Source: Aurantiacibacter spongiae (GTDB lineage: Bacteria; Pseudomonadota; Alphaproteobacteria; Sphingomonadales; Sphingomonadaceae). Taken from it: a stretch of DNA of 64,000 bases. A model generated the notes under the pieces. It was not told the DNA's origin. It saw nothing but the letters and a program-made list of their open reading frames with translations, and searched no databases. The position numbers were made by a program, and so were the translations under genes. This document shows, piece by piece, positions 1 to 64,000 of the stretch (its first letter is position 1; every line of letters begins with the position of its first letter). The stretch spans positions 1,302,001 to 1,366,000 of the forward strand of contig NZ_RPFZ01000001.1 in NCBI RefSeq assembly GCF_003815535.1, in the 5' to 3' direction.

Positions 1-117
1 GTCGCGGGGATCGAGAAGGCCGAGTTCGAGACACTGGCGAACGAGGCGAAGGCCAACTGCCCGATCTCCAAGCTGCTCGACGCCGAGATTTCGCTGGATA
101 CGACGTTCGAGGGCTAG
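1..117 (+). CDS. OsmC-family peroxiredoxin, C-terminal fragment
   Basis: Only the last 38 codons are in the window; the gene begins before base 1 and ends at a TAG. The fragment contains the stretch NCPISKLLDAEIS, with a cysteine followed by PISKLL. This is the usual C-terminal resolving-cysteine region of OsmC/Ohr-type thiol peroxidases, which reduce organic hydroperoxides in the cytoplasm. The call rests on that short stretch, and subfamily (OsmC versus Ohr or YhfA) cannot be decided. The next gene is on the opposite strand and converges with it after 13 bases. Confidence 0.7.
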   Translation, partial: VAGIEKAEFETLANEAKANCPISKLLDAEISLDTTFEG

Positions 118-130
118 GGGCGCGCGAGGG

Positions 131-778
131 TCAGCGTAACTGGTCCAGCGAGGTGACGGCGGCGCAGCGGTCGGCGGGGTCGGCCTGCCCGTCGCCGTGG
201 CCAAGCTGCGTCAACAGCACGAAACCGCCGATGACCAGCACCACGAAGACGGTCGCGACGATGCCGAGATACCTGTCGATCACGCGCTTGATCGGGGCGC
301 CGAACACGCGGAACAGCACGCCGACCACGATGAAGATCATCCCCCGCCCGACCAGGCTGGCGATGACGAAGGTGGCGAGGTTCATCTTCACGAAGCCCGC
401 GCTGATCGTCAGCAGCTTGAACGGCACCGGGGTCGACCCGGCGACCACGATTACCTCCCAGTCGAACTCGCGCAGATAGCAGGCGGCCTGCGGGAAGCTG
501 TCGGACAGTCCCAGCAGGCCGATCAGCCAGGCGCCCACCGATTCGTAGAGGAAGTATCCGATGGCGTAGCCGAACAGGCCGCCCAGCACCGAAAAGGCCG
601 TGCACAGGATGGCGAAGCGGATCGCCCTTCGCGGTTCGGCGAGGCACATCAGGCCTAACAGGGGGTGGGGCGGAATGGGGAAGAACGAGGATTCGACGAA
701 GGCGAACAGCGCCAGCCACCATTGCGCCCGGGGGTGCGCCGCCTTGGCCATCGTCCACTCGTACAGCCCGCGCAGCAT
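131..778 (-). CDS. VTT-domain membrane protein, DedA/YqaA-like
   Basis: A 215-residue inner-membrane protein with about five hydrophobic segments. The N-terminal part has FVESSFFPIPPHPLLG and the middle has a Gly-rich GGLFGYAIGYFLYE segment, then GSTPVPFKLLTISAG. These features fit the VTT (SNARE-associated/DedA/YqaA) family, whose members are linked to membrane-lipid flipping and envelope homeostasis. The frame is open 18 codons further upstream, but the ATG at 778 gives the normal start (MLRGLYEWTM). The exact substrate is unknown. It is convergent with the OsmC gene and divergent from the GTA-like cluster. Confidence 0.75.
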   Translation of the reverse strand: MLRGLYEWTMAKAAHPRAQWWLALFAFVESSFFPIPPHPLLGLMCLAEPRRAIRFAILCTAFSVLGGLFGYAIGYFLYESVGAWLIGLLGLSDSFPQAACYLREFDWEVIVVAGSTPVPFKLLTISAGFVKMNLATFVIASLVGRGMIFIVVGVLFRVFGAPIKRVIDRYLGIVATVFVVLVIGGFVLLTQLGHGDGQADPADRCAAVTSLDQLR

Positions 779-865
779 CGCCGTCTTCTCCCGCAAGCGG
801 CGGCCATTAGGCGAGCGTACCATCAGAGGCAAGTCCTACAAAATAACCGTTATGGCACTTTTTTA

Positions 866-894
866 TTGACATCGTGACGCTCTTTGGTTAGAAA
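866..894 (+). promoter_or_regulatory. Candidate sigma-70 promoter upstream of the GTA-like cluster
   Basis: TTGACA at 866-871 is a perfect -35 hexamer. It is followed after 17 bases by TAGAAA at 889-894 (4 of 6 to consensus). The surroundings are unusually AT-rich for this genome. Transcription would start near 901 and run into the hairpin at 939-966, then into the TerS-like gene. No other promoter-like element was seen upstream of the cluster. The assignment is from sequence alone. Confidence 0.5.
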
Positions 895-938
895 AACGGA
901 ACATCGCGAAAAACCGAATCGAAACGCATCACGTCATC

Positions 939-966
939 AGGGCGGCCCCGCATCGGGAGCCGCCCT
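939..966 (+). terminator. Hairpin in the leader of the GTA-like cluster (terminator or attenuator)
   Basis: AGGGCGGC at 939-946 pairs with GCCGCCCT at 959-966. The inner CCCG and CGGG can extend the stem. It is followed by TTTCTC, a weak U-tract. It lies about 40 bases after the candidate promoter and 47 bases before the TerS-like gene. It could stop most leader transcripts or give a short RNA of about 70 nt. Confidence 0.45.
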
Positions 967-1013
967 TTCTCGTGGGTGTCGTTCTTCGCGCCGAGCAGTG
1001 GAGGGGATCGATC

Positions 1014-1493
1014 ATGCCCAAACGGGTCAAGCCACGTCAGGATCAGAAGGGTCAGAACCTCAGGCCGAACTGGAAGGCAATCTTCCTGGAAACGCTGGCC
1101 GAGACGTCGAACGTCACCCGGGCCGCGCAAGCCTGCAACGCCATGCCGTCCTACGCCTATCGGCACCGGCGGCAGGATCCGGTTTTCCGCCGGCGATGGA
1201 GCGAGGCGCTGCTCGAGGGCTACGAGCACCTCGAACTGGAGACGCTCGAGCGCCTGCGGTTCGGTACCCCGCCGGGCGACAGGAAGTTCGACATCGCCAG
1301 CGCGCTGCGATTGCTGGCCGCCCATCGGGAGGCCGCCGCGCGGGAAAAGGCCCGGCAGAGCAAGCGCGACAGGGCAGTGGTCCTCGCCAGCCTGACGAAG
1401 AAGCTCGAAATGATGCGCGAACGCAAGGTCGCTGCCGAAGAAATGCTCCGCAACGAAGGCGTGATACGGCTCGAAGACCATGCCGCGAAATGA
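1014..1493 (+). CDS. Terminase small-subunit-like protein (GTA g1-like)
   Basis: A 159-residue basic protein. Residues about 25-65 read as a helix-turn-helix of the TerS type (ETSNVTRAAQACNAM, then SYAYRHRRQDPVFRRRW). The rest is strongly helical and charged (AAHREAAAREKARQ). TerS proteins bind DNA and present it to the large terminase. RcGTA has an equivalent first gene. The ATG at 1014 has GAGGGG seven bases upstream; an in-frame extension upstream lacks such a site. Its end overlaps the start of the large terminase by 14 bases, so the two are likely translationally coupled. Confidence 0.7.
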   Translation: MPKRVKPRQDQKGQNLRPNWKAIFLETLAETSNVTRAAQACNAMPSYAYRHRRQDPVFRRRWSEALLEGYEHLELETLERLRFGTPPGDRKFDIASALRLLAAHREAAAREKARQSKRDRAVVLASLTKKLEMMRERKVAAEEMLRNEGVIRLEDHAAK

Positions 1494-2814
1494 TCGCGAC
1501 GCTCTCCTCGCGGGCCTGTGCGCCGGCGAGGCGGGTGGCTTCCTCGCCGGGCTTCGCGAGGATGAGCAGCTCACCCTGCAAGGTCACTGGCCGCTGTGGG
1601 CGCGGGCCGAACAACTGCCGCCCGACGGCGATTGGCGCATATGGCTGATCTGCGCCGGCCGCGGCTTCGGCAAGACCCGCGCGGGCGCGGAATGGGTACG
1701 CCGCATCGCCGAGGACGATCCCGACGCGCGCATAGCGCTGGTCGCCAGCTCGCTTACCGAGGCCCGCGCGGTCATGGTGGAAGGCGAAAGCGGCATCCTG
1801 GCCTGCGACGCCTACGGCGAGGAACCGGTATTCGAACCGTCGCTGCGCCGCGTCACCTGGCCGACGGGCGCGCAGGCCACGCTGTATTCGGCGCACGAGG
1901 CGGATTCGTTACGCGGCCCCCAGCACGGTTACGCATGGTGTGACGAAATAGCCAAATGGGATAATTCCGGTGAGCGGGCAATGACCGCATGGGACAATCT
2001 GCAAATGGGTCTCCGGCTCGGCGAGACGCCGCGAGTTCTGGCGACGACCACCCCCCGCGCCGTGCCCCTCATGCGGCGCCTGATCGACGAAGCGCAGGGC
2101 GATCCCGGCGTGGCTATCACCAGGGGCAGCACCTACGACAACGCGCAGCACCTGCCCGCCCACTACATCGCCGCCATGCGCCGCCAGTATGGCGCGAGCG
2201 CGCTGGGAAGGCAGGAACTGGACGGCGAGCTGCTGACCGATATCGCCGGCGCGCTGTGGTCGCGTTCGCTGATCGAGCGGTCGCGCGAACCGTTCAATAC
2301 GGCGCGGCTGGACCGCGTGGTCGTAGGGGTCGATCCGCCAGTTTCCGCGCGGGGCGACGAATGCGGCATCGTGGTCACGGGCCTGGCCGAGGACGGGCGC
2401 GCGCGCGTGCTCGCCGATGCTTCGATCGCACGGCCCAGCCCCGAGCGCTGGGCCCGCGAGGTCGCCGTGACCGCGCTCGCGTGGAAGGCCGATCGCGTCG
2501 TCGCGGAAGCCAATCAGGGCGGCGCGATGGTGGAAAGCGTCCTGCGCGCCGCCGATTGCGCCATGCCGATCCGGCTGGTTCATGCCAGCACCGGCAAGTC
2601 GGCCCGCGCCGAACCGGTCGCGGCGCTGTACGAGACGGGCCGGGTGCTCCATTCGGGCCAGTTCGCCAAGCTGGAGGATCAGCTGTGCGGCGTCATGTCG
2701 GGCGGCGCCTACGAAGGCCCCGGCCGCAGCCCTGACCGCGCCGACGCGCTGGTCTGGGCGCTGACCGACCTGATGCTGGGCCGCCGCGGAGAGCCGATGG
2801 TGCGGACGTTGTGA
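1480..2814 (+). CDS. Phage/GTA terminase large subunit (g2-like)
   Basis: A 444-residue DNA-packaging motor, full length for GTA TerL. The N-terminal ATPase has a Walker A AGRGFGKTR (59-67), a Walker B with acidic pair in YAWCDEIAKW (D155, E156) and a coupling TTTPR near 180. The C-terminal RNase H-like nuclease keeps its acidic residues: D285 in VVGVDPPVS, E343 in VVAEANQGG, and D419/D422 in RSPDRADAL. It translocates DNA into proheads and cuts it. All key residues are intact although neighbouring genes are broken. The expected next gene, portal, follows only after an antisense lipoprotein gene. Confidence 0.93.
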   Translation: MPRNDRDALLAGLCAGEAGGFLAGLREDEQLTLQGHWPLWARAEQLPPDGDWRIWLICAGRGFGKTRAGAEWVRRIAEDDPDARIALVASSLTEARAVMVEGESGILACDAYGEEPVFEPSLRRVTWPTGAQATLYSAHEADSLRGPQHGYAWCDEIAKWDNSGERAMTAWDNLQMGLRLGETPRVLATTTPRAVPLMRRLIDEAQGDPGVAITRGSTYDNAQHLPAHYIAAMRRQYGASALGRQELDGELLTDIAGALWSRSLIERSREPFNTARLDRVVVGVDPPVSARGDECGIVVTGLAEDGRARVLADASIARPSPERWAREVAVTALAWKADRVVAEANQGGAMVESVLRAADCAMPIRLVHASTGKSARAEPVAALYETGRVLHSGQFAKLEDQLCGVMSGGAYEGPGRSPDRADALVWALTDLMLGRRGEPMVRTL

Positions 2815-2824
2815 AAGGGGAACC

Positions 2825-3340
2825 CTATGGAGCAGAACGAGCCTGCGAAGCGTTCGGGCCGTACGTTATCGCCCCTTCCTCGCCCCGGGCAAGGACTTGC
2901 CAGGACACCACCCGGTCGACCGTCAGCCGGTCGAAATCGGGGTAGGGATCACAAAGACGCCGCCGGCCGACGAAGGTGTTCCTGGTAATCGCGGCACCAT
3001 CGCCGGTGTCCACGTCGCGAAGCCCGGGGCCGGCAAGCTGCGGCAGGTTCTCCCCGAAGCGGAGATGGCTCTCGTCCCAGCCGCCCTTCTGTGACCGGTC
3101 AACGTCTTCGTGAAACTGGTTCCATTCGAAGTCCGTCACCCAAACTCCGGACAGCAGGAGCTGTCTGGAGTGGAGAATGCACGTCTCGAAACGTTCATCC
3201 AGCGACCTGTGGGCATTTTCGTCGAAACAGGCGGAGAAGGCCGCGTCGGCCTTCGCGCAGTCGAGCGGCGCCTCCGATCCACAAGCGGACAGGGCCATCG
3301 CCATCATTCCAGTCGCCAGGACACCACGCAGGGCCGCCAT
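2825..3340 (-). CDS. Predicted lipoprotein inside the GTA-like cluster, antisense
   Basis: A 171-residue protein starting MAALRGVLATGMMAMALSAC, a signal peptide ending in a lipobox (LSAC). The mature part has several cysteines (C-AKADAAFSAC, ETC, RLC) and no family I recognise. The frame is open further upstream but only to a TTG; the ATG at 3340, or the ATGs a few codons later, suit the signal peptide best. It lies on the opposite strand between terminase and portal, filling a gap where GTA genes are normally adjacent. It could be a cargo gene of the element or a later insertion. Function unknown. Confidence 0.6.
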   Translation of the reverse strand: MAALRGVLATGMMAMALSACGSEAPLDCAKADAAFSACFDENAHRSLDERFETCILHSRQLLLSGVWVTDFEWNQFHEDVDRSQKGGWDESHLRFGENLPQLAGPGLRDVDTGDGAAITRNTFVGRRRLCDPYPDFDRLTVDRVVSWQVLARGEEGAITYGPNASQARSAP

Positions 3341-3390
3341 CCCCTTTGGCTCACCAAGGTCCGACCATACCCTCACCTTCGGAGAAACCG

Positions 3391-4559
3391 ATGTCAATTT
3401 TCGACACTTTGCGCACCGCCTTCAAGGGCGGCGGCGCGGTTCGCGCGCCCCTGTCGCGCGGGTTCCAGTCCGCGTGGAGCTGGCAGTACGAGACGGGCGG
3501 GGCGCGGGCGCCGTTCGATTACCGCTCGGCCGTCACCCGCGCCTTCCTGGAGAATCCGGTCGCGCAGCGGGCCGTGCGGATCGTGGCCGAGGGGGTCGGC
3601 AATGCGCCAATCAATTGCCGCGACCCCGGCGCCCTCGCCCTCGTCAGGGCGACGAGTGCCGGGCAGTCGCTGCTCGAAACGCTTGCGGCGCATCTGCTGC
3701 TCCACGGCAACGGCTACGTCCAGATCGCCCGGGGCGGCGACGGACATCCGGCTGAACTGTTCGCCTTGCGGCCCGAGCGTGTCTCGGTGGTGCAGGGAGA
3801 GGACGGCTGGCCGGTTTCCTACCGCTACAAGGTCGGCGACAGCGTCCTCGATCTCCGGTGGAAGATGCCGATGGCTGGCCCGCGCTCATCCATCTCAAGT
3901 CCTTCCACCCGGCGGACGATCATTACGGCGCAGGCTGCCTGTCGGCGGCGGAACAGGCTGTGGGGATCCACAACGCAGCCGCGCAGTGGAACCGCGCCCT
4001 GCTGGAAAACGCGGCCCGGCCCTCGGGTGCGCTGGTCTACGACGGCGGAACCGATACGAGCGGACTGACCGCCGACCAGTTCGAGCGGCTGAAGACGGAA
4101 CTGGCGCAGGCCTACCAGGGCGGCGTCAACGCCGGGCGCCCGATGCTGCTGGAAGGCGGGCTGAAATGGCAAAGCCTGTCATTGTCCCCCGCCGACATGG
4201 ATTTCGCCGAACTGAAGGCCGCCGCCGCGCGCGATATCGCGCTCGCCTTCGGCGTGCCGCCGATGCTGCTCGGCCTGCCGGGCGACAACACCTACGCGAA
4301 CTACCGCGAGGCCAACCGGGCGCTGTGGCGCCTCACCCTGCTGCCGCTGGCGGGCAAGATCCTGTCGGGCCTTTCCCAAGGGCTGTCGCCGTGGTTCGCC
4401 GAACTGGACCTCGCGCTCGATCTCGACCGGGTGCCGGCCCTGTCGGAGGATCGGGAAAAGCTGTGGACCCAGGCGAGCGAGGCAGCCTTCCTCTCCGACG
4501 CGGAGAAGCGGGCCCTGCTCGGGCTCGACGGCGACATCACGAAAGGAACGACGCCATGA
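3391..4559 (+). pseudogene. HK97-type portal protein (GTA g3-like), frameshifted
   Basis: Two frames together give one portal protein. Codons 1-155 from the ATG at 3391 read as a normal N-terminus (WSWQYETGG, FLENPVAQRAVRIVAEGV, LLLHGNGYVQIARG). The match then moves to the frame ending at 4559 (EDADGWPALIHLKSFHP, FGVPPMLLGLPGDNTYANYREA). The shift falls at about 3853-3857, where CTCCGGTG would read L-P-V in frame if it were CTCCCGGTG, so one C appears lost. Repaired, the protein would be 389 residues, the usual portal length. Portals form the dodecameric DNA gateway. The lesion may be genuine or a sequencing error. Confidence 0.85.
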
Positions 4560-4864
4560 TGCGGCAGGACATGCTGGCTGCGCTCATCGACAGCGCGGCG
4601 GCGGGCGGGGCGGACCTCGTTACGCTGCGCGCCATCGTCGAGGAAGCGAGCGAGCTGGGGGCGGAACGCGTGCTCGGCCGCCTCGGCCTAGCCGACGAGA
4701 GCGCGCAGGACGACCTCGACGAATTGCGCGACCTGCTGGGCGCCTGGCGCGCCGCCAAGGCGAGCGCCTGGAAGGCGGTGGTCGAGTGGATCGTGCGCGG
4801 GGCGATGGCCCTTCTGCTGATCGGCATAGCCTTCCGGCTGGGCGTGCCGGGAATGCTGAAATGA
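4556..4864 (+). CDS. Small GTA-cluster membrane protein (g3.5 position, DUF6127-like)
   Basis: A 102-residue protein whose ATG overlaps the portal stop (ATGA). The N-terminal two thirds is acidic and helical (VTLRAIVEEASELGAERVL, QDDLDELRDLLGAWRAAK). A single hydrophobic segment lies near the C-terminus (VRGAMALLLIGIAFRLGV). Small proteins of this shape sit between portal and protease in sphingomonad GTA-like clusters; the DUF6127 label is from memory and unverified. Its stop overlaps the ATG of the protease gene, so translation is coupled across portal, this gene and protease. Function unknown. Confidence 0.7.
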   Translation: MMRQDMLAALIDSAAAGGADLVTLRAIVEEASELGAERVLGRLGLADESAQDDLDELRDLLGAWRAAKASAWKAVVEWIVRGAMALLLIGIAFRLGVPGMLK

Positions 4865-5280
4865 GCGCGTCGGCACCTACGCGCGCCGGGCTGCGCATAG
4901 CCGGATACGCGGCGCTGTTCGGGATCCCAGATGCCGCGCGCGACATCATCGTCCCCGGCGCCTTCGCCCGCACGCTCGCCGCCCGCCATGATCCGGTCCC
5001 GCTCTACTGGCAGCACCGGGCCGAGCAGCGCATCGGCTGGGTCGAACGCATCGCCGAGGATGGGCGCGGCCTTCGCGTCATCGCGCGGATCGACAATCCG
5101 GGCAGCCGTGCGGGGCATGCGCTGCTGGCTCGCCGGGTCGACGGCCTCAGCTTCGGTTACCGCGCCCGCGGATTTCGCCGCACGCCAGCGGGTCGCCTGC
5201 TGGAGGATGTCGACCTGCTGGAGGTCAGCCTCGTCAACCGCCCGCTCCAGCACGGCGCGCGTGTGCATCTGATCCGTTAG
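4861..5280 (+). CDS. HK97-family prohead protease (g4-like)
   Basis: A 139-residue serine protease that trims the scaffold part of the capsid protein during head maturation. The fold signature is present: GYAALFG near the N-terminus, the catalytic His in LYWQHRAEQRIGW (H52), the catalytic Ser in GLSFGYRAR (S97), and the acidic DVDLLEVSLVNRP strand. It starts at an ATG overlapping the preceding stop (ATGA). The frame is open upstream, but that part is a shadow of the preceding gene. The gene appears intact. Confidence 0.88.
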   Translation: MSASAPTRAGLRIAGYAALFGIPDAARDIIVPGAFARTLAARHDPVPLYWQHRAEQRIGWVERIAEDGRGLRVIARIDNPGSRAGHALLARRVDGLSFGYRARGFRRTPAGRLLEDVDLLEVSLVNRPLQHGARVHLIR

Positions 5281-5299
5281 CTTCGGGGACCGGCCGAAG
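5281..5299 (+). other. Small intercistronic hairpin between protease and capsid genes
   Basis: CTTCGG at 5281-5286 pairs with CCGAAG at 5294-5299 around a seven-base loop, directly after the protease stop. No U-tract follows, so it is more likely an mRNA-processing or stability element than a terminator. It could help give the capsid gene higher expression than the protease gene. Only the pairing is seen. Confidence 0.35.
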
Positions 5300-5388
5300 C
5301 CGTCCCCTCTCGACTTCCCCCCGAACCCGGCCCGGCATGCCCCGGTGCCGGCCAATCCGCTTGTCCAACCGAAAAGGAAAATGCCTCT

Positions 5389-6558
5389 ATGGATATCCAG
5401 ATCCAACCCGAAACCGACGCCATGACCTCCAGCTTCGATCTCGTCGCCCGGCAAGACCGGGCCGAACAGGACATCAAGGCGCTCCGCACCGATGTCGACG
5501 AGGTGAAGGCCCGCATCGACCGCGTCAGCAAGGCCGCCGCCCGCCCCGCCATCGGCGACGGCACGGTGTCTGCCGGCAGTCCGGAGATGAAGGGCTTCGT
5601 CGATGGCTATCTGCGCCGGGGCCGGGAAACCGAGATCAAGTCCCTTTCCGGTGCGGTGCCGACCGATGGCGGTTTCGCCGTTCCCCAGGAAATCGACGCG
5701 ATGATCAGCGCCGAACTGAAGGAGATCTCGCCCTTGCGCAATCTCGCGCAGGTCGTGGCCGTCGGCAGTGCCGGTTATCGCAAGCTGGTGGCGACCGGCG
5801 GTACGGCGAGCGGATGGGTCGGCGAGACGGCCCCGCGCCCGGAGACCGACGCGCCCGAATTCACCGAGATCGCTCCGCCCACCGGCGAACTCTATGCCAA
5901 TCCGGCAGCGAGCCAGGGGATGCTGGACGACGCCGCCTTCGACCTCGAGAGCTGGCTGGCGAGCGAGATCGCGATGGAATTCGCCCGCGCCGAGGGGGCG
6001 GCCTTCGTGCGCGGAACGGGGATCGACCAGCCGCTCGGCTTCCTTTCCAGCCCGACCTCGATGGCCGGCGACGCCGTGCGCCCGTTCGGCACCCTGCAAT
6101 ATATCGGTTCGGGCGATCCCGACGGCTTCGATTCCGCGCCGGAATCACGGCTGATCGACCTTGTTCACACGATGAAGGCAGGTCATCGGCAGGGTGCGAG
6201 CTGGGTGATGAACTCGGCGACCTTGTCCGAAGTGCGCAAGCTCAAGACCGCCGATGGCGCGTTCCTGTGGCAGCCGGGGCTGGTGGAAGGCCAGCCCGAT
6301 CGCCTGCTCGGCTATCCGGTGGTCGAGGCCGAGGACATGCCCGACATCGCCGCCGGCACCACGCCCATCGCCTTCGGCAATTTCAAGGCCGGCTACCTGA
6401 TCGCCGAACGCAGCGCGACGCAGATCCTGCGCGATCCCTTCACCAACAAGCCCGCCATCAACCTGGCACCCCAGCGCGGCACGCACGGTCCGGCCATGTT
6501 GCGCCGGTCCTCGCGGCAGGTGGCAAGCGCCGTCGCCCGCGTGATGCGCGACGCCTGA
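5389..6558 (+). CDS. HK97-family major capsid protein (g5-like)
   Basis: A 389-residue capsid protein. The N-terminal 60-80 residues form the expected charged, coiled-coil delta domain (QDIKALRTDVDEVKARIDR), removed by the prohead protease. The HK97 core follows, with GAVPTDGGFAVPQEIDAMI, SGWVGETAPRPETDAPEF and, near the end, GNFKAGYLIAERSATQILRDPF. AAGGAAA lies eight bases before the ATG at 5389. The gene is intact. The next gene begins only 12 bases later and is a tail-tip gene, so the usual connector, tail terminator, tail tube and tape-measure genes are absent. Confidence 0.93.
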   Translation: MDIQIQPETDAMTSSFDLVARQDRAEQDIKALRTDVDEVKARIDRVSKAAARPAIGDGTVSAGSPEMKGFVDGYLRRGRETEIKSLSGAVPTDGGFAVPQEIDAMISAELKEISPLRNLAQVVAVGSAGYRKLVATGGTASGWVGETAPRPETDAPEFTEIAPPTGELYANPAASQGMLDDAAFDLESWLASEIAMEFARAEGAAFVRGTGIDQPLGFLSSPTSMAGDAVRPFGTLQYIGSGDPDGFDSAPESRLIDLVHTMKAGHRQGASWVMNSATLSEVRKLKTADGAFLWQPGLVEGQPDRLLGYPVVEAEDMPDIAAGTTPIAFGNFKAGYLIAERSATQILRDPFTNKPAINLAPQRGTHGPAMLRRSSRQVASAVARVMRDA

Positions 6559-6570
6559 GGACGATCGACG

Positions 6571-8895
6571 ATGGCATACTGGCTCGCCTCCGACCCTGCA
6601 GGGCACGAAACCGATACCATTCAGCGCTTCGACCCGCGTTTCTGGACCATTGATTTTCCGCGCCCGGAAATGGCCACGGTCTTCACCCTCGCACCCGACG
6701 CGCTGCGCGTGACCTGCGACTTTCAGCACCGCGATGCGCTGGTCGGCCTGATCTGGGAAAGCGAGGATCGCTACGATCACCCGTTGCTCGCCTACGAGAG
6801 CGACCGCGACTACGGCTACACCACGCTGTCGTTCGACTGGCAATCCAGCGCCGGCATCCTCCCGCTCGACCGCGTTCACGGCCCGACGCTCACGATCGAG
6901 GGACGCGATGCGGCGGGGGTGCCACGCAGCTGGTACGTGCGGCTGTGGAACTATGCGGCGGGCACGGCTGTCGAAGCGCGCATCACCTTGCCCTTCGACG
7001 ACCTGCGTGACGGATGGGATGGAACCGGCGAGCGCGTCCATCCCCATGACATCGACCGGATGTTCATCTCGCTGGTCCCGCCCGGCTACGATCCGGCCGA
7101 TCATGCGCTGCTGGCGGAACACGGCATCGGCCAGATCACCTTGCGAAACATCCGCTGCGACGGCGATCGCTCGATGCTCGGCGTCGGCGACGTCATGGTT
7201 CCGCCGCACGGTACCGGAATGGCCACCGCCTACGACGACAGCTACAACCTCACGCCAGAGCGTGTGGTGCGCAACATCATGCAGCTCGGCTACCGGGGAC
7301 GGGTCGTCCATTATGTCGGGATGAGCCACTACTTCCAGCTGGTCCACGCGGCGGGCGGGGCGTTGCTGGTCGATCCGGCGGGCACGATCTGCGCACCGTG
7401 CCGGCAATGGCACATGGCCTATTTCGCGTCCTGCAAGGCGGTCGGCCTGCAGCCCGTCGCATCCCTTTCCTACGAACTGTTCGACGCCCATTGTCCCGGG
7501 GACTGGAAGCAGAGAGCGTTCGACGGCAGCCCCGCGCTGACCGGCTGGGAGCCGCCCTCCACGTTGCTGTCCCCCGCCTCCGATGCCGCCATGCGCTGGC
7601 TGCAGGACGTGGCCGCGGGATTTTGCGCGCTGTTCCGTTTGCGCGACGTGCCGGTCGAATTCCAGATCGGCGAGCCGTGGTGGTGGATCGCCCCCGGCGC
7701 AGGCATCTGCCTCTACGATTCCGGCATACGGGCCATCCGTTCGGACACGCCGGAGATCGCTGACCTGATCGCGCCGCTGGAAGTTGCGCAGCGCGACTTT
7801 CTCGACTGGGCGGGCGACATGCTCGGTCGTTCGGTCATCGCCCTGCGCGACCGCGTTCTGACCGAGACGGGCGGCGGGGCGGTGACGCATCTGCTGCTGT
7901 TCACCCCGACCCTTCTCGATCCCGAGCGGCCGGATCTGCGCCGCGCGCTGCTGTCGGACAGATGGCGCTATCCGGCCTTCGACCGGTTGCAGCTGGAGGA
8001 TTACGACTGGCTGACCGGAGGGGCCGAGGCGCTGCGCCGCAACGGGTACGCGGCGATGGACGCGGCGCTCGGCTATCCGGTCGAGAGCCAGGATTACCTT
8101 GCCGGTTTTGTGCTGCGACCCGCGGATGCGGAGCGCTTCTGGCGGTTGATAGACGCAGGGCTGGACGAGGCGACGGCCCGCGGCGTGGGCCGCACCTTCG
8201 TCTGGGCGCTGCCGCAGGTCGCGCGGGACGGATATGTCCGCCTGCCCCTTTCACCGGAGAATCTTGTGAACCCTTTCGACGATGTACTCTATCCGCTCGC
8301 GCTGGGGCGCGATGCCGGGGTAAGCCCCGAATTCTCGACCAGCATCGCCTTGACGGCCTCGGGCCACGAACGGCGCAACAGCCAGTGGAGCGATGCGCGG
8401 CTGCACTACGACGTCGGACCGGGCATCCGCAGCCACGCCGAGCTTGGCATACTGCTCGAATTCTATCGCGCCCGTCGCGGTCCGGCGCGCGGCTTCCGGC
8501 TGGAGGACCCGTTCGACTTCAGTTCCAGCGGGCTGACCGGCACGCCCACGGCGACCGACCAGCTCATCGGCACGAGCGACGGGCTGACGGCCACGTTCCG
8601 ACTCGTCAAATCCTACGGCGGCGGCTCCGAACCGCAGCAGCGCATCATCACCCGCCCCCGCGCAGGCACGATCATCGTCAGCGTCGACGGTACGACCAGC
8701 AGCGCCTGGACGCTGGAAGAGGGCGGCCGGATCGTGTTCCGCGACGCGCCGCCCGCAGGCGCGGCCATCAGGGCGGGTTTCCTGTTCGACGTGCCGGTGC
8801 GCTTTGCCGAGGATCGGCTCGACATCACCGGCGCAACCTTCGCCGCCGGCGAAGCGCCGTCAGTGCCACTGATCGAACTGCGCGAGGCGGTATGA
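6571..8895 (+). CDS. Large tail protein with C-terminal DUF2460 (GTA g12 fused; non-contractile tail-sheath-like)
   Basis: A 774-residue protein, three to four times the length of RcGTA g12. Residues about 566-774 match the DUF2460/TIGR02217 family (NPFDDVLYPLALGRDAG, ELGILLEFYRARRGPARGFRLEDP), which forms the distal tail. Residues 1-150 look like a beta-rich domain (WESEDRYDHPLLAYESDRDYG). The middle, about 200-560, is rich in aromatic residues (VGMSHYF, SLSYELFDAHCPGDWKQRA, EPWWWIAPGAG, LEDYDW) and resembles a TIM-barrel. I recall similar proteins being named non-contractile tail sheath proteins but cannot verify that here. A good internal start precedes the DUF2460 part. It overlaps the next gene by four bases. 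Confidence 0.8.
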   Translation: MAYWLASDPAGHETDTIQRFDPRFWTIDFPRPEMATVFTLAPDALRVTCDFQHRDALVGLIWESEDRYDHPLLAYESDRDYGYTTLSFDWQSSAGILPLDRVHGPTLTIEGRDAAGVPRSWYVRLWNYAAGTAVEARITLPFDDLRDGWDGTGERVHPHDIDRMFISLVPPGYDPADHALLAEHGIGQITLRNIRCDGDRSMLGVGDVMVPPHGTGMATAYDDSYNLTPERVVRNIMQLGYRGRVVHYVGMSHYFQLVHAAGGALLVDPAGTICAPCRQWHMAYFASCKAVGLQPVASLSYELFDAHCPGDWKQRAFDGSPALTGWEPPSTLLSPASDAAMRWLQDVAAGFCALFRLRDVPVEFQIGEPWWWIAPGAGICLYDSGIRAIRSDTPEIADLIAPLEVAQRDFLDWAGDMLGRSVIALRDRVLTETGGGAVTHLLLFTPTLLDPERPDLRRALLSDRWRYPAFDRLQLEDYDWLTGGAEALRRNGYAAMDAALGYPVESQDYLAGFVLRPADAERFWRLIDAGLDEATARGVGRTFVWALPQVARDGYVRLPLSPENLVNPFDDVLYPLALGRDAGVSPEFSTSIALTASGHERRNSQWSDARLHYDVGPGIRSHAELGILLEFYRARRGPARGFRLEDPFDFSSSGLTGTPTATDQLIGTSDGLTATFRLVKSYGGGSEPQQRIITRPRAGTIIVSVDGTTSSAWTLEEGGRIVFRDAPPAGAAIRAGFLFDVPVRFAEDRLDITGATFAAGEAPSVPLIELREAV
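8256..8268 (+). promoter_or_regulatory. Candidate internal ribosome binding site and GTG start for a separate DUF2460 protein
   Basis: Inside the large tail gene, GGAGA at 8256-8260 is followed after five bases by GTG at 8266, in frame at codon 566. Translation from there gives a 209-residue protein beginning at the DUF2460 boundary, about the length of stand-alone RcGTA g12. Ribosome binding sites of this quality are uncommon within coding sequence. Whether it is used is untested. Confidence 0.4.
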
Positions 8896-9713
8896 GTCGG
8901 ACCTTTTTCGCCGGCGAACTGGACAACGTCGCGACGTTCTGGCGGGTCCAGCGGCGTGACGGCGTGCTGTTGGGCTTTACCAGCCACGACCGCGACCTGA
9001 CGACTGGCGGCATCACCTATCGCAGCGCACCGGGCATGGTGCCATCGGCGATTCGCCGCACCGCGGACCTCGACCGCGACAGCGTGGAGGTGCGCGGAGT
9101 ACTCGCCCACGACGCTCTCTCGGCGCAGGATCTGGCCGATGGCCGCTTCGCCGGCGCGCGGATCGCGATCGGCGTGATCGACTGGCAGACTGGCGAAACC
9201 GCCACTCTCTTCCACGGCGAACTGGGAAGCGTAACGCAGGAAGACGGACGCTTCGAAGCGGAATTGCGCTCCGCCAAGGCTAGCCTCGAGGCGGACCTCG
9301 TACCGCGCACCAGCCCGACCTGTCGCGCCGCATTCTGCGACAAGGCGTGCCAGCTGAGCCCGGCGCGCTTCACCCACGCGGCGCGGCTGTCCGGAATAGA
9401 AACGGCCGAAAACCGCGTCCGGTTCGATGTCGCGCCGGATGGCGATGCCATGCTGCACGGGCAGGTACGCTGGATCGACGGGCCTCACGCCGGCCTTGCG
9501 ATGACCGTGCTCGAAGCGGGCGCCGATGGCCTCGTGCTGGACATCCCGCTCGCGGAGACGTTGTCCGCCGGCGTGCATGCGATCCTGCGCGAAGGGTGCG
9601 ACCACACTATCGCAACCTGCGCCGGACGGTTCGGCAACGCCGCCAACTTCCAGGGCGAGCCGTTCCTGCCCGGCAACGATCTGCTCGCGCGCTATCCCGC
9701 GGCGTCGCGATGA
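8892..9713 (+). CDS. DUF2163 tail hub protein (GTA g13-like)
   Basis: A 273-residue protein of the DUF2163/TIGR02218 family. In RcGTA this forms the tail hub between the distal tail and the tip. The N-terminus (ATFWRVQRRDGVLLGFTSHDRDL) and the C-terminal Cys region are typical. Cysteines at C144, C149, C153, C236 and C243 could hold a metal or Fe-S centre; I recall an iron-sulfur cluster in the RcGTA hub, but this is not verified here. The ATG overlaps the previous stop, and its own stop overlaps the next ATG. Intact. Confidence 0.88.
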   Translation: MSRTFFAGELDNVATFWRVQRRDGVLLGFTSHDRDLTTGGITYRSAPGMVPSAIRRTADLDRDSVEVRGVLAHDALSAQDLADGRFAGARIAIGVIDWQTGETATLFHGELGSVTQEDGRFEAELRSAKASLEADLVPRTSPTCRAAFCDKACQLSPARFTHAARLSGIETAENRVRFDVAPDGDAMLHGQVRWIDGPHAGLAMTVLEAGADGLVLDIPLAETLSAGVHAILREGCDHTIATCAGRFGNAANFQGEPFLPGNDLLARYPAASR

Positions 9714-10114
9714 CGCCCGGACCCGAGGCCTTTGCCGAGGCCGCCCGGGGAATGACGGGTGCACCGTTTCGCTGGCTTGGCCGCGACCCTAGGACGGGTC
9801 TCGATTGCCTCGGGCTGGTCGCTGCGTCCCTGACGGCCATCGGGATCGCAGTCCCCCCGCTCCCGCGCTATGCCGCCAGGATCATCGCCATCGACCGCCT
9901 GACCGCGCTCCTGCCGCAGGTGGGTCTCGCCCCCGCGACAGGCCCGGACCGGATTGGCGATGTGCTGCTGCTGCAACCCGGCCCGGCGCAGTATCACCTG
10001 GCGATCCGCGCCTCGCCCGGCACCATCGTTCATGCCCATGCCGGCCTGCGCCGCGTCACCGAGAGCCCCGCGCCCGCGCCCTGGCCGATCGTTGCGCGCT
10101 GGCGCCTTTCCTGA
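9710..10114 (+). CDS. NlpC/P60-family peptidase (GTA g14-like)
   Basis: A 134-residue cysteine peptidase thought to cut peptidoglycan during DNA entry. The catalytic Cys is in TGLDCLGLV (C33). A His in QYHLAI (H96) fits the catalytic His position and a second lies in VHAHAGL (H108). The family normally starts with an APFRWLGRDP-type motif, seen at 18-27. It is translationally coupled to the DUF2163 gene (ATGA). Intact. Confidence 0.85.
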   Translation: MTPGPEAFAEAARGMTGAPFRWLGRDPRTGLDCLGLVAASLTAIGIAVPPLPRYAARIIAIDRLTALLPQVGLAPATGPDRIGDVLLLQPGPAQYHLAIRASPGTIVHAHAGLRRVTESPAPAPWPIVARWRLS

Positions 10115-10133
10115 CCACCACGAAAGTTTCCTC

Positions 10134-12317
10134 ATGGCTACACTCGTACTCACCGCCGTCGGCACGGCCATCGGCGGTCCGCTCGGCGGGGCGCTCGGTT
10201 CGCTCGTCGGCAGCCGTATAGACGGCGCCCTGTTCGCCCCCGCCGACCGCGAAGGATCGCGTCTTCGCGAACTCGCCGTCACGACGTCGAGCTACGGTTC
10301 TCCCGTTCCACGCCATTTCGGCACCATGCGCGCATCCGGCACGATCATCTGGGCAACCGATCTCGTCGAATCGAGCGAGGAAACGGGCGGAGGCAAGGGC
10401 CGCGGGTCGACCACCACCTACAGCTACTCGATTTCCTTCGCGGTGGCGCTCGCCAGCCGGCCCATCCGCGCGGTGCGCCGCATCTGGGCGGACGGGAACC
10501 TGCTGCGCGGCACCGCGGGCGATCTGAAGGTCGCGGGCACCTTGCGCGTTTACGAAGGTCGCCGCGATCAGCCGGTCGATCCGCTCATCGCCTCGGCCGA
10601 GGGCATATCGTGTCCGGCCTTCCGCGGCCTCGCTTATTGCGTGTTCGAGGATCTGCAGCTGGCGGAATTCGGCAACCGTATACCGGCGCTCACCTTCGAG
10701 ATCGTCGCCGATGACGGTGATGTCAGCCTGGCGCAGATGATCGCCCCCGCGGCTCCGGTCGCTGCGGTGCACCGCGACCTGACCGCGCTCATCGGCTATT
10801 CGGACGAGGGCGGCCCGGTGCTCGGCCTCCTGTCCTCGGTCGACCGGTTGTATCCGATCGCCTGCGACGCGGGCGGCGAAACCCTGGCGATTTCCGACGG
10901 GGCGCCCGAAGGCGGGCCGGTTGCCGCCCTTCCGCCCCCCGTCGTCGATACGACCGGCGACGCCTTTGGCCGCACGCAGGGCCGCAGCATTCAGCTTCGC
11001 GCCGATTCCCGTTCGGTACCGGAGGGATTGCGCTACTACGACATCGCGCGCGACTATCAGCCCGGACTGCAACGCGCCGGCGGACGGGCACGCAGTGGCG
11101 GGCAGCGACTCATCGAATTTCCCGGCGCGCTGCGGGCCTCCGACGCGCAGCGCCTCGCGGATGACGCGGCGCAGCGGGCGGATACGGCGCAGGAGCGGCT
11201 GTCCTGGCGTATCGCCGAACTCGACCCGGCCTTGACCCCCGGCGCGATCGTGGCGGTCCCTGACCGGCCGGGCCGCTGGCGGATCGAGGGCTGGGGATGG
11301 CGCGAAACCGGCGTGGAACTCGATCTGCGCCGGCTTCCATGGCACCGCGCGAAAGCGCGTGCGGTCGATGCGGGACAGGCGCTCGCTCCGCCCGACCTCG
11401 TCGCCACGCCCACCCTGCTCCAGGCCTACGAACTCCCCTAGGACGGCATCGGCAACGCCGCCGACCGCCGTGTCTTTGCCGCGGCGAGCTCGGCCAGCGC
11501 GGGATGGACCGGGGCCGTCCTCTACGCCGAGGAAGGGGGCAGTCTGCGCCCCCTCGGCGCCACCGGGTCGCGCCGCAGCGTGTTCGGCAAGACCCTCGGC
11601 GCCCTGCCGCCCTCCAGCGCGGTGCTGCTCGACCGCCTGGCGGTAATGGAAATCGAACTGGTCGCGGCGGATTTCGCCCTGCGGTCCTGCACGAGCGAGG
11701 ATCTTGCCGGCGGCGCCAATCGCGCGCTTATCGGTGAGGAGGTGATACAATTCCTCGAGGCCGCTCCGCTGGGAGAGCGCCGCTGGAGGCTTTCCGGCCT
11801 GCTTCGCGGTCGCGGCGGAACCGAGCATCGTGCCGTCCTGGGTGCGGACGCCCGGAGCCCTTTCGTGTTGCTCGACGACCGGCCCAATGCCCTCGATCCC
11901 GACATTGTCGGCTCCGCCGGGATGCTGGCCGCCATCGGGCTTGCGGATACTGATCCGGTGCTCGCCCCCATCGCCAATGCGGGCCTGAGCCGGACGCCGC
12001 TGGCCCCGGTTCACCCGCGCCGGTTCCGGCTGCCCGCGGGCGGCATGACGCTCGCCTGGACCCGGCGTGCGCGCGGGGCGTGGCGCTGGACGGACGGCGC
12101 CGACGTCCCCCTCGTCGAGGACAGCGAAAGCTACGAGATCGGCGTGGGCGCGCCGGACCGGCCGGATCTCGGCTGGCAGGTGTCCGAACCCACGCTCGCT
12201 CTGTCCCCAGCTACGCTCGAAAACCTCCGCCGGGATCATTCCGGCAAGCCGCTCTGGGTACGTCAGATCGGCAGCTTCGCGCGTTCGCAACCCCTGCTCC
12301 TTCTCACCATCGATTGA
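10134..12317 (+). pseudogene. GTA host-specificity / tail-tip protein (g15-like) interrupted by an in-frame amber codon
   Basis: One reading frame runs from the ATG at 10134 to the TGA ending at 12317 (728 codons) but has a TAG at 11439-11441, codon 436. Before it are a Gly-rich start (GTAIGGPLGGALGSLVGSRIDG) and a conserved tail-tip body (SYGSPVPRHFG, FAVALASRPIRAVRRIW). After it the same protein continues (DGIGNAADRRVF through LWVRQIGSFARSQP). The codon replaces what is probably a conserved Trp in ELPWDG, so TGG to TAG by one base fits. TAG is a normal stop elsewhere in this window. The product is truncated unless the codon is suppressed or an artefact. Confidence 0.85.
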
Positions 12318-12324
12318 GGCCATC

Positions 12325-12784
12325 ATGACCGATCCCGTCACTTACCAATCCGCTACCGCCCGCCATGCCTTGCCCAACCTGTTCGCGGGGCAGGCGCAGA
12401 AGGAGTTCACGGTCAACGAGGCGCTGGCGCTGATAGACGCCCTGCTGCATCCGGTTATCGAGGGCGAGGCGGATACCCCGCCCACCTCGCCGGAAAACGG
12501 CGAATGCTGGCTGGTAGGGGCCGGCGCGACCGGCGCCTGGATCGGTCGGGACGGCCGCATCGCCTGCCGGCAGGCCGGCACGTGGCTGTTTGCCGCGCCC
12601 GTGACCGGAATGACCGTGCTCGACTTGCAATCGCTGCAGCTCATGCGCTTTGATGGCGACTGGCGCCGCGCCGTCCGCCCCCCCCGCGCCTGCGGGCGGA
12701 GCGGTCGTCGACGCGGAGGCGCGAACGGCGATCGCCGAACTGATCGAGGCCCTCGCCGCGGCTGGCGTCATTCCGCCCGGATGA
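12325..12784 (+). pseudogene. DUF2793 tail-associated protein, frameshifted in a poly-C run
   Basis: From the ATG at 12325 the protein reads as DUF2793, commonly last in sphingomonad GTA clusters: ARHALPNLFAGQAQKEFTVNEALALIDALLHPV, then GECWLVGAGATGAWIG and WLFAAPVTGM. The frame runs into a run of eight C at 12678-12685. With seven C the frame would continue as PPAPAGGAVVDAEARTAIAELIEAL and stop at 12784, giving 152 residues. As sequenced, the frame reads a nonsense Arg-rich tail to 12804. This is either a real slippage mutation or a homopolymer sequencing error. Function is unknown; it is a likely fibre or surface-binding part. Confidence 0.75.
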
Positions 12785-12845
12785 CGGACCCTTTGCGGCC
12801 GTGACCCGTTGGCGGTGGACAGCAGGAACGGAAGGACCCTCCGCC

Positions 12846-13373
12846 ATGAACCGCATGACGCTCGCCCTTGCAGGCCTCGCCGCCGTCTCGACCGCCGGTT
12901 GCCAGACGGCCTACGAGAACACCGCCGACGAGATCGGCACCGCCACCATCGAGAACCGCGCCGGTCAGCAGGTCGGGATCGCCCGTATGTATTCGCTGGG
13001 CGGAGAGGTTACGATGACGGCCTCGTTCAACGGCCTGCCCGACGGTACGCACGCAATTCACCTGCATCAGACGGGCAATTGCAGCGCACAGGATTTCACC
13101 TCCGCCGGCGGCCACCTCAACCCCGGCAACAACCAGCATGGCACCCGCAATCCGCAGGGCGCGCATCTCGGCGACCTTCCCAATTTCGCTGTCGAGAACG
13201 GCGTCGGAACGGTCAGCACGATCCTGCGCGGAACGCGCGACCGGATCGCTCCTGCCATCTTCGACACCGACGGCACCGCCATCGTGGTGCATGAAAGCGA
13301 AGACGACTATCGCACTGATCCCGCCGGGGACGCAGGCAGCCGTATCGCCTGCGGCGTGGTGCGGCGCGGTTAG
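12846..13373 (+). CDS. sodC: Copper-zinc superoxide dismutase, exported
   Basis: A 175-residue exported Cu,Zn superoxide dismutase that removes superoxide in the periplasm. The N-terminus MNRMTLALAGLAAVSTAGC is a signal peptide, probably a lipoprotein type with Cys19. All metal ligands are present: H72 and H74 (HLHQTGNC), H90 (GGHLNP), H98 (NQHG), H107 and D110 (AHLGDLPN), and H149 (VVHE). The disulfide pair is C79 and C169. AAGGAC lies upstream of the ATG at 12846. It follows the degraded GTA cluster on the same strand but has no apparent link to it. It converges with queC. Confidence 0.93.
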   Translation: MNRMTLALAGLAAVSTAGCQTAYENTADEIGTATIENRAGQQVGIARMYSLGGEVTMTASFNGLPDGTHAIHLHQTGNCSAQDFTSAGGHLNPGNNQHGTRNPQGAHLGDLPNFAVENGVGTVSTILRGTRDRIAPAIFDTDGTAIVVHESEDDYRTDPAGDAGSRIACGVVRRG

Positions 13374-13391
13374 ACAGCGGCGGCCGGGGGA

Positions 13392-14087
13392 CTACCGGGG
13401 CGCTGCTGCGTAACGCGTGGCGTCCGCCACCCCCGCCTCGGCAAATCCCCGGATGCGCAGGCGGCACGAATCGCACAGCCCGCAAGCTTCCCCCGACGGG
13501 GCCGGGTCGTAGCATGACCAGCTCCACGCCGGATCGAGATTTAGGCGGGCGCATTCGCGGGCGATGTCTGCCTTGGTAAGATGCTGGAGCGGCGCGTGGA
13601 TCGCGAAGGCTCCATCCTCCATTCCCTGCTTCGTGCCGAGCCGGGCGGTTTCGGCGAAGCTGGCGATGAATTCGGGGCGGCAATCGGGATAGCCCGAATA
13701 ATCGAGCGCGTTCACACCGATGAAGATGTCTCGCGACCCGCAACTTTCGGCGAAGGCGGTGGTGAGCGCGAGGAAGACGAGATTGCGCGCCGGGACGTAG
13801 GTTACCGGAATCTCCTCCCCCACGCCGTCCTTCGGCACGTCGATATCGGCCGTGAGCGCCGACCCGCCGAATTGTCGCAGGTCTAGCGGAAGGACGACAT
13901 GCCTCTTCACCCCTAGCCTATGCGCGATCGCCCTCGCCGATTGCAGTTCGCGCTTATGGCGCTGCCCGTAATCGATCGACAGCGCGGCGACCTCGAAGCC
14001 GTCCTCCCGCGCGAGGGCTGCGCTCACCATCGAATCGAGCCCGCCGGACAGCAGGACGACGGCGGTGGCGGCGGGCGTGTCGGTCAT
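13392..14087 (-). CDS. queC: 7-cyano-7-deazaguanine synthase
   Basis: A 231-residue enzyme that converts 7-carboxy-7-deazaguanine to preQ0 with ATP and ammonia, in queuosine biosynthesis. The PP-loop is SGGLDS (14-19). SIDYGQRHKREL and VPARNLVFLALTTAFAE are family signatures. The zinc site is C192, C202, C205 and C208 (SCYDP then ACGLCDSC). No other queuosine gene is in the window. It converges with sodC across 18 bases with no clear terminator. Confidence 0.96.
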   Translation of the reverse strand: MTDTPAATAVVLLSGGLDSMVSAALAREDGFEVAALSIDYGQRHKRELQSARAIAHRLGVKRHVVLPLDLRQFGGSALTADIDVPKDGVGEEIPVTYVPARNLVFLALTTAFAESCGSRDIFIGVNALDYSGYPDCRPEFIASFAETARLGTKQGMEDGAFAIHAPLQHLTKADIARECARLNLDPAWSWSCYDPAPSGEACGLCDSCRLRIRGFAEAGVADATRYAAAPR

Positions 14088-14139
14088 GCGACCCGGCTAG
14101 GTCCGATCCGGATGGTTAGCAAGGGGATGCTAGGACCGG

Positions 14140-14541
14140 TCAGCAACCGCCGGTGCGCCGGGCCTCGCCCTCTATGACGAAGGGGCGCCCGCCGTGAATG
14201 CCCTGGCTGCGTATCTGCACCAGCTCGCTGCTTTCGCGGCGGATGGTGGTGCGGCCATAGCCGTTCCCGCGGCAGGTGTACTGCACCGTTACCTCGCGCG
14301 GGTCGTCCTGCACCACGAAGCGCTCGCAGCCGGGATTGCGGTGCCGCAGCTGGATGAACTCGCGGCCCGTGCGCACGCAGATGCGGCGGTTCTCGCCATC
14401 CGAGCGGGTCCGCAGCAGCCAGCTGCCCTTTTCCAGCCCGCCGAGCATGGCGAGGCCGGGTGCTTGCGCGGCGACCGGAAAGGCCGCGGCAGCCGCGACC
14501 GCAGCGACACCCAGAAGACGAACCATGACCTTCATCACCAT
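14140..14541 (-). CDS. Exported hypothetical protein (DUF3617-like)
   Basis: A 133-residue protein with an N-terminal signal peptide (VRLLGVAAVAAAAAFPVAAQA). The mature part has GSWLLRTRSDGENRRICV and four cysteines (RIC, GCE, TCRGNGYG, C-terminal GGC). The layout resembles small DUF3617 periplasmic proteins, but the similarity is weak and I would not insist on it. ATGs at 14541 and 14535 are both possible starts. It lies between hslO and queC on the same strand. Confidence 0.6.
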   Translation of the reverse strand: MVMKVMVRLLGVAAVAAAAAFPVAAQAPGLAMLGGLEKGSWLLRTRSDGENRRICVRTGREFIQLRHRNPGCERFVVQDDPREVTVQYTCRGNGYGRTTIRRESSELVQIRSQGIHGGRPFVIEGEARRTGGC

Positions 14542-14619
14542 TAGAAACCCCGTTTGGTCACCCCGACCATGCCCGGTGGGGGTGAACGATCAGTTGCTCT
14601 CTGCCCGCGGCGTGCCGCG

Positions 14620-15516
14620 TCAGTCCTGAATGGCAAACTGCTTCGAACAAAACGCGCAGTCGACCAGGATTATCCCGTCTTCGTTCACCATTTCGCGCCG
14701 GTCTTCCTTGGGAAAGCGCGCCAGCACCTGCTCGTAATAGCTCTCCGAACAACGGCATCCCTTCGCCAGCTCCGTTCCCGGATTGATCAGGACCCTGTCC
14801 TCTTCATGGTAGAGCCGCCAGACGATTTCTTCCAACGGCAGTGACCGTTCGACCAGTTCCTCGTGGCGCAGGCTGCCGGCCAGCACCTCGACATGCTCCC
14901 ATTCGGGATGATCGAGCTGCACGTGCAACCTTTCGCGTCCTTCCTCGCCCTCGGGCATGTGCTGCACCAGCAGGCCGGCGGCCAGCGTGCCCTCCGGTCC
15001 GTCGCTGATCGCGGTGCGGATGAGGGTCGGAACCTGCTCGCTCTGGAAGAAGTAGTTCTCGACCGCGCGAGAGAGCGAGGCACCCTCCAGCGGTACGATG
15101 CCCTGATAGCGCTTGCCGGTGCGGGCAATATCGAAGGTGATCGCCAGATGTCCGCTGCCGAACAGGGTCTGCAAGGTCGGGCTGGCTCCGGCATAGGCCA
15201 CCCGCTCCGCATCGTGCTGGACATAGCCGCGCAGCATCCCCGCGCGATAATCGCACACCAGCAGGCTCGCAATTCCGCCCCTGGACTGGATCTGCACGGT
15301 CAGCTGATCGTCGTCCTCCTTCAGCAGACCGCCCATCAGCGCCGTCAACACCAAAGCCTCGGCAAGTGCATGGCGGATCGCCTTGGGATAGTCGTGCGCC
15401 GCGAGGATATTCTCGAGCACCGGCCCCAGTCGCACGACGCGGCCGCGACTGTTGCGGCCAGGAATGGCGAATGCCAGCAATTGATCGGAAAAAGTCTGAC
15501 TCTGCGTATTGTTCAT
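14620..15516 (-). CDS. hslO: Redox-regulated chaperone Hsp33
   Basis: A 298-residue cytosolic holdase that is switched on by oxidation. The zinc redox switch is at the C-terminus: CRC in AKGCRCSESYYEQVL and CAFC in ILVDCAFCSKQF, giving the CxC...CxxC pattern. The core has LTALMGGLLKEDDDQLTVQIQ and YFFQSEQVPT. The ATG at 15516 (MNNTQSQTF) is preferred over one nine bases upstream. It lies 37 bases after argF on the same strand, so it may be the last gene of argD-argF-hslO. Confidence 0.93.
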   Translation of the reverse strand: MNNTQSQTFSDQLLAFAIPGRNSRGRVVRLGPVLENILAAHDYPKAIRHALAEALVLTALMGGLLKEDDDQLTVQIQSRGGIASLLVCDYRAGMLRGYVQHDAERVAYAGASPTLQTLFGSGHLAITFDIARTGKRYQGIVPLEGASLSRAVENYFFQSEQVPTLIRTAISDGPEGTLAAGLLVQHMPEGEEGRERLHVQLDHPEWEHVEVLAGSLRHEELVERSLPLEEIVWRLYHEEDRVLINPGTELAKGCRCSESYYEQVLARFPKEDRREMVNEDGIILVDCAFCSKQFAIQD

Positions 15517-15553
15517 CCCGCGCATATGGGGCCGCGGCGCGCCAATAAAAGTG

Positions 15554-16513
15554 TCAGGCGATCTGCCCGAAGCACCAGCGCAGGATGGATTTCTGCGCAT
15601 GGATGCGGTTTTCCGCCTCGTCGAACACGACCGATTGCGGCCCTTCGAACACCTCTTCGCTCACTTCCTCGCCGACATGCGCGGGCAGGCAGTGAAGGAA
15701 GATCGCGTCCGGTTTCGCCCGGCCCATCAAAGCCGCATCGACGCGGTAGGGCTCCATTGCGGCCAGTTTGCGAGCCGCATGGTCCTGCCCCATCGACACC
15801 CAGGTGTCGGTGACGACGACATCCGCCCCGCTGGCGGCGGCGGCAGCGTCCTGCGTCAGCATAACCTGCGAGCCGGCCCGGCGCGCCCTGTCGACGAATT
15901 CGGCATCCGGTGCAAACCCCGAAGGCGTGCCGACCCGCACGTTGAACCTCAGCAGCCCTGCCGCTTCCAGGATCGAGTGCAGCACGTTGTTGCCGTCGCC
16001 CAGCCAGGCGACGTCCAACCCCGGCAGCGCCTTGCCATGCTCGATGATCGTCAGCAGGTCGGCGACGATCTGGCACGGATGGGAGCGGTCGGTCAGCCCG
16101 TTGATGACGGGTACGTCGGCATGGTGCGCCATTTCCTCGATCTTGGCATGATCGTCGGTTCGCACCATGATCGCATCGGCCATACGGCTGAGCACCCGCG
16201 CGGTATCGGCGACGCTCTCCCCCCGCCCCAGTTGCGAGGTACCGGCGTCGAGAATGATGGCCGAACCGCCGAGCTGGCGCATGGCGATATCGAAACTGAC
16301 GCGCGTGCGGGTGGAGCTTTTTTCGAACACCATGCCCAGCACGTGCCGGTCGAGCGGCGCGTCCGCATCGGGCCTGCCCTTGGGCCAGCCGCGCCGTTCC
16401 GCCTTGCGGTCCAGCGCATCGACCAGCATCGCCGCTATGGCCTCGCCGCCCGCGGCGGCAAGGTCGGTGAAATGGCGAACTAGCGGTCCTTGCGCCGCGG
16501 CAACCCCGGTCAT
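15554..16513 (-). CDS. argF: Ornithine carbamoyltransferase
   Basis: A 319-residue enzyme joining carbamoyl phosphate and ornithine to citrulline in arginine biosynthesis. The carbamoyl phosphate motif is SSTRTR (66-71), followed by HPCQ (145-148). The ornithine/catalytic loop is HCLPAH (274-279). The start overlaps the argD stop by four bases, so the two are translationally coupled. Confidence 0.96.
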
Positions 16514-17700
16514 GCCGGCTCTGGCACGCGGTAGGCCGCGGCGCCGGCGGACAGCTTCTCGATGAACTCGTCCATTTCAGCATCGCCGATGACCAGCGGT
16601 GGCAGCAGACGCAGCGTGTGATCGCCGGCGGCAACGGTCAGCAGCTGATGATCGTCGCGCAGATGCTGCATGAAGGGGCGCGGTTCGACCTTCATCTTCA
16701 GGCCGAGCATCAACCCCAGGCCGCGCACTTCCTCGAACAGGTCGGGATAGTTGCCGATGAACTGTTCGAGCCGGGAACGCAGCCGCTCCCCTTTCTCGCG
16801 CACCGCGGCAAGGAAGGCGTCGTTCGCCACTTCCTCCATTACCGCCTGTCCGGCTGCCATCGCCAGCGGGTTGCCGCCATAGGTGGAGCCGTGCGTGCCG
16901 AAGGTCATTCCGCGCGCTGCCTTTTCGGTCGCGAGGCAGGCGCCGAGCGGGAAGCCGCCCCCGATCCCCTTCGCGGTCGCCATGACGTCGGGCTCGATAC
17001 CGAACTGTTCGTGCGCGTAGAGCGTGCCGGTACGCGCGACGCCGCACTGCACCTCGTCCAGCACCAGCATCAGATCGTGCTCGTCGGCAAGGTCGCGCAG
17101 GCCGCGCATGAACGCCTGGCTGGCGACGCGGATGCCGCCCTCGCCCTGCACCGGCTCTACCAGAAAACCGGCGATGTTCGGCCCGACAGCCGCCTTCGCG
17201 CCCTCCAGATCGTCGAATTCGACATAACGGAAGCCGGGCAGCAGGGGATTGAAGCCCTTGTGCATCTTGTCCTGATTGGACGCGCTGATGGTTGCCATCG
17301 TGCGGCCGTGAAAGGCGTTCTTGAAGGTGATGAGCTCGAAGCGCTCCTCGTTTCCGCCGGCCTGGTGATAGGCGCGCGCGGTCTTGATCGCGCATTCGAC
17401 GGCCTCCGCCCCCGAATTGGTGAAGAACACCGTGTCGGCGAAGGTCGCATCGACCAGCCGCTGCGCCAGTGCCTCGCCCTGTGGACTGCCATAGAGGTTG
17501 CTGACGTGCATCAGCGTGCCGGCCTGTTCCTGGATCGCGCCGATCAGGCCCGGATGCGAATGGCCGAGCAGGTTCACCGCGATCCCGGCCGCGAAATCGA
17601 GATAGCGCGTGCCGTCCTCGTCGATCAGATGGCAGTTGTCCCCGCGCACCGGACGCACGCCGCAACGCGGATAGACGGGCATGAGCGGGGTGATCGACAT
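16510..17700 (-). CDS. argD: Acetylornithine aminotransferase
   Basis: A 396-residue class III PLP aminotransferase that makes N-acetylornithine in arginine synthesis and may also act on succinyldiaminopimelate. The PLP lysine is K244 in [12 protein letters not shown], and the PLP-pyridine Asp is D215 in LDEVQCG. The N-terminus has the family's [18 protein letters not shown]. It is the first gene of argD-argF. A hairpin between it and the upstream csp gene separates the two units. Confidence 0.95.
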
Positions 17701-17778
17701 GGAAACTTCCTCTCGGCTGAAATGACGAAAGCGGCCTGAACAGACCGCGCTTGTGGTTCGAACGTGTATGGGGGAGGA

Positions 17779-17803
17779 GGCGGCCGGTCAAACGCCGGCC
17801 GCC
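17779..17803 (-). terminator. Strong hairpin downstream of the cold-shock gene
   Basis: GGCGGCCGG at 17779-17787 pairs with CCGGCCGCC at 17795-17803 around a seven-base loop, a nine-base all-GC stem. On the minus strand it follows the cold-shock gene stop by about 25 bases. No clear U-tract follows, so termination may be partial or Rho-assisted. Confidence 0.6.
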
Positions 17804-17828
17804 CCCGTCCGTCAGGCGCGGGGCAGTA

Positions 17829-18602
17829 TCAGCCCTGCACCGGCACCAGGTTCACGGCCGAATACTTGCCGCGTCGGTCGACTTCCAGATCGAACTCGAA
17901 CCGGTCGCCCTCGTCGATGCCCTGCAGGCCGGAGCGTTCCACCGCGCTGATATGCACGAAGGCGTCTTCCTTGCCATCGTCACGAGTGATGAAGCCGAAG
18001 CCCTTCATGGAATTGAAGAACTTCACCGTGCCAACGGCCTTCTCGCCGGTCAGCTCGCGCTGCGGGGCGCGGGGCGCGGGTTCGATGACATCGCCCACGA
18101 CCTGAAGATCGGCCGCGGAAACCTTCCCGCCGCGATCGACCAGGTTGAACTGCAGCTCCTGCCCTTCGGCCAGGCCTTCCAGCCCGGCCCGCTCGACCTG
18201 GCTGATGTGGACGAACACGTCTTCCCCGCCCTCGTCACGCTGGATGAAGCCGAAGCCCTTCTGCGCGTTGAAGAACTTGACCTTGCCCTGGCCGGTGCCG
18301 ACGACCTGCGCCGGCATGCCGCCGCCGCCGCCGCGAGGTCCGCCGCGACCGCCGCCGCCGAAGCCACCGCCGCCACCGCGATGGCCGCCGAAGCCGCCGC
18401 CACGATTACCGCCGCGATCGTCGCCGAAGCGATCCCCGCCGCCGTAACCGCCACCGCCACCGCCGCCGAAGCGATCGTTGCCGCCATCGCGCCAGCCGCC
18501 GCCGGGGGGCGGGCCGCCATCCATGAAGGGATCGTAACCCTCTTCGCCGATGCTGTCGCGCTTGTCACGTCCCCGACCGCGACGTCCTTTGTCGTAACCC
18601 AT
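17829..18602 (-). CDS. Tandem cold-shock-domain protein with Gly/Arg-rich N-terminus
   Basis: A 257-residue RNA-binding protein. Residues about 40-95 are a Gly/Arg-rich low-complexity region (GGGGGGGYGGGDRFGDDRGG and RGG-type repeats). Two cold-shock domains follow: about 103-165 (GKVKFFNAQKGFGFIQRD, DVFVHIS) and 188-255 (GTVKFFNSMKGFGFITRDD, DAFVHIS), each with RNP1- and RNP2-like motifs. It is likely an RNA chaperone acting in cold or growth transitions. Double-CSD proteins are common in alphaproteobacteria; the long RGG-like arm is the notable part. Confidence 0.9.
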   Translation of the reverse strand: MGYDKGRRGRGRDKRDSIGEEGYDPFMDGGPPPGGGWRDGGNDRFGGGGGGGYGGGDRFGDDRGGNRGGGFGGHRGGGGGFGGGGRGGPRGGGGGMPAQVVGTGQGKVKFFNAQKGFGFIQRDEGGEDVFVHISQVERAGLEGLAEGQELQFNLVDRGGKVSAADLQVVGDVIEPAPRAPQRELTGEKAVGTVKFFNSMKGFGFITRDDGKEDAFVHISAVERSGLQGIDEGDRFEFDLEVDRRGKYSAVNLVPVQG

Positions 18603-18834
18603 GAAACTACTAAACCTTCAATCCCGTCCTCGTTTTTCTGGACGACGAAGCGGACGAATTACCCGTCGCCAGGAAGCGGAAGGACTTGCCCCGCCACGCT
18701 AACCGCCTGTTCATAGACTCAATTTGACGCGGACGCGAACCTTTTCAGATTACAACCTTCGCGGCAGCGGCATTTGCGTCACACACCCGCCCCTTCGTCT
18801 TGCCCGAAACCGGGTGCTGCGGCATGGAAGCGGC

Positions 18835-19653
18835 ATGGATATCGTCGCCCTCCTGACCGATCCCGCCGCGTGGCTGGCGCTGCTGACGCTCATCGCGCTG
18901 GAGGTGGTGCTGGGGATCGACAACCTCGTGTTCATTGCGATCGTCTCGGCCAAACTGCCGGAGGAACAGCAGTCGCGCGCCCGGCGGATCGGCCTGATTC
19001 TCGCACTCGTCATGCGGATCGGCCTCCTGCTCCTGATCGGCTGGCTCGTCACGCTGCAGGCGCCGCTGTTCGATCTCGGTCTGGAGGGTGCGCCCGGCCC
19101 TCATGGCGAACCGACTTTCGAGACCGCCTTTTCCGGACGCGACCTGATCCTGCTGGCAGGGGGCCTGTTCCTCCTGTGGAAGGCCACCAAGGAAATCCAT
19201 CACTCGATGGAACCGGGCGATACCGCGCCCGACGTCATGAACCCCGATGCCACCACCGGCGGGGTGCAGGCGGCGACGATGACCTTCGGCGGGGCCATCG
19301 CGCAGATCATCGTTCTCGACATGGTGTTCTCCATCGATTCGATCCTCACTGCGGTCGGCATGACGGACGAGATCCCGATCATGGTCGCTGCCGTCATCAT
19401 CACCGTCACCATCATGCTGTTCGCCGCCGATCCGCTGGCGAACTTCATCGACAGGAACCCGACGCTGGTCATGCTCGCGCTCAGCTTCCTGGTGATGATC
19501 GGGCTCGTGCTGATCGCCGATGCCTTCGGGTTCCATGTTCCCAAGGGCTACATCTACGTCGCGATGGGCTTTTCGGTGGGCGTGGAACTGCTCAACATGG
19601 TCAAGCGCAACCGGGCCAGCGGCGCCCGGGCGCGACGGGAGACCCTATCATGA
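18835..19653 (+). CDS. TerC-family integral membrane protein
   Basis: A 272-residue membrane protein with about seven hydrophobic segments. It carries the family signatures [20 protein letters not shown] and [16 protein letters not shown], whose acidic residues in the membrane are typical of TerC/Alx metal exporters. Members are linked to manganese or other metal efflux and to loading of exported metalloenzymes. The ATG at 18835 has GGAAG upstream; the longer frame upstream looks non-coding. Its stop overlaps the next start (ATGA), giving a coupled set through 21407. Confidence 0.88.
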
Positions 19654-20090
19654 GTGATTTTCGCAGACTGACGGATCAGGTGTGGGCGAGCCCGCAGATC
19701 ACCCTCGACGACGTCGCCGAGGCGCGCGAGCGCGGCTTCGCGATGATCGTCAACAACCGCCCCGACGGCGAGGTGGAGGATCAGCCGGAAGGTGACGCGA
19801 TCGAGGCCGCCGCGCGCGCCGCCGGCCTCGATTACCGGGCCATCCCCGTGGGTCACGCAGGCTTCAGCGGGCCGCAGGTCGATGCGATGGCCGAAGCGCT
19901 GGCGGCCGCCGATGGCAAGGTGCTCGCCTATTGCCGATCGGGCACCCGTTCCACGCTGCTGTGGGCGCTCGCCCGTGCGCAACAAGGGGAGGATACGGAC
20001 ACCATCGCCCGCGCGGCGGCAGAAGCCGGTTACGACATAGCCCCGGTGCGCCAGGCCATAATGGCGCTGTCCGCCCGCGCCGGGGAATGA
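19650..20090 (+). CDS. TIGR01244-family phosphatase / sulfur-transferase-like protein
   Basis: A 146-residue cytosolic protein of the dual-specificity-phosphatase-like fold. The P-loop is C-x5-R in YCRSGTRST (C95, R100). The start [19 protein letters not shown] and [12 protein letters not shown] are typical of the family also described as Blh/beta-lactamase-hydrolase-like. Related domains act with sulfide oxidation or as phosphatases; the substrate here is unknown. It overlaps both neighbouring genes by four bases. Confidence 0.83.
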
Positions 20091-20491
20091 GCGGGGCGGA
20101 GGCGATGGCGGCGCAGTTCGCGGCATCGCTGCTGGCGGTCGGTAGCCTCGTCCTCATCGCCCATCGACTCGGCTTCTCGGTCGGCGCGAAGCTGGAAAGC
20201 GAGGGCGAGGCGCTCGATGTTCTCAGCGATCTCGGCGGTTTCCGGCCGCTTCACCTTACCCTCGACCAGGACGGACGCGGGGCCATCGCGCGCGATGCCG
20301 GGGGGAAGGTCGCCGTGCTGGTTCCGCACGGCGGGCGATTCGTCGCGCGGCTCGTGCCTGCCGGGGGCACGCTTCGGGCGGAAGACGGCGTGCTGCGAAT
20401 CGCCATGCATGAACAGGGCGCTCGCCCCCTCACCCTGACGCTGGGCGACGAGGCGGCGTACTGGGCGGACATCCGCCGGGCGAAGGGCTGA
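20087..20491 (+). CDS. Hypothetical membrane-anchored protein
   Basis: A 134-residue protein with one N-terminal hydrophobic segment (AASLLAVGSLVLIAHRLGF). The soluble remainder is beta-rich (GRGAIARDAGGKVAVLVPHGGRFVARLV). I do not recognise the family; some retropepsin-like membrane proteins begin in this way, but no DTG motif is present. The ATG at 20087 overlaps the previous stop. It is eight bases from the sterol desaturase-like gene, so it probably shares the terC operon. Confidence 0.7.
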   Translation: MSGAEAMAAQFAASLLAVGSLVLIAHRLGFSVGAKLESEGEALDVLSDLGGFRPLHLTLDQDGRGAIARDAGGKVAVLVPHGGRFVARLVPAGGTLRAEDGVLRIAMHEQGARPLTLTLGDEAAYWADIRRAKG

Positions 20492-20498
20492 CCGGCCG

Positions 20499-21407
20499 AT
20501 GGGGTTCGATCCGCTGCCCTACGCCATCCCGGTCTTCGTCGGGCTGATCGTGGCGGAGATGGCATGGGTGCGGGCGCGCGGGGTCCGCGGCGCCTACGAA
20601 ACCCGCGACACGGCGCTGTCGCTCGCCATCGGACTCGGCAGTACGGTGGCGGGGGCCCTGACGGGCGGCGCGGTGGCCGCGCTGCTCGGCTGGGTCCACA
20701 CCCTGTCTCCGCTCGGCGTCGGCTGGGCCTGGTGGGCCTGGCCGGTCTGCTTCGTGCTCGACGATCTTGCCTATTACGCCTTCCATCGCAGCGCCCACCG
20801 GGTGCGCTGGTTTTGGGCGAGCCATGTGAACCATCATTCCAGCCAGCACTACAACCTGTCGACCGCCCTGCGGCAGAGCTGGACGGGCTTCATCGCCCTG
20901 TCCTTCCTCTTCCGCCTGCCGCTGGCGGCGGCCGGGTTCGAGCCGGGAATGGTCCTCGCCTGCGCGGGGCTGAACCTGGTCTACCAGTTCTGGATCCATA
21001 CGGAGGCGGTCGGACGACTGCCCCGCTGGTTCGAGGCGGTGATGAACACGCCCTCGCACCACCGCGTCCATCATGCCGTCAATCCGCGCTATCTCGACCG
21101 CAATTTCGCCGGCACCTTCATCGTGTGGGACAGGCTGTTCGGCACGTTCGAACCGGAAGTCGATGGCGAACGCATCCGCTACGGCATCGTCAGCCAGCTG
21201 GGGACGTTCAACCTGCTGCGCGCGGTTTTCCATGAATGGCTGGCGATCGGACGCGATCTGCGCGGGGCGCCGTGGCGATACAAGGCGAGCTATCTGTGGC
21301 GCGAACCGGGCTGGAGCCACGACGGCAGCCGGGAAACCTCCGCGACGATCCGCGACCGGTGGATGCGCTCGCAGCGCGGCGCGGCGGCACCGGACATGCA
21401 ACCCTGA
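20499..21407 (+). CDS. Sterol desaturase / fatty acid hydroxylase superfamily protein
   Basis: A 302-residue membrane di-iron enzyme. The His clusters of the superfamily are present: YAFHRSAHRVRW, HVNHHSSQHYN, and HHRVHHAVNP, plus a His in FWIHTEAV. About four hydrophobic segments flank them. Members hydroxylate or desaturate lipids, sterols or carotenoids. The substrate cannot be told from sequence. It is the last gene of the run from terC. The roughly 240 bases after it hold no gene before the OmpA terminator. Confidence 0.88.
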   Translation: MGFDPLPYAIPVFVGLIVAEMAWVRARGVRGAYETRDTALSLAIGLGSTVAGALTGGAVAALLGWVHTLSPLGVGWAWWAWPVCFVLDDLAYYAFHRSAHRVRWFWASHVNHHSSQHYNLSTALRQSWTGFIALSFLFRLPLAAAGFEPGMVLACAGLNLVYQFWIHTEAVGRLPRWFEAVMNTPSHHRVHHAVNPRYLDRNFAGTFIVWDRLFGTFEPEVDGERIRYGIVSQLGTFNLLRAVFHEWLAIGRDLRGAPWRYKASYLWREPGWSHDGSRETSATIRDRWMRSQRGAAAPDMQP

Positions 21408-21648
21408 ATGCACCCCATGGGGGCCGGCGCGGGATCCGCCGGGGGAGCGGGACGGGATCGACCGGCGCCCGGCACACCGCAGTTCGGCAAACCTCGCGAA
21501 CACCGCCATCAGCCCCATGGGCGGCGTCCGCATCATTGGCGTCCCCCGGCAGCGGGGCATCATGCAGGGTCGCAAATCGCGGAACTCGGCCCCATTCCGC
21601 CCGTAGAGCGGCGACGATCCAGCTGCCCTGTTTTGCAAGCCCGCACAG

Positions 21649-21681
21649 AAAAAGGGCCGCCGGACAGGTGTCCGGCGGCCC
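21649..21681 (-). terminator. Intrinsic terminator of the OmpA-like gene
   Basis: A 13-base stem: GGGCCGCCGGACA at 21654-21666 with TGTCCGGCGGCCC at 21669-21681. On the minus strand it is followed by five U (21649-21653). It lies 27 bases after the OmpA stop. It may also stop plus-strand transcripts from the sterol desaturase-like gene. The stretch 21408-21648 contains no convincing gene. Confidence 0.88.
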
Positions 21682-21707
21682 CCTTTCGCTTGCCATAGCG
21701 GCAGAGC

Positions 21708-22847
21708 TTACATGCCCGAGTTCGGACCGTAGGTGATCTGCACGCGGCGGTTCTGCAGCTCGCGAACGCCGTCGGCGGTCGGGACGCGCGGATTGGCTTC
21801 GCCGAACGCTTCGCTCGAGATGCGCGAGGCGGGGATGCCGCGGTTGGTCAGATAGGCCTGGACCGAGTTGTTGCGGCGTGCCGCGAGGCCGAGGTTGTAC
21901 TGCACCGTGCCGGACCGGTCGGTGTAGCCGGCCAGCATGACCTGCGCCGTGCCGCAGTCACCATAGGCGGTAACCGCGGAGTTGAGCACCGTGGCCGCTT
22001 CCGGCGTGATCTCGGCCGAATCCCAGTCGAAGAACACGATGTACGGACCCGTGTTGCACTGCGCGACCGGCGGAGGCGGCGGCGGAGGCGGCGGGGGAGG
22101 CGGCGGCGGAGGCGGCGGCGGGGGCGGCGGCGGCGGCGGGGGCGCGATTTCTTCGCGACCGCCGAAATTGATCAGCAGGCTGAGCAGCGCCGAGTGCGTC
22201 GACAGGTCGAAATCGTTCGTGCGCCCGAGATTGTCGCGGAACGTGTATTCGTGCGTGTTGAGATAGCGATACTTCAGACCGATCTCGGCATTGCTGGTCA
22301 CCGGGATGCGGACCTGGGCGATCGCCTGCCACGCGAAGCCGTCATCGTCATCGTCGAACAGGTACGAGCCGTCATTGTTGTCGAGACGCGAATCGAGGTT
22401 CAGCCAGGTGTAACCGGCGCCGGCGCCGATCGCGAAGCCCGCGCCGTCCTCGCCGCCGAAATCGAGCAGGGCGTTCGCCATTGCCGAAGTCAGCTGCGCG
22501 TCGCCGCCATAGGCGAATTCGCCATTCTGGGCCACACCGAAGAACGGCACGCCCTGCGGATCGACGATGTCGGTGTTACCCGTGATCGTGTCGTTGAACC
22601 ACTTCTTGTGCGCGCCTTCCAGTTCGGTGCGTATGCGGCCCCAGTCGTAGCCGATCAGGCCACCGAGTTCCCAGCCCATGTCGCTGCTGGCGGTGGCGGC
22701 ATCGTCGGTGCCGCTGATCCTGATATTGTAATCGTCCGGAAACACGACACCGGCGTCGAGCCCGAGATAGGCCGAACCGTCGCGGGCCGCGGCGGGCGCT
22801 GCAACGGCAGCTGCCGCCACGCCCAGACCAAGCGCAATCTTTCGCAT
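21708..22847 (-). CDS. OmpA-family outer-membrane protein
   Basis: A 379-residue outer-membrane protein. Its signal peptide is MRKIALGLGVAAAAVAAPAAA. A beta-barrel domain runs to about residue 235 (GSAYLGLDAGVVF, VTSNAEIGLKYRYLNTHEYTF). A linker of 25 consecutive prolines follows, then a C-terminal OmpA peptidoglycan-binding domain (YIVFFDWDSAEITPEAATVL, GYTDRSGTVQYNLGLAARRNNSVQAYL). The ATG at 22847 suits the signal peptide better than one six codons upstream. It probably anchors the outer membrane to the wall and forms a pore. Confidence 0.93.
   Translation of the reverse strand: MRKIALGLGVAAAAVAAPAAARDGSAYLGLDAGVVFPDDYNIRISGTDDAATASSDMGWELGGLIGYDWGRIRTELEGAHKKWFNDTITGNTDIVDPQGVPFFGVAQNGEFAYGGDAQLTSAMANALLDFGGEDGAGFAIGAGAGYTWLNLDSRLDNNDGSYLFDDDDDGFAWQAIAQVRIPVTSNAEIGLKYRYLNTHEYTFRDNLGRTNDFDLSTHSALLSLLINFGGREEIAPPPPPPPPPPPPPPPPPPPPPPPPPVAQCNTGPYIVFFDWDSAEITPEAATVLNSAVTAYGDCGTAQVMLAGYTDRSGTVQYNLGLAARRNNSVQAYLTNRGIPASRISSEAFGEANPRVPTADGVRELQNRRVQITYGPNSGM
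22068..22142 (-). repeat. Poly-proline codon tract in the OmpA-like gene
   Basis: Twenty-five consecutive CCN codons (CCG, CCT and CCC mixed, mostly CCG) read on the minus strand. The DNA is a GGC-type microsatellite on the plus strand, prone to length change by slippage. The mixed codons slow that. A tract this long needs elongation factor P for efficient translation. Confidence 0.95.
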
Positions 22848-23111
22848 AGAAAATTCCCCATTCAATCTGCGTCCATCCCTTTACGTGCGGCTTTGAACGC
22901 TGACAACTGCAAGCCGCACGCCGCAGTCCCCGCAACAGTGAACGAGGGGCGCGTCAGTTCCCGGACAAAAACAAAGGTTGCGAAGGGTTTACCACCGGAA
23001 ACCGGGCAGAACGCCGCATCGTAGAGCGTATTCTTACGTTTTTGTTGCCCAAATGATACAGATTCGAAAACTTCGCCGACCCGATCCGTGCGCGGCTCGC
23101 AAACACGCGGC

Positions 23112-23450
23112 TCAGATCGCCAGTTCGCCGGTTTCGCCGGTCCTGATGCGGCTCACCCCGGCCAGGTCGAGGACGAAGATCTTTCCGTCGCCGATCGAGC
23201 CGGTATTGGCGGTCTGCCTGATCGTTTCCACGATCTGCGGCGACAGATCGGCGGTGGCGGCGATTTCCAGCCGCACCTTGGGCAGCATGTTCACCGCGTA
23301 TTCGGCCCCGCGATAGATTTCCGTCTGCCCCTTCTGCCGGCCGAAGCCCTTGGCTTCGCTGACGGTCATGCCCGATACGCCTATCGCGGCCAGCGCCTCG
23401 CGCACCTCCTCCAGCTTGAACGGCTTGATGATCGCGATGATGAGCTGCAT
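23112..23450 (-). CDS. glnB: PII nitrogen regulatory protein (second copy)
   Basis: A 112-residue PII signal protein that senses ATP/ADP and 2-oxoglutarate and controls AmtB, glutamine synthetase adenylylation and NtrB. The T-loop [18 protein letters not shown] contains the uridylylation Tyr51. The GDGKIFV motif of the C-terminal PII signature is at about 86-92. It lies downstream of amtB but beyond a strong terminator, so it likely has its own expression. It is about 75% identical by eye to the other PII copy at 25022-25360. The glnB versus glnK naming is uncertain. Confidence 0.9.
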   Translation of the reverse strand: MQLIIAIIKPFKLEEVREALAAIGVSGMTVSEAKGFGRQKGQTEIYRGAEYAVNMLPKVRLEIAATADLSPQIVETIRQTANTGSIGDGKIFVLDLAGVSRIRTGETGELAI

Positions 23451-23520
23451 GCGCTGGCTTTCCCCGTCTGCGGCCCGCCACCTTGGGCAAGCAACCGCCC
23501 GGGTGCAACCGCCACCTCGC

Positions 23521-23548
23521 AAAAAAGGGGCCGGAGCTGTTCGGCCCC
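23521..23548 (-). terminator. Intrinsic terminator downstream of amtB
   Basis: GGGGCCG at 23527-23533 pairs with CGGCCCC at 23542-23548 around an eight-base loop. On the minus strand it is followed by six U (23521-23526). It is about 100 bases beyond the amtB stop and separates amtB from the second PII gene. Confidence 0.85.
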
Positions 23549-23648
23549 GGCCCGTAAGAGTTGGTCGTTCGCAGGAGGAACGCGGTTCTGGCGGGACCGG
23601 TGGAGAGGAGAGAGAGTCCCGGTCCCGCCAAACTTGGACAGTGCGGTA

Positions 23649-25004
23649 TCAGTTGTAGGCGCGCTCCCCGTGTTCGGAGATGTCGAGGCCCTCGACCTCC
23701 ACCTCGTCGGAGACGCGCAGGCCCACCGTGGCCTTGACGATCAGGCCGGCGATCAGCGTGCCGATGGTGGCCCAGGCGATGGCGATGGCGACCGCGATGA
23801 CCTGCGTCACCAGTTGCGCGCCCATTGCGTATTCCGCCGGATCGCCCGGCCCGCCGAGCGCCGGGGAATAGACGATGCCGGTGCCGATCGCGCCGACGAT
23901 GCCACCGATTCCGTGAATGCCGAAGGCGTCGAGCGAATCGTCGTAGCCGATGGCGCCCTTCACCTTGGCGACCATGAAGTAGCAGACCACGGAGGCCACC
24001 CCGCCCAGGATCAGCGCGCCGAACGGGCCGCTATTGCCCGCCGCCGGCGTCACCGCGACAAGACCGGCGATGATGCCCGAGCAGAAGCCCAGCGCCGACC
24101 CCTTGTGCCCGGCGAAGCGCTCCATCAGCATCCAGGTCAGTCCCGCCATGGCGGTGGCGACGAAGGTGTTGATCATGGCGAGGCCGGCGGTGCCGTCGGC
24201 CTCCAGCTCGCTACCCGCGTTGAAGCCGAACCAGCCGACCCACAGCAGGCCGGTGCCGACCATCGTCAGCGTCATCGAATGGGGCGGCATCAGTTCCGCC
24301 GGATAGCCCTTGCGCTTGCCCAGCAGGTAGGCGAGCACCAGGCCCGAGACACCGGCATTGATGTGCACCACGGTGCCGCCGGCGAAATCCAGCGCGGCGG
24401 GCGTCATGTTGAACAGCAGGCCCTGCCCCGCCCAGACCATGTGCGCGATGGGGAAATAGACGAGCGTCAGCCAGATCGGCACGAACAGCATGACCGCGGA
24501 AAACTTCATCCGTTCCGCCGTCGCGCCCAGGATCAGCGCGGCGGTGATCGCGGCGAAGGTCATCTGGAAGCAGATGAACACGTATTCGCTGATCACCTCG
24601 TCGCTGAAGGTCGGGGCCGTGCTGTCCGCATCGGTGGCGGACAGGAACAGATTGCCCCAGCTGAAAAAGGCATTGCCCTCCGGCCCGAACGCCGTGGAAT
24701 ACCCCCAGATGATCCACACCACCATCGCGAGAGCGGCAGTCGCGCCGATCTGCGTCATGGTGGAAAGCATGTTCTTGCTGCGCGTCAGTCCGCCGTAGAA
24801 CAGGGCAAGGCCCGGCAGGATCATCAGCAGGACGAGCACGGTCGAGGTCATCATCCAGGCGTTGTTGCCCGGATTGGCGACTGCCGCGGCGGCTTCCTCG
24901 GTCGCGGCTTCTATGGGAACGCCGGCATCCTGCGCGAGGGCGGCGGTGGCGACGAACAGCGAGGCGCCAAGCCCCGCGGCGCCCTTGGCGATTGTGCGTA
25001 TCAT
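23649..25004 (-). CDS. amtB: Ammonium transporter
   Basis: A 451-residue inner-membrane ammonium channel with eleven predicted hydrophobic segments after a signal-like N-terminus ending in ALAQDAG. The channel twin histidines are in VVHINAGVSGL and FGIHGIGGIVG. The mouth motif WIIWGYSTAFG and the C-terminal cytosolic tail (SDEVEVEGLDISEHGERAYN) that docks PII are present. The ATG at 25004 has AGAGGGG nine bases upstream. It is 17 bases from the glnK-like gene, so glnK-amtB is an operon under the sigma-54 site at 25409-25425. Confidence 0.95.
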   Translation of the reverse strand: MIRTIAKGAAGLGASLFVATAALAQDAGVPIEAATEEAAAAVANPGNNAWMMTSTVLVLLMILPGLALFYGGLTRSKNMLSTMTQIGATAALAMVVWIIWGYSTAFGPEGNAFFSWGNLFLSATDADSTAPTFSDEVISEYVFICFQMTFAAITAALILGATAERMKFSAVMLFVPIWLTLVYFPIAHMVWAGQGLLFNMTPAALDFAGGTVVHINAGVSGLVLAYLLGKRKGYPAELMPPHSMTLTMVGTGLLWVGWFGFNAGSELEADGTAGLAMINTFVATAMAGLTWMLMERFAGHKGSALGFCSGIIAGLVAVTPAAGNSGPFGALILGGVASVVCYFMVAKVKGAIGYDDSLDAFGIHGIGGIVGAIGTGIVYSPALGGPGDPAEYAMGAQLVTQVIAVAIAIAWATIGTLIAGLIVKATVGLRVSDEVEVEGLDISEHGERAYN

Positions 25005-25021
25005 GTACGTGTACCCCTCTG

Positions 25022-25387
<366 letters not shown>

Positions 25388-25408
25388 TCACCGGCCGTCA
25401 TGCTGCGT

Positions 25409-25425
25409 TGCAACAGGCGTGCCAG
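25409..25425 (-). promoter_or_regulatory. Sigma-54 (RpoN) promoter of glnK-amtB
   Basis: Read on the minus strand this is CTGGCACGCCTGTTGCA. It matches the sigma-54 consensus YTGGCACG-N4-TTGCW at every fixed position, with correct -24/-12 spacing. Transcription would start near 25398, about 38 bases before the glnK ATG. No clear pair of NtrC sites was seen upstream, although GCACC at 25431-25435 is close. Confidence 0.88.
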
Positions 25426-25512
25426 TCTGGGCACCGACCGCGTTTTCGGGGACTTACGTTTGTTAAGCCTCCGCCCAGGGGGCGGGGTGCGCCCAAAAAT
25501 CGGGCAGGCTGC

Positions 25513-26211
25513 CTATCGAACGGGCAGCAGTTCCAGTTCCGCCCGGATCGGAAGATGATCCGACGCCATGCGCAGCCGCGCGTCGCTCGGCACCTGCGTG
25601 CGATGGGCATGCCAGTGGGGGGAATGCATCAGCCGGTCGAGCGCCAGCGCCGGGCGGCGGGCGGGAAAGCTGGGGCCGGGCGTGAGGATGGACCAGTAAT
25701 CGGCCAGTCCCTTCAATTCCCCGCGCGGGCGGCCCCAGGCGTTGCAATCGCCCATCATCACCGCCGGCAGATCGGTATCGCGCGCCCCCTCGCACAGCGT
25801 CGCGAATTGCCGCCGCCGCCGCAGGCCCGACAGGTCGAGATGCATGGCGGTGACGCAGAAGCGGGTGGAGCCGTGCGTGACCGTCGCGCGCAGGGCACCG
25901 CGCGGTTCCAGCGCCGGCAGGTCGATCGGCTCGACATGGTCGATGGCGATGCCATCACGCACGAGAATGGCGTTGCCGTGCCAGCCCATGCTCGCCTGCT
26001 TCGTGCCCACCGCGGCAACCTGCCAGCCCCGGCGGTGGAGATCGCCCTCGTCGAGCACGGCCCGGCGCGAGCCGAGGCGCAGATCGACTTCCTGCAGGGC
26101 GACGATATCGGCGCCCAGATCGTCCACCGCGGCCATGATGCGCGCCGGATCGCGGCGTCGGTCGGCCCCGATGCCCTTGTGGATGTTGTAGCTGGCGAAG
26201 GTCAGCCGCAT
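25513..26211 (-). CDS. Endonuclease/exonuclease/phosphatase-family protein
   Basis: A 232-residue metal-dependent hydrolase of the EEP fold. Its catalytic motifs are in order: SYNIHKGIG (Asn9), ALQEVDLRL (Glu41), MHLDLSG, MMGDCNAWG and ASDHLPI near the C-terminus (Asp-His). No signal peptide is seen. Substrates in this fold range from DNA to phospholipids and inositol phosphates, and sequence alone does not choose. It is adjacent to the pyridoxamine-oxidase-like gene on the same strand, seven bases apart, so they may be co-transcribed. Confidence 0.85.
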   Translation of the reverse strand: MRLTFASYNIHKGIGADRRRDPARIMAAVDDLGADIVALQEVDLRLGSRRAVLDEGDLHRRGWQVAAVGTKQASMGWHGNAILVRDGIAIDHVEPIDLPALEPRGALRATVTHGSTRFCVTAMHLDLSGLRRRRQFATLCEGARDTDLPAVMMGDCNAWGRPRGELKGLADYWSILTPGPSFPARRPALALDRLMHSPHWHAHRTQVPSDARLRMASDHLPIRAELELLPVR

Positions 26212-26218
26212 GGCTGGT

Positions 26219-26809
26219 TCAGCGCGCGAAGTGGTCCGGCAGTTCCCCGGCGATGTAGCGTTCGCTCGGCCGGGCGGGCAGTCCGTCGATGCTGCGCGTG
26301 CGCGTGGCCGCCTTTTTCGCCCATTCGTCCGGATCGGCCTGCGCGTGGTAGCGCACCAGCGTCGCGCGTTCGTGATCGAGCGTCATCACCGGCACGCCCC
26401 AGCCGCATGAGGTCTGCACGCTGTCCACCGCGATGTCGAAGATCTGCCGCGTGCCGGGCAACAGGTCGAAATGCCGCGCCAGCCCGTCCCAGCCCTCGTC
26501 CTGCGGCAACACCGGCGCCGCGCGCCCGTAGATGCGCAGGATCAGCGCCGGCTGCCGGAAGTTGCAGAACATGACGGTGATGCGCCCGTCCGCAAGCAGG
26601 TGGGCGTTGGTCTCGTTGCCCGATCCGCCGAGGTCGAGATAGGCCACGCGCGAAGGCGACAGGATGCGGAAGCTATCATACCCCTTGGGGCTGAGGTTGA
26701 TCCGCGCATCCGGCGCCGCCGTCGCGACGAAGAACACGGGCTGGCCCTCGATCATGGCGATATGGTCGGGCGTCAGCGTAGCGGTGAAATCGGCCATGAC
26801 CGCGATCAT
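26219..26809 (-). CDS. Pyridoxamine 5'-phosphate oxidase-like flavoprotein
   Basis: A 196-residue protein with the split-barrel FMN-binding fold: FFVATAAPDARINLSPKGYDSFRIL, then RVAYLDLGGSGNETNAHLLADGRITVMFCNF. The C-terminal half has CGWGVPVMTLDHERATLVRY. These traits fit the PPOx family of stand-alone general stress or heme-utilisation-type proteins, not PdxH itself. An alternative ATG lies four codons in (26797). The roughly 200 bases upstream before prfC contain no gene. Confidence 0.8.
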   Translation of the reverse strand: MIAVMADFTATLTPDHIAMIEGQPVFFVATAAPDARINLSPKGYDSFRILSPSRVAYLDLGGSGNETNAHLLADGRITVMFCNFRQPALILRIYGRAAPVLPQDEGWDGLARHFDLLPGTRQIFDIAVDSVQTSCGWGVPVMTLDHERATLVRYHAQADPDEWAKKAATRTRSIDGLPARPSERYIAGELPDHFAR

Positions 26810-27016
26810 ACAACCGCGCCGCGGACTTTCCTACAGCTCCCGGTGCGTGGTGGGGCCGTGGTATCGCCCCCGCCCCCGTGGCGGGCGGCAGGGGTGAGGG
26901 CGCGTTTTTGGCGGCGCACACCTGTCACCTTCGCGAATCGCGGTCAACCTATTGAAACCAGGAGGTAAAAGACGAAAATTTGCGCTTGACGGGATGTCAG
27001 CTTCGTCAACTTCGCG

Positions 27017-28591
27017 TCACCGCTCCTTGGTTGCGGAGAATGTCAGCTTTGGATTCTTCTCTTCCTGATAGCCGACGTCCCACCCGCTTTTCGCCATGAA
27101 CACGAGGTCGCCGTCGCGGTCGCGCGCCAGGTTGGCCTGGTTGAACCGTTCGAATTCGCGCAGGTCTTCCTCGCTTCCCGCCAGCCAGCGGGCGGTGGCG
27201 AACGGCGAATCCTCTAGCGAGGCATCGACCTTGTACTCGGCCGAAAGGCGGGAGATCAGCACGTCGAGCTGCAACTGCCCGACCACGCCGATGATACTCT
27301 GCGCGCCGAGTTCGGGATAGAATACCTGGATCACCCCTTCTTCGGAAAGGTCGTCCAGCGCCTTTCTGAGCTGCTTGGTCTTGGTCGGATCCTTCAGCCT
27401 GACGCGGCGCAGGATCTCGGGGGCGAAATTGGGCAGGCCGGTAAAGCGCACCTCGTCCTTCTCGCTCAGCGTGTCCCCCACGCGCAGCGTGCCGTGATTG
27501 GGAATGCCGATGATGTCGCCCGGCTGCGCGGTATCGGCGATCTCGCGGTCCTGCGCGAAGAACAGGATCGGCGAATGCACGGCGATGGGCTTGCCGAGGC
27601 CCGACGGCGTCAGCTTCATGCCGCGCCGGAAGGTGCCCGACACCTGCCGCATGAAGGCGATCCGGTCGCGGTGATTGGGGTCCATGTTGGCCTGGACCTT
27701 GAAGATGAAGCCCGTCACCTCGTCGCGTTCGGGGCTGACCTCGCCGTCGCCTGCGGGCTGCGGGCGCGGCGGCGGGGCGTGCCGGGCGATGGCGTCGATG
27801 ATGGCCTCCACGCCGAACTCCTTGAGCGCGGAGCCGAAGAAGACGGGCGTCAGGTCGCCATTGCGATAGGCCTCGAAATCGAACGGGGCGTAGCCCTCAC
27901 GCGCCAGCAGGCCTTCCTCGGCGACGCGGGCGACACCGTCGGCGGAAAGGTGGTCGGCAAGCTTCGGATCGCCCGGGCCGGCAAGTTTCACTGTCTTGCC
28001 GCGAAACGCCTTGTCGTCGCCTTCGGGCAGATAGAGCTCGTCCTGTTCGAAGTCGTAGACGCCCTCGAACAGACCGCCCATGCCGACCGGCCAGCTCATC
28101 GGCGAGACGTCGAGCGCCAGCTTGTCGGCGATCTCGTCGAGCAGTTCGAAGGGATCGCGCCCCTCGCGGTCGATCTTGTTGATGAGGGTGATGATGGGGA
28201 CCGACCGCAGGCGGCAGACCTCGAACAGCTTGAGCGTCTGCGGCTCGATACCGGCGGCGGCGTCGAGCACCATGATCGCCGAATCGACCGCGGTCAGCGT
28301 GCGGTAGGTGTCTTCGGAAAAGTCCTCGTGCCCCGGCGTATCGAGCAGGTTGAAGGTGATCGTCTCGCCGTCATACGCCTTCTCGAACGTCATCACCGAG
28401 CTGGTGACGGAGATGCCGCGCTGCTGCTCGATCTTCATCCAGTCGGACCGCGCCCGCCGCGCCGCCCCTCGCGCCTTGACCTCGCCCGCCATGTGGATCG
28501 CGCCGCCCTGCAGCAGCAGCTTCTCGGTCAGCGTGGTCTTGCCCGCGTCGGGGTGCGAGATAATGGCGAAGGTGCGGCGATTGGATGGCAT
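27017..28591 (-). CDS. prfC: Peptide chain release factor 3
   Basis: A 524-residue translational GTPase that recycles RF1/RF2 after termination. G1 is SHPDAGKTTLTE (12-23), G3 is DTPGHEDFSEDTYR, and G4 is NKIDREGRDPFELLDEI. The RF3-specific domains II and III follow (AQPGDIIGIPNHGTLRVGDTL). Full length. It lies 69 bases downstream of pheT on the same strand; whether they share a transcript is not clear. Confidence 0.96.
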   Translation of the reverse strand: MPSNRRTFAIISHPDAGKTTLTEKLLLQGGAIHMAGEVKARGAARRARSDWMKIEQQRGISVTSSVMTFEKAYDGETITFNLLDTPGHEDFSEDTYRTLTAVDSAIMVLDAAAGIEPQTLKLFEVCRLRSVPIITLINKIDREGRDPFELLDEIADKLALDVSPMSWPVGMGGLFEGVYDFEQDELYLPEGDDKAFRGKTVKLAGPGDPKLADHLSADGVARVAEEGLLAREGYAPFDFEAYRNGDLTPVFFGSALKEFGVEAIIDAIARHAPPPRPQPAGDGEVSPERDEVTGFIFKVQANMDPNHRDRIAFMRQVSGTFRRGMKLTPSGLGKPIAVHSPILFFAQDREIADTAQPGDIIGIPNHGTLRVGDTLSEKDEVRFTGLPNFAPEILRRVRLKDPTKTKQLRKALDDLSEEGVIQVFYPELGAQSIIGVVGQLQLDVLISRLSAEYKVDASLEDSPFATARWLAGSEEDLREFERFNQANLARDRDGDLVFMAKSGWDVGYQEEKNPKLTFSATKER

Positions 28592-28660
28592 GGTGGCGCG
28601 CCGCTACCAGCAGCCCGCCACTTTTGCCAGCGCCAGCAGGGGCGCGCACCGACCTGGCGG

Positions 28661-31057
28661 TCAGCCGCGCAACTGGGCGCCGAGTTTTGCCGCCGCGCCC
28701 ACGACCTTGTCCGAAATCGCCTTGAGGTCGGCATCCCGGAAGCTCGTCTCACCCGGTTGCAGCGTCACTTCCACGGCGAGCGACTTGTACCCCTCGGGCA
28801 CGCCGGCGCCGGCGAAGACATCGAATATGCGAGCATCGACGACATGGACCTTGTCCGCTCCGCGCACCGCCTTGACGAGATCGCCGGCAGGCAGGTCAGC
28901 GGGAACGAGGAAGGCGAAGTCGCGCGTTACCGGCTGGAGAACCGGGGGCAGGAAAGCCGGCCGTGCGAAAGAGCCGCCGCCCTTCTTCGCGGGCACGGCA
29001 TCGAGGAACATCTCGACCGCCACGGCCGGACCGTCGAGGCCGAACGCCGCCAGCGTGGAGGGGTGCAGGGCGCCGAAGCGGGCAAGGATCTTCTTCGGGC
29101 CGAGCCGCAGCGTTGCGGACCGGCCGGGATGAAATTGCGGCCCCGCCTCGCCCATGACCATCAGGTTGGCGACCGGCGCACCGGCCTCTTCCAGCAAGGC
29201 CATCGCCTCTGCCTTGGCATCGAACGCATCGACGCCCCGCGCCTTGCCGCCAACCCAGCCGCGTGCGTCCCGCTCGCCCGCCAGCAGCACGGCCAGGGTC
29301 GTGCGCTCGTCGCTGGCCCCGTCCGCCCCGCGCAGATAGCGGCGCCCGATCTCGAACAGCCGCGAGGACGCGGCGCCGCGGTCGGCATTGCGTTTGGCCG
29401 CCGACAGCAGGCCGGGTATGAGCGAGGGGCGCATGGCCTTCATGTCCTCGCTGATGGGGTTGTCGAGCAGCCACAGATCTTCACCTTCCGGCGCGAAATG
29501 CCGCGCCTCGGCCACTGGCAGGAACGACCAGGTGATCGCCTCGTGCAAACCCCGCGCGGCGGCCGCCCGGCGCAGGCGCCGTTCCATTGCCTGTTGGGGG
29601 GTGGCGGTTGGCCTCGCAACGCCGTCGCGGCGCGGCAAGGCAACGCTCTCCACCCGGTCCAGGCCATGGATCCGGACCACTTCCTCGACCAGATCCGCCG
29701 GTCCCTCGATGTCGTGCCGGCGCGGGGGACACGTCACCTTCCAGTCGCGCGACACGGAAAAATCGAGCGCTTCGAGGATGCGTTTCTGCTCCTCCGGCAC
29801 AACCCGGACGCCGCCCAGACGCTCGGTCAGAGCGGGGTCGAAGGCGATCACCTTCGGTTCTGTCGGGGGCGATCCGGCCCGCACCACTTCGGACGGCTCC
29901 CCCCCGCAGGTCTGCACGATGAGGTCGGTCAGCAATGCCAGTCCGTCATCCAGGAAGACCGGGTCGACGCCCCGTTCGAAACGGGTGCGCGCGTCGGTTG
30001 CAAGGCCCAGTTTCCGCCCCGACACGCCGATGGCCTCGGGGTCGAAATAGGCGATTTCGAGCAGCACGTCGGTCGTATCCGCCTGCACGCTCGACTGTTC
30101 GCCGCCCATGATCCCCGCGATATCGTGAACGCCGGCATCGTCGGCGATGACGGTCATGGTAGAGTCGAGGGTGTAGGTCTTCCCGTTCAGCGCCTCCACG
30201 CTCTCGCCATCCCGGGCCCGGCGGGCGACCATGCCTCCGCCAAGCTTCGCAAGATCGTAGACGTGGGCCGGGCGACCGGTCGCCAGCATCAGGTAGTTGG
30301 TGCAGTCGACCAGCGCGCTGATCGGCCGCTGACCGGCAGCAACCAGGCGTCGCTGCATCCATTCGGGACTCTCGCCGTTCGTCACGCCCGCTATCGAGCG
30401 CCCGTACCACGCGCTGCAATCGGCGCCCGGCTCGATGGCAATGGACATGGCGATCGGGCCGTTGCCGGTGATCCGGGGCACACTTGCCGGCCTGAACGTT
30501 CCGAGTCCTGACGCGGCGAGATCACGGGCGATACCCATGACACCCATGCAATCGGGGCGGTTCGGCGTAATGGCCACGTCGAAGATCGGCGAAGCGTCGT
30601 GGTAGTCGGCGAAGCTTTGTCCGATGGGCGCATCGGCGGGCAGTTCGATGATGCCGTCATGCGCCTCGCCCAGTTCGAGTTCGCGCACCGAACACATCAT
30701 TCCGTTCGATTCGATCCCGCGAATCGCGCTCTTGCGAAGCTGCATCCCGTTCGATGGCACCGTGGCGCCCGGCAGGCCGAGAACGCCTTTCATCCCCGCC
30801 CGCGCGTTGGGCGCGCCGCACACCACCGTCAACGGCTCGCCGCCATCGCCGGCATCGACGCTGAGCACCTGCAACCTGTCGGCATCGGGGTGCGGCGAGG
30901 CGGTCAGCACCGCGGCCACGCGGAAACCCTCGAGCTTCTCGGCCGGGTTCTCGATACCCTCCACCTCGATGCCGATGGCGTTGAGCCTGGCGGAAATCTC
31001 CTCGACCGTCGCGTCGGTGTCGAGGTAGTCGCGCAGCCATTCGAGCGAGAACTTCAT
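28661..31057 (-). CDS. pheT: Phenylalanyl-tRNA synthetase beta subunit
   Basis: A 798-residue subunit of the alpha2beta2 enzyme that charges tRNA-Phe. In order: an EMAP-II-like tRNA-binding domain ([29 protein letters not shown], about 40-150), a B3/B4 editing domain, B5 with [14 protein letters not shown], and the C-terminal ferredoxin-fold anticodon domain ([26 protein letters not shown]). Its start overlaps the pheS stop, so the subunits are translationally coupled. Confidence 0.96.
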
Positions 31058-32154
31058 GCCCGTGCCCCCACACCGGCGGACAAGGTCGGCTGGTCGAAGG
31101 CGGAAAAGCCGTAATGAGACAACCAGCGGGCATCGCCGTCAAAGAAGGCGCGGAGGTCGTCCATCCCGTATTTCAGCATCGCCAGCCGGTCGACGCCCAG
31201 CCCCCAGGCGAAGCCCTGCCAATCGTCGGGATCGAGCCCGGCGAACGCGATTACCCGGCGGTTGACCATGCCGCTGCCCAGCAGTTCCATCCACGCATGG
31301 CCCGGCGCGTCCCCGTTGCCGCCCAGCACGCGCCGGCCGTTGTCCCAGGCAAAGCCGACATCGACCTCCACGCTGGGTTCGGTGAAGGGAAAATAGGACG
31401 GCCGCAGCCGCAGCACGATGTCGTCGGTCTCGAAAAACGCCCCGAGGAAGGTTTCCAGCGTCCATTTGAGATGGCCGAGATGAATACCCCGGTCGATGAC
31501 CAATCCTTCCACCTGGTGGAACATCGGCGTATGCGTGGCGTCGCTGTCGGAGCGGTAGACGCGGCCCGGGGCAATGATTCGCAGCGGCGCGCCCTCGCGC
31601 ATCATCGTGCGAACCTGCACCGGCGAGGTATGGGTGCGCAGCAGCATCCTCCCGCCCTTGGGCGCCGCGTCCGGGAAGTAGAACGTATCGTGCATGGCGC
31701 GCGCCGGATGGCTTTCGGGCATGTTGAGCGCGGTAAAATTGTACCAGTCGTCCTCGATCTCCGGTCCGGTCGCGACGGTGAAGCCAAGATCGGCGAAGAT
31801 CTCCGCCAGCTCATCCATCACCTGGCTGACAGGATGGACACCGCCGCGACGGGCATCCGGCGCAGGCAGCGTCAGGTCCAGCGTTTCGGTCGCCAGCCGC
31901 CGCTCGAGTTCGGCGGCTTCCAGCTCTCCCTTGCGCGCGGCAATGGCGTCAGCCGTCGACTGGCGCAGCGCCTGGATGGCGGGCGCCCTTTCCTGTCGTT
32001 CCTCTGCGCTCATGCCCCCCAGCGTCTTGAGCAGCGCCGAAATACTGCCCTGCTTGCCCAGATATTCCACCCGCAACGCCTCCAGCGCTTCGAGATCGCC
32101 GGCACCGGCAATGCGTGCCTGCGCATCCGTGGCTGTTTGTTGGAGGTCCGACAT
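31054..32154 (-). CDS. pheS: Phenylalanyl-tRNA synthetase alpha subunit
   Basis: A 366-residue catalytic subunit. An N-terminal coiled-coil arm (about 1-95, [18 protein letters not shown]) is followed by the class II core: motif 2 around [20 protein letters not shown] and motif 3 near [26 protein letters not shown]. The conserved TSPVQVRTM is present. It forms a coupled pair with pheT. Upstream lies an AraC regulator instead of rplT. Confidence 0.96.
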
Positions 32155-32208
32155 GTCCGCTACCGCTATCCTGTGGGGTCGACCCGTACGGCCGACGAGG
32201 TCGCCGCG

Positions 32209-33189
32209 TTAGCGCCGCGAGCGCCTTTGCCCAACCCCCTTAATCGCCCCTGCCGCCCTGGCCCCGCGATCCATGGGGGTCCAGCCGGTATCGGCCGGGC
32301 CGGGTGCGGGAATGACGGGCACGCCGCCCGGTTCGGGAACCGCTCCCTGATCGGCGAGCCGCTGGGCAATGATGCGGGCGAGAATGGGGTGGTCCATCTC
32401 GACATATTCGCTCGGCGACATATCCATGAACTTGCGAAAATCGCGCACGAAATGCGCCTGGTCGCAATATTGCGGGTCGATCGCCTTGCTCCAGTTGGAG
32501 GATAGCTCGAATGTGAAGCGCCCGACGCTTCGCAGGAAGCGCTGGCGGCGCAGGAGAAGCTTGGGCGAGTAGCCGAAATAGCGCGAGCACAGGCGCTCCA
32601 CGGTCCGGCGGCTTACACCCACGCGCTCGCACAGCATGGTGACGTCCGCCACTTCGGGATCGGAGAGGGCGGCGATGCACGCTTCTATCTGGTCTTCCGC
32701 CGGATTGGGTTCGGGCAGGTTGTCGACCAGGAACCGGTCGATTGCTGCGGCCCCTTCATCCGGGTCGTCCGGGTGGTTGCGCGCGATGCGCAGGAGCGGC
32801 CTGAAGAAGGCAAACGCGTCGTGCACATTCCCGTTGACGATCTCGTCGTTCACGTCCGACGCCTGCGCGTCGAGGAACCGCGCCCAGCCGACCGGTCGCA
32901 TCCCGAGACCCCAGGTTCGCGTATCCTTCAGCTGGAAGCGAATCGCCCGACTCGTCGGACCGCTGCACACGAAAGGCCAGCGCTCGCGTATCGGATCGGG
33001 GACGACGGCCGCGTGCGGCGGCTCTCCCGCCGCGGTAAAGCGCATCGCGGCCCATTCGGGGAGAAGGTAATCCTCTACCGGATCACCATCGGTATGGGAA
33101 ACCGTGAAAAAATAAAGCGCCGTGAAGAAAGGGGCCACCGCCTCCGACAAGCGGTAGTAGCGAACGCCGATTTGTGCGACCTGCCCCAT
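32209..33189 (-). CDS. AraC-family transcriptional regulator
   Basis: A 326-residue regulator. The N-terminal part (about 1-170) is an effector or dimer region without a recognised cupin signature. The C-terminal HTH runs about 175-275, with DVTMLCERVGVSRRTVERLCSRYFGYSPKLLLRRQRF and FVRDFRKFMDMSPSEYVE as the two helix-turn-helix halves. A Pro/Gly-rich C-terminal tail follows. It lies between the rpmI-rplT unit and pheST on the same strand, 54 bases before pheS. Its target is unknown. It might have its own promoter in 33190-33326. Confidence 0.88.
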   Translation of the reverse strand: MGQVAQIGVRYYRLSEAVAPFFTALYFFTVSHTDGDPVEDYLLPEWAAMRFTAAGEPPHAAVVPDPIRERWPFVCSGPTSRAIRFQLKDTRTWGLGMRPVGWARFLDAQASDVNDEIVNGNVHDAFAFFRPLLRIARNHPDDPDEGAAAIDRFLVDNLPEPNPAEDQIEACIAALSDPEVADVTMLCERVGVSRRTVERLCSRYFGYSPKLLLRRQRFLRSVGRFTFELSSNWSKAIDPQYCDQAHFVRDFRKFMDMSPSEYVEMDHPILARIIAQRLADQGAVPEPGGVPVIPAPGPADTGWTPMDRGARAAGAIKGVGQRRSRR

Positions 33190-33326
33190 GTCCTGTTGCT
33201 TCCGTTCGAAGCAGCGCCGGATTGCCCCCTACAATCCTGCTCCACACGACTTCTTATACTCAGGGCAATACCACAACTGGTGCAATTCTCAACGGAAACG
33301 GGAAAGATGGGTCCGATCTGGATACG

Positions 33327-33362
33327 AAAAGGGTGCGGGCGGCCCTGGCCACCCGCACCCTT
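33327..33362 (-). terminator. Intrinsic terminator of rpmI-rplT
   Basis: GGGTGCGGG at 33331-33339 pairs with CCCGCACCC at 33352-33360, extended by AA/TT, around a 12-base loop. On the minus strand it is followed by UUUU (33327-33330). It lies about 60 bases after the rplT stop and cuts the ribosomal protein unit off from the AraC gene and pheST. Confidence 0.85.
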
Positions 33363-33420
33363 CGAGATGTCGTTGCGTCGTTTCCGGCGCGGTCCGCCGC
33401 AAAGCGGCCGGGTCTTGCGA

Positions 33421-33780
33421 TCAGGCCGGAAGAGCCTGCTTCGCCTGCTTGATGATCGCGCCGAAGGCTGCGCCCTCGTTCATCGCCAGATCGGCCATCA
33501 CCTTGCGGTCGAGCTCGATGCCGGCGAGCTTCACGCCGTGCATGAACTGCGAATAGGTCAGCCCTTCCTCTCTCACCGCTGCGTTGATCCGCTGGATCCA
33601 CAGCGCGCGGAAATTGCGCTTTTTCACCTTGCGGTCGCGATAGGCGTACTGGCCGGCCTTCTCGACCGCCTGGCGGGCGACGCGAATGGTATTCTTGCGA
33701 CGACCGCGATAGCCCTTGGCCTGGTCGAGTAGTCGCTTGTGCTTGGTGCGGGTGGTCACACCGCGTTTGATGCGAGGCAT
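33421..33780 (-). CDS. rplT: 50S ribosomal protein L20
   Basis: A 119-residue ribosomal protein that binds 23S rRNA early in 50S assembly. [30 protein letters not shown] and [25 protein letters not shown] are strict L20 signatures. Its start is 42 bases after rpmI. L20 commonly represses its own operon in other bacteria; no such RNA element is evident here. Confidence 0.98.
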
Positions 33781-33822
33781 TGTCTAACTCCTGAATTGAA
33801 ACGGTCGGGGAGCGCGGAAGGC

Positions 33823-34026
33823 TCAACCCAGGCCGTAGGGCGCCCACTTCTTCACCGCGGCCCAGTCGGCCTTGGCGAGAACGGTGGTGCCGCGATTCTG
33901 GCGGATATACTTCGCACTGTGGCTGATCAGGCGGTGGCGCTTGCCGGCGACCCCGTGCTTGACCTTGCCGCTGGCGGTGATCTTGAAGCGCTTCTTCACA
34001 CCGCTCTTGGTCTTCAGCTTGGGCAT
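33823..34026 (-). CDS. rpmI: 50S ribosomal protein L35
   Basis: A 67-residue ribosomal protein. The sequence [22 protein letters not shown] and [20 protein letters not shown] are typical L35. The ATG at 34026 has AAGGAG just upstream; the frame extends 23 codons further but without a good site. It is the first gene of rpmI-rplT. The usual infC is not upstream in this window; an SDR gene on the other strand is. Confidence 0.97.
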
Positions 34027-34293
34027 TTTCGTCTCCTTCGTCAGGGACACGTCCTTGCCAGCCCTGGCAGCCCTTTCGGCCAGACCGGCAGTCATTCACG
34101 TGTCGGTGAAGGGTGCGCATTTAGCGTTTCGGGCCGGGAATGCAAGGTCTCTCCGCGGGACGATTGCCCGCCCGCACCGCGGGGGATAGGCGCCCGACCC
34201 GGTGCCTTCTTTCGCTCGGCAAGTCCATGCGGGAACGCTGCGCGCGATTCGGCCATTGCCAACACCGATATCCCAAGGCCCGGAGATCCCGAC

Positions 34294-35043
34294 ATGCCCC
34301 GCTTCACCGACCACGCCTTCCTCATCACCGGCGCCACATCGGGTATTGGCAGGGCGACCGCCCGGCTCCTGACCGACGAGGGCGCGCGCGTCCTCGGCAC
34401 CGGTCACGACGAAAGCCACCTGGACGAGGCCCGCGGCGACGTCCCCGATGTCGAGTTCATCGCCAACGACGCCGCCGACCCTGATTGCGCGACGGATCTC
34501 GCCAACGCTGCGCGGGAGTTCGCTCCCGCCGGCCTCGACGACGTCTTCCTCAACGCCGGCATCGGCACCTTCGCGGGAATGGCGGACCTGTCGCTGGACG
34601 AGCTGGAGCGCCTCTACGCGGTCGATCTAAGAGCGCCGTTCCTGCAAAGTCGCGCTCTCGGGCCATGCCTGAAGGACGGTGGCAAGATGCTGCTGATCGG
34701 GTCGGGCAGCGTGGGCGGAGGGCGGACCGATCTTGCCGCCTACTCGATGATGAAGGCGGGGGTACGCCAGCTGGTTCGCTCGCTCGCCACGCACTACGCT
34801 TCGCGCGGAATATGCGTCAATGCGGTGACCCCCGGCGCCACTGCGACCGGCTTTCACGAAAAAGGCGGAATGAGCGACGACGAGATCGAAAAGTACCATG
34901 CGAAGATGGCCGAGGCGATCCCCCTCGGCCGGATGGGAGAGCCCGGGGACGTTGCCCGGGCCGCTGCCTTCCTGCTGTCGGATCACGCCGACTACATCAC
35001 CGGAACCGAACTGCGTGTCGATGGCGGACTGACGATGGCGTAG
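34294..35043 (+). CDS. Short-chain dehydrogenase/reductase
   Basis: A 249-residue classical SDR. The cofactor motif is TGATSGIG (12-19). The NAG motif is NAGIGTFAG. The catalytic residues are the Ser in IGSGSVGGG and Tyr/Lys in YSMMKAG. The C-terminus has LLSDHADYITGTELRVDGGLTMA, common in 3-oxoacyl-ACP-reductase-like SDRs. The substrate is unknown. The ATG at 34294 fits the family start; the longer frame upstream does not. It stands alone, divergent from rpmI and convergent with the hisN-like gene. Confidence 0.87.
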   Translation: MPRFTDHAFLITGATSGIGRATARLLTDEGARVLGTGHDESHLDEARGDVPDVEFIANDAADPDCATDLANAAREFAPAGLDDVFLNAGIGTFAGMADLSLDELERLYAVDLRAPFLQSRALGPCLKDGGKMLLIGSGSVGGGRTDLAAYSMMKAGVRQLVRSLATHYASRGICVNAVTPGATATGFHEKGGMSDDEIEKYHAKMAEAIPLGRMGEPGDVARAAAFLLSDHADYITGTELRVDGGLTMA

Positions 35044-35063
35044 CTGGTCGGGGGAGGCAGAAC

Positions 35064-35840
35064 CTAACTCCCCAGCGCCTCCAGCGCGTCCTCCAGCCTT
35101 GCGGGATCGCCCAGTGCCAGCACGGTGCCATCGCTACCGGCATGAAGCGGCTCTCCAGACCAGTCGCACATCAGACCGCCAGCACCCTCCACCACGGGTA
35201 CGAGGGCGGCGAAGTCGTGAAGCTTGAGGTTCGCCTCGCACACCACGTCGATGAAACCCGAGGCGAGGCAGGCGTAGTTGTAGCAGTCGCCACCCATGAC
35301 CATCCTCCTGTGGTCGGTCTTCGCCGCAAGCGCCATGAAGGCATCGCCTTCGGCCTGGCTGAAATAGTGCGGCCCGCTGGTGGCGATGCTGGCGGTCGAA
35401 AGGTCGCGGCACTGGCGGGTCCGGACAGGGTCGCCATTGAAGACGGTCGCCTGCCCGGCCGTGCCCAACCAGCGTTCCTTCGTGATCGGTTGATCGATCA
35501 TGCCGAGTACCGGGAAGCCGTCCATGAGCAACGCGATCAGCGTCGCGAAGATAGGTCTTCCGGCAAGGAAAGCGGTGGTCCCGTCGATGGGGTCGAGCAC
35601 CCACTGCCTGCCGGTGACGCCGTCCTTCACCCCGAATTCCTCGCCGTGAATGCCGTCGCCCGAAAACTCCGCCTCGATCAGCCGCCGCATCGCCTCTTCC
35701 GCGGCGCGATCGGCGACGGTCACCGGCGAGGCGTCGGCCTTGACCTCGATCTCGACGCCCGAGCGGAACAGCGGCACGATCTCCGTTCGCGCGGCGTCCG
35801 CCAGTCGGTGCGCCAGCGCGATCTCCGCGGCGAGGTTCAC
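35064..35840 (-). CDS. hisN: Inositol-monophosphatase-family histidinol-phosphatase
   Basis: A 258-residue magnesium-dependent phosphatase. Metal motifs are GEEFG, WVLDPIDGTTAF (DPIDGT) and KLHDFAALVPVVEGAGG. The GDCYNYACLASGFIDVVCEA region resembles HisN histidinol-phosphatases rather than inositol phosphatases. In many alphaproteobacteria HisN performs the penultimate histidine step. Only a GTG start at 35840 fits, 13 bases after the prs stop; the frame is open upstream only as a shadow of prs. Substrate assignment is by resemblance. Confidence 0.78.
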   Translation of the reverse strand: MNLAAEIALAHRLADAARTEIVPLFRSGVEIEVKADASPVTVADRAAEEAMRRLIEAEFSGDGIHGEEFGVKDGVTGRQWVLDPIDGTTAFLAGRPIFATLIALLMDGFPVLGMIDQPITKERWLGTAGQATVFNGDPVRTRQCRDLSTASIATSGPHYFSQAEGDAFMALAAKTDHRRMVMGGDCYNYACLASGFIDVVCEANLKLHDFAALVPVVEGAGGLMCDWSGEPLHAGSDGTVLALGDPARLEDALEALGS

Positions 35841-35853
35841 AGGCTGGCGAGCA

Positions 35854-36789
35854 TCAGTCGAACAGGCTCGAGACGCTCGATTCGTCGGCGATGCGACGGA
35901 TCGCCTCGCCCAGCAGGGGAGCGATGGTGAGGACCCGGATGCGGTCGGAATCCCTAGCGGCGTCGGTCGGCTGGATCGTGTCGGTGATGACCAGTTCGGT
36001 AAGCGCCGACTTGTCCACCCGGGCAACCGCGCCGCCCGACAGCACGCCGTGGGTGATATAGGCGGCGACGCTCTTGGCCCCTTCGTCGAGCAGGGCCTGC
36101 GCGGCATTGCACAACGTGCCACCCGAATCGACGATATCGTCGATCAGAATGCACGCGCGGCCCTTCACGTCTCCGATGATGTTCATCACCTCCGATTCGC
36201 CGGGCCGGTCGCGCCTCTTGTCGACGATGGCGAGCGGTGCGTTGTCGAGCCGCTTGGCCAGCGCACGGGCTCGCACCACCCCGCCCACGTCGGGGGAAAC
36301 GACCATCAGATCCTTGTCGCCGTACCGGGCCTGGATATCGGCGGCCATAGTCGGGGCGGCGTAGAGATTATCGGTCGGAATATCGAAGAACCCCTGGATC
36401 TGCCCCGCGTGCAGGTCCACCGCCAGCACCCGGTCCGCACCCGCCTCGGTGATCAGGTTGGCCACCAGCTTGGCCGAGATGGGCGTGCGCGGTCCGGGCT
36501 TCCGGTCCTGCCGGGCATAGCCGAAATAGGGCACAACGGCAGTAATGCGGCTGGCCGAGGCGCGACGAAGCGCGTCGACCCCGATCAGCAGTTCCATGAG
36601 GTTGTCGTTCGCCGGGAAACTCGTGGACTGGACGATGAACACGTCCTCGCCGCGCACGTTCTCGTGTATCTCGATGAAAACCTCCTCGTCCGCGAAGCGG
36701 CGTACGGAAGCATCCGTCAACGGCACCTCCAGATAGCCGGCAATGGCTCGGGCGAGCGGCAGGTTGGAGTTGCCGGACATGATCTTCAT
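35854..36789 (-). CDS. prs: Ribose-phosphate pyrophosphokinase
   Basis: A 311-residue PRPP synthetase that supplies PRPP to nucleotide, histidine, tryptophan and NAD synthesis. Key motifs: [62 protein letters not shown] and the PRPP loop [14 protein letters not shown]. Full length. It is followed by the hisN-like gene in the same direction, which fits PRPP use in histidine synthesis. Confidence 0.97.
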
Positions 36790-36877
36790 GGCAGAGCGCG
36801 AATCCCTCGTGAGGCGGCTGGTGAGACGGGCCTAGCGAAGCGTCACCAAATTGCAACGCGGGCCGGCGCGGTTGTCG

Positions 36878-37492
36878 TCAGGGCTGAAGGCCGGCCCCGC
36901 GCAGGAAGAAATCGATGCGCCGGTCGAGGTCGGCGACGCTCGTGCGCGCGACCGCGCCATGGCTCATCGCCTCCTGCTGGAGATCGTTGACGATCAGGCC
37001 GACGAAGATTTCGGCAAGCGAGGCCGGATCGCCGGCCAGGGCCACGCCCGCGTCGCGCCATCGTTCGAACAGTCCGGTCATCGCCTCTTTCGTGAGGGAC
37101 GCGGTGGTCTCGAAGAAATGGCGAGCGAAATGCGGATCCGCCACGCTGCGCGATATCACGAGCCGGGTAAGGGCAATGTCTTCCGGATTGAGGAACCGGG
37201 CATGCAGCGCGCTGCCGATCATGCGCAGGATCTCGCCGGGATCGCCGCCCCGCCCGGCGAACCGGCGCACGATCTCGGTGCCGGGGATGATCTTTTCCTT
37301 GACGACCGCGTCCAGCAGACCTTCCTTGTTGCCGAACAGCTTGTAGACGGTAGCCAGAGACCCCCCGGCCTGCGCGACCACCTGGTTGAGCGTGGTACGA
37401 TCGAAACCCTGTTCGACGAACAATGCCCGGGCCGCCGCGACGATCGCGGTGCGACGCTGGGCCAGCCGATCGCATTCTGACGAAGGAGTCAT
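36878..37492 (-). CDS. TetR-family repressor of the adjacent RND operon
   Basis: A 204-residue TetR-type regulator. The N-terminal HTH is ALFVEQGFDRTTLNQVVAQAGGSLATVYKLFGNKEGL (about 24-60). The C-terminal ligand domain has DPHFARHFFETT and a segment typical of AcrR-like C-terminal domains. It is transcribed divergently from the adaptor gene, 95 bases apart, and an inverted repeat sits between them. The natural reading is that it represses the pump operon and itself, and is relieved by a drug or toxic metabolite. This is inferred from layout. Confidence 0.85.
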   Translation of the reverse strand: MTPSSECDRLAQRRTAIVAAARALFVEQGFDRTTLNQVVAQAGGSLATVYKLFGNKEGLLDAVVKEKIIPGTEIVRRFAGRGGDPGEILRMIGSALHARFLNPEDIALTRLVISRSVADPHFARHFFETTASLTKEAMTGLFERWRDAGVALAGDPASLAEIFVGLIVNDLQQEAMSHGAVARTSVADLDRRIDFFLRGAGLQP

Positions 37493-37534
37493 GCCCTCAC
37501 GTTCCCAGATCGGAAAATGGGTTGCAAGGAGCAA

Positions 37535-37550
37535 TGTAACCACTATTACA
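37535..37550. promoter_or_regulatory. Inverted repeat in the TetR/RND intergenic region (candidate operator)
   Basis: TGTAA at 37535-37539 and TTACA at 37546-37550 form a 16-base palindrome with a six-base spacer. It lies in the divergent promoter region. A plausible plus-strand promoter overlaps it: TTGCAA at 37522-37527 and TATTAC at 37544-37549, spaced 16. A repressor bound here would block the pump promoter. TetR-type operators are often of this form. The assignment is a proposal. Confidence 0.6.
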
Positions 37551-37587
37551 CCTTCGCACCTGCAAACACGACGATTGCGACCCGGCG

Positions 37588-38763
37588 ATGCGGTATTTTC
37601 TCCTCTTCCTGTTTTCCGCGATACTTGCGGGCTGCTCGTCCTCGCAGGAGGAAACCGCACCGCAACCCGTTCCGGTGCAGACGATCACCGTTGCCACGAC
37701 CGCCACGCCCAACGTCATCGAACTTCCAGGTCGGGTCGAACCGGTGCGCGAGGCGGAAGTGCGCGCCCGCGTCACCGGTATCGTGCAGGAAAGGTTGTAC
37801 GAAGAAGGCAGCGACGTGGGCGCCGGGCAGCCCCTGTTCCGGATCGATCCCAGCGAGCTGCGCGCGAGCTATGCCCAGACCGAGGCCAGCCTTCAGCGCG
37901 CTCGCGCTACCGCCGCCAATGCCCGCGCCGTGGTCGATCGTTACCGCCCGCTGGTGAGCGAGAATGCCATCAGCCGCCAGGAATATGATGCCGCAGTCGC
38001 TGCCGCGCGCGAAGCGGAGGCCAATGTCGCGCAGATCCAGGCGCAGCTTCGTTCGGCCTCCTTGCAACTGGGCTACACGACGGTTCGCGCGCCCATCGCC
38101 GGGCGGGCGGGCCGTGCGCAGGTGACGGAGGGCGCGCTGGTGAGCCAGCCGGAGGGCACGCTTCTCACCCGGATCGAGCAGATCTCCCCCGTCTATGTCA
38201 GCTTCTCCCAATCGGCGAGCGAGGTGCTGGCGATCCGGCGTGCGATCTCGGAAGGCGAGCTCGATCTCAGCGAAAACGACCGGGTCGAGGTGCGCCTGAC
38301 CTTCAGCGACGGAAGCGAGTACCCGATCCCCGGCTACATCGATTTCCTGGACTTCTCCGTCGACGAGCAGACCGGTACCATCGACCTGCGCGCGGAATTT
38401 CCCAACCCCGACGGCCTGCTGCTCCCCGGCGAGTTCGTCCGTGCCCGCATCTACGCCGGCACCATCGCCAACGGCATCGCCGTCCCGCAGCGCGCGGTGA
38501 CCGTTAACGAGGACGGGGGGTCCGTTTTCGTCGTGGACGAGGAGGGTCAGGCCGCGCTGCGTCCGGTGGAACTCGGTTCCATGACCGACGGGAAGTGGAT
38601 CATCGAAAGCGGCCTCGAACCGGGCGACGTCGTCATCGTGAGCAACCTGCAGAAGATCAGGCCCGGAATGCCCGTCACGCGCGCCAACGCACCGGCGGGC
38701 CGCGGAAGGGCGAGCGGCGGCAGCGACAGCGGAGGCCAATCGAACGCCGGCGGAGCGCGCTAG
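37588..38763 (+). CDS. RND efflux periplasmic adaptor lipoprotein
   Basis: A 391-residue membrane-fusion protein. The lipobox is AILAGC (Cys16). The order is a barrel-sandwich/lipoyl half (VRARVTGIVQERLYEEGSDVGAGQPLFRID), a coiled-coil hairpin (about 95-160), the second lipoyl half (LGYTTVRAPIAGRAGRAQVTEGALVS), a beta-barrel and a membrane-proximal domain (FVRARIYAGTIANGIAVPQRAV). It links the inner-membrane pump to the outer-membrane channel. The C-terminus is a Gly/Ser-rich tail. It is first of three genes and is followed two bases after its stop by the pump. Confidence 0.94.
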   Translation: MRYFLLFLFSAILAGCSSSQEETAPQPVPVQTITVATTATPNVIELPGRVEPVREAEVRARVTGIVQERLYEEGSDVGAGQPLFRIDPSELRASYAQTEASLQRARATAANARAVVDRYRPLVSENAISRQEYDAAVAAAREAEANVAQIQAQLRSASLQLGYTTVRAPIAGRAGRAQVTEGALVSQPEGTLLTRIEQISPVYVSFSQSASEVLAIRRAISEGELDLSENDRVEVRLTFSDGSEYPIPGYIDFLDFSVDEQTGTIDLRAEFPNPDGLLLPGEFVRARIYAGTIANGIAVPQRAVTVNEDGGSVFVVDEEGQAALRPVELGSMTDGKWIIESGLEPGDVVIVSNLQKIRPGMPVTRANAPAGRGRASGGSDSGGQSNAGGAR

Positions 38764-38764
38764 C

Positions 38765-41700
38765 GTGCCACGCTTCTTCATCGACCGGCCCATCTTCGCA
38801 TGGGTCATCGCCATCGGCATCCTGCTGGGGGGCTTTCTCGCCCTTCGCGCCTTGCCCGTCGAACAGTATCCCGAAGTCGCGCCCCCGTCTCTTTCCATCC
38901 GGGTCGCCTATCCCGGCGCCGATGCGGAGACGCTGGAGGAGAACGTCACCCAGGTAATCGAGCAGCAGCTCAACGGCGTGGACGGCTTTCTCTACATGTC
39001 ATCGACGAGCCGATCGAACGGCTCGGCGGAGATTACCCTGACCTTCGAGGCCGGGACCGACATCGACATCGCCCAGACCGAAGTGCAGAATCGTCTCAGT
39101 ACGGTCGAGGCCCGCCTGCCGGAAGAAGTTCGGCGGCAGGGCATCACCGTGCGACAGGCCAATGCCGGCTTCCTGATGATCCTGGCGCTGACGTCGGAAA
39201 GCGGATCGCTCACCACGACCGATCTCGGCAACATCGCCTCGACCCAGGTGGTCGACGAACTGCGCCGGGTGAACGGCGTGGGCGACATAACCCTGTTCGG
39301 CTCGCAATACGCCATGCGCATCTGGCTCGATCCCGATGCGCTGGCGTCCTACAACCTTTCCCCGGCAGAGGTTCTTGCCGCCATTCGCGAACAGAACAGC
39401 CAGACCGCGGGCGGCGCGCTGGGGGCGCTGCCGATCGAGGATGGCCAGCAGATTACCGCCACCATCTCCACCGAAGGCCGCTTCAACGCGGTACGCGAGT
39501 TTGAGAACATCATCCTGCGCGCCGACACCGGGGGCGCCGCCGTGCGCCTGGGAGAGGTCGCGAGGGTCGAGCTGGGAGCGCAGAACTACTCGACCTCGAC
39601 CACCCTCAACGGACAACCCATGGCCGGCATGGCGGTGCAGCTGGCGACGGGGGCGAACGCCCTTGCCACCGCCGCGGGCGTAAAGGAACGCATGGAGGAG
39701 ATTGGCGATGGCCTCCCCGCCGACGTCGCCTGGTCAATACCCTACGACACGACCCCGTTCGTGCAGGCGTCGGTGGACGAGGTCATCAAGACGCTGGTCG
39801 AAGCGATGATCCTGGTCTTCGTCGTCATGTTCCTGTTCCTTCAGAGCTGGCGCGCGACGCTGATCCCGGCTCTCGTCGTCCCAATCGCGCTGGCGGGCGC
39901 GTGCCTGGGCCTGTGGATCGTGGGCTTCTCCATCAACGTCCTCTCGCTTTTCGGCATGGTGCTGGCCATCGGCATCCTTGTCGACGATGCCATCGTGGTG
40001 ATCGAGAACGTCGAGCGCATCATGCGCGAGGAAGGGCTCGGTCCGCTGGAGGCCACGCGCAAGGCCATGGACCAGATCACCGGAGCGATCGTCGGTATCA
40101 CGCTGGTGCTGATCGCGGTCTTCGTGCCGATGGCGTTCTTCCCGGGATCGACGGGGGGCATCTATCGTCAGTTCTCGGTCACGCTGGCGATCTCGATCTT
40201 CTTCTCTGCCCTGCTCGCCTTGTCGCTCACCCCGGCCCTGTGCGCGACCTTCCTGAAGCCGGTCGAACACGATCCCGAGGAACCCCAGGTCGACGAAGAG
40301 GACAAGCGCCCTCGCCCCAAGGGCGGCAATCCGCGCGAATGGTTCGCCTGGGGGCGGCACCGTCTGGCGTACTGGCTTGCCGGCTTCAATCGCTGGTTCG
40401 CCGGCATGACCCGCAAGTACGGTCGCGCCAACGACAGGCTGCTTGGACGCCCGCTGCGCGTTCTTGCCGTGTTCGGTGTGCTTGCGGCGCTCACCGTGTT
40501 TCTCTTTACCCGCCTGCCCGGCGGTTTTCTGCCGACCGAGGATCAGGGTTATCTGATAACGGCCGTGCAGGCACCTCCGGGTGCCACCGTCGACCGGCTG
40601 AACGAGGCGCTCGACCCGATCACGGATTACTGGCAGAACCTAGAAGAGGTCGAGAATGTCGTCGTCGTCCGCGGGTTCAGCTTCTTTGGACAAGGGCAGA
40701 ACAACGCGCTGATGTTCACGCCTTTCATTCCCTGGGAGGAACGCGGCGGATCGGAAAGCGGCGCCGAGGCCATACTCGGCCGCGCGATGGGCCGATTCTC
40801 GCAAATCGATACCGCGCAGGCGTTCGTCATTCAGCCACCGGCGATCCGTTCGCTCGGCCAAGCGAGCGGCTTCACGATGAAGCTCGAGGATCGCGGGGGT
40901 GTGGGTCGCGATGTGCTGACCCAGGCTCGCGACCAATTGCTCGGCCTCGCCTCGCAGAGCGATGTTATCGCCAATCTGCGGCCCGAGGACCAACCGCCAA
41001 GTCCCGAGGTCGACTTGCAGATCGACCGCCTGCAGGCACGCGCTCTGGGGCTGTCGATGAACGACGTGAACGCAGCGCTGTCGATCACTTTCGGTTCCGC
41101 CTACGCCAACGACTTCAATCGCGACGGTCGCGTATTGCAGGTGTTGGTCCAGGCCGACGCGCCCTATCGCATGACGCCGGACGACGTGCTTTCGCTCCGC
41201 ATTCCGAACGATCGCGGCGAACTGGTGCCGTTCGGCGCCTTCGCGGAGGCGGACTGGTCCGCTTCGCCCGATTCGCTCGGGCGATATAACGGTTATCCGG
41301 CGATGACCCTGTCGGGCGCGGCGGCACCGGGCCGGTCGTCCGGCGCCGCGCTTGACGAGATGGAACAACTCGCATCGCAACTGCCCGAGGGCATCGGATT
41401 CGAATGGACCGGCGTATCCTACGAGGAACGCCAGGCCGGCGGGCAGATCGGCTTGCTTCTCGGCCTGTCGGTGATCGTCGTTTTCCTGGTGCTGGCGGCG
41501 CTGTACGAAAGCTGGGCGGTGCCGCTCGCCGTGTTGCTCATCGTGCCGATGGGCGTGCTGGGGGCCGTCCTTCTGACCATGGCACGCGGTCTGTCGGCGG
41601 ATATCTACTTCAACGTCGGGCTTATCACCATCATCGGACTTGCCGCGAAGAACGCGATCCTGGTGGTCGAATTCGCCATCGAGGAAGAAGAGCGCGGCCA

Positions 41701-42001
41701 GCCGATCCTGGAAGCGGTGAAGGATGCAGCGGTCCTGCGCCTGCGGCCGATCATCATGACGTCGCTCGCCTTCACGATGGGTATGGTCCCGCTGGTGCTC
41801 GCGAGCGGGGCGGGCGCAGCCAGCCGCATCGCCGTGGGCACCGGCGTGATGGGCGGCATGATCGCGGCGACGGCAATCGGCATTTTCGTAATTCCGGTGC
41901 TCTACCTGCTCGTGCGCCGCTGGCTCAGCCGTCAGGTTCCGCACAGCGCGGGTACGGTGCCGGAAGAAAGCATGCCCGGTTCCACGGGGGAGCCGGCGTG
42001 A
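38765..42001 (+). CDS. RND multidrug efflux permease, AcrB-type
   Basis: A 1078-residue HAE-1-family pump. Twelve hydrophobic segments and two large periplasmic loops are seen. The proton relay has Asp-Asp in LVDDAIVVIENVERIM and Lys in AAKNAILVVEFAIEEEE. RND signatures YPEVAPP and GFLPTEDQGYL are present. A charged cytoplasmic insert (EEPQVDEEDKRPRPKGGN) lies between the two halves. The start is a GTG at 38765, giving VPRFFIDRPIFAW. It exports hydrophobic toxicants or antibiotics using the proton gradient. Confidence 0.95.
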   Translation: MPRFFIDRPIFAWVIAIGILLGGFLALRALPVEQYPEVAPPSLSIRVAYPGADAETLEENVTQVIEQQLNGVDGFLYMSSTSRSNGSAEITLTFEAGTDIDIAQTEVQNRLSTVEARLPEEVRRQGITVRQANAGFLMILALTSESGSLTTTDLGNIASTQVVDELRRVNGVGDITLFGSQYAMRIWLDPDALASYNLSPAEVLAAIREQNSQTAGGALGALPIEDGQQITATISTEGRFNAVREFENIILRADTGGAAVRLGEVARVELGAQNYSTSTTLNGQPMAGMAVQLATGANALATAAGVKERMEEIGDGLPADVAWSIPYDTTPFVQASVDEVIKTLVEAMILVFVVMFLFLQSWRATLIPALVVPIALAGACLGLWIVGFSINVLSLFGMVLAIGILVDDAIVVIENVERIMREEGLGPLEATRKAMDQITGAIVGITLVLIAVFVPMAFFPGSTGGIYRQFSVTLAISIFFSALLALSLTPALCATFLKPVEHDPEEPQVDEEDKRPRPKGGNPREWFAWGRHRLAYWLAGFNRWFAGMTRKYGRANDRLLGRPLRVLAVFGVLAALTVFLFTRLPGGFLPTEDQGYLITAVQAPPGATVDRLNEALDPITDYWQNLEEVENVVVVRGFSFFGQGQNNALMFTPFIPWEERGGSESGAEAILGRAMGRFSQIDTAQAFVIQPPAIRSLGQASGFTMKLEDRGGVGRDVLTQARDQLLGLASQSDVIANLRPEDQPPSPEVDLQIDRLQARALGLSMNDVNAALSITFGSAYANDFNRDGRVLQVLVQADAPYRMTPDDVLSLRIPNDRGELVPFGAFAEADWSASPDSLGRYNGYPAMTLSGAAAPGRSSGAALDEMEQLASQLPEGIGFEWTGVSYEERQAGGQIGLLLGLSVIVVFLVLAALYESWAVPLAVLLIVPMGVLGAVLLTMARGLSADIYFNVGLITIIGLAAKNAILVVEFAIEEEERGQPILEAVKDAAVLRLRPIIMTSLAFTMGMVPLVLASGAGAASRIAVGTGVMGGMIAATAIGIFVIPVLYLLVRRWLSRQVPHSAGTVPEESMPGSTGEPA

Positions 42002-43446
42002 TGCGACGCGCGGTTGTGTCCCTCGTCCTGACGGCGACAGCTCTGGCGGGATGCGTCAACCTCGCCCCCGAGCACCGGCGCCCGGCGCCCGCCGTTCCCG
42101 CGGATTTCGATCCGGATCTTCGACCCGACGGCTTCGAGGTCGCGTCGCAGATCGCCTATACCGACTGGTTCGTCGATCCCCGGCTCCGCGCCCTGATCGC
42201 CACGGCCCTGCGCAACAATCGCGATCTGCTGGCAGCGACCGCCCGCATCGAGCAAGCGCGAGCCCGCTACCGTATCCAGGATTCGCGCGAATTGCCCACC
42301 GTCGTCGCCGACGGCAGCGCCACGCGCACCCGGCAGGCGCTGACCGGGGCGAGCACGCTGGGTCAGGTCGCCAACGGACAGGATGCGCCCGATTCGATCA
42401 CCTACAATCGCTTTCAGGTCGGCGTGGGGGTCAGCTCTTTCGAACTCGACTTCTGGGGCCGGCTCGACAATCTGAGCGAGGCGGCGCGGGCCGAATACCT
42501 TTCCACGGTGGCCGCGCAACGGGCGTTCTACCTCTCGCTGATCGCCGATGTCGCTACCACATATTTCGCTATCGTCGAAACCGACGAGCAGATCGAACTC
42601 GCCCGGGCAACCGAATCGACCCGTGCCGAAGCGCTGCGCATCGCGCGGCTGCGGCTCGAGCAAGGCGTTACCTCCGCGTTGCCCTATCGCCAGGCGGAAA
42701 CGCTGCTGACCCAGGCGCAGCAGCAGCTTGCGGCAGAGCGGCTCAACCGCGCGCAATTGCGCAATCAGCTTCTTGTCCTTGCCGGCGGGCGGGTGCCAGG
42801 CGACCTGCCGGCCGGTCTTGGACTGGCGGAACAGGATAATGGACGGCGGCTGGAGGCTGGCCTGCCGTCGGAAATCCTTCTCGTCCGGCCCGATATCAGG
42901 ACGGCGGAAGAGCAGCTTCGCGCGGCGCGTGCCAATATCGGCGCGGCACGGGCGGCGTTCTTCCCCTCCATCTCGCTAACCGGGAATACCGGCCTCACGT
43001 CCGATAGCCTCGGCGGACTGTTCGGCGCGGACGGGTTCGGCTGGTCCTTCGGCCCCTCGATCAGTCTGCCAATCTTCGACGGCGGAGAGCGGCAAGCCAA
43101 TCTCGACCTCGCCGAGGCGCTCGAAATGGAGCAGGTGGCCAATTACGACCGCGCGGTGCAGAACGCCTTTCGCGAGGTGGCGGATGCACTGGCCGGCAGG
43201 CTTTATCTGACCGAGCAGGTCCGGACGCTGGAACGCGCGGTAGAGGCACAGCAGCGTATCGCCCGCATCGCCCGGCTACGGTACCGGGAGGGCGTTGCCG
43301 ACTATCTCGAGGTGCTAGACGCCGAGCGCAACCTGTTCGACGCGCAGCAGCAATTGCTCTCGACCCGGCGTGCCGCGCTACAGAATCAGGCAACGCTATA
43401 CACCGCGCTGGGAGGCGGCGAGCGGGCGTTCGCCGACCGGCCGTAA
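42001..43446 (+). CDS. Outer-membrane efflux channel, NodT/OprM-type lipoprotein
   Basis: A 481-residue TolC-like protein. The lipobox is ALAGC (Cys18). Two repeats of long alpha-hairpins are present (e.g. ARIEQARARYRIQDSRELP and AAQRAFYLSLIADVATTYFAIVE). The NodT signature QLRAARANIGAARAAFFPSISL lies in the second half. It forms the trimeric exit duct of the pump. The ATG overlaps the permease stop by one base. Confidence 0.93.
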   Translation: MRRAVVSLVLTATALAGCVNLAPEHRRPAPAVPADFDPDLRPDGFEVASQIAYTDWFVDPRLRALIATALRNNRDLLAATARIEQARARYRIQDSRELPTVVADGSATRTRQALTGASTLGQVANGQDAPDSITYNRFQVGVGVSSFELDFWGRLDNLSEAARAEYLSTVAAQRAFYLSLIADVATTYFAIVETDEQIELARATESTRAEALRIARLRLEQGVTSALPYRQAETLLTQAQQQLAAERLNRAQLRNQLLVLAGGRVPGDLPAGLGLAEQDNGRRLEAGLPSEILLVRPDIRTAEEQLRAARANIGAARAAFFPSISLTGNTGLTSDSLGGLFGADGFGWSFGPSISLPIFDGGERQANLDLAEALEMEQVANYDRAVQNAFREVADALAGRLYLTEQVRTLERAVEAQQRIARIARLRYREGVADYLEVLDAERNLFDAQQQLLSTRRAALQNQATLYTALGGGERAFADRP

Positions 43447-43452
43447 GCGGCT

Positions 43453-44304
43453 TCACCCGCCGACAGCCATGTTGTCGATGAGGCGCGTTCCCCCGATCCG
43501 CGCGGCAACGAACAGGCGGGCCTTGTCGCTCGGCCCGGTCAACGATGCGAGGCTGTCGCCATCGCGTAATTCGGCGTAATCAACGCGCTCGAATCCGGCA
43601 CCGAGCAGCTGGTCCTCCAGCATGGCCAGTGTGGGCCGCACTTCCTGGCCATCGCGAATACGCGCTATCGCTTCGGTCATCGCGCGCGGCAGGGTCGCGG
43701 CGGCGGCGCGTTGCGGGGGTGAAAGATAGGCGTTGCGGCTCGACATCGCCAGACCGTCAGCTTCGCGCACGGTCGCGACGCCGTGAACGGCGTCGACCCT
43801 GGGGAACGTCAGGTCCAGATCGCGCGTCATGCGGCGAATGACGGCAAGCTGCTGCCAGTCCTTCTCGCCGAAGAACGCCATATCCGGGCGAACCTGGTTG
43901 AACAGCTTGGATACGACAGTCGCGACGCCGTCGAAATGTCCAGGCCGGTCCGCCCCGCACAGCCCCTCGCTGACCCCTGAAACGGAAACGTTGGTGGCGT
44001 AGCCTGGGGGATACATCGTCGCGGCATCGGGCGCCCATAGCAGCGTGACGCCCTCCTCCTTCAGCTTCGCGCTGTCGACCGCAAGCTGCCGGGGATAGGC
44101 ATCCAGGTCCTCGCCCGCACCAAACTGCCTGGGATTGACGAAGATCGACACCACTACGGAGGCCGAATGGTGTGCTGCTTCGCGCACCAGCGTCAGATGA
44201 CCTTCGTGTAGCGCACCCATAGTGGGAACCAGCGCGACCGGGCCTGTCCTGCGCAAGTCATCCACAGTTTGCCGCAGGGTGTGGAGGGTGGTGACGGTTT
44301 GCAT
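43453..44304 (-). CDS. panC: Pantoate-beta-alanine ligase
   Basis: A 283-residue enzyme that makes pantothenate from pantoate and beta-alanine with ATP. ATP-site motifs include VPTMGALHEGHL and SIFVNPRQFG. Pantoate/ATP contacts lie in CGADRPGHFDGV, FFGEKDWQQLAVIRRM and MSSRNAYLSP. The ATG at 44304 is the family start; the longer frame is a shadow of mipZ. It is convergent with the efflux operon (six bases) and divergent from mipZ. Confidence 0.96.
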   Translation of the reverse strand: MQTVTTLHTLRQTVDDLRRTGPVALVPTMGALHEGHLTLVREAAHHSASVVVSIFVNPRQFGAGEDLDAYPRQLAVDSAKLKEEGVTLLWAPDAATMYPPGYATNVSVSGVSEGLCGADRPGHFDGVATVVSKLFNQVRPDMAFFGEKDWQQLAVIRRMTRDLDLTFPRVDAVHGVATVREADGLAMSSRNAYLSPPQRAAAATLPRAMTEAIARIRDGQEVRPTLAMLEDQLLGAGFERVDYAELRDGDSLASLTGPSDKARLFVAARIGGTRLIDNMAVGG

Positions 44305-44376
44305 GGGGGCATCCCTTGGGTAGAACCTCGTGTCGGCGGACCTAGCCGCCCGATGCCGCAAGAGAAAGCCCGTCCC

Positions 44377-45216
44377 ATGCCCGATCAGGCACCCCGCCGC
44401 CCGCACCGGATCGTCTTCGCCAACGAGAAGGGGGGCACCGGCAAGTCGACCACCGCCGTTCATGTCGCGGTCGCACTCGCCTATCAGGGAGCAAGGGTCG
44501 CCGCGCTCGATCTCGATACGCGACAGCGCACCTTCTACCGCTATTGCGAGAACCGCGCCGAAACGCAGGGACGGCGCAAGGTGTCGCTTCCCGGGCCGAG
44601 CTTCGACGTCTGTCACGGCGAGACGGTGGAGCAGCTCGAGGAAGAAGCCGCCCGGATCGCGGCGGATGCGGATTTCCTGTTGTTCGACACTCCCGGCCGC
44701 GACGATCCTTTCGCCCGTCATGTCGCCGCCAGCGCCGATACGCTGGTAACGCCGATGAATGACAGTTTTGTCGATTTCGATCTCATCGGCCATGTCGATG
44801 CGGAGAACTTCAAGGTCCGCCGCCTGAGCTTCTATGCCGAACTCATCTGGGAAGCGCGCATCAAGCGCAGCCGCGCCACGATCGAGGAACAGCGGCGCGA
44901 AATGGACTGGGTTGTCGTCAGGAACCGCACCGGCCATACCGATGCGCGCAACCAGCGGCGCATCGACCAGGCTCTCGGCGAGTTGTCGAAGCGGGTCGGC
45001 TTTCGCGTCTCGCACGGCCTGTCCGAACGCGTCATCTACCGCGAACTCTTCCCCTCCGGCCTCACCTTGCTCGACAAGGGGCATCTCGGAGAACTCGGCA
45101 CCAGCCATCTGGTTGCCCGACAGGAAGTGCGCACGCTGGTCGCGAATCTCAACCTGCCGATGCCCGATTCGCTGCCGACCGACCGCGACGCGCTGCCACT
45201 GACCGAGGCGGCCTGA
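44377..45216 (+). CDS. mipZ: Division-plane positioning ATPase MipZ
   Basis: A 279-residue ParA/MinD-type ATPase. The deviant Walker A is ANEKGGTGKSTTAVH (about 15-29). LDLDTRQRTFYRYCENR, LFDTPGRDDPFARH and WVVVRNRTGHTDARNQRR are MipZ-specific. MipZ interacts with ParB at origins and forms a gradient that keeps FtsZ at mid-cell. An alternative ATG eight codons upstream exists (44353). It is followed after seven bases by a J-domain gene. Confidence 0.92.
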   Translation: MPDQAPRRPHRIVFANEKGGTGKSTTAVHVAVALAYQGARVAALDLDTRQRTFYRYCENRAETQGRRKVSLPGPSFDVCHGETVEQLEEEAARIAADADFLLFDTPGRDDPFARHVAASADTLVTPMNDSFVDFDLIGHVDAENFKVRRLSFYAELIWEARIKRSRATIEEQRREMDWVVVRNRTGHTDARNQRRIDQALGELSKRVGFRVSHGLSERVIYRELFPSGLTLLDKGHLGELGTSHLVARQEVRTLVANLNLPMPDSLPTDRDALPLTEAA

Positions 45217-45223
45217 GCGCCTC

Positions 45224-45508
45224 ATGGGCAAGATCATCGTACTGATCGCACTGGCGGTAATCGGCTGGCGCATGCTGACCGGGCGCTGGCCGTGGGAAAA
45301 ACGTCTGTCGCCGCGAGATCGGGCGCTTCTCAGGGCGCGAACGTTGCTCGGTGTGAGCCCGAACGCCGATCGGCAGGAAATAGCCGCAGCTCACAAGCGA
45401 CTTGTCGCGCTGATCCATCCCGATAAGGGTGGCAGCAGCCATCAGGTACACGAGGCGAACGCCGCGCGCGACCTGCTATACGACGACTTGCCCAGACGGG
45501 TCGGCTAG
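45224..45508 (+). CDS. Membrane-anchored J-domain protein
   Basis: A 94-residue protein. The N-terminal segment IIVLIALAVIGWRML is hydrophobic. The C-terminal J domain has ARTLLGVSPNADRQEIAAAHKRLVALIHPDKGG, with the DnaK-stimulating HPD at 65-67. It is a small co-chaperone, tethered to the membrane. Similar proteins occur near mipZ or TIM14-like loci in other alphaproteobacteria. Seven bases after mipZ, so probably co-transcribed. Confidence 0.85.
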   Translation: MGKIIVLIALAVIGWRMLTGRWPWEKRLSPRDRALLRARTLLGVSPNADRQEIAAAHKRLVALIHPDKGGSSHQVHEANAARDLLYDDLPRRVG

Positions 45509-45545
45509 CGCGTGGATCGTGCGGCCACCCGCAGAAGGAGCGGAC

Positions 45546-46976
45546 ATGAGCCACACATTCGACCCGACCGTACTGCGCGAATACGACATTCGCGGCATCA
45601 TCGGCGAAACACTCGGTCCCGACGATGCGCGCGCCATAGGCCGTGGCTTCGGCACGCTCATGCGCCGCGCGCTGGACGAAGAGAAGCGTCAGCCGATGGT
45701 CGCGGTCGGATATGACGGACGCGTCAGCTCGCCGGTGCTGGAGCACGCGCTGGTGGAAGGGCTGACCTCCTCCGGTTGCGACGTTCGCGCCATTGGCATG
45801 GGGCCTACTCCCATGCTGTATTTTGCCGAAGCGTCAGCCGAAGAGGTGGATGGCGGCATTCAGATAACTGGCAGCCACAATCCCGCCAATTACAATGGCT
45901 TCAAGTTGGTATTTCGCGGGCGCCCCTTCTTCGGGGACGACATCCAGACGCTCGGGCGGATGGCTGCGGAAGGGGACTGGGTCGACGGGTCCGGGACTGT
46001 CGAGAAAGTCGACATTCTCGAACAGTATGTGGAGCGTCTGCTGGTCGCACTCGACGGGATAGCGGAGGACAGGCTTACCGATATGCGCGTCGGCTGGGAT
46101 GCCGGAAACGGCGCCGCCGGCCCTGCTCTCGAGGCACTCGCCAAGCGATTGCCGGGAGAGCATCATCTGCTGTTTACCGAGGTCGACGGAAACTTTCCCA
46201 ATCATCATCCTGATCCCACTGTCGAGGCCAATCTCGAGGATCTGCGCGCGCTTGTCGCGGCGAAGTCGCTCGACTTCGGAGTGGCTTTCGACGGAGACGG
46301 CGACCGGATCGGGGCCGTCGACGGCGAAGGCCGGGTCATCTGGGGGGATCAGTTACTGATGATCTACGCCGAAGACCTCTTGGGAAGACTACCTAACGCC
46401 ACCGTCATCGCCGATGTGAAGGCGAGCCGCGCCCTGTTCGATACCGTGGCCGAGCATGGCGGCAAGCCGCTGATGTGGAAGACCGGCCATTCGCTGATTA
46501 AATCCAAAATGAAGGAAACTGGTTCGCCGCTGGCCGGCGAGATGTCGGGCCACGTCTTCTTCGCCGACGCGTATTACGGCTATGACGATGCGCTTTACGC
46601 CGGCGTCCGCCTGATCGCGGCCGCGGCGCGGCTGGGCAGGTCGGTCACGCAGTTGCGCGGCGACATGCCAGACATGATCAACACCCCGGAAATGCGCTTT
46701 CAGGTGGACGAAAGTCGGAAATTTGCTGCGATCGACGAAATTCGCAAAAGGATGAGTGGATCAGACGTGCCTGGCGATGTTCAGGTCGATGCGACCGACG
46801 GCGTGCGCGTGACGACGCCTGACGGGTGGTGGCTATTGCGTGCCTCGAACACTCAGGACGTGCTCGTGGCGCGGGCCGAGAGCGAGAGCGAGGAAGGTCT
46901 CGGCCGCTTGATGCAGCAGATCGACGAACAACTGGCCAAGTCCGGTCTTGAGCGTGGGGATCAGGCCTCCCACTGA
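45546..46976 (+). CDS. Phosphomannomutase/phosphoglucomutase
   Basis: A 476-residue alpha-D-phosphohexomutase that interconverts hexose 1- and 6-phosphates for polysaccharide and LPS precursors. The phosphoserine loop is ITGSHNPANYNGFK (S110), the metal loop is FDGDGDRIG, and the sugar-binding loop includes GEMSGHVFF. The C-terminal domain has LLRASNTQDVLVARAE, where Arg/Ser/Asn/Thr bind phosphate. The ATG at 45546 lies 13 bases after GGAG. Separated from the BON gene by a bidirectional terminator. Confidence 0.93.
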   Translation: MSHTFDPTVLREYDIRGIIGETLGPDDARAIGRGFGTLMRRALDEEKRQPMVAVGYDGRVSSPVLEHALVEGLTSSGCDVRAIGMGPTPMLYFAEASAEEVDGGIQITGSHNPANYNGFKLVFRGRPFFGDDIQTLGRMAAEGDWVDGSGTVEKVDILEQYVERLLVALDGIAEDRLTDMRVGWDAGNGAAGPALEALAKRLPGEHHLLFTEVDGNFPNHHPDPTVEANLEDLRALVAAKSLDFGVAFDGDGDRIGAVDGEGRVIWGDQLLMIYAEDLLGRLPNATVIADVKASRALFDTVAEHGGKPLMWKTGHSLIKSKMKETGSPLAGEMSGHVFFADAYYGYDDALYAGVRLIAAAARLGRSVTQLRGDMPDMINTPEMRFQVDESRKFAAIDEIRKRMSGSDVPGDVQVDATDGVRVTTPDGWWLLRASNTQDVLVARAESESEEGLGRLMQQIDEQLAKSGLERGDQASH

Positions 46977-46982
46977 CCTGAA

Positions 46983-47008
46983 AAGGGGCTCGCCGAGGCG
47001 AGCCCCTT
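46983..47008. terminator. Bidirectional hairpin terminator
   Basis: AAGGGGCTCGCC at 46983-46994 pairs with GGCGAGCCCCTT at 46997-47008 with almost no loop (a 12-base stem). On the minus strand UUUU follows (46981-46984), ending the BON gene. On the plus strand it ends the phosphohexomutase gene, with only two U. Confidence 0.8.
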
Positions 47009-47055
47009 CCGGCCGGACGATCCCGCGGGTTCGGAAACAATCCGGTTTCTCGTTA

Positions 47056-47889
47056 TCAGGCGAGCGATCCCTTGGTGCTGTCCGTATCACGGTCTTCGGC
47101 GTGTTCCTTCAGCCGCAAATTGTTCTGGACATGGCCGACGCCGGACAGATCATGCACGCAGTCTTCCGCGCGCCGCTTCTGCATCCTGTTGTCGACGGTG
47201 CCATCGAGGGTCACCTCGCCGCCCTCGACCGTGACGGTGATGTTGCGCGCGTCGACGCGTCGATCTTCTGTCAGACGATCGCAGCAGTCTTCGAGGATAC
47301 GTTCGTCCGAGCGGGTGTAGTTCGACGGGCCCCGTCCGCGATGGTCCATTTCCCGCCGCCGTTCGGCGTCTTCGTCCCCGAACCAGCTCGCGACCTCGTC
47401 GCCTGCCTTCTCGAAAAAGCCGCGATCACTGCGCCGGTCGCTGGCGTAATTTCCATACCCGGTCGAGCCGCCGGCAAATCCGCCACCGCGGTTCTCGCCA
47501 TAGGCCGGGCCGGATTCGGCTACGCCGCCATACTCGTCACCGCGGAAGCTGTTATGCGTTGCCCGGTTCTGGGGGCGGGGCTGCATGGAGCGGTTGCTGG
47601 CGCGGTCATAATCGTCGAGCGGATCGTATTCGGACTGCCGACCGCCGCGATAGTCGTAATCGCCCCGATAGGATGTTCCGCCTTCTAGCCGGCGTTGCCC
47701 GAATGTCGATTCCCGTCTGCGAGACGAGTCGCGATCGTCGCGAGTGAAACGCCCCTCGTCGAACTGCCTTTCGCGTGAGGACTGGAATTGTTCCGACTGC
47801 TGCGGGCGGTCGTCGTAATCGTCATAGCTGCCATAATCGCCGCGGTCTCGGCGGCGGTCGGCTCGATCGGTATCGTACTGGTCTGCCAT
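47056..47889 (-). CDS. BON-domain protein with disordered SWFGD region
   Basis: A 277-residue protein. Residues 1-190 are hydrophilic and rich in Asp, Arg, Tyr and Gly (RADRRRDRGDYGSYDDYDDR), predicted disordered. A FFEKAGDEVASWFGDEDAERRREMD motif follows near 165-190. The C-terminal BON domain (about 205-270, ITVTVEGGEVTLDGTVDNR) may bind phospholipid or other hydrophobic ligands. No signal peptide is present. AGGAGA lies before the ATG at 47889. Such proteins in sphingomonads are linked to stress by naming only. Confidence 0.82.
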   Translation of the reverse strand: MADQYDTDRADRRRDRGDYGSYDDYDDRPQQSEQFQSSRERQFDEGRFTRDDRDSSRRRESTFGQRRLEGGTSYRGDYDYRGGRQSEYDPLDDYDRASNRSMQPRPQNRATHNSFRGDEYGGVAESGPAYGENRGGGFAGGSTGYGNYASDRRSDRGFFEKAGDEVASWFGDEDAERRREMDHRGRGPSNYTRSDERILEDCCDRLTEDRRVDARNITVTVEGGEVTLDGTVDNRMQKRRAEDCVHDLSGVGHVQNNLRLKEHAEDRDTDSTKGSLA

Positions 47890-48145
47890 TTGGTGATCTC
47901 CTCTCCTGCCGGGTGGAATGGGTTGTGAAGCGTGGCAGGTAACGACTTCTTCTCGCACCGGACGGGTGGCGCGTCGTATATGGAAAACGCTTGGCACCAC
48001 GGCGCGGTTTCGGGCCTCAGCGCGGGAAAACACCGATCTGGCGCATCCAAACCTTTGTTAGAAAACATTATTCGGAGGGCGGCATGGCGCATTGCGAGGT
48101 CGGGCGAGAATCTGGCGATCCGCCTTCAAAGGAACCGCCATTCTC

Positions 48146-50647
48146 ATGGTTCGCTGTTGCAAGGTGATTGCACCGCCGAACATTCCCCCGGAGATCGCGG
48201 ACTGGTTCGCGTCGCGCGGCTGGCGTGTTCGTCGCCACCAGGCGGAGATGCTGGCGGCGTCCGACGCCGGAAAGCATGCCATGCTTGTCGCCGATACCGG
48301 AGCGGGCAAGACGCTGGCCGGTTTCCTGCCGACACTTGCCGCATTTTGCCCGTCGCGACTTGCGGGCAAGAAGGCGCCGCAGGGTCTGCATACGCTCTAC
48401 GTCTCGCCGCTGAAGGCGCTTGCGCACGACGTTCAGCGCAATCTCGTCGTCCCGGTCGAGGAGATGGGTCTCGACCTGCGGATCGAGACACGCAGCGGCG
48501 ATACCCCCTCCGACCGCAAGCGTCGCCAGCGCAGTCGGCCGCCCAACGTGCTGCTGACCACGCCCGAAAGCCTGTCGCTGCTGCTGAGCTTCCCGGACAG
48601 TCTCGATCTCTTCGCCGGATTGCGGCGGGTGGTGGTCGACGAGATCCACGCCTTCGCCACCCAGAAGCGCGGCGATCTGCTGGCACTCACCCTCGCGCGC
48701 CTTCAGGCGATAGCGCCCGACATGCAGCGGGCCGCCCTGTCGGCAACGGTGGCCGACCCTGAGGCCTTTCGCGCCTGGATCGCACCGTGGGGCGATCTGG
48801 ATGTGGTTGAGGTGATCACTGGTGAAGAAGCCGCGGAACCGGAGGTCGAAATCCTTCTGCCGATCGAGGAGCGTGTGCCCTGGGGCGGTCATGCCGCGAC
48901 CTGGTCCATCCCGCAACTCTACGAACGCATCCGCGACAATCGAACCACGCTGGTTTTCACCAATACCCGCTTCCTTGCCGAATACATCTTCCAGCACCTG
49001 TGGGACGCCAACGAGGACAATCTGCCGATTGGCATCCACCACGGTTCGCTCTCGAAGGAAGCGCGGCGCAAGGTGGAAGGGGCAATGGCGCGGGGAGAGC
49101 TACGTGCGCTGGTGGCCACCGCCAGTCTCGATCTTGGCGTGGACTGGGGGGATATCGACCTGGTAGTGCAGATGGGCGCGCCCAAGGGGTCGAGCCGGCT
49201 CCTGCAGCGCATCGGTCGCGCGAACCACAGGCTAGACCAGCCGAGCCGCGCTTTGCTGGTGCCGGGCAACCGGTTCGAGTTCCTCGAAGCGACAGCGGCG
49301 ATGGAGGCGGTCGAGGAAGGCAAGCGCGACGGCGAGGATTTCCGTCCCGGCGGGCTGGATGTGCTGGCCCAGCACGTGATATGCTGCGCCTGCGCCGCGC
49401 CGTTCGAAGAAGCCGCTCTGCTGAACGAGGTTCGCTCCTGCCTGCCTTATGCCTGGGTCGACGAGGCGACGTGGCAACGGGTGCTGCAATTCGTGGCAAC
49501 CGGTGGGTACGCCTTGCGCGCCTACGACAAGTTCAAGCGCATTACGCGTGACAATGACGGCGCGGGCGGGGGCACATGGCGCCTGACGCATCCCGAACAG
49601 GCGCAGCGCCACAGGATGAATGCCGGAATCATTCTCGACGCCGAAATGCTCGACGTGCGCTTTCGCAACGGTCGCTCGCTCGGACGGGTGGAGGAACGGT
49701 TCGCGGCGTCCCTTCGTACGGGAGACACATTCCAGTTCGCCGGGGTGAACGTGGAAGTCGAATCGCTGAAAGACATGGAGCTGATCGTGCGCGCCAGTTC
49801 CAAGGCGGCGATGATCCCTTCCTACGGCGGGCTGCGGCTGCCGCTGACCACTCACCTTGCCGACAGGGTGCGGGCCATGCTCGTCGACCGGACCGGCTGG
49901 GCGCGGTTTCCCGATGACGTGCGCGAGTGGCTGGAGGTGCAGGACTGGCGCAGCGAACTGCCAGGACCGGACAATCTGCTGGTGGAAAGCTTCCCTCACG
50001 GCGGGCGGGAATACACGGTCTATTACACTTTCGTCGGCTGGAACGCGAACCAGTCGCTCGGCATGCTGATCACCAAGCGGATGGAGGACATGGGGCTCCT
50101 GCCGGGCGGCTTCGTTGCCAACGACTACTCGCTGGCCGTCTGGGGCCTGAAGCCGGTGAACGATCCGCGCCCCCTGCTTTCGCCCGACATCCTGACCGAC
50201 GAATTCATCGACTGGGTGCAGGATTCGCACCTGCTGCGGCGTGCCTTCCGCGAGGTTGCGGTTATCGGCGGGCTGGTCGAGCGACAGCATCCCGGCCGGC
50301 GCAAGAGCGGCAAGCAGGTCACCTTCAGCACCGATCTCATCTACGATGTGCTGCGCAAGTATGAACCCGATCATGTGCTGATCGAGGCAGCGTGGGCGGA
50401 TGCGCGGGCGCGGATGACCGATATCGGGCGGTTGGGCGACCTTCTCGACAGCGCGGCGGAGCGGATGACCCATGTCGTGCTCGACCGGGTCAGTCCGCTG
50501 GCGGTCCCCGTGATGGTGATGATCGGGCGCGAGAGCGTGCCCCAGGGGGCACAGGACGACGAATTGCTGCTGGAGGCAGAAAGCCTCGCCAGCGCTGCCA
50601 TGCGCGGAGACGATCTTCCCGATCTCGCCACGATCGCCGGGGAATAG
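48146..50647 (+). CDS. Ligase-associated DNA-repair DEXH helicase (Lhr-like)
   Basis: An 833-residue SF2 helicase. Walker A is ADTGAGKTLAG (Lys55), the DEXH box is VVDEIH (155-158), motif III is LSAT, and motif VI is RLLQRIGRANH. A long C-terminal domain follows (FPHGGREYTVYYTFVGWNANQSLGML). It matches the TIGR04121 ligase-associated type, which usually sits with a ligase, an MBL exonuclease and a phosphoesterase. None of those partners is in the window. The ATG at 48146 fits the family start (IPPEIADWFASRGW); the upstream frame is unsupported. Confidence 0.9.
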   Translation: MVRCCKVIAPPNIPPEIADWFASRGWRVRRHQAEMLAASDAGKHAMLVADTGAGKTLAGFLPTLAAFCPSRLAGKKAPQGLHTLYVSPLKALAHDVQRNLVVPVEEMGLDLRIETRSGDTPSDRKRRQRSRPPNVLLTTPESLSLLLSFPDSLDLFAGLRRVVVDEIHAFATQKRGDLLALTLARLQAIAPDMQRAALSATVADPEAFRAWIAPWGDLDVVEVITGEEAAEPEVEILLPIEERVPWGGHAATWSIPQLYERIRDNRTTLVFTNTRFLAEYIFQHLWDANEDNLPIGIHHGSLSKEARRKVEGAMARGELRALVATASLDLGVDWGDIDLVVQMGAPKGSSRLLQRIGRANHRLDQPSRALLVPGNRFEFLEATAAMEAVEEGKRDGEDFRPGGLDVLAQHVICCACAAPFEEAALLNEVRSCLPYAWVDEATWQRVLQFVATGGYALRAYDKFKRITRDNDGAGGGTWRLTHPEQAQRHRMNAGIILDAEMLDVRFRNGRSLGRVEERFAASLRTGDTFQFAGVNVEVESLKDMELIVRASSKAAMIPSYGGLRLPLTTHLADRVRAMLVDRTGWARFPDDVREWLEVQDWRSELPGPDNLLVESFPHGGREYTVYYTFVGWNANQSLGMLITKRMEDMGLLPGGFVANDYSLAVWGLKPVNDPRPLLSPDILTDEFIDWVQDSHLLRRAFREVAVIGGLVERQHPGRRKSGKQVTFSTDLIYDVLRKYEPDHVLIEAAWADARARMTDIGRLGDLLDSAAERMTHVVLDRVSPLAVPVMVMIGRESVPQGAQDDELLLEAESLASAAMRGDDLPDLATIAGE

Positions 50648-50721
50648 CGATATCGCGCCTATCGGGGTTCAGGGCCGCAGCGCGGAACTGGCCGACCGGC
50701 GCGCGTCGGCGGCCGAACACG

Positions 50722-50754
50722 AAAAGGGCGGCCCGCAGCCGCCCTTCCCTTTTT
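50722..50754. terminator. Bidirectional terminator between the helicase and the exbD gene
   Basis: AAGGGCGGC at 50724-50732 pairs with GCCGCCCTT at 50738-50746 around a five-base loop. On the plus strand a run of T follows at 50750-50754, and on the minus strand UUUU follows (50722-50725). It lies between the convergent helicase and exbD ends. Confidence 0.85.
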
Positions 50755-50771
50755 CCCGATGGACGAAGCGC

Positions 50772-51209
50772 CTACTCGCCGGTGCCGAACTGACGATACT
50801 GGTCGTTGCCGACGAAGCCGAAGCGCGTGACGCCTGACGCCTTGATGATGTTGAGCACCTTGGCCGACAGGTCGTAGCTGGCATTCGCTTCCGGTTCGAA
50901 CTGCAATTCGGGCTCGACCGCGAAGGTCAGCGATTGCTGCAGGTTGGCCACCAGACCACCCTGGCTGATCGGCTCCCCGTTCCACAGGATCTCGTCATTG
51001 GGCGTGAGCACGATCTTGTTGGTGATCGGATCGACCTCGGGCTGGTTCTCGTTCTGGCTGGGAACCGGCAGGTCGATGTTCACCGCGTGGGTGGCGACCG
51101 GGATGGTGATGATGAACATGATGAGCAGCACGAGCAGGACGTCGATGAGCGGCGTCATGTTCATGTCCATCATCGGGGCGCCGTCGTCTGAGCCGCCTGA
51201 CATTGCCAT
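50772..51209 (-). CDS. exbD: ExbD/TolR-family proton-channel subunit (distal copy)
   Basis: A 145-residue protein with a single TM segment (PLIDVLLVLLIMFIITIPVA) carrying the proton-path Asp in MTPLIDVLLVLLIMF. The periplasmic part follows. It is one of two ExbD-like genes at the end of tonB-exbB-exbD-exbD and probably joins the ExbB complex that drives TonB. It may serve a distinct role such as Tol-like envelope work; this cannot be settled here. Confidence 0.9.
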   Translation of the reverse strand: MAMSGGSDDGAPMMDMNMTPLIDVLLVLLIMFIITIPVATHAVNIDLPVPSQNENQPEVDPITNKIVLTPNDEILWNGEPISQGGLVANLQQSLTFAVEPELQFEPEANASYDLSAKVLNIIKASGVTRFGFVGNDQYRQFGTGE

Positions 51210-51245
51210 GGTTGTTACTCCTGATACGTAATCGTTGCGGCGCGA

Positions 51246-51785
51246 TCAGCTGTTGGGATCGACCGGATTGGAAATGAAACCGATGGTCGGATAGCCGGCC
51301 GCCTGCACGTTGAAGATCGTGCCCGCGACGCAGCGCCACGGCACGTTGACGTCGCCGCGGATATGCACCTGCGGGATCTGCTCCGGATCCGCCATGATCG
51401 CTTCCGCCCCGCCGGCGCGCTGCACGATGGCATCGAGCCGCGCGAAGGCCTGGTCGTAGAGTTCCGTCGAATCGACCAGCGTCGTGTTGTTGAGGAACAC
51501 CCGGCATTCGCCATCGCGCGTGGGCCCGGTATAGTCCGTGCGCAAGGTGCTGGGGGTCCGGCCCTGCGCGTCGGTGGTCATCACCGTGATGAGCAGGTTT
51601 TCCACCTTGTCGTCCGATTCGGTGGATTCGAAGATCGGGATTTCCAGTTGCTCGACCGTCTGGATGGCCACGGGAACCGCGATCAGGAAGATGATCAGCA
51701 GAACCAGCATGACGTCCACCAGCGGGGTGGTGTTGATGTCGGACATCGGCGTTTCGCCGCCGTCTCCTCCCATCTGAATGGCCAT
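51246..51785 (-). CDS. exbD: ExbD/TolR-family proton-channel subunit (proximal copy)
   Basis: A 179-residue protein. The TM segment with the functional Asp is TTPLVDVMLVLLIIFLIAVPVA. The periplasmic part is longer than usual and contains two Cys (GECRVFL, VPWRCVAG) that may form a disulfide. It follows exbB by about 90 bases. With ExbB it converts proton flow into TonB energy. Confidence 0.9.
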   Translation of the reverse strand: MAIQMGGDGGETPMSDINTTPLVDVMLVLLIIFLIAVPVAIQTVEQLEIPIFESTESDDKVENLLITVMTTDAQGRTPSTLRTDYTGPTRDGECRVFLNNTTLVDSTELYDQAFARLDAIVQRAGGAEAIMADPEQIPQVHIRGDVNVPWRCVAGTIFNVQAAGYPTIGFISNPVDPNS

Positions 51786-51872
51786 AAGTCTCGTCCTATC
51801 TCGCGTATGGCTTAATCATGTGGCGGGTGCCCGCATGCGACGGCACCCGCCATAATCGTACGGCCCGTCGCC

Positions 51873-52733
51873 TCAGCTCTTGCGTGGCGGCGTGGTCGTG
51901 GTGGTGGTGGTGGTCGAACCCGCCGGACGCGCGGTGGTGGTGCCGCCCGTCGTGGTCGAGGTGGTCTTGGCAGTGGCCGGAGCGGACTTCGCCGCCGCAC
52001 CCGAGGTCTGGGTGGAATTCGAGGTCATCAGCGACGGCTTCACCGTGCCGTTCGAAGTGATGTTCGCCTGGAGATCGGTGCTGAAGCCCGACAGCATCGA
52101 GGCGATGCGACGGTTGCGCGACTGCAGGTAGTTGTAGGCGAACACGGCGGGCACCGCGACCAGCAGGCCGATGGCGGTCATGATGAGCGCCTCGCCCACC
52201 GGCCCGGCAACCTTGTCGATCGAGGCCGATCCCTGGATACCGATATTGATGAGCGCGCGGTAGATACCGATCACCGTGCCCAACAGGCCGACGAACGGCG
52301 CGGTCGCGCCGACGGTGGCGAGGAAGGGCAGGCCGCTGGCGAGCTTCGCGTTGATCGAGGCTTCCGAACGCGCGAGCGTCCCGTGCAGCCAGTCGTGCGA
52401 TTCGAGGTTGTCGCTCATCTTGTCGGATTCGTTGCCGGCACGAATGCCGTCATCGACGAGCTGCCGCCAGGCGCTGTTCTTGTCGAACTTGGTCGCGCCT
52501 TCCTTCAGCGATCCGGCCTTCCAGAACGCGGCGCGGTTGGAACGGTATTCCTTCATCACCTTGTTCTGTTCGATATATTTGGTGATCAGGATGTAGAACG
52601 ATCCGACGGACATGATGACGAGCACGGCAAGAATCGCCCAGGTGACGGGGCCACCCTCGACGATGGCCGGCACGAAGCCGAATTCGGTGGCGGGGGCTGC
52701 GTCGCCGGCCGCTGCAAGAATGTCGATAAGCAT
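51873..52733 (-). CDS. exbB: ExbB/TolQ/MotA-family proton-channel protein
   Basis: A 286-residue inner-membrane protein. Three TM segments are seen: WAILAVLVIMSVGSFYILIT, FLATVGATAPFVGLLGTVIGIYRAL and AVGEALIMTAIGLLVAVPAVFAYN. The central ATVGATAPFVGLLGTVIGI is the ExbB signature. The C-terminal 45 residues are a Thr/Ser/Ala-rich tail ending in TTTTTTTTPPRKS, unusual for ExbB. It lies 42 bases after tonB and forms the pentamer around the ExbD pair. Confidence 0.92.
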   Translation of the reverse strand: MLIDILAAAGDAAPATEFGFVPAIVEGGPVTWAILAVLVIMSVGSFYILITKYIEQNKVMKEYRSNRAAFWKAGSLKEGATKFDKNSAWRQLVDDGIRAGNESDKMSDNLESHDWLHGTLARSEASINAKLASGLPFLATVGATAPFVGLLGTVIGIYRALINIGIQGSASIDKVAGPVGEALIMTAIGLLVAVPAVFAYNYLQSRNRRIASMLSGFSTDLQANITSNGTVKPSLMTSNSTQTSGAAAKSAPATAKTTSTTTGGTTTARPAGSTTTTTTTTPPRKS

Positions 52734-52775
52734 GCGAGTAGTCCTCTTTGAATGAAACCGGAGGCTTGTGGGAGT

Positions 52776-53477
52776 TTACCTCGGGATGCGGTAAACGATA
52801 GATTGGGTAGTGGTCGACGAAATCGGATTGCCGGCATCGTTGAGCGCGGGCTCGTATCGAGCGTATCGCTCCATGCCGCGGCAGGCCGCGCTGTCCAGTT
52901 CGCTGGAACCGGACCCACCCGTCACGCTGCAACTTTGCACCCGACCGTTGGTACCGATGGTGATCCGCATCCGAACGGTACCCTCTTCCTCGCGGCGCAA
53001 CGCGCGCTGGGGGTAATCGTTCTGGATCTGGGCAGCCCAGCGACCCTGATTGTCCGGCCGCGCGGGACGAGCCTGCGACGGCGGCGGCGGCGGCGGCGGG
53101 GGCGGCGGAGCCGGCGGCGGCACGATGCGCGCGGGCGGGGCCGGCGGCGGCACGATCCGGACCGGCGGGGCCGGCGGCGGAATGTTCGGCTGCGTCCGGA
53201 TCTGCGGTGGCTGCGGCGCGATGTTCACCGGCGGCGGAGGCGCGACCGGCGGCGGAGGAGCCACGGGCTCGTCCGGCGGCGGGGGCGGCGGCTCTTCCTC
53301 AGGCTCTGGGGGCGGCGGTTCCTCGATATCCACGGTGGTGACGCGTTCCACCGCTTCCTTCACCGCCGAAATGGCGAGTCCGGAAATCAGCAGGTAGCCG
53401 ATACCGACGTGGATCAGGGCAACGATAATGATCGCGACGATGCGATTACCGCTTAATTCTTGGTCAGCGTAAGCCAT
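52776..53477 (-). CDS. tonB: TonB energy transducer
   Basis: A 233-residue protein. One TM segment lies at about 12-36 (RIVAIIIVALIHVGIGYLLI). A Pro-rich periplasmic spacer (about 50-145) has repeats of IVPPPAPPxR and runs of up to a dozen prolines. The C-terminal domain (about 150-233, QNDYPQRALRREEEGTVRMRITIG) contacts TonB boxes of outer-membrane receptors. It is first in the operon tonB-exbB-exbD-exbD. No receptor gene is nearby. Confidence 0.93.
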   Translation of the reverse strand: MAYADQELSGNRIVAIIIVALIHVGIGYLLISGLAISAVKEAVERVTTVDIEEPPPPEPEEEPPPPPPDEPVAPPPPVAPPPPVNIAPQPPQIRTQPNIPPPAPPVRIVPPPAPPARIVPPPAPPPPPPPPPPSQARPARPDNQGRWAAQIQNDYPQRALRREEEGTVRMRITIGTNGRVQSCSVTGGSGSSELDSAACRGMERYARYEPALNDAGNPISSTTTQSIVYRIPR

Positions 53478-53503
53478 CCAGTCCCTTCACTCCATTCTTC
53501 GTG

Positions 53504-53521
53504 TGCCAGGTTGCCCTGGCA
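53504..53521. repeat. Inverted repeat upstream of tonB
   Basis: TGCCAGG at 53504-53510 and CCTGGCA at 53515-53521 are perfect seven-base arms around TTGC. It is 27 bases before the tonB ATG. It could be an operator or a hairpin in the leader. No Fur-like site was recognised in the region. Confidence 0.5.
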
Positions 53522-53831
53522 TTTGCGACCGATCGGACAGGCATCCTGACAGCCGCAGCGAAATGTTGTCCAGCCCCAATTCCGTTCTGTCATAAATGAG
53601 CGGGGCGCGAAAACGTGCCACACTCGCAACAGCGGGTTATTTTCTGTCCGTCGGGACCGGATCGGCCGGCTCTTAACCATTGGGCAGGGATCGGGCAATC
53701 GCTTTATCTGTCGGGGCGTTTCCCGGTCCGGCAACGAAATCGGTGCGAAAAATCGGTGTACCGCCGCGTTTGATGGTCGTTCAGGACACCGAAACGCCGT
53801 CCGCGCATTGTCGCAGGCAGGAGGTCCGTTC
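53522..53831. other. Intergenic region between tonB and the lipoprotein gene
   Basis: About 310 bases with no gene that I can support. It is the divergent region from which both tonB (minus) and the lipoprotein gene (plus) are presumably transcribed. It is somewhat AT-richer around 53560-53660. No clean promoter hexamer pair was seen. Confidence 0.5.
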
Positions 53832-54731
53832 ATGTGCTCAGATCGTTTTTACCCGCTATTGCGTCGTCCGGCGCGGCTGGCGCTCGCCGGCGTCTGCGCC
53901 GGCCTGCTTGCCGCCTGCGCCACCCTGCCCGGCGGCGGCCGCGGGGACGACCTCGTTGCCGAACTGCCCGCCGGCGAAGCGCCGACCTATGTCGATCTCG
54001 TCGAGATGGCGATGGCGGCCGACACCGTCGCCATCGTCACGGTCGAGGATCAGATCGCCTTTCCGACGGAACGCGCGCCCGACGTTCCTTCGGACCGCGT
54101 ACGCCTGTACATCGAAGCACTGACCCGGAACCTTCTCGTCAGCCCCCGTGCCCTGGGCGAAACATTGACCTTCGTCGTCGACCGGGATCGCGACGCGGAT
54201 GGAGACCCGCCCTCGCTCGAACGCCGACCGTTCGTCGTGTTCGGCGATCTTTCCACGCGGTCTCCGGACGCCCTGCAATTGCTGTCCTCGCGCGCCATGA
54301 TACCGGCCGGACCGACGATCGAGAACCGCGTGCGCGCGGTGCTCACCCAGCTCGCCTCGGGCGACGTGCCGCCCGCCATTACGGGCGTCCGCGACGTCAT
54401 CTCGGTGCCGGGCAATCTCGCGGGCGAATCGGAAACGCAGATGTTCGTGGAAACCGAAACCGGCGCGCCAGTGTCCCTGTCGGTCATCCGTCGGCCGGGG
54501 ATGGACCCTGAGTGGGGTGTCTCGCTCGGTGAAATCGTCGACCAGTCCGCGACCGCACCCGAACCGGGAACGCTGACGTGGTACAGGTTCGCCTGTTCGC
54601 TGCCGCGGGAACTGCCGGCCGACGCCTTTCTCCAGACCGACCGGTCGCGCCAGGCTCAGGCGCGCGAGGATTACGCCTACGTTCTCGCCGATCTCGGCCC
54701 GTGCGAACGGCGTTTCACCGATCCGGGCTGA
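53832..54731 (+). CDS. Predicted lipoprotein of unknown function
   Basis: A 299-residue protein with lipobox LLAAC (Cys29) after LALAGVCAGLLAAC. The mature part has no family I recognise. It begins with YVDLVEMAMAADTVAIVTVEDQIAFPTE and contains YRFACSLPRELPADAFLQTD and LGPCERRF at the end. Alpha/beta composition is suggested. The ATG at 53832 suits the signal peptide. It precedes hom by about 90 bases but shares no obvious function. Confidence 0.75.
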   Translation: MCSDRFYPLLRRPARLALAGVCAGLLAACATLPGGGRGDDLVAELPAGEAPTYVDLVEMAMAADTVAIVTVEDQIAFPTERAPDVPSDRVRLYIEALTRNLLVSPRALGETLTFVVDRDRDADGDPPSLERRPFVVFGDLSTRSPDALQLLSSRAMIPAGPTIENRVRAVLTQLASGDVPPAITGVRDVISVPGNLAGESETQMFVETETGAPVSLSVIRRPGMDPEWGVSLGEIVDQSATAPEPGTLTWYRFACSLPRELPADAFLQTDRSRQAQAREDYAYVLADLGPCERRFTDPG

Positions 54732-54822
54732 CAGGTTTCGGCGACAAGGCACTGGCCATGCCCGGCAAGGACCATTACCCGCCTATCCCGCTTTTGATCG
54801 AACCAACGGGAGAAAACGGGGC

Positions 54823-56133
54823 ATGGCCGCAAATCTGCGTATCGCGCTGGCCGGGCTGGGAACGGTTGGCACCGGAGTGATCCGGTTGCTGGCGGATAAC
54901 GGCGCGCTGATCGCATCGCGTGCCGGGCGCGGGATCGATATCGTCGCCGTTTCCGCGCGCGACCGCCAACGCGATCGCGGGATCGATCTGGCACCCTACG
55001 CCTGGGAAGACGACATGACTGCGCTGGCCGCGCGCGACGATGTGGACGTGGTGGTGGAACTTGTCGGCGGGTCCGACGGTCCGGCCCTCGCACTCGCCAG
55101 ATCGACCCTGGGGGCCGGAAAAAGCCTCGTCACGGCGAACAAGGCGATGATCGCCCATCACGGCCTCGAACTCGCCCGGCTGGCTGAAGATCACGCGGCG
55201 CGCCTGCGTTACGAAGCGGCGGTGGCCGGCGGCATTCCGATCGTGAAGGGGCTGGGCGAAGGGGCGGCGGCCAACCGGATCGAACGCATCTACGGCATAC
55301 TCAACGGAACCTGCAATTACATCCTCTCCGAAATGGAAGACACGGGCCGCGATTTCGCCGAAGTCCTGTCCGAAGCGCAGGCTCTGGGCTATGCGGAAGC
55401 CGATCCGACCTTCGACGTCGAAGGGGTGGACGCGGCGCACAAGCTCGCCATTCTGGCCTCACTGGGCTTTGGCACGCGGCTCGATTTCGATGGGGTCGAA
55501 ATAGACGGGATAAGCCGCATCCGTGCCGCCGATATCGCGCAGGCAGGCGCGCTGGGCTATGTCATCCGTCTTATCGGCCTCGCCGATTGCGAGCTTGCCG
55601 GCGGGGGTGGCCGACACCTGTTCCAGCGCGTCGCTCCCTACCTTGTGCCTGTGAGCCATCCGCTTGCCGGCGTCGACGGGCCGACCAATGCCGTGGTCGC
55701 GGAAGGCAATTTCGTCGGACGCCTGCTGTTCGAGGGCGCGGGCGCGGGCGATGGACCAACGGCGAGCGCGGTCGTCGCGGACCTGGTCGATATCGCTCGC
55801 GGATCGGCCGCGCCCGCTTTCAGCCTGCCGGTCGAAGCGCTGGAAGCCAGCGCGCCGGTCGATCCGGGCCATCGCCGCAATCGCGCCTATCTACGCTTCA
55901 TGGTTGCCGATCGCCCGGGCGTTCTTGCGGAGATCACCGCGGCCCTGCGCGACGCCGGCGTCTCCATCGAGAGCATGATCCAGCTCGGCCATCCGGACGA
56001 CGAGGAGAACCCGGTACTCGTCGCCATGGTTACGCATGAGGGGCCGGAAAGCGCGGTGACGAAGGCGCTCGACCTGCTTGCCGGTTCGGCAAGCCTGGCG
56101 GAAGAACCCCTGGTAATGCGCCTGCTCGGCTAG
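54823..56133 (+). CDS. hom: Homoserine dehydrogenase
   Basis: A 436-residue NAD(P)H-dependent enzyme that makes homoserine for methionine, threonine and isoleucine. The Rossmann motif is LAGLGTVGTGV (9-19). VTANKAMIAHHG and the catalytic GILNGTCNYILSEME are characteristic. YAEADPTFDVEGVDAAHKLAILA is the substrate signature. A C-terminal ACT domain (about 350-430, FMVADRPGVLAEITAAL) implies feedback control by threonine. The ATG at 54823 has a weak GGGAG upstream. Its end overlaps the convergent gene by four bases. Confidence 0.96.
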   Translation: MAANLRIALAGLGTVGTGVIRLLADNGALIASRAGRGIDIVAVSARDRQRDRGIDLAPYAWEDDMTALAARDDVDVVVELVGGSDGPALALARSTLGAGKSLVTANKAMIAHHGLELARLAEDHAARLRYEAAVAGGIPIVKGLGEGAAANRIERIYGILNGTCNYILSEMEDTGRDFAEVLSEAQALGYAEADPTFDVEGVDAAHKLAILASLGFGTRLDFDGVEIDGISRIRAADIAQAGALGYVIRLIGLADCELAGGGGRHLFQRVAPYLVPVSHPLAGVDGPTNAVVAEGNFVGRLLFEGAGAGDGPTASAVVADLVDIARGSAAPAFSLPVEALEASAPVDPGHRRNRAYLRFMVADRPGVLAEITAALRDAGVSIESMIQLGHPDDEENPVLVAMVTHEGPESAVTKALDLLAGSASLAEEPLVMRLLG

Positions 56134-56645
56134 TCCTCCGGCGACAGGTCGATTGGCTGGCGCTCGCCCGTGACGCGCGGAACGGAAGGCGCGCCACCTT
56201 CCCCCGGTGCCGCGAAAACGCGCGCGGCATCTTCTTCCGAAAGGGGTTCGGGAAACGCTGTCATGTCGATGATTGGCGGATATGGCGGGACGGAGCCGAA
56301 CCGTATGCAGAACGGTCCGGGGTTCGTCACCCAGCAGGGCGGGTCGGTGAGACCCGGTATTATCCTGCGGTCCGACTTCACGGGCTTGGGAAGCGGCGAC
56401 ATGTACAACTCGGTTTCATCCTTCGGGGCGCAGACGACGATCGTGCCGTCGGCCTGCACCGCATCCGGATCGCACGCATCCGCCGCTGCGCCGGTAATCG
56501 GCAGCGGACCGTCTCCGGTAATCGGCGGGTCTGGCAATACCGGGCCGTAAACGGGCGCGTCGTGCTCGCCGAGTTCCTGCGCAAGGCTCGGCCAGGGAAC
56601 AACCGTGACCGCGATCGGAACGAACGCGAACACCCATCTCGACAT
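56130..56645 (-). CDS. Exported hypothetical protein
   Basis: A 171-residue protein with a signal peptide (MSRWVFAFVPIAVTVVPWPSLAQ). The mature part is Pro-rich with four Cys (ACDPD, VVCAP, PCWV, FCIR), a spacing that may form two disulfides. No family is recognised. It overlaps the hom stop in the opposite direction by four bases. Similar short secreted proteins occur in sphingomonads. Confidence 0.65.
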   Translation of the reverse strand: MSRWVFAFVPIAVTVVPWPSLAQELGEHDAPVYGPVLPDPPITGDGPLPITGAAADACDPDAVQADGTIVVCAPKDETELYMSPLPKPVKSDRRIIPGLTDPPCWVTNPGPFCIRFGSVPPYPPIIDMTAFPEPLSEEDAARVFAAPGEGGAPSVPRVTGERQPIDLSPED

Positions 56646-56701
56646 ACGCGTCCCCCCGACCTAAGCGCATCGGACGGTCGGCACAGGAGCATGAATTACC
56701 C

Positions 56702-57703
56702 ATGAATTCCCACAGTAGCGCTGGCGGCGAGGCCACCACCCTCGACCGCGTCCTGGTGATGGAACTGGTCCGCGTAACCGAGGCCGCCGCAGTCGCCGCG
56801 TCGAAGCTGATTGGGCGGGGCGACGAGAAAGCCGCCGACGCCGCCGCGGTAGAGGCCATGCGCAGAAGTTTCGACACGCTATCCATCGACGGCACGGTCG
56901 TGATCGGCGAAGGCGAACGGGACGAGGCGCCGATGCTCTATATCGGAGAGAAGGTCGGCGGCGCGCCGGGAACCGGCCCCAAGATCGACATTGCGCTCGA
57001 TCCGCTGGAAGGAACCACCATCACGGCCAAGGCCGGGCCGAACTCGCTGGCCGTGCTGGCCGCGGCGGAGGAAGGCTGCCTGCTCAACGCTCCCGACGTT
57101 TACATGGACAAGTTGGCCGTCGGACCGGGCTACCCCGATGGCATCATCGACCTCGCGAAATCGCCGACCGAGAACGTCAGGGCCGTGGCAGGGGCGAAAG
57201 GCGTGGAGCCGGGCGACATCATCGTATGCGTGCTCGACCGCCCGCGCCATGCGGACCTCATCGCCGAACTGCGGAGCCTTGGATGCGGGGTCGTGCTGAT
57301 CGGCGATGGCGACGTGGCGGGCGTGATCGCAACCACCGACCAGGATACGACCATCGACATGTATATGGGCCAGGGCGGAGCGCCGGAGGGTGTGCTGGCG
57401 GCCGCCGCGCTTCGCTGCGTCGGTGGCCAGTTCAACGCTCGCCTCGTATTTCGTAACGACGACGAGCGCGCCCGTGCCGCGAAGTGGGGCATCGAGGACC
57501 TGGACCGCATCTACCGTCTCGAAGATCTGGCGCGCGGAGACTGCATCTTTGCCGCGACAGGTGTTACCGACGGATCGCTGCTCGAAGGCGTGAAACGCAT
57601 CCGGCGGCCGAACGGAGAGCGGATCATGACGACCGAAAGCGTGGTGATGCGCGCATCGAGCGGGACAGTGCGCTGGGTCAAGGGAGAGCACCGGATCGCG
57701 TAG
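56702..57703 (+). CDS. glpX: Class II fructose-1,6-bisphosphatase
   Basis: A 333-residue GlpX-type phosphatase of gluconeogenesis. Metal and substrate motifs: IGEGERDEAPMLYIGE, IDIALDPLEGTTITAKAG and FAATGVTDGSLLEGVKR. It hydrolyses fructose-1,6-bisphosphate. Full length. It ends before a 190-base region and the tRNA gene. Confidence 0.95.
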   Translation: MNSHSSAGGEATTLDRVLVMELVRVTEAAAVAASKLIGRGDEKAADAAAVEAMRRSFDTLSIDGTVVIGEGERDEAPMLYIGEKVGGAPGTGPKIDIALDPLEGTTITAKAGPNSLAVLAAAEEGCLLNAPDVYMDKLAVGPGYPDGIIDLAKSPTENVRAVAGAKGVEPGDIIVCVLDRPRHADLIAELRSLGCGVVLIGDGDVAGVIATTDQDTTIDMYMGQGGAPEGVLAAAALRCVGGQFNARLVFRNDDERARAAKWGIEDLDRIYRLEDLARGDCIFAATGVTDGSLLEGVKRIRRPNGERIMTTESVVMRASSGTVRWVKGEHRIA

Positions 57704-57892
57704 GTCCGCACGTTCCGCACAAATTGCCATCCGTTGCGGATGCTGGTCGATCCCAAATCTCGCTGCTCGAAAGACCAGATAGGTACCATAGCAATCCCGG
57801 ACGGGCTGAGGCGTTGTCAATAGACCCCCGAATCGCCTGGCTTAACCCAACACGCTGAGGGCAAACTGCGGACAGACCCACGTGGAACGAAA

Positions 57893-57966
57893 TGGAGCGG
57901 GTAGCGGGAATCGAACCCGCATAACCAGCTTGGAAGGCTGGGGCTTTACCACTAAGCTATACCCGC
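57893..57966 (-). tRNA. tRNA-Gly (anticodon UCC)
   Basis: Minus-strand cloverleaf of 74 nt with CCA encoded. The acceptor stem is GCGGGTA with TACCCGC, discriminator T. The anticodon stem/loop is CCAGC-CTTCCAA-GCTGG, giving anticodon TCC, which reads GGA/GGG codons. The T-arm has GCGGGTTCGATTCCCGC. All four stems pair. Confidence 0.97.
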
Positions 57967-58038
57967 CCGCTCGCTTCGTGCCGATTGCCACCGGCACAGG
58001 CCCGCCGTCAAGCGGACATCGCGTTTTCCGCTTCCATC

Positions 58039-58701
58039 TCAGTCGTTCGTTCGGGCGAGCGGGCGAGAACGGGGCTCTCCTGCCTTACCCCCGGTTTTTG
58101 CCTTGCCTTCGTCCGTGCCGCCCGTGCCGCTCGATGTGGGCGGGGCGATACGGATGACGACGCGGCGATTCGTGCGGCGTCCTTCCTCGTTAGGCGAGCC
58201 ATCAGGAAGTGCGTTCGGCGCGACGGGGTTCTGCTCGCCGAATGCGATCACCTCGATCCTGTCGTCGTCCACTCCGCGTTCGACCAGCCAGGCGGCCACC
58301 GCCTCGGCCCGGGCGCGCGAAGCGCGCAGATTGGCCTGATCATTGCCTGACGAATCGGTATGGCCCGACAGCACGATCGGCCAGTCAGCCTCATCCATTG
58401 CGTCCGATTCCATTGCGCTGGCGAGCTGTCGCTCCGCTGATTCGTTGATATCCGTTCCTTCGGGCATGGGAATCGTGACGTCGAAGGGTTGCGAAGGCAA
58501 TTTCATCGGTTCGGGCGGGGCGATGTCGTCGCGAATGATCGAATTGGTCGGCGCCGTTGCGGGCGTCGCGGAGGACGCGGCGACCGGACCGGCCTTCCCA
58601 TCGGCAGAATTCCCGTCATCTTCCCGGCGCAGGTCGCAAGCGCCGAGCGCCAGGGCGGAAAGGGCGATCAGGGTGGCGGCGGCGGGTTTGCGGATTCGCA
58701 T
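58039..58701 (-). CDS. OmpA-family peptidoglycan-binding lipoprotein
   Basis: A 220-residue lipoprotein. The lipobox is LGAC (Cys22) after RIRKPAAATLIALSALALGAC. A Ser/Ala/Pro linker leads to an OmpA-C domain (about 90-195: VLSGHTDSSGNDQANLRASRARAEAVAAWLVERGV, then GRRTNRRVVIRI). An ATG at 58722 overlaps the antiporter stop (ATGA) and may also be used, but the signal peptide is better from 58701. It is the distal gene of the antiporter pair. Confidence 0.87.
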   Translation of the reverse strand: MRIRKPAAATLIALSALALGACDLRREDDGNSADGKAGPVAASSATPATAPTNSIIRDDIAPPEPMKLPSQPFDVTIPMPEGTDINESAERQLASAMESDAMDEADWPIVLSGHTDSSGNDQANLRASRARAEAVAAWLVERGVDDDRIEVIAFGEQNPVAPNALPDGSPNEEGRRTNRRVVIRIAPPTSSGTGGTDEGKAKTGGKAGEPRSRPLARTND

Positions 58702-58718
58702 GTCGTGTCCTGTGCTGG

Positions 58719-60581
58719 TCATGCCGGTTGCGGTTTCGAGCCGCCCCTGGGCGATTTCTTCCGGGCAGCTTTGGCAGCCTGGTCTTCGGCAGTCTTGGTG
58801 CGGGGCGGGGAGAAGGAGACGATCGTGTCTCCCGGTTCGGGCGTGGGCGCCGCTGCATGGGTGAAGAAGGCGAGATCGCCGTCGGGCTTGAGCAGCAGGA
58901 GCATGTTGGCCGATTCGGGCAGGTTGTCACGCGCGTCTTCCAGACCGTACTGCTCCGACAGTTTGGTGCGGCGGAATACCCAGCCTTCGAGCTGCCGCTG
59001 CTGCACATCGTCGACGCTTAATCCCGACTTGAACAACGCCCTGCCGCGCAACGTGCTGGGCAGCTTGCGCGGATCATCGTCATCGGCGGCATCGCCCAGC
59101 TGATAGACGCGGTCCGTACCGATCTCCGGGGCGAATTCGGAGCATACGAGGGTGTTGTATGCCTCGTTGTCGGTAGCCGCGACGAGGTTCTGGAACGGTG
59201 TCAGGTCGAGATTGTGTTCGGTGGCTTCGTTGAGGATTTCGCCGTGGTAGGTCGGGATGCCGGCGGCCCGCGCAGGCTTCAGACGGGTCCAGCTCGAATC
59301 AACGAGCATGACCGGCGTTTCCAGTTCGTGCATCTGCCTGGCGAGCGCTACCGTCCAGGGCGTGGCGCCGGCGATCAGCAGCCCGGGTCGTTCGGCCCCC
59401 TTCACCTTCAGCAGCCGGGCGACGATATCGATGGTGAAACCATGCGCCACGATGGTAGCGACCACCACTGCGAAACTCAGGCCGATCAGGATCGAGCCGT
59501 CGTCGTAACCCAGATCCGACAGGCGCAGCGCGAACAGGCCGCAGATCGCCACGAGGACGATCCCTCGCGGGGCGATCCAGGCAAGCAGCAAGCGCTCGTT
59601 CCACGGCACCTTGCTGAACAACAGGCTCAGCAGGATCGTGGCGGGTCGCACCACGAACAGCAATGTCAGCAGAAACGCGCCCGAGCGCCAGTCGAAGAAG
59701 CGCATGTCCTCGAACTCCAGACTGGCGGACAGCAGGATGAAGATCCCCGAGACCAGCAGCACGGCGATGTTCTGCTTGAACGGGTGGATCGAGCGCAGGC
59801 TGGAAACATGCATGTTGGCAAGTGCGATGCCCATGACCGTGACGGCGACGAGACCGGCTTCATGCTCGATCTTGTTGCACAGCACGAACGTTCCTACCAC
59901 CGCGACCAGCAGGACCGGAACCTTGAGGAATTCCGGCACGAGACCGCGCGGGAAGGCGAAGGCGATCACCCAGGCGGCGGCGTAGCCGAACAGGCCGGAG
60001 AGACCCGCGGCAATAGCGATTTCGGGCACCACCTCGAACGCCGTTCCGCCATCGACCGTAGCGCGAAAATACTCGTAGGCGATGACGGCGCACAGCGCGC
60101 CGAGCGGATCGTTGACGATGGCTTCCCAGCGCAGCAGCGCGGCGGGCCGTTGCTGGACCGCGCTCTGTCTCAACAATGGAATGACCACGGTCGGCCCGGT
60201 GACCACCAGAATGCCGGCGAACAAGATGGCGACCGGCCAGACGAGGCCGGCGACGTAATAACCGGCCAGCGATCCGAAAAACCAGCCCAGCGGCACCCCG
60301 AACAGCACCAGGCGCCATACGCCCTCCCCATACTTGCGCAGTTCGCGGAAATCGAGGCTGAGGCCACCCTCGAACAGGATGAGCGCGACGCCGATCGAGA
60401 TCATCGGTTCGAGTATTTCGCCGAATGCGGCCTTGGGGTTCATGATGCCGAGCACCGGCCCGGCGAGGAAGCCCGCGGCCAGCATCAGCACGATGGCCGG
60501 CCAACCCGTGCGCCAAGCGATCCACTGCGCGCCGATGCCGAGCACGCCCACCAGGGCGATGACGAGGGCTTGCTGTTCCAT
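58719..60581 (-). CDS. CPA1-type sodium/proton antiporter with TrkA-N (RCK) domain
   Basis: A 620-residue inner-membrane protein. About twelve hydrophobic segments at 1-390 include the antiporter core EPMISIGVALILFEGGLSL and an Asn-Asp pair in AIVNDPLGAL. A cytosolic RCK/TrkA-N domain follows (about 395-520, GLLIAGATPWTVALARQMHELE), then a TrkA-C-like part. The combination indicates nucleotide-gated Na+/H+ or K+/H+ exchange. It is upstream of, and overlaps, the OmpA-like lipoprotein gene. Confidence 0.9.
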   Translation of the reverse strand: MEQQALVIALVGVLGIGAQWIAWRTGWPAIVLMLAAGFLAGPVLGIMNPKAAFGEILEPMISIGVALILFEGGLSLDFRELRKYGEGVWRLVLFGVPLGWFFGSLAGYYVAGLVWPVAILFAGILVVTGPTVVIPLLRQSAVQQRPAALLRWEAIVNDPLGALCAVIAYEYFRATVDGGTAFEVVPEIAIAAGLSGLFGYAAAWVIAFAFPRGLVPEFLKVPVLLVAVVGTFVLCNKIEHEAGLVAVTVMGIALANMHVSSLRSIHPFKQNIAVLLVSGIFILLSASLEFEDMRFFDWRSGAFLLTLLFVVRPATILLSLLFSKVPWNERLLLAWIAPRGIVLVAICGLFALRLSDLGYDDGSILIGLSFAVVVATIVAHGFTIDIVARLLKVKGAERPGLLIAGATPWTVALARQMHELETPVMLVDSSWTRLKPARAAGIPTYHGEILNEATEHNLDLTPFQNLVAATDNEAYNTLVCSEFAPEIGTDRVYQLGDAADDDDPRKLPSTLRGRALFKSGLSVDDVQQRQLEGWVFRRTKLSEQYGLEDARDNLPESANMLLLLKPDGDLAFFTHAAAPTPEPGDTIVSFSPPRTKTAEDQAAKAARKKSPRGGSKPQPA

Positions 60582-60657
60582 CTATCTCCCCGGTTGAAGC
60601 GCGATTGCTTCGAGACGCTGGGACATTGCCTGTGGCCGGTAGCCTATCCCATACGGA

Positions 60658-61194
60658 TCAATGCCCACCATAAGCGACGAGCGCGCGCGTGGCGACCCCC
60701 GCCTTTTCAAGGGCTTTCGAACCGCCGATATCGGGTAGGTCGACGACGAACACCGCGTCGGCTACCCGGGCGCCGGCGCGGCGCAGGAGATGTGTCGCGG
60801 CCAGCGCCGTACCGCCCGTGGCGAGCAGGTCGTCGACGATCAGCACTTCGGCGTTCTTCACGACGACCGACGGATCGACCTCCAGCCGCGCGACGCCGTA
60901 TTCGAGTTTGTAATCCTCACCCAGCGTCTCGACGGGCAGCTTGCCCGCCTTGCGCATTGGGATGAATCCGACCCCAAGGCTGAGCGCAAGGGCGGCGCCG
61001 AAGATGAATCCGCGTGCTTCGATCCCGGCGACGGAGGCGACGGGCAGATCACGTGTCAGGCCGACCAGCCCATCGACCGCGCCCGCCAGCCCGCCGGCAT
61101 CGGCCAGCAGGGTCGTGACGTCGCGAAACTGGATTCCTGGCGCTGGAAAGTCCGGGACGGTGCGGATGAGCGCCTTGAGCTCCTCCGCCCCCAC
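60658..61194 (-). CDS. apt: Adenine phosphoribosyltransferase
   Basis: A 178-residue purine-salvage enzyme joining adenine and PRPP to AMP. The PRPP loop is LIVDDLLATGGTALA, preceded by VAGIEARGFIFGAALA. The N-terminus has IRTVPDFPAPGIQFRDVTTLL. The best start is a GTG at 61194, four bases from the cytochrome c1 stop; a longer frame upstream is a shadow. It is the last gene of the petABC run, so its expression probably follows respiration. Confidence 0.92.
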   Translation of the reverse strand: MGAEELKALIRTVPDFPAPGIQFRDVTTLLADAGGLAGAVDGLVGLTRDLPVASVAGIEARGFIFGAALALSLGVGFIPMRKAGKLPVETLGEDYKLEYGVARLEVDPSVVVKNAEVLIVDDLLATGGTALAATHLLRRAGARVADAVFVVDLPDIGGSKALEKAGVATRALVAYGGH

Positions 61195-61198
61195 GCCG

Positions 61199-62068
61199 TC
61201 AATCCTTGCGCGGCTTGACCGGGGCCCAGACCTGCTTCTTCGCGAACCAGGCAAGAAGCGTGGCCAGCAGCAGGAAGCCGAGAACCGGCCAGCCCGTCTG
61301 CTTGCGCTTGATGAGCATGGGTTCAGCCGTCCAGGTGAGGAAGGCGGACACGTCGGTCGCCATCTGATCGATCGAGGCATCCATGCCGTCGTCGTAGGTA
61401 ACCTGGCCCGCGCTCGTCAGGGGCGGCGGCATGCCGATGGCGAGAGCCGGGAAATACGGGTTGAAGTAGGTGCCGGGCGGCACCTCGTAATCCGGGAACT
61501 CCTCGGTCAGGCTCTCCCCGTTGGACAGGGCGAAGGTCGCCGGGTCGCGATAGCCGGTAAGCAGCGAATGGACGTAATGCGTGCCCTCCTCGCGCGCCTT
61601 GGTAATCAGCGAGAGGTCGGGCGGAGCCTTGCCGCCATTGGCCGCCTTGGCGGCAACGTCGTTGGGATAGGGCGATGGGAAGTAGTCGGTCGGTTCACCC
61701 GGCCGGGAAACGTTCTCGCCGGTGTCCGGATCAATACCGGGAACCTGCCAGCTGGCTGCCTCAGCCTTGATCTGCGCCTCAGAATAGCCGAGCCCGGCGA
61801 GATTGCGGAAGGCGACCAGGTTGAGCGAGTGGCAGGCCGAGCAGACTTCCTTGTACACCTTGTAGCCGCGCTGAAGCTGCGCGATGTCCCAGTGTCCGAC
61901 CGGTCCTTCGAAGGCGTAGCTCACGTCCTCCTTCGGCGCGAGATGGAAGACATGGTCGGCGGTTTCCGCGGCATCGTCCGTCGCCGCGGTGTACGCACCG
62001 GTCACGAAGGCGAGCAGCACCACGAGGGTGAAGCCCAGGCCGACAAGGATTCCAACAAGGCGGATCAT
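61199..62068 (-). CDS. petC: Cytochrome c1 of the bc1 complex
   Basis: A 289-residue periplasmic c-type cytochrome. An N-terminal signal/anchor is present. The haem site is CSACH (C76, C79, H80), with the distal Met in ALAIGMPPPL. A C-terminal TM (GWPVLGFLLLATLLAWFA) anchors it in the membrane. It passes electrons from the Rieske protein to cytochrome c. It is third in the operon petA-petB-petC. Confidence 0.96.
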   Translation of the reverse strand: MIRLVGILVGLGFTLVVLLAFVTGAYTAATDDAAETADHVFHLAPKEDVSYAFEGPVGHWDIAQLQRGYKVYKEVCSACHSLNLVAFRNLAGLGYSEAQIKAEAASWQVPGIDPDTGENVSRPGEPTDYFPSPYPNDVAAKAANGGKAPPDLSLITKAREEGTHYVHSLLTGYRDPATFALSNGESLTEEFPDYEVPPGTYFNPYFPALAIGMPPPLTSAGQVTYDDGMDASIDQMATDVSAFLTWTAEPMLIKRKQTGWPVLGFLLLATLLAWFAKKQVWAPVKPRKD

Positions 62069-62096
62069 ATTTTCGTCTTTCCCCTGAAGCTCGCGA

Positions 62097-63389
62097 TCAG
62101 ACCGCGGGCTCGGCGTTTTCGCCCAGCACGGCCTTCTTGTCCGATCCCAGCACCGCCTCGGTAATCGAGAAGGGCAGGGGTTCGGGCCGTTCGATCGAGG
62201 AGACCAGCGGCAGGATCACGAGGAAGTGCAGGAAGTAGTAGGCGGTCGCGATCTGGCTCAGCATCACGAACGGTTCCTGCGCCGGCGCGCCGCCGCAGTA
62301 GAACAGTACCGCCATGCACGGGATCAGACCGAACCAGAAGAACTTGCGGAACAGCGGGCGGTAATGGCCGCTGCGGACCGGACCGCGATCGAGCCAGGGC
62401 AGGAAGAACCAGCACAGGATCGCACTGAACATCGCGAGCACGCCCCACAGCTTCGCCGGCAGAATGAAGTCGAAGGTAAAGGCTCGCAGGATCGCGTAGA
62501 ACGGCCAGAAATACCATTCGGGCACGATGTGCGCAGGCGTGGAGAGCGGGTTGGCCGGAATGTAGTTGTCCGGGTGGCCGAGCTGGTTCGGAATGAAGAA
62601 CACGAAGGCCATGTAGATGAGCAGGAAGATGCCGAGCCCGAAGCCGTCCTTGGCCGTGTAATAGGGATGGAACGGCACGGTATCGCTCTCGCTCTTCACC
62701 TCTACGCCGGTGGGATTGCTCGAACCGGGAATGTGCAGCGCCCAGATATGCATGATAACGGCGCCCGCGATCACGAAAGGCAGCAGGAAGTGAAGCGAGA
62801 AGAAGCGGTTGAGCGCGGCGTTGTCGGGCGCGTAACCGCCCAGCAGCCAGACCTGCAACGGCTCGCCCACCAGGGGAATCGCACCGAACAGGCCGGTGAT
62901 GACCTTCGCGCCCCAGAAGCTCATCTGGCCCCAGGGAAGCACATAACCCATGAAGGCGGTGGCCATCATCAGCAGGAAGATCACCACGCCGATCAGCCAT
63001 ATCATCTCGCGCGGGGGCTTGTAGCTGGCGTAGAAGAAGCCGCGGAAGATGTGAATGTAGATGACGACGAAGAAGAAGCTGGCGCCGTTGGCATGCGCAT
63101 ACCGCATCAGCCAGCCCCAGTTGACGTCGCGCATGATGTGCTCGACCGATTCGAAGGCGACCAGCGCATTGGGTGCGTAGTGCATCGCAAGGATGACGCC
63201 GGTGACGATCTGGAGCATCAGGCAGAAGCCCGCCAGAACGCCGAAATTCCAGAAATAGGACAGGTTGCGCGGCACCGGGTAGCCCGCACCCACTGCATTG
63301 TAGACCAGACGCGGCAACGGCAGCTTCTCGTCGAGGAAGCGCGTCAGGCCGGTTTGGGGGGTATATTCTCGGGCCCAGGGAAAGCTCAT
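62097..63389 (-). CDS. petB: Cytochrome b of the bc1 complex
   Basis: A 430-residue membrane protein with eight TM helices. Haem-binding histidines are in [22 protein letters not shown] and [15 protein letters not shown]. The Qo-site PEWY motif is [36 protein letters not shown] is typical. The 430-residue length is normal for alphaproteobacteria. It lies 17 bases after petA. Confidence 0.97.
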
Positions 63390-63406
63390 CGCAGGTCTCT
63401 CTTGCC

Positions 63407-63988
63407 TCAGCCGATCACGATCGTCGTGTCGGTCGAAAATTCATAGGGCGGCACTTCGAGGTTGAGCGGCGCCGGTCCTTTCCGGATGCGCGCGGCGGTA
63501 TCGTAGCTCGAACCGTGGCAGGGGCAGAAATAGCCGTCGAATTCGCCCTTGGGCTCCCCCTCGGCGGCGCCCAGCGGCACGCAGCCCAAGTGGGTGCAAA
63601 CCCCCATGACGACGAGGATGTTCTCGTGCCCTTCGAGCGTGCGCTCCTGCAAGGTGGCCGGATCGCGCAACGAGCTGACGTTGACCGCGTTCGCCTCGTC
63701 GATCTCGCGCTGCGTGAGATGGCGCACGAAGACCGGCTGCTTGCGGAACACCGCCTTGATCGACTGGCCCGCCTCGAGCGTGGAAATATCGAGTTCGGTC
63801 GTGCTTTCGGCCAGCACGTCCGCAGACGGTGCCATCTGGCTGATCAGCGGCAGCAGCGTCAGCAGACCGCCAACGCCCGCGGCGGAAACCGCGGCGATAT
63901 TGATGAAGTCGCGGCGACGCACGCCGTCGTTCTCGGGACCATCGACGGTTGCGTCGTGCCCTTCAGCATTGCCGGTGGTGGTAGCCAT
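63407..63988 (-). CDS. petA: Rieske iron-sulfur protein of the bc1 complex
   Basis: A 193-residue protein. The [2Fe-2S] ligands are C131 and H133 (CTHLGC) and C155 and H158 (CPCHGS); C136 and C157 form the bridging disulfide. The N-terminal [17 protein letters not shown] is a twin-arginine-type signal that also serves as the membrane anchor. It is the first gene of the operon; the window ends 12 bases before it. Confidence 0.96.
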
Positions 63989-64000
63989 ACCCTTGCCTTG

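Follow-up and report, generated by a model that had tools for sequence, protein, structure and literature searches.

A very probably decayed RcGTA-like head-tail cluster in Aurantiacibacter spongiae, its capsid gene joined in frame to the end of its tape measure gene

The window analysed here, a stretch of 64,000 nucleotides from the genome of Aurantiacibacter spongiae, contains a head-tail cluster like that of RcGTA (Rhodobacter capsulatus), and we are highly confident that this cluster is decayed: a single deletion of about 2.7 to 3.0 kb is very likely to have run from the capsid gene into the tape measure gene g11, leaving a wreck that stays open as one ORF of 389 amino acids. The deletion would have joined codon 355 of the capsid to the final 34 codons of the tape measure gene, and would have taken out g6, a g7-like gene, g8, g9, g10, g10.1 and most of g11. 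As far as can be judged from sequence, the cluster can very probably no longer make working particles.

The comparison with loci of the same genus reveals that the ORF at 5389-6558 is a chimaera, in which residues 1 to 355 are capsid and residues 356 to 389 are the C-terminus of g11. In each of 20 same-genus loci, the match to this ORF splits in two: its front falls on the capsid gene, reaching residue 359 in 17 loci and residue 370 in three, and its end falls on a second place, about 2.5 to 3 kb downstream and directly before g12, which is the 3' end of g11. A letter-by-letter comparison puts the junction between P355 and A356, at positions 6453/6454 of the window, give or take a few bases. 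The capsids of the relatives end with ...FTNKPFVHFYATKRVGGQVLDSSAIKLLKIEA or close to it, their g11 proteins end like ...VSINLAAPRGTDAPVMLRRSSRQVASAVARAMREG, and the window reads ...FTNKP up to the junction, followed by AINLAPQRGTHGPAMLRRSSRQVASAVARVMRDA. The join is in frame and yields a single open 'capsid', without the last 27 or so codons present in the capsids of relatives; in one of these (L042), the residues at the lost end can be aligned with the RcGTA capsid as far as its residue 384 (of 385-386). Modelling of the chimaera with AlphaFold gave a mean pLDDT of 40, a confidence too low to speak either way.

An earlier note on this DNA had placed the end of the capsid at 6558 and the break in the interval 6559-6570. 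An ORF with strong capsid homology does end at 6558, but its capsid part stops at 6453, and the coordinates given for the break were wrong, since the lesion is the one at 6453/6454, inside the ORF that had been taken for the capsid. The DUF2460-bearing gene does start 12 bases after 6558, at 6571, as the note had it. The special meaning attached to this short gap was dropped: the gap between g11 and g12 is 12 bases in, for example, L027, L028, L030, L031, L033, L034 and L037, and 13 bases in L042, and is thus the normal spacer of the relatives.

The extent of the loss can be read from intact clusters. Between capsid and g12, all 20 same-genus loci have g6, g8, g9, g10, g10.1 and g11, and 17 of them have a gene of the size of g7; set against these relatives, the window is missing g6, the g7-like gene, g8, g9, g10, g10.1 (about 65 aa) and all of g11 but its end. 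The points equivalent to the junction lie 2739 to 3017 bp apart, with a mean of 2888, in the 17 of the 20 loci that could be measured, the motif having missed the other three, and we infer that the window lost its 2.7 to 3.0 kb in one event. Among 80 loci with g12 taken from named genomes (the best 80 of 322), 72 hold both capsid and g12. In 71 of these, still among the best 80 of 322, g6, g8, g9, g10 and g11 are all kept and the distance from the capsid match to g12 is 2413 to 3497 bp; the sole exception is L061, a MAG locus (G022) with a deletion of its own. The synteny comparison that the earlier note had proposed thus finds the full block nearly everywhere, and the absence of g6 to g11 that it reported stands in part: no neck gene, no tail-tube gene and no complete tape measure gene lies here, but the C-terminal stump of g11 does.

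Table 1. Features of the cluster in the window (positions of the window), and loci with the terL-DUF2793 scar
Feature	Position or loci	Strand	Basis or remark
Small terminase (g1-like)	972..1493	+	PHROG terminase small subunit E=2.5e-9; homologue at same place in relatives
Large terminase g2 (terL), open	1480..2814	+	Pfam Terminase_6N/6C; 61-75% identical in 20 same-genus loci
Portal g3, two frames near 3858	3391..4559	+	Pfam portal positions 1-124 in one frame, 116-321 in the other
Small conserved gene, portal-protease interval	4556..4864	+	tblastn match in 20/20 same-genus loci
Prohead protease g4, open	4861..5280	+	Pfam Peptidase_S78 E=2.6e-21
Capsid g5, codons 1-355	5389..6453	+	Pfam Phage_capsid E=8.4e-77; alignments
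Deletion junction, about 2.7-3.0 kb gone, in frame	6453..6454	+	Locus comparison
g11, last 34 codons and stop	6454..6558	+	g11 profile E=5.6e-12 at 6289-6552; locus comparison
Ordinary g11-g12 spacer	6559..6570	.	12 or 13 bases likewise in several relatives
g12 homologue, 774 aa, NCTSP_N + TIM barrel + DUF2460, open	6571..8895	+	Pfam; relatives
g13, open	8892..9713	+	Pfam Phage_phiJL001_Gp84_N, Phage_BR0599
g14, NlpC/P60, open	9710..10114	+	Pfam
g15, interrupted by TAG at 11439-11441	10134..12317	+	Phage-tail_3
Presumed DUF2793 gene, frame change in eight-C run 12678-12685	12325..12804	+	Comparison with relatives
Scar loci, same genus	L163-L166, L170, L173
Scar loci, family	L184, L185, L187-L189, L191-L195, L198, L200-L203, L205

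The cluster carries further damage, summarized in Table 1. The portal is a single ORF of 384 to 394 amino acids in all 20 relatives; g15, where the relatives have it complete, is 724 to 727 amino acids long, with a sense codon at the position of the window's TAG; and the gene at 12325..12804, which we take to be the DUF2793 gene, has 150 to 152 amino acids in relatives with complete genes and a different C-terminus in the window. The three lesions mentioned in the earlier note are therefore all in the sequence: the portal and DUF2793 are frameshifted, and g15 has a stop. The DUF2793 frameshift could be a sequencing error, since it lies in a run of eight Cs. Between terL and portal sits a minus-strand lipoprotein-like ORF (2825-3397), which we dropped as a candidate lesion, because L031, L032 and L041, three of the 20 relatives, have a homologue at the same place. 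The g12 gene is 59 to 67% identical within the genus and has NCTSP_N and TIM-barrel parts before DUF2460; its full length of 774 amino acids is matched in most same-genus clusters, so that this form is normal there. Our literature search found no paper on NCTSP and TIM barrel together. At the other end, a gene that we take to be SODC-like (12846-13373, plus strand) adjoins the cluster, as it does in many relatives.

The window lies in a contig of 2.85 Mb, in a genome of 2.86 Mb that is 99.97% complete, which leaves the question of whether the missing genes are elsewhere in it. We searched with profiles of five genes, g6, g8, g9, g10 and g11, each made from 12 relatives. In the genome of the window, g9 and g8 have no match at E<=0.01, g6 has none at E<=0.1, and PF06199, which matches three of 14 control genomes, Caulobacter included, has none at E<=10. 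The g10 profile gives one weak stray, at E=0.042, in a frame of 1113 amino acids, with a similar match in G037, and the g11 profile finds only its own C-terminal stretch within the chimaeric ORF (E=5.6e-12). The same profiles work on other genomes: g9 and g8 each match in 24 of 40 same-genus genomes, with best E-values of 1.5e-36 or better, and, in six genomes tried, g6 is strong in three and g10 in three. In the 40 genomes, g12 is found in 26 and g9 in 24 of those 26; g12 without g9 occurs only in the genome of the window and in G037, whose contigs end inside the block.

These results bear on the split layout considered in the earlier note, with tail genes elsewhere, and on the possibility that a cluster whose neck and tail genes lie apart from it is functional. 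The genome search that the note called for, run for g6 and g8 to g11, returned the stump of g11 and the weak g10-like stray, and the stray is all that speaks for such a layout; with g6, g8 and g9 without a match in so complete a genome, the end of g11 still in place as a stump, and both portal and g15 broken, we hold it to be extremely unlikely. An error of assembly, with the block present in the DNA but lost through a false join, we consider very improbable. It is true that the DUF2793 lesion sits in a run of Cs, but the contig is long, g6, g8 and g9 are on no other contig, the cluster has independent lesions, and internal deletions are found here in other genomes of the genus too; relatives, judged by eye, also have no shared repeat at the two ends, an observation that led us to drop a repeat-driven origin of the deletion as well.

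There is, finally, the thought that the fusion of capsid and g11 has been retained as a functional gene with a different role, such as that of forming a tailless shell. In favour of this are the in-frame join, the open state of several genes of the cluster, and the branch ratio given below, which shows no acceleration of rate; yet an in-frame join has one chance in three, the deleted end of the capsid is conserved as far as RcGTA, and portal and g15 are broken, so that we give this reading hardly any credence. Decay, which the earlier note had suggested, is the reading supported by the in-frame deletion together with the lesions of portal, g15 and DUF2793. In RcGTA, according to the available text of PMC7296036, the portal bears a dodecamer of the g6 adaptor; next come the g7 stopper, the g8 terminator and the tail tube, and a g11 trimer lies inside. 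Since neither adaptor nor terminator nor tail tube was found in the genome, and portal and g15 are both broken, assembly of a tailed particle is not to be expected.

The decay looks recent. In a tree of nine GTA blocks, the end branch of the window exceeds, by a factor of 1.97, the branch that it has in the tree built from four flanking host proteins, and this ratio is within the range of 0.64 to 5.26 seen in 25 relatives, the GTA tree leaving out G024, G027 and G028, which have 1200 or fewer residues. As a counterpoint to decay, the fused ORF, g2, g4, g12, g13 and g14 are all open, which need not be so in a long-dead cluster.

By descent, the cluster is of the RcGTA-like head-tail kind, as it has homologues of the head-tail genes in RcGTA order: terL, portal, protease, capsid, (g6-g11) and g12 to g15, of the same families. 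The capsid of the relative L042 matches the solved RcGTA capsid (6tb9/6tba) at E=6e-85. The window differs from RcGTA in the deletion of g6 to g10.1 and most of g11, in the fusion of capsid to the end of g11, in the broken portal and g15, and in the extra N-terminal NCTSP and TIM-barrel parts of g12, which its relatives share. Intact clusters, such as those of A. zhengii (L055), A. odishensis (L062) and Citromicrobium sp. JLT1363 (L123), have the same gene order as the window, and intact clusters of the Aurantiacibacter/Erythrobacteraceae type keep g6, g8, g9, g10 and g11, which the window does not. Intact Aurantiacibacter clusters also have the flanks of the window, presumably a DedA-like gene on one side and queC, hslO, argF and argD on the other. 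These flanking genes are common to the same-genus loci and mark a conserved chromosomal site, in keeping with vertical inheritance. Of 23 splits, 14 are common to the GTA tree and the host tree; none of the host splits with support of at least 95 is contradicted, and four GTA splits with support of at least 95 are absent from the host tree. The genus-wide site and the agreement of the trees argue against an ordinary prophage remnant.

Pseudogenised GTAs are already known. In the available text of PMC10883770, pseudogenisation or loss is described for several alphaproteobacterial lineages, seen as possible cheaters, and a complete GTA is one with 14 of 17 head-tail genes. The window falls short of this number: from g2-g6 and g8-g15, g10.1 included, there remain g2, g3, g4, g5, g12 to g15 and the stump of g11, several of them broken. 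Complete clusters are described in Citromicrobium, and the amino-acid make-up typical of GTAs in connection with GTA-Hunter, in the accessible portions of PMC3338782 and PMC6821227, respectively. The window resembles the pseudogenised GTAs of PMC10883770 in having a cluster that very probably no longer works, and the text available from that paper gives neither a chimaera of capsid and tape measure nor a recurrent exact scar. The window is thus a new specimen of a known kind, with an unusual in-frame chimaera. It offers a readable intermediate in GTA loss, in which the ends of the deletion are exact, the chimaera is in frame and further lesions lie nearby, and a survey based on capsids would score this genome as GTA-positive, since the fused ORF is full-sized (389 amino acids against about 380).

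Damaged clusters are frequent in the genus. Neither capsid nor g12 is found in 14 of the 40 genomes. In six of these 14, at the site of the cluster, terL breaks off near codon 152 and continues in DUF2793 near codon 20, nearly all of terL being gone as well in one of the six (G019). Two (G027, G028) have the protease joined to DUF2793, two (G024, G031) have other internal deletions, the contig ends at the site in three more, and G021 has kept nothing of the cluster; the SODC-like gene remains at its site, without anything else searched for between DedA and queC. A parallel to the window in kind is the MAG G022 (DAICXZ010000020.1; L047/L061), of the same genus, which has its own in-frame capsid deletion chimaera: capsid residue 246 or so is fused to g8 residue 41 or so, so that the end points differ from those of the window, and g9 to g11 are kept, with a stop in g11 and a frameshift in g13. 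In A. xanthus (G037; L048 and L049), terS continues near residue 124 directly into the portal near residue 7, and terL seems to be lost. Internal GTA deletions are thus common in this genus, and the deletion in the window looks like an ordinary instance of them, with end points unlike those of the terL-DUF2793 scar.

That scar is not confined to the genus. Of 298 genomes sampled from the family, terL is present in 235, and we examined 30 of the 40 whose best E-value was above 1e-75: 16 have the terL-DUF2793 junction and 11 have other states. The scar from terL codon 152 or so to DUF2793 codon 20 or so is thus present in 22 genomes, six of the genus and 16 of the family. The family name DUF2793 follows PMC10883770, as far as its accessible text goes. 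Two loci (L171 in G027 and L172 in G028) show a second type of scar, from the protease to the same point of DUF2793. Measured from the left-hand QH codon to the right-hand QxQKE codon, 22 of the 24 scars span 22 bases (20 of 22 of the terL type and both of the protease type), and those of G111 and G267 span 23. The cross-over point moves by a few bases between scars with the register unchanged, and the DUF2793 frame is open for at least 128 codons in 23 of the 24. Our literature searches, with subscription papers mostly outside their reach, did not find the scar in print.

Whether the scar arose once or many times was studied on a tree of terL stumps (79 rows, 141 columns, quick method), in which 24 rows are deleted: five of the genus, 16 of the family, and G140, G178 and G270. 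The deleted genomes are scattered over this tree. The deleted label takes 21 changes, at least nine of them forced by well-supported branches, and real labels need no fewer changes than shuffled ones, whose mean is 20.4. The closest terL is an undeleted one for 20 of the 24 stumps, undeleted rows being the more numerous, which favours such matches; it is a deleted one for G298, G328, G267 and G111. In the host tree, the deleted genomes G012, G025 and G004 stand beside the undeleted G032, G026 and G008, with support of 100 each. The simplest reading is that of independent exact deletions, and its main rival is a single old deletion spread through gene exchange, with cross-overs near the scar. 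Against an exchange from outside the clade, the sequence of G012 is of its own clade's type right up to the junction. In deleted-undeleted pairs, DNA identity has no consistent fall towards the scar, although two of eight pairs have a last block that is nearer to a different deleted genome.

The dN/dS of the stumps is 0.09 to 0.21 between deleted pairs and 0.06 to 0.21 between undeleted pairs, low values that point to stumps that are young or kept. We tentatively suggest, as a possibility that we would not yet favour, that GTA loss in the Sphingomonadaceae may not be random decay only, and that a nucleotide-precise mechanism may have repeatedly cut out the stretch from terL codon 152 or so to DUF2793 codon 20 or so, with the scar always in a single register and the stump left open and constrained. 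Site-specific recombination or an extreme deletion hot spot would be candidates for such cutting. Exact losses of this kind, if true, would give GTA producers a permanent way of becoming non-producers, and a recurrent exact scar, if confirmed, would make the passage from one to the other directly testable. Three genomes touch the same points in other ways. In G140 (L190), terL has the end point of the scar and is joined to g10. In G178 (L186/L245) and G270 (L197/L243), the left and right scar points coincide with contig ends, so that a repeat may sit there.
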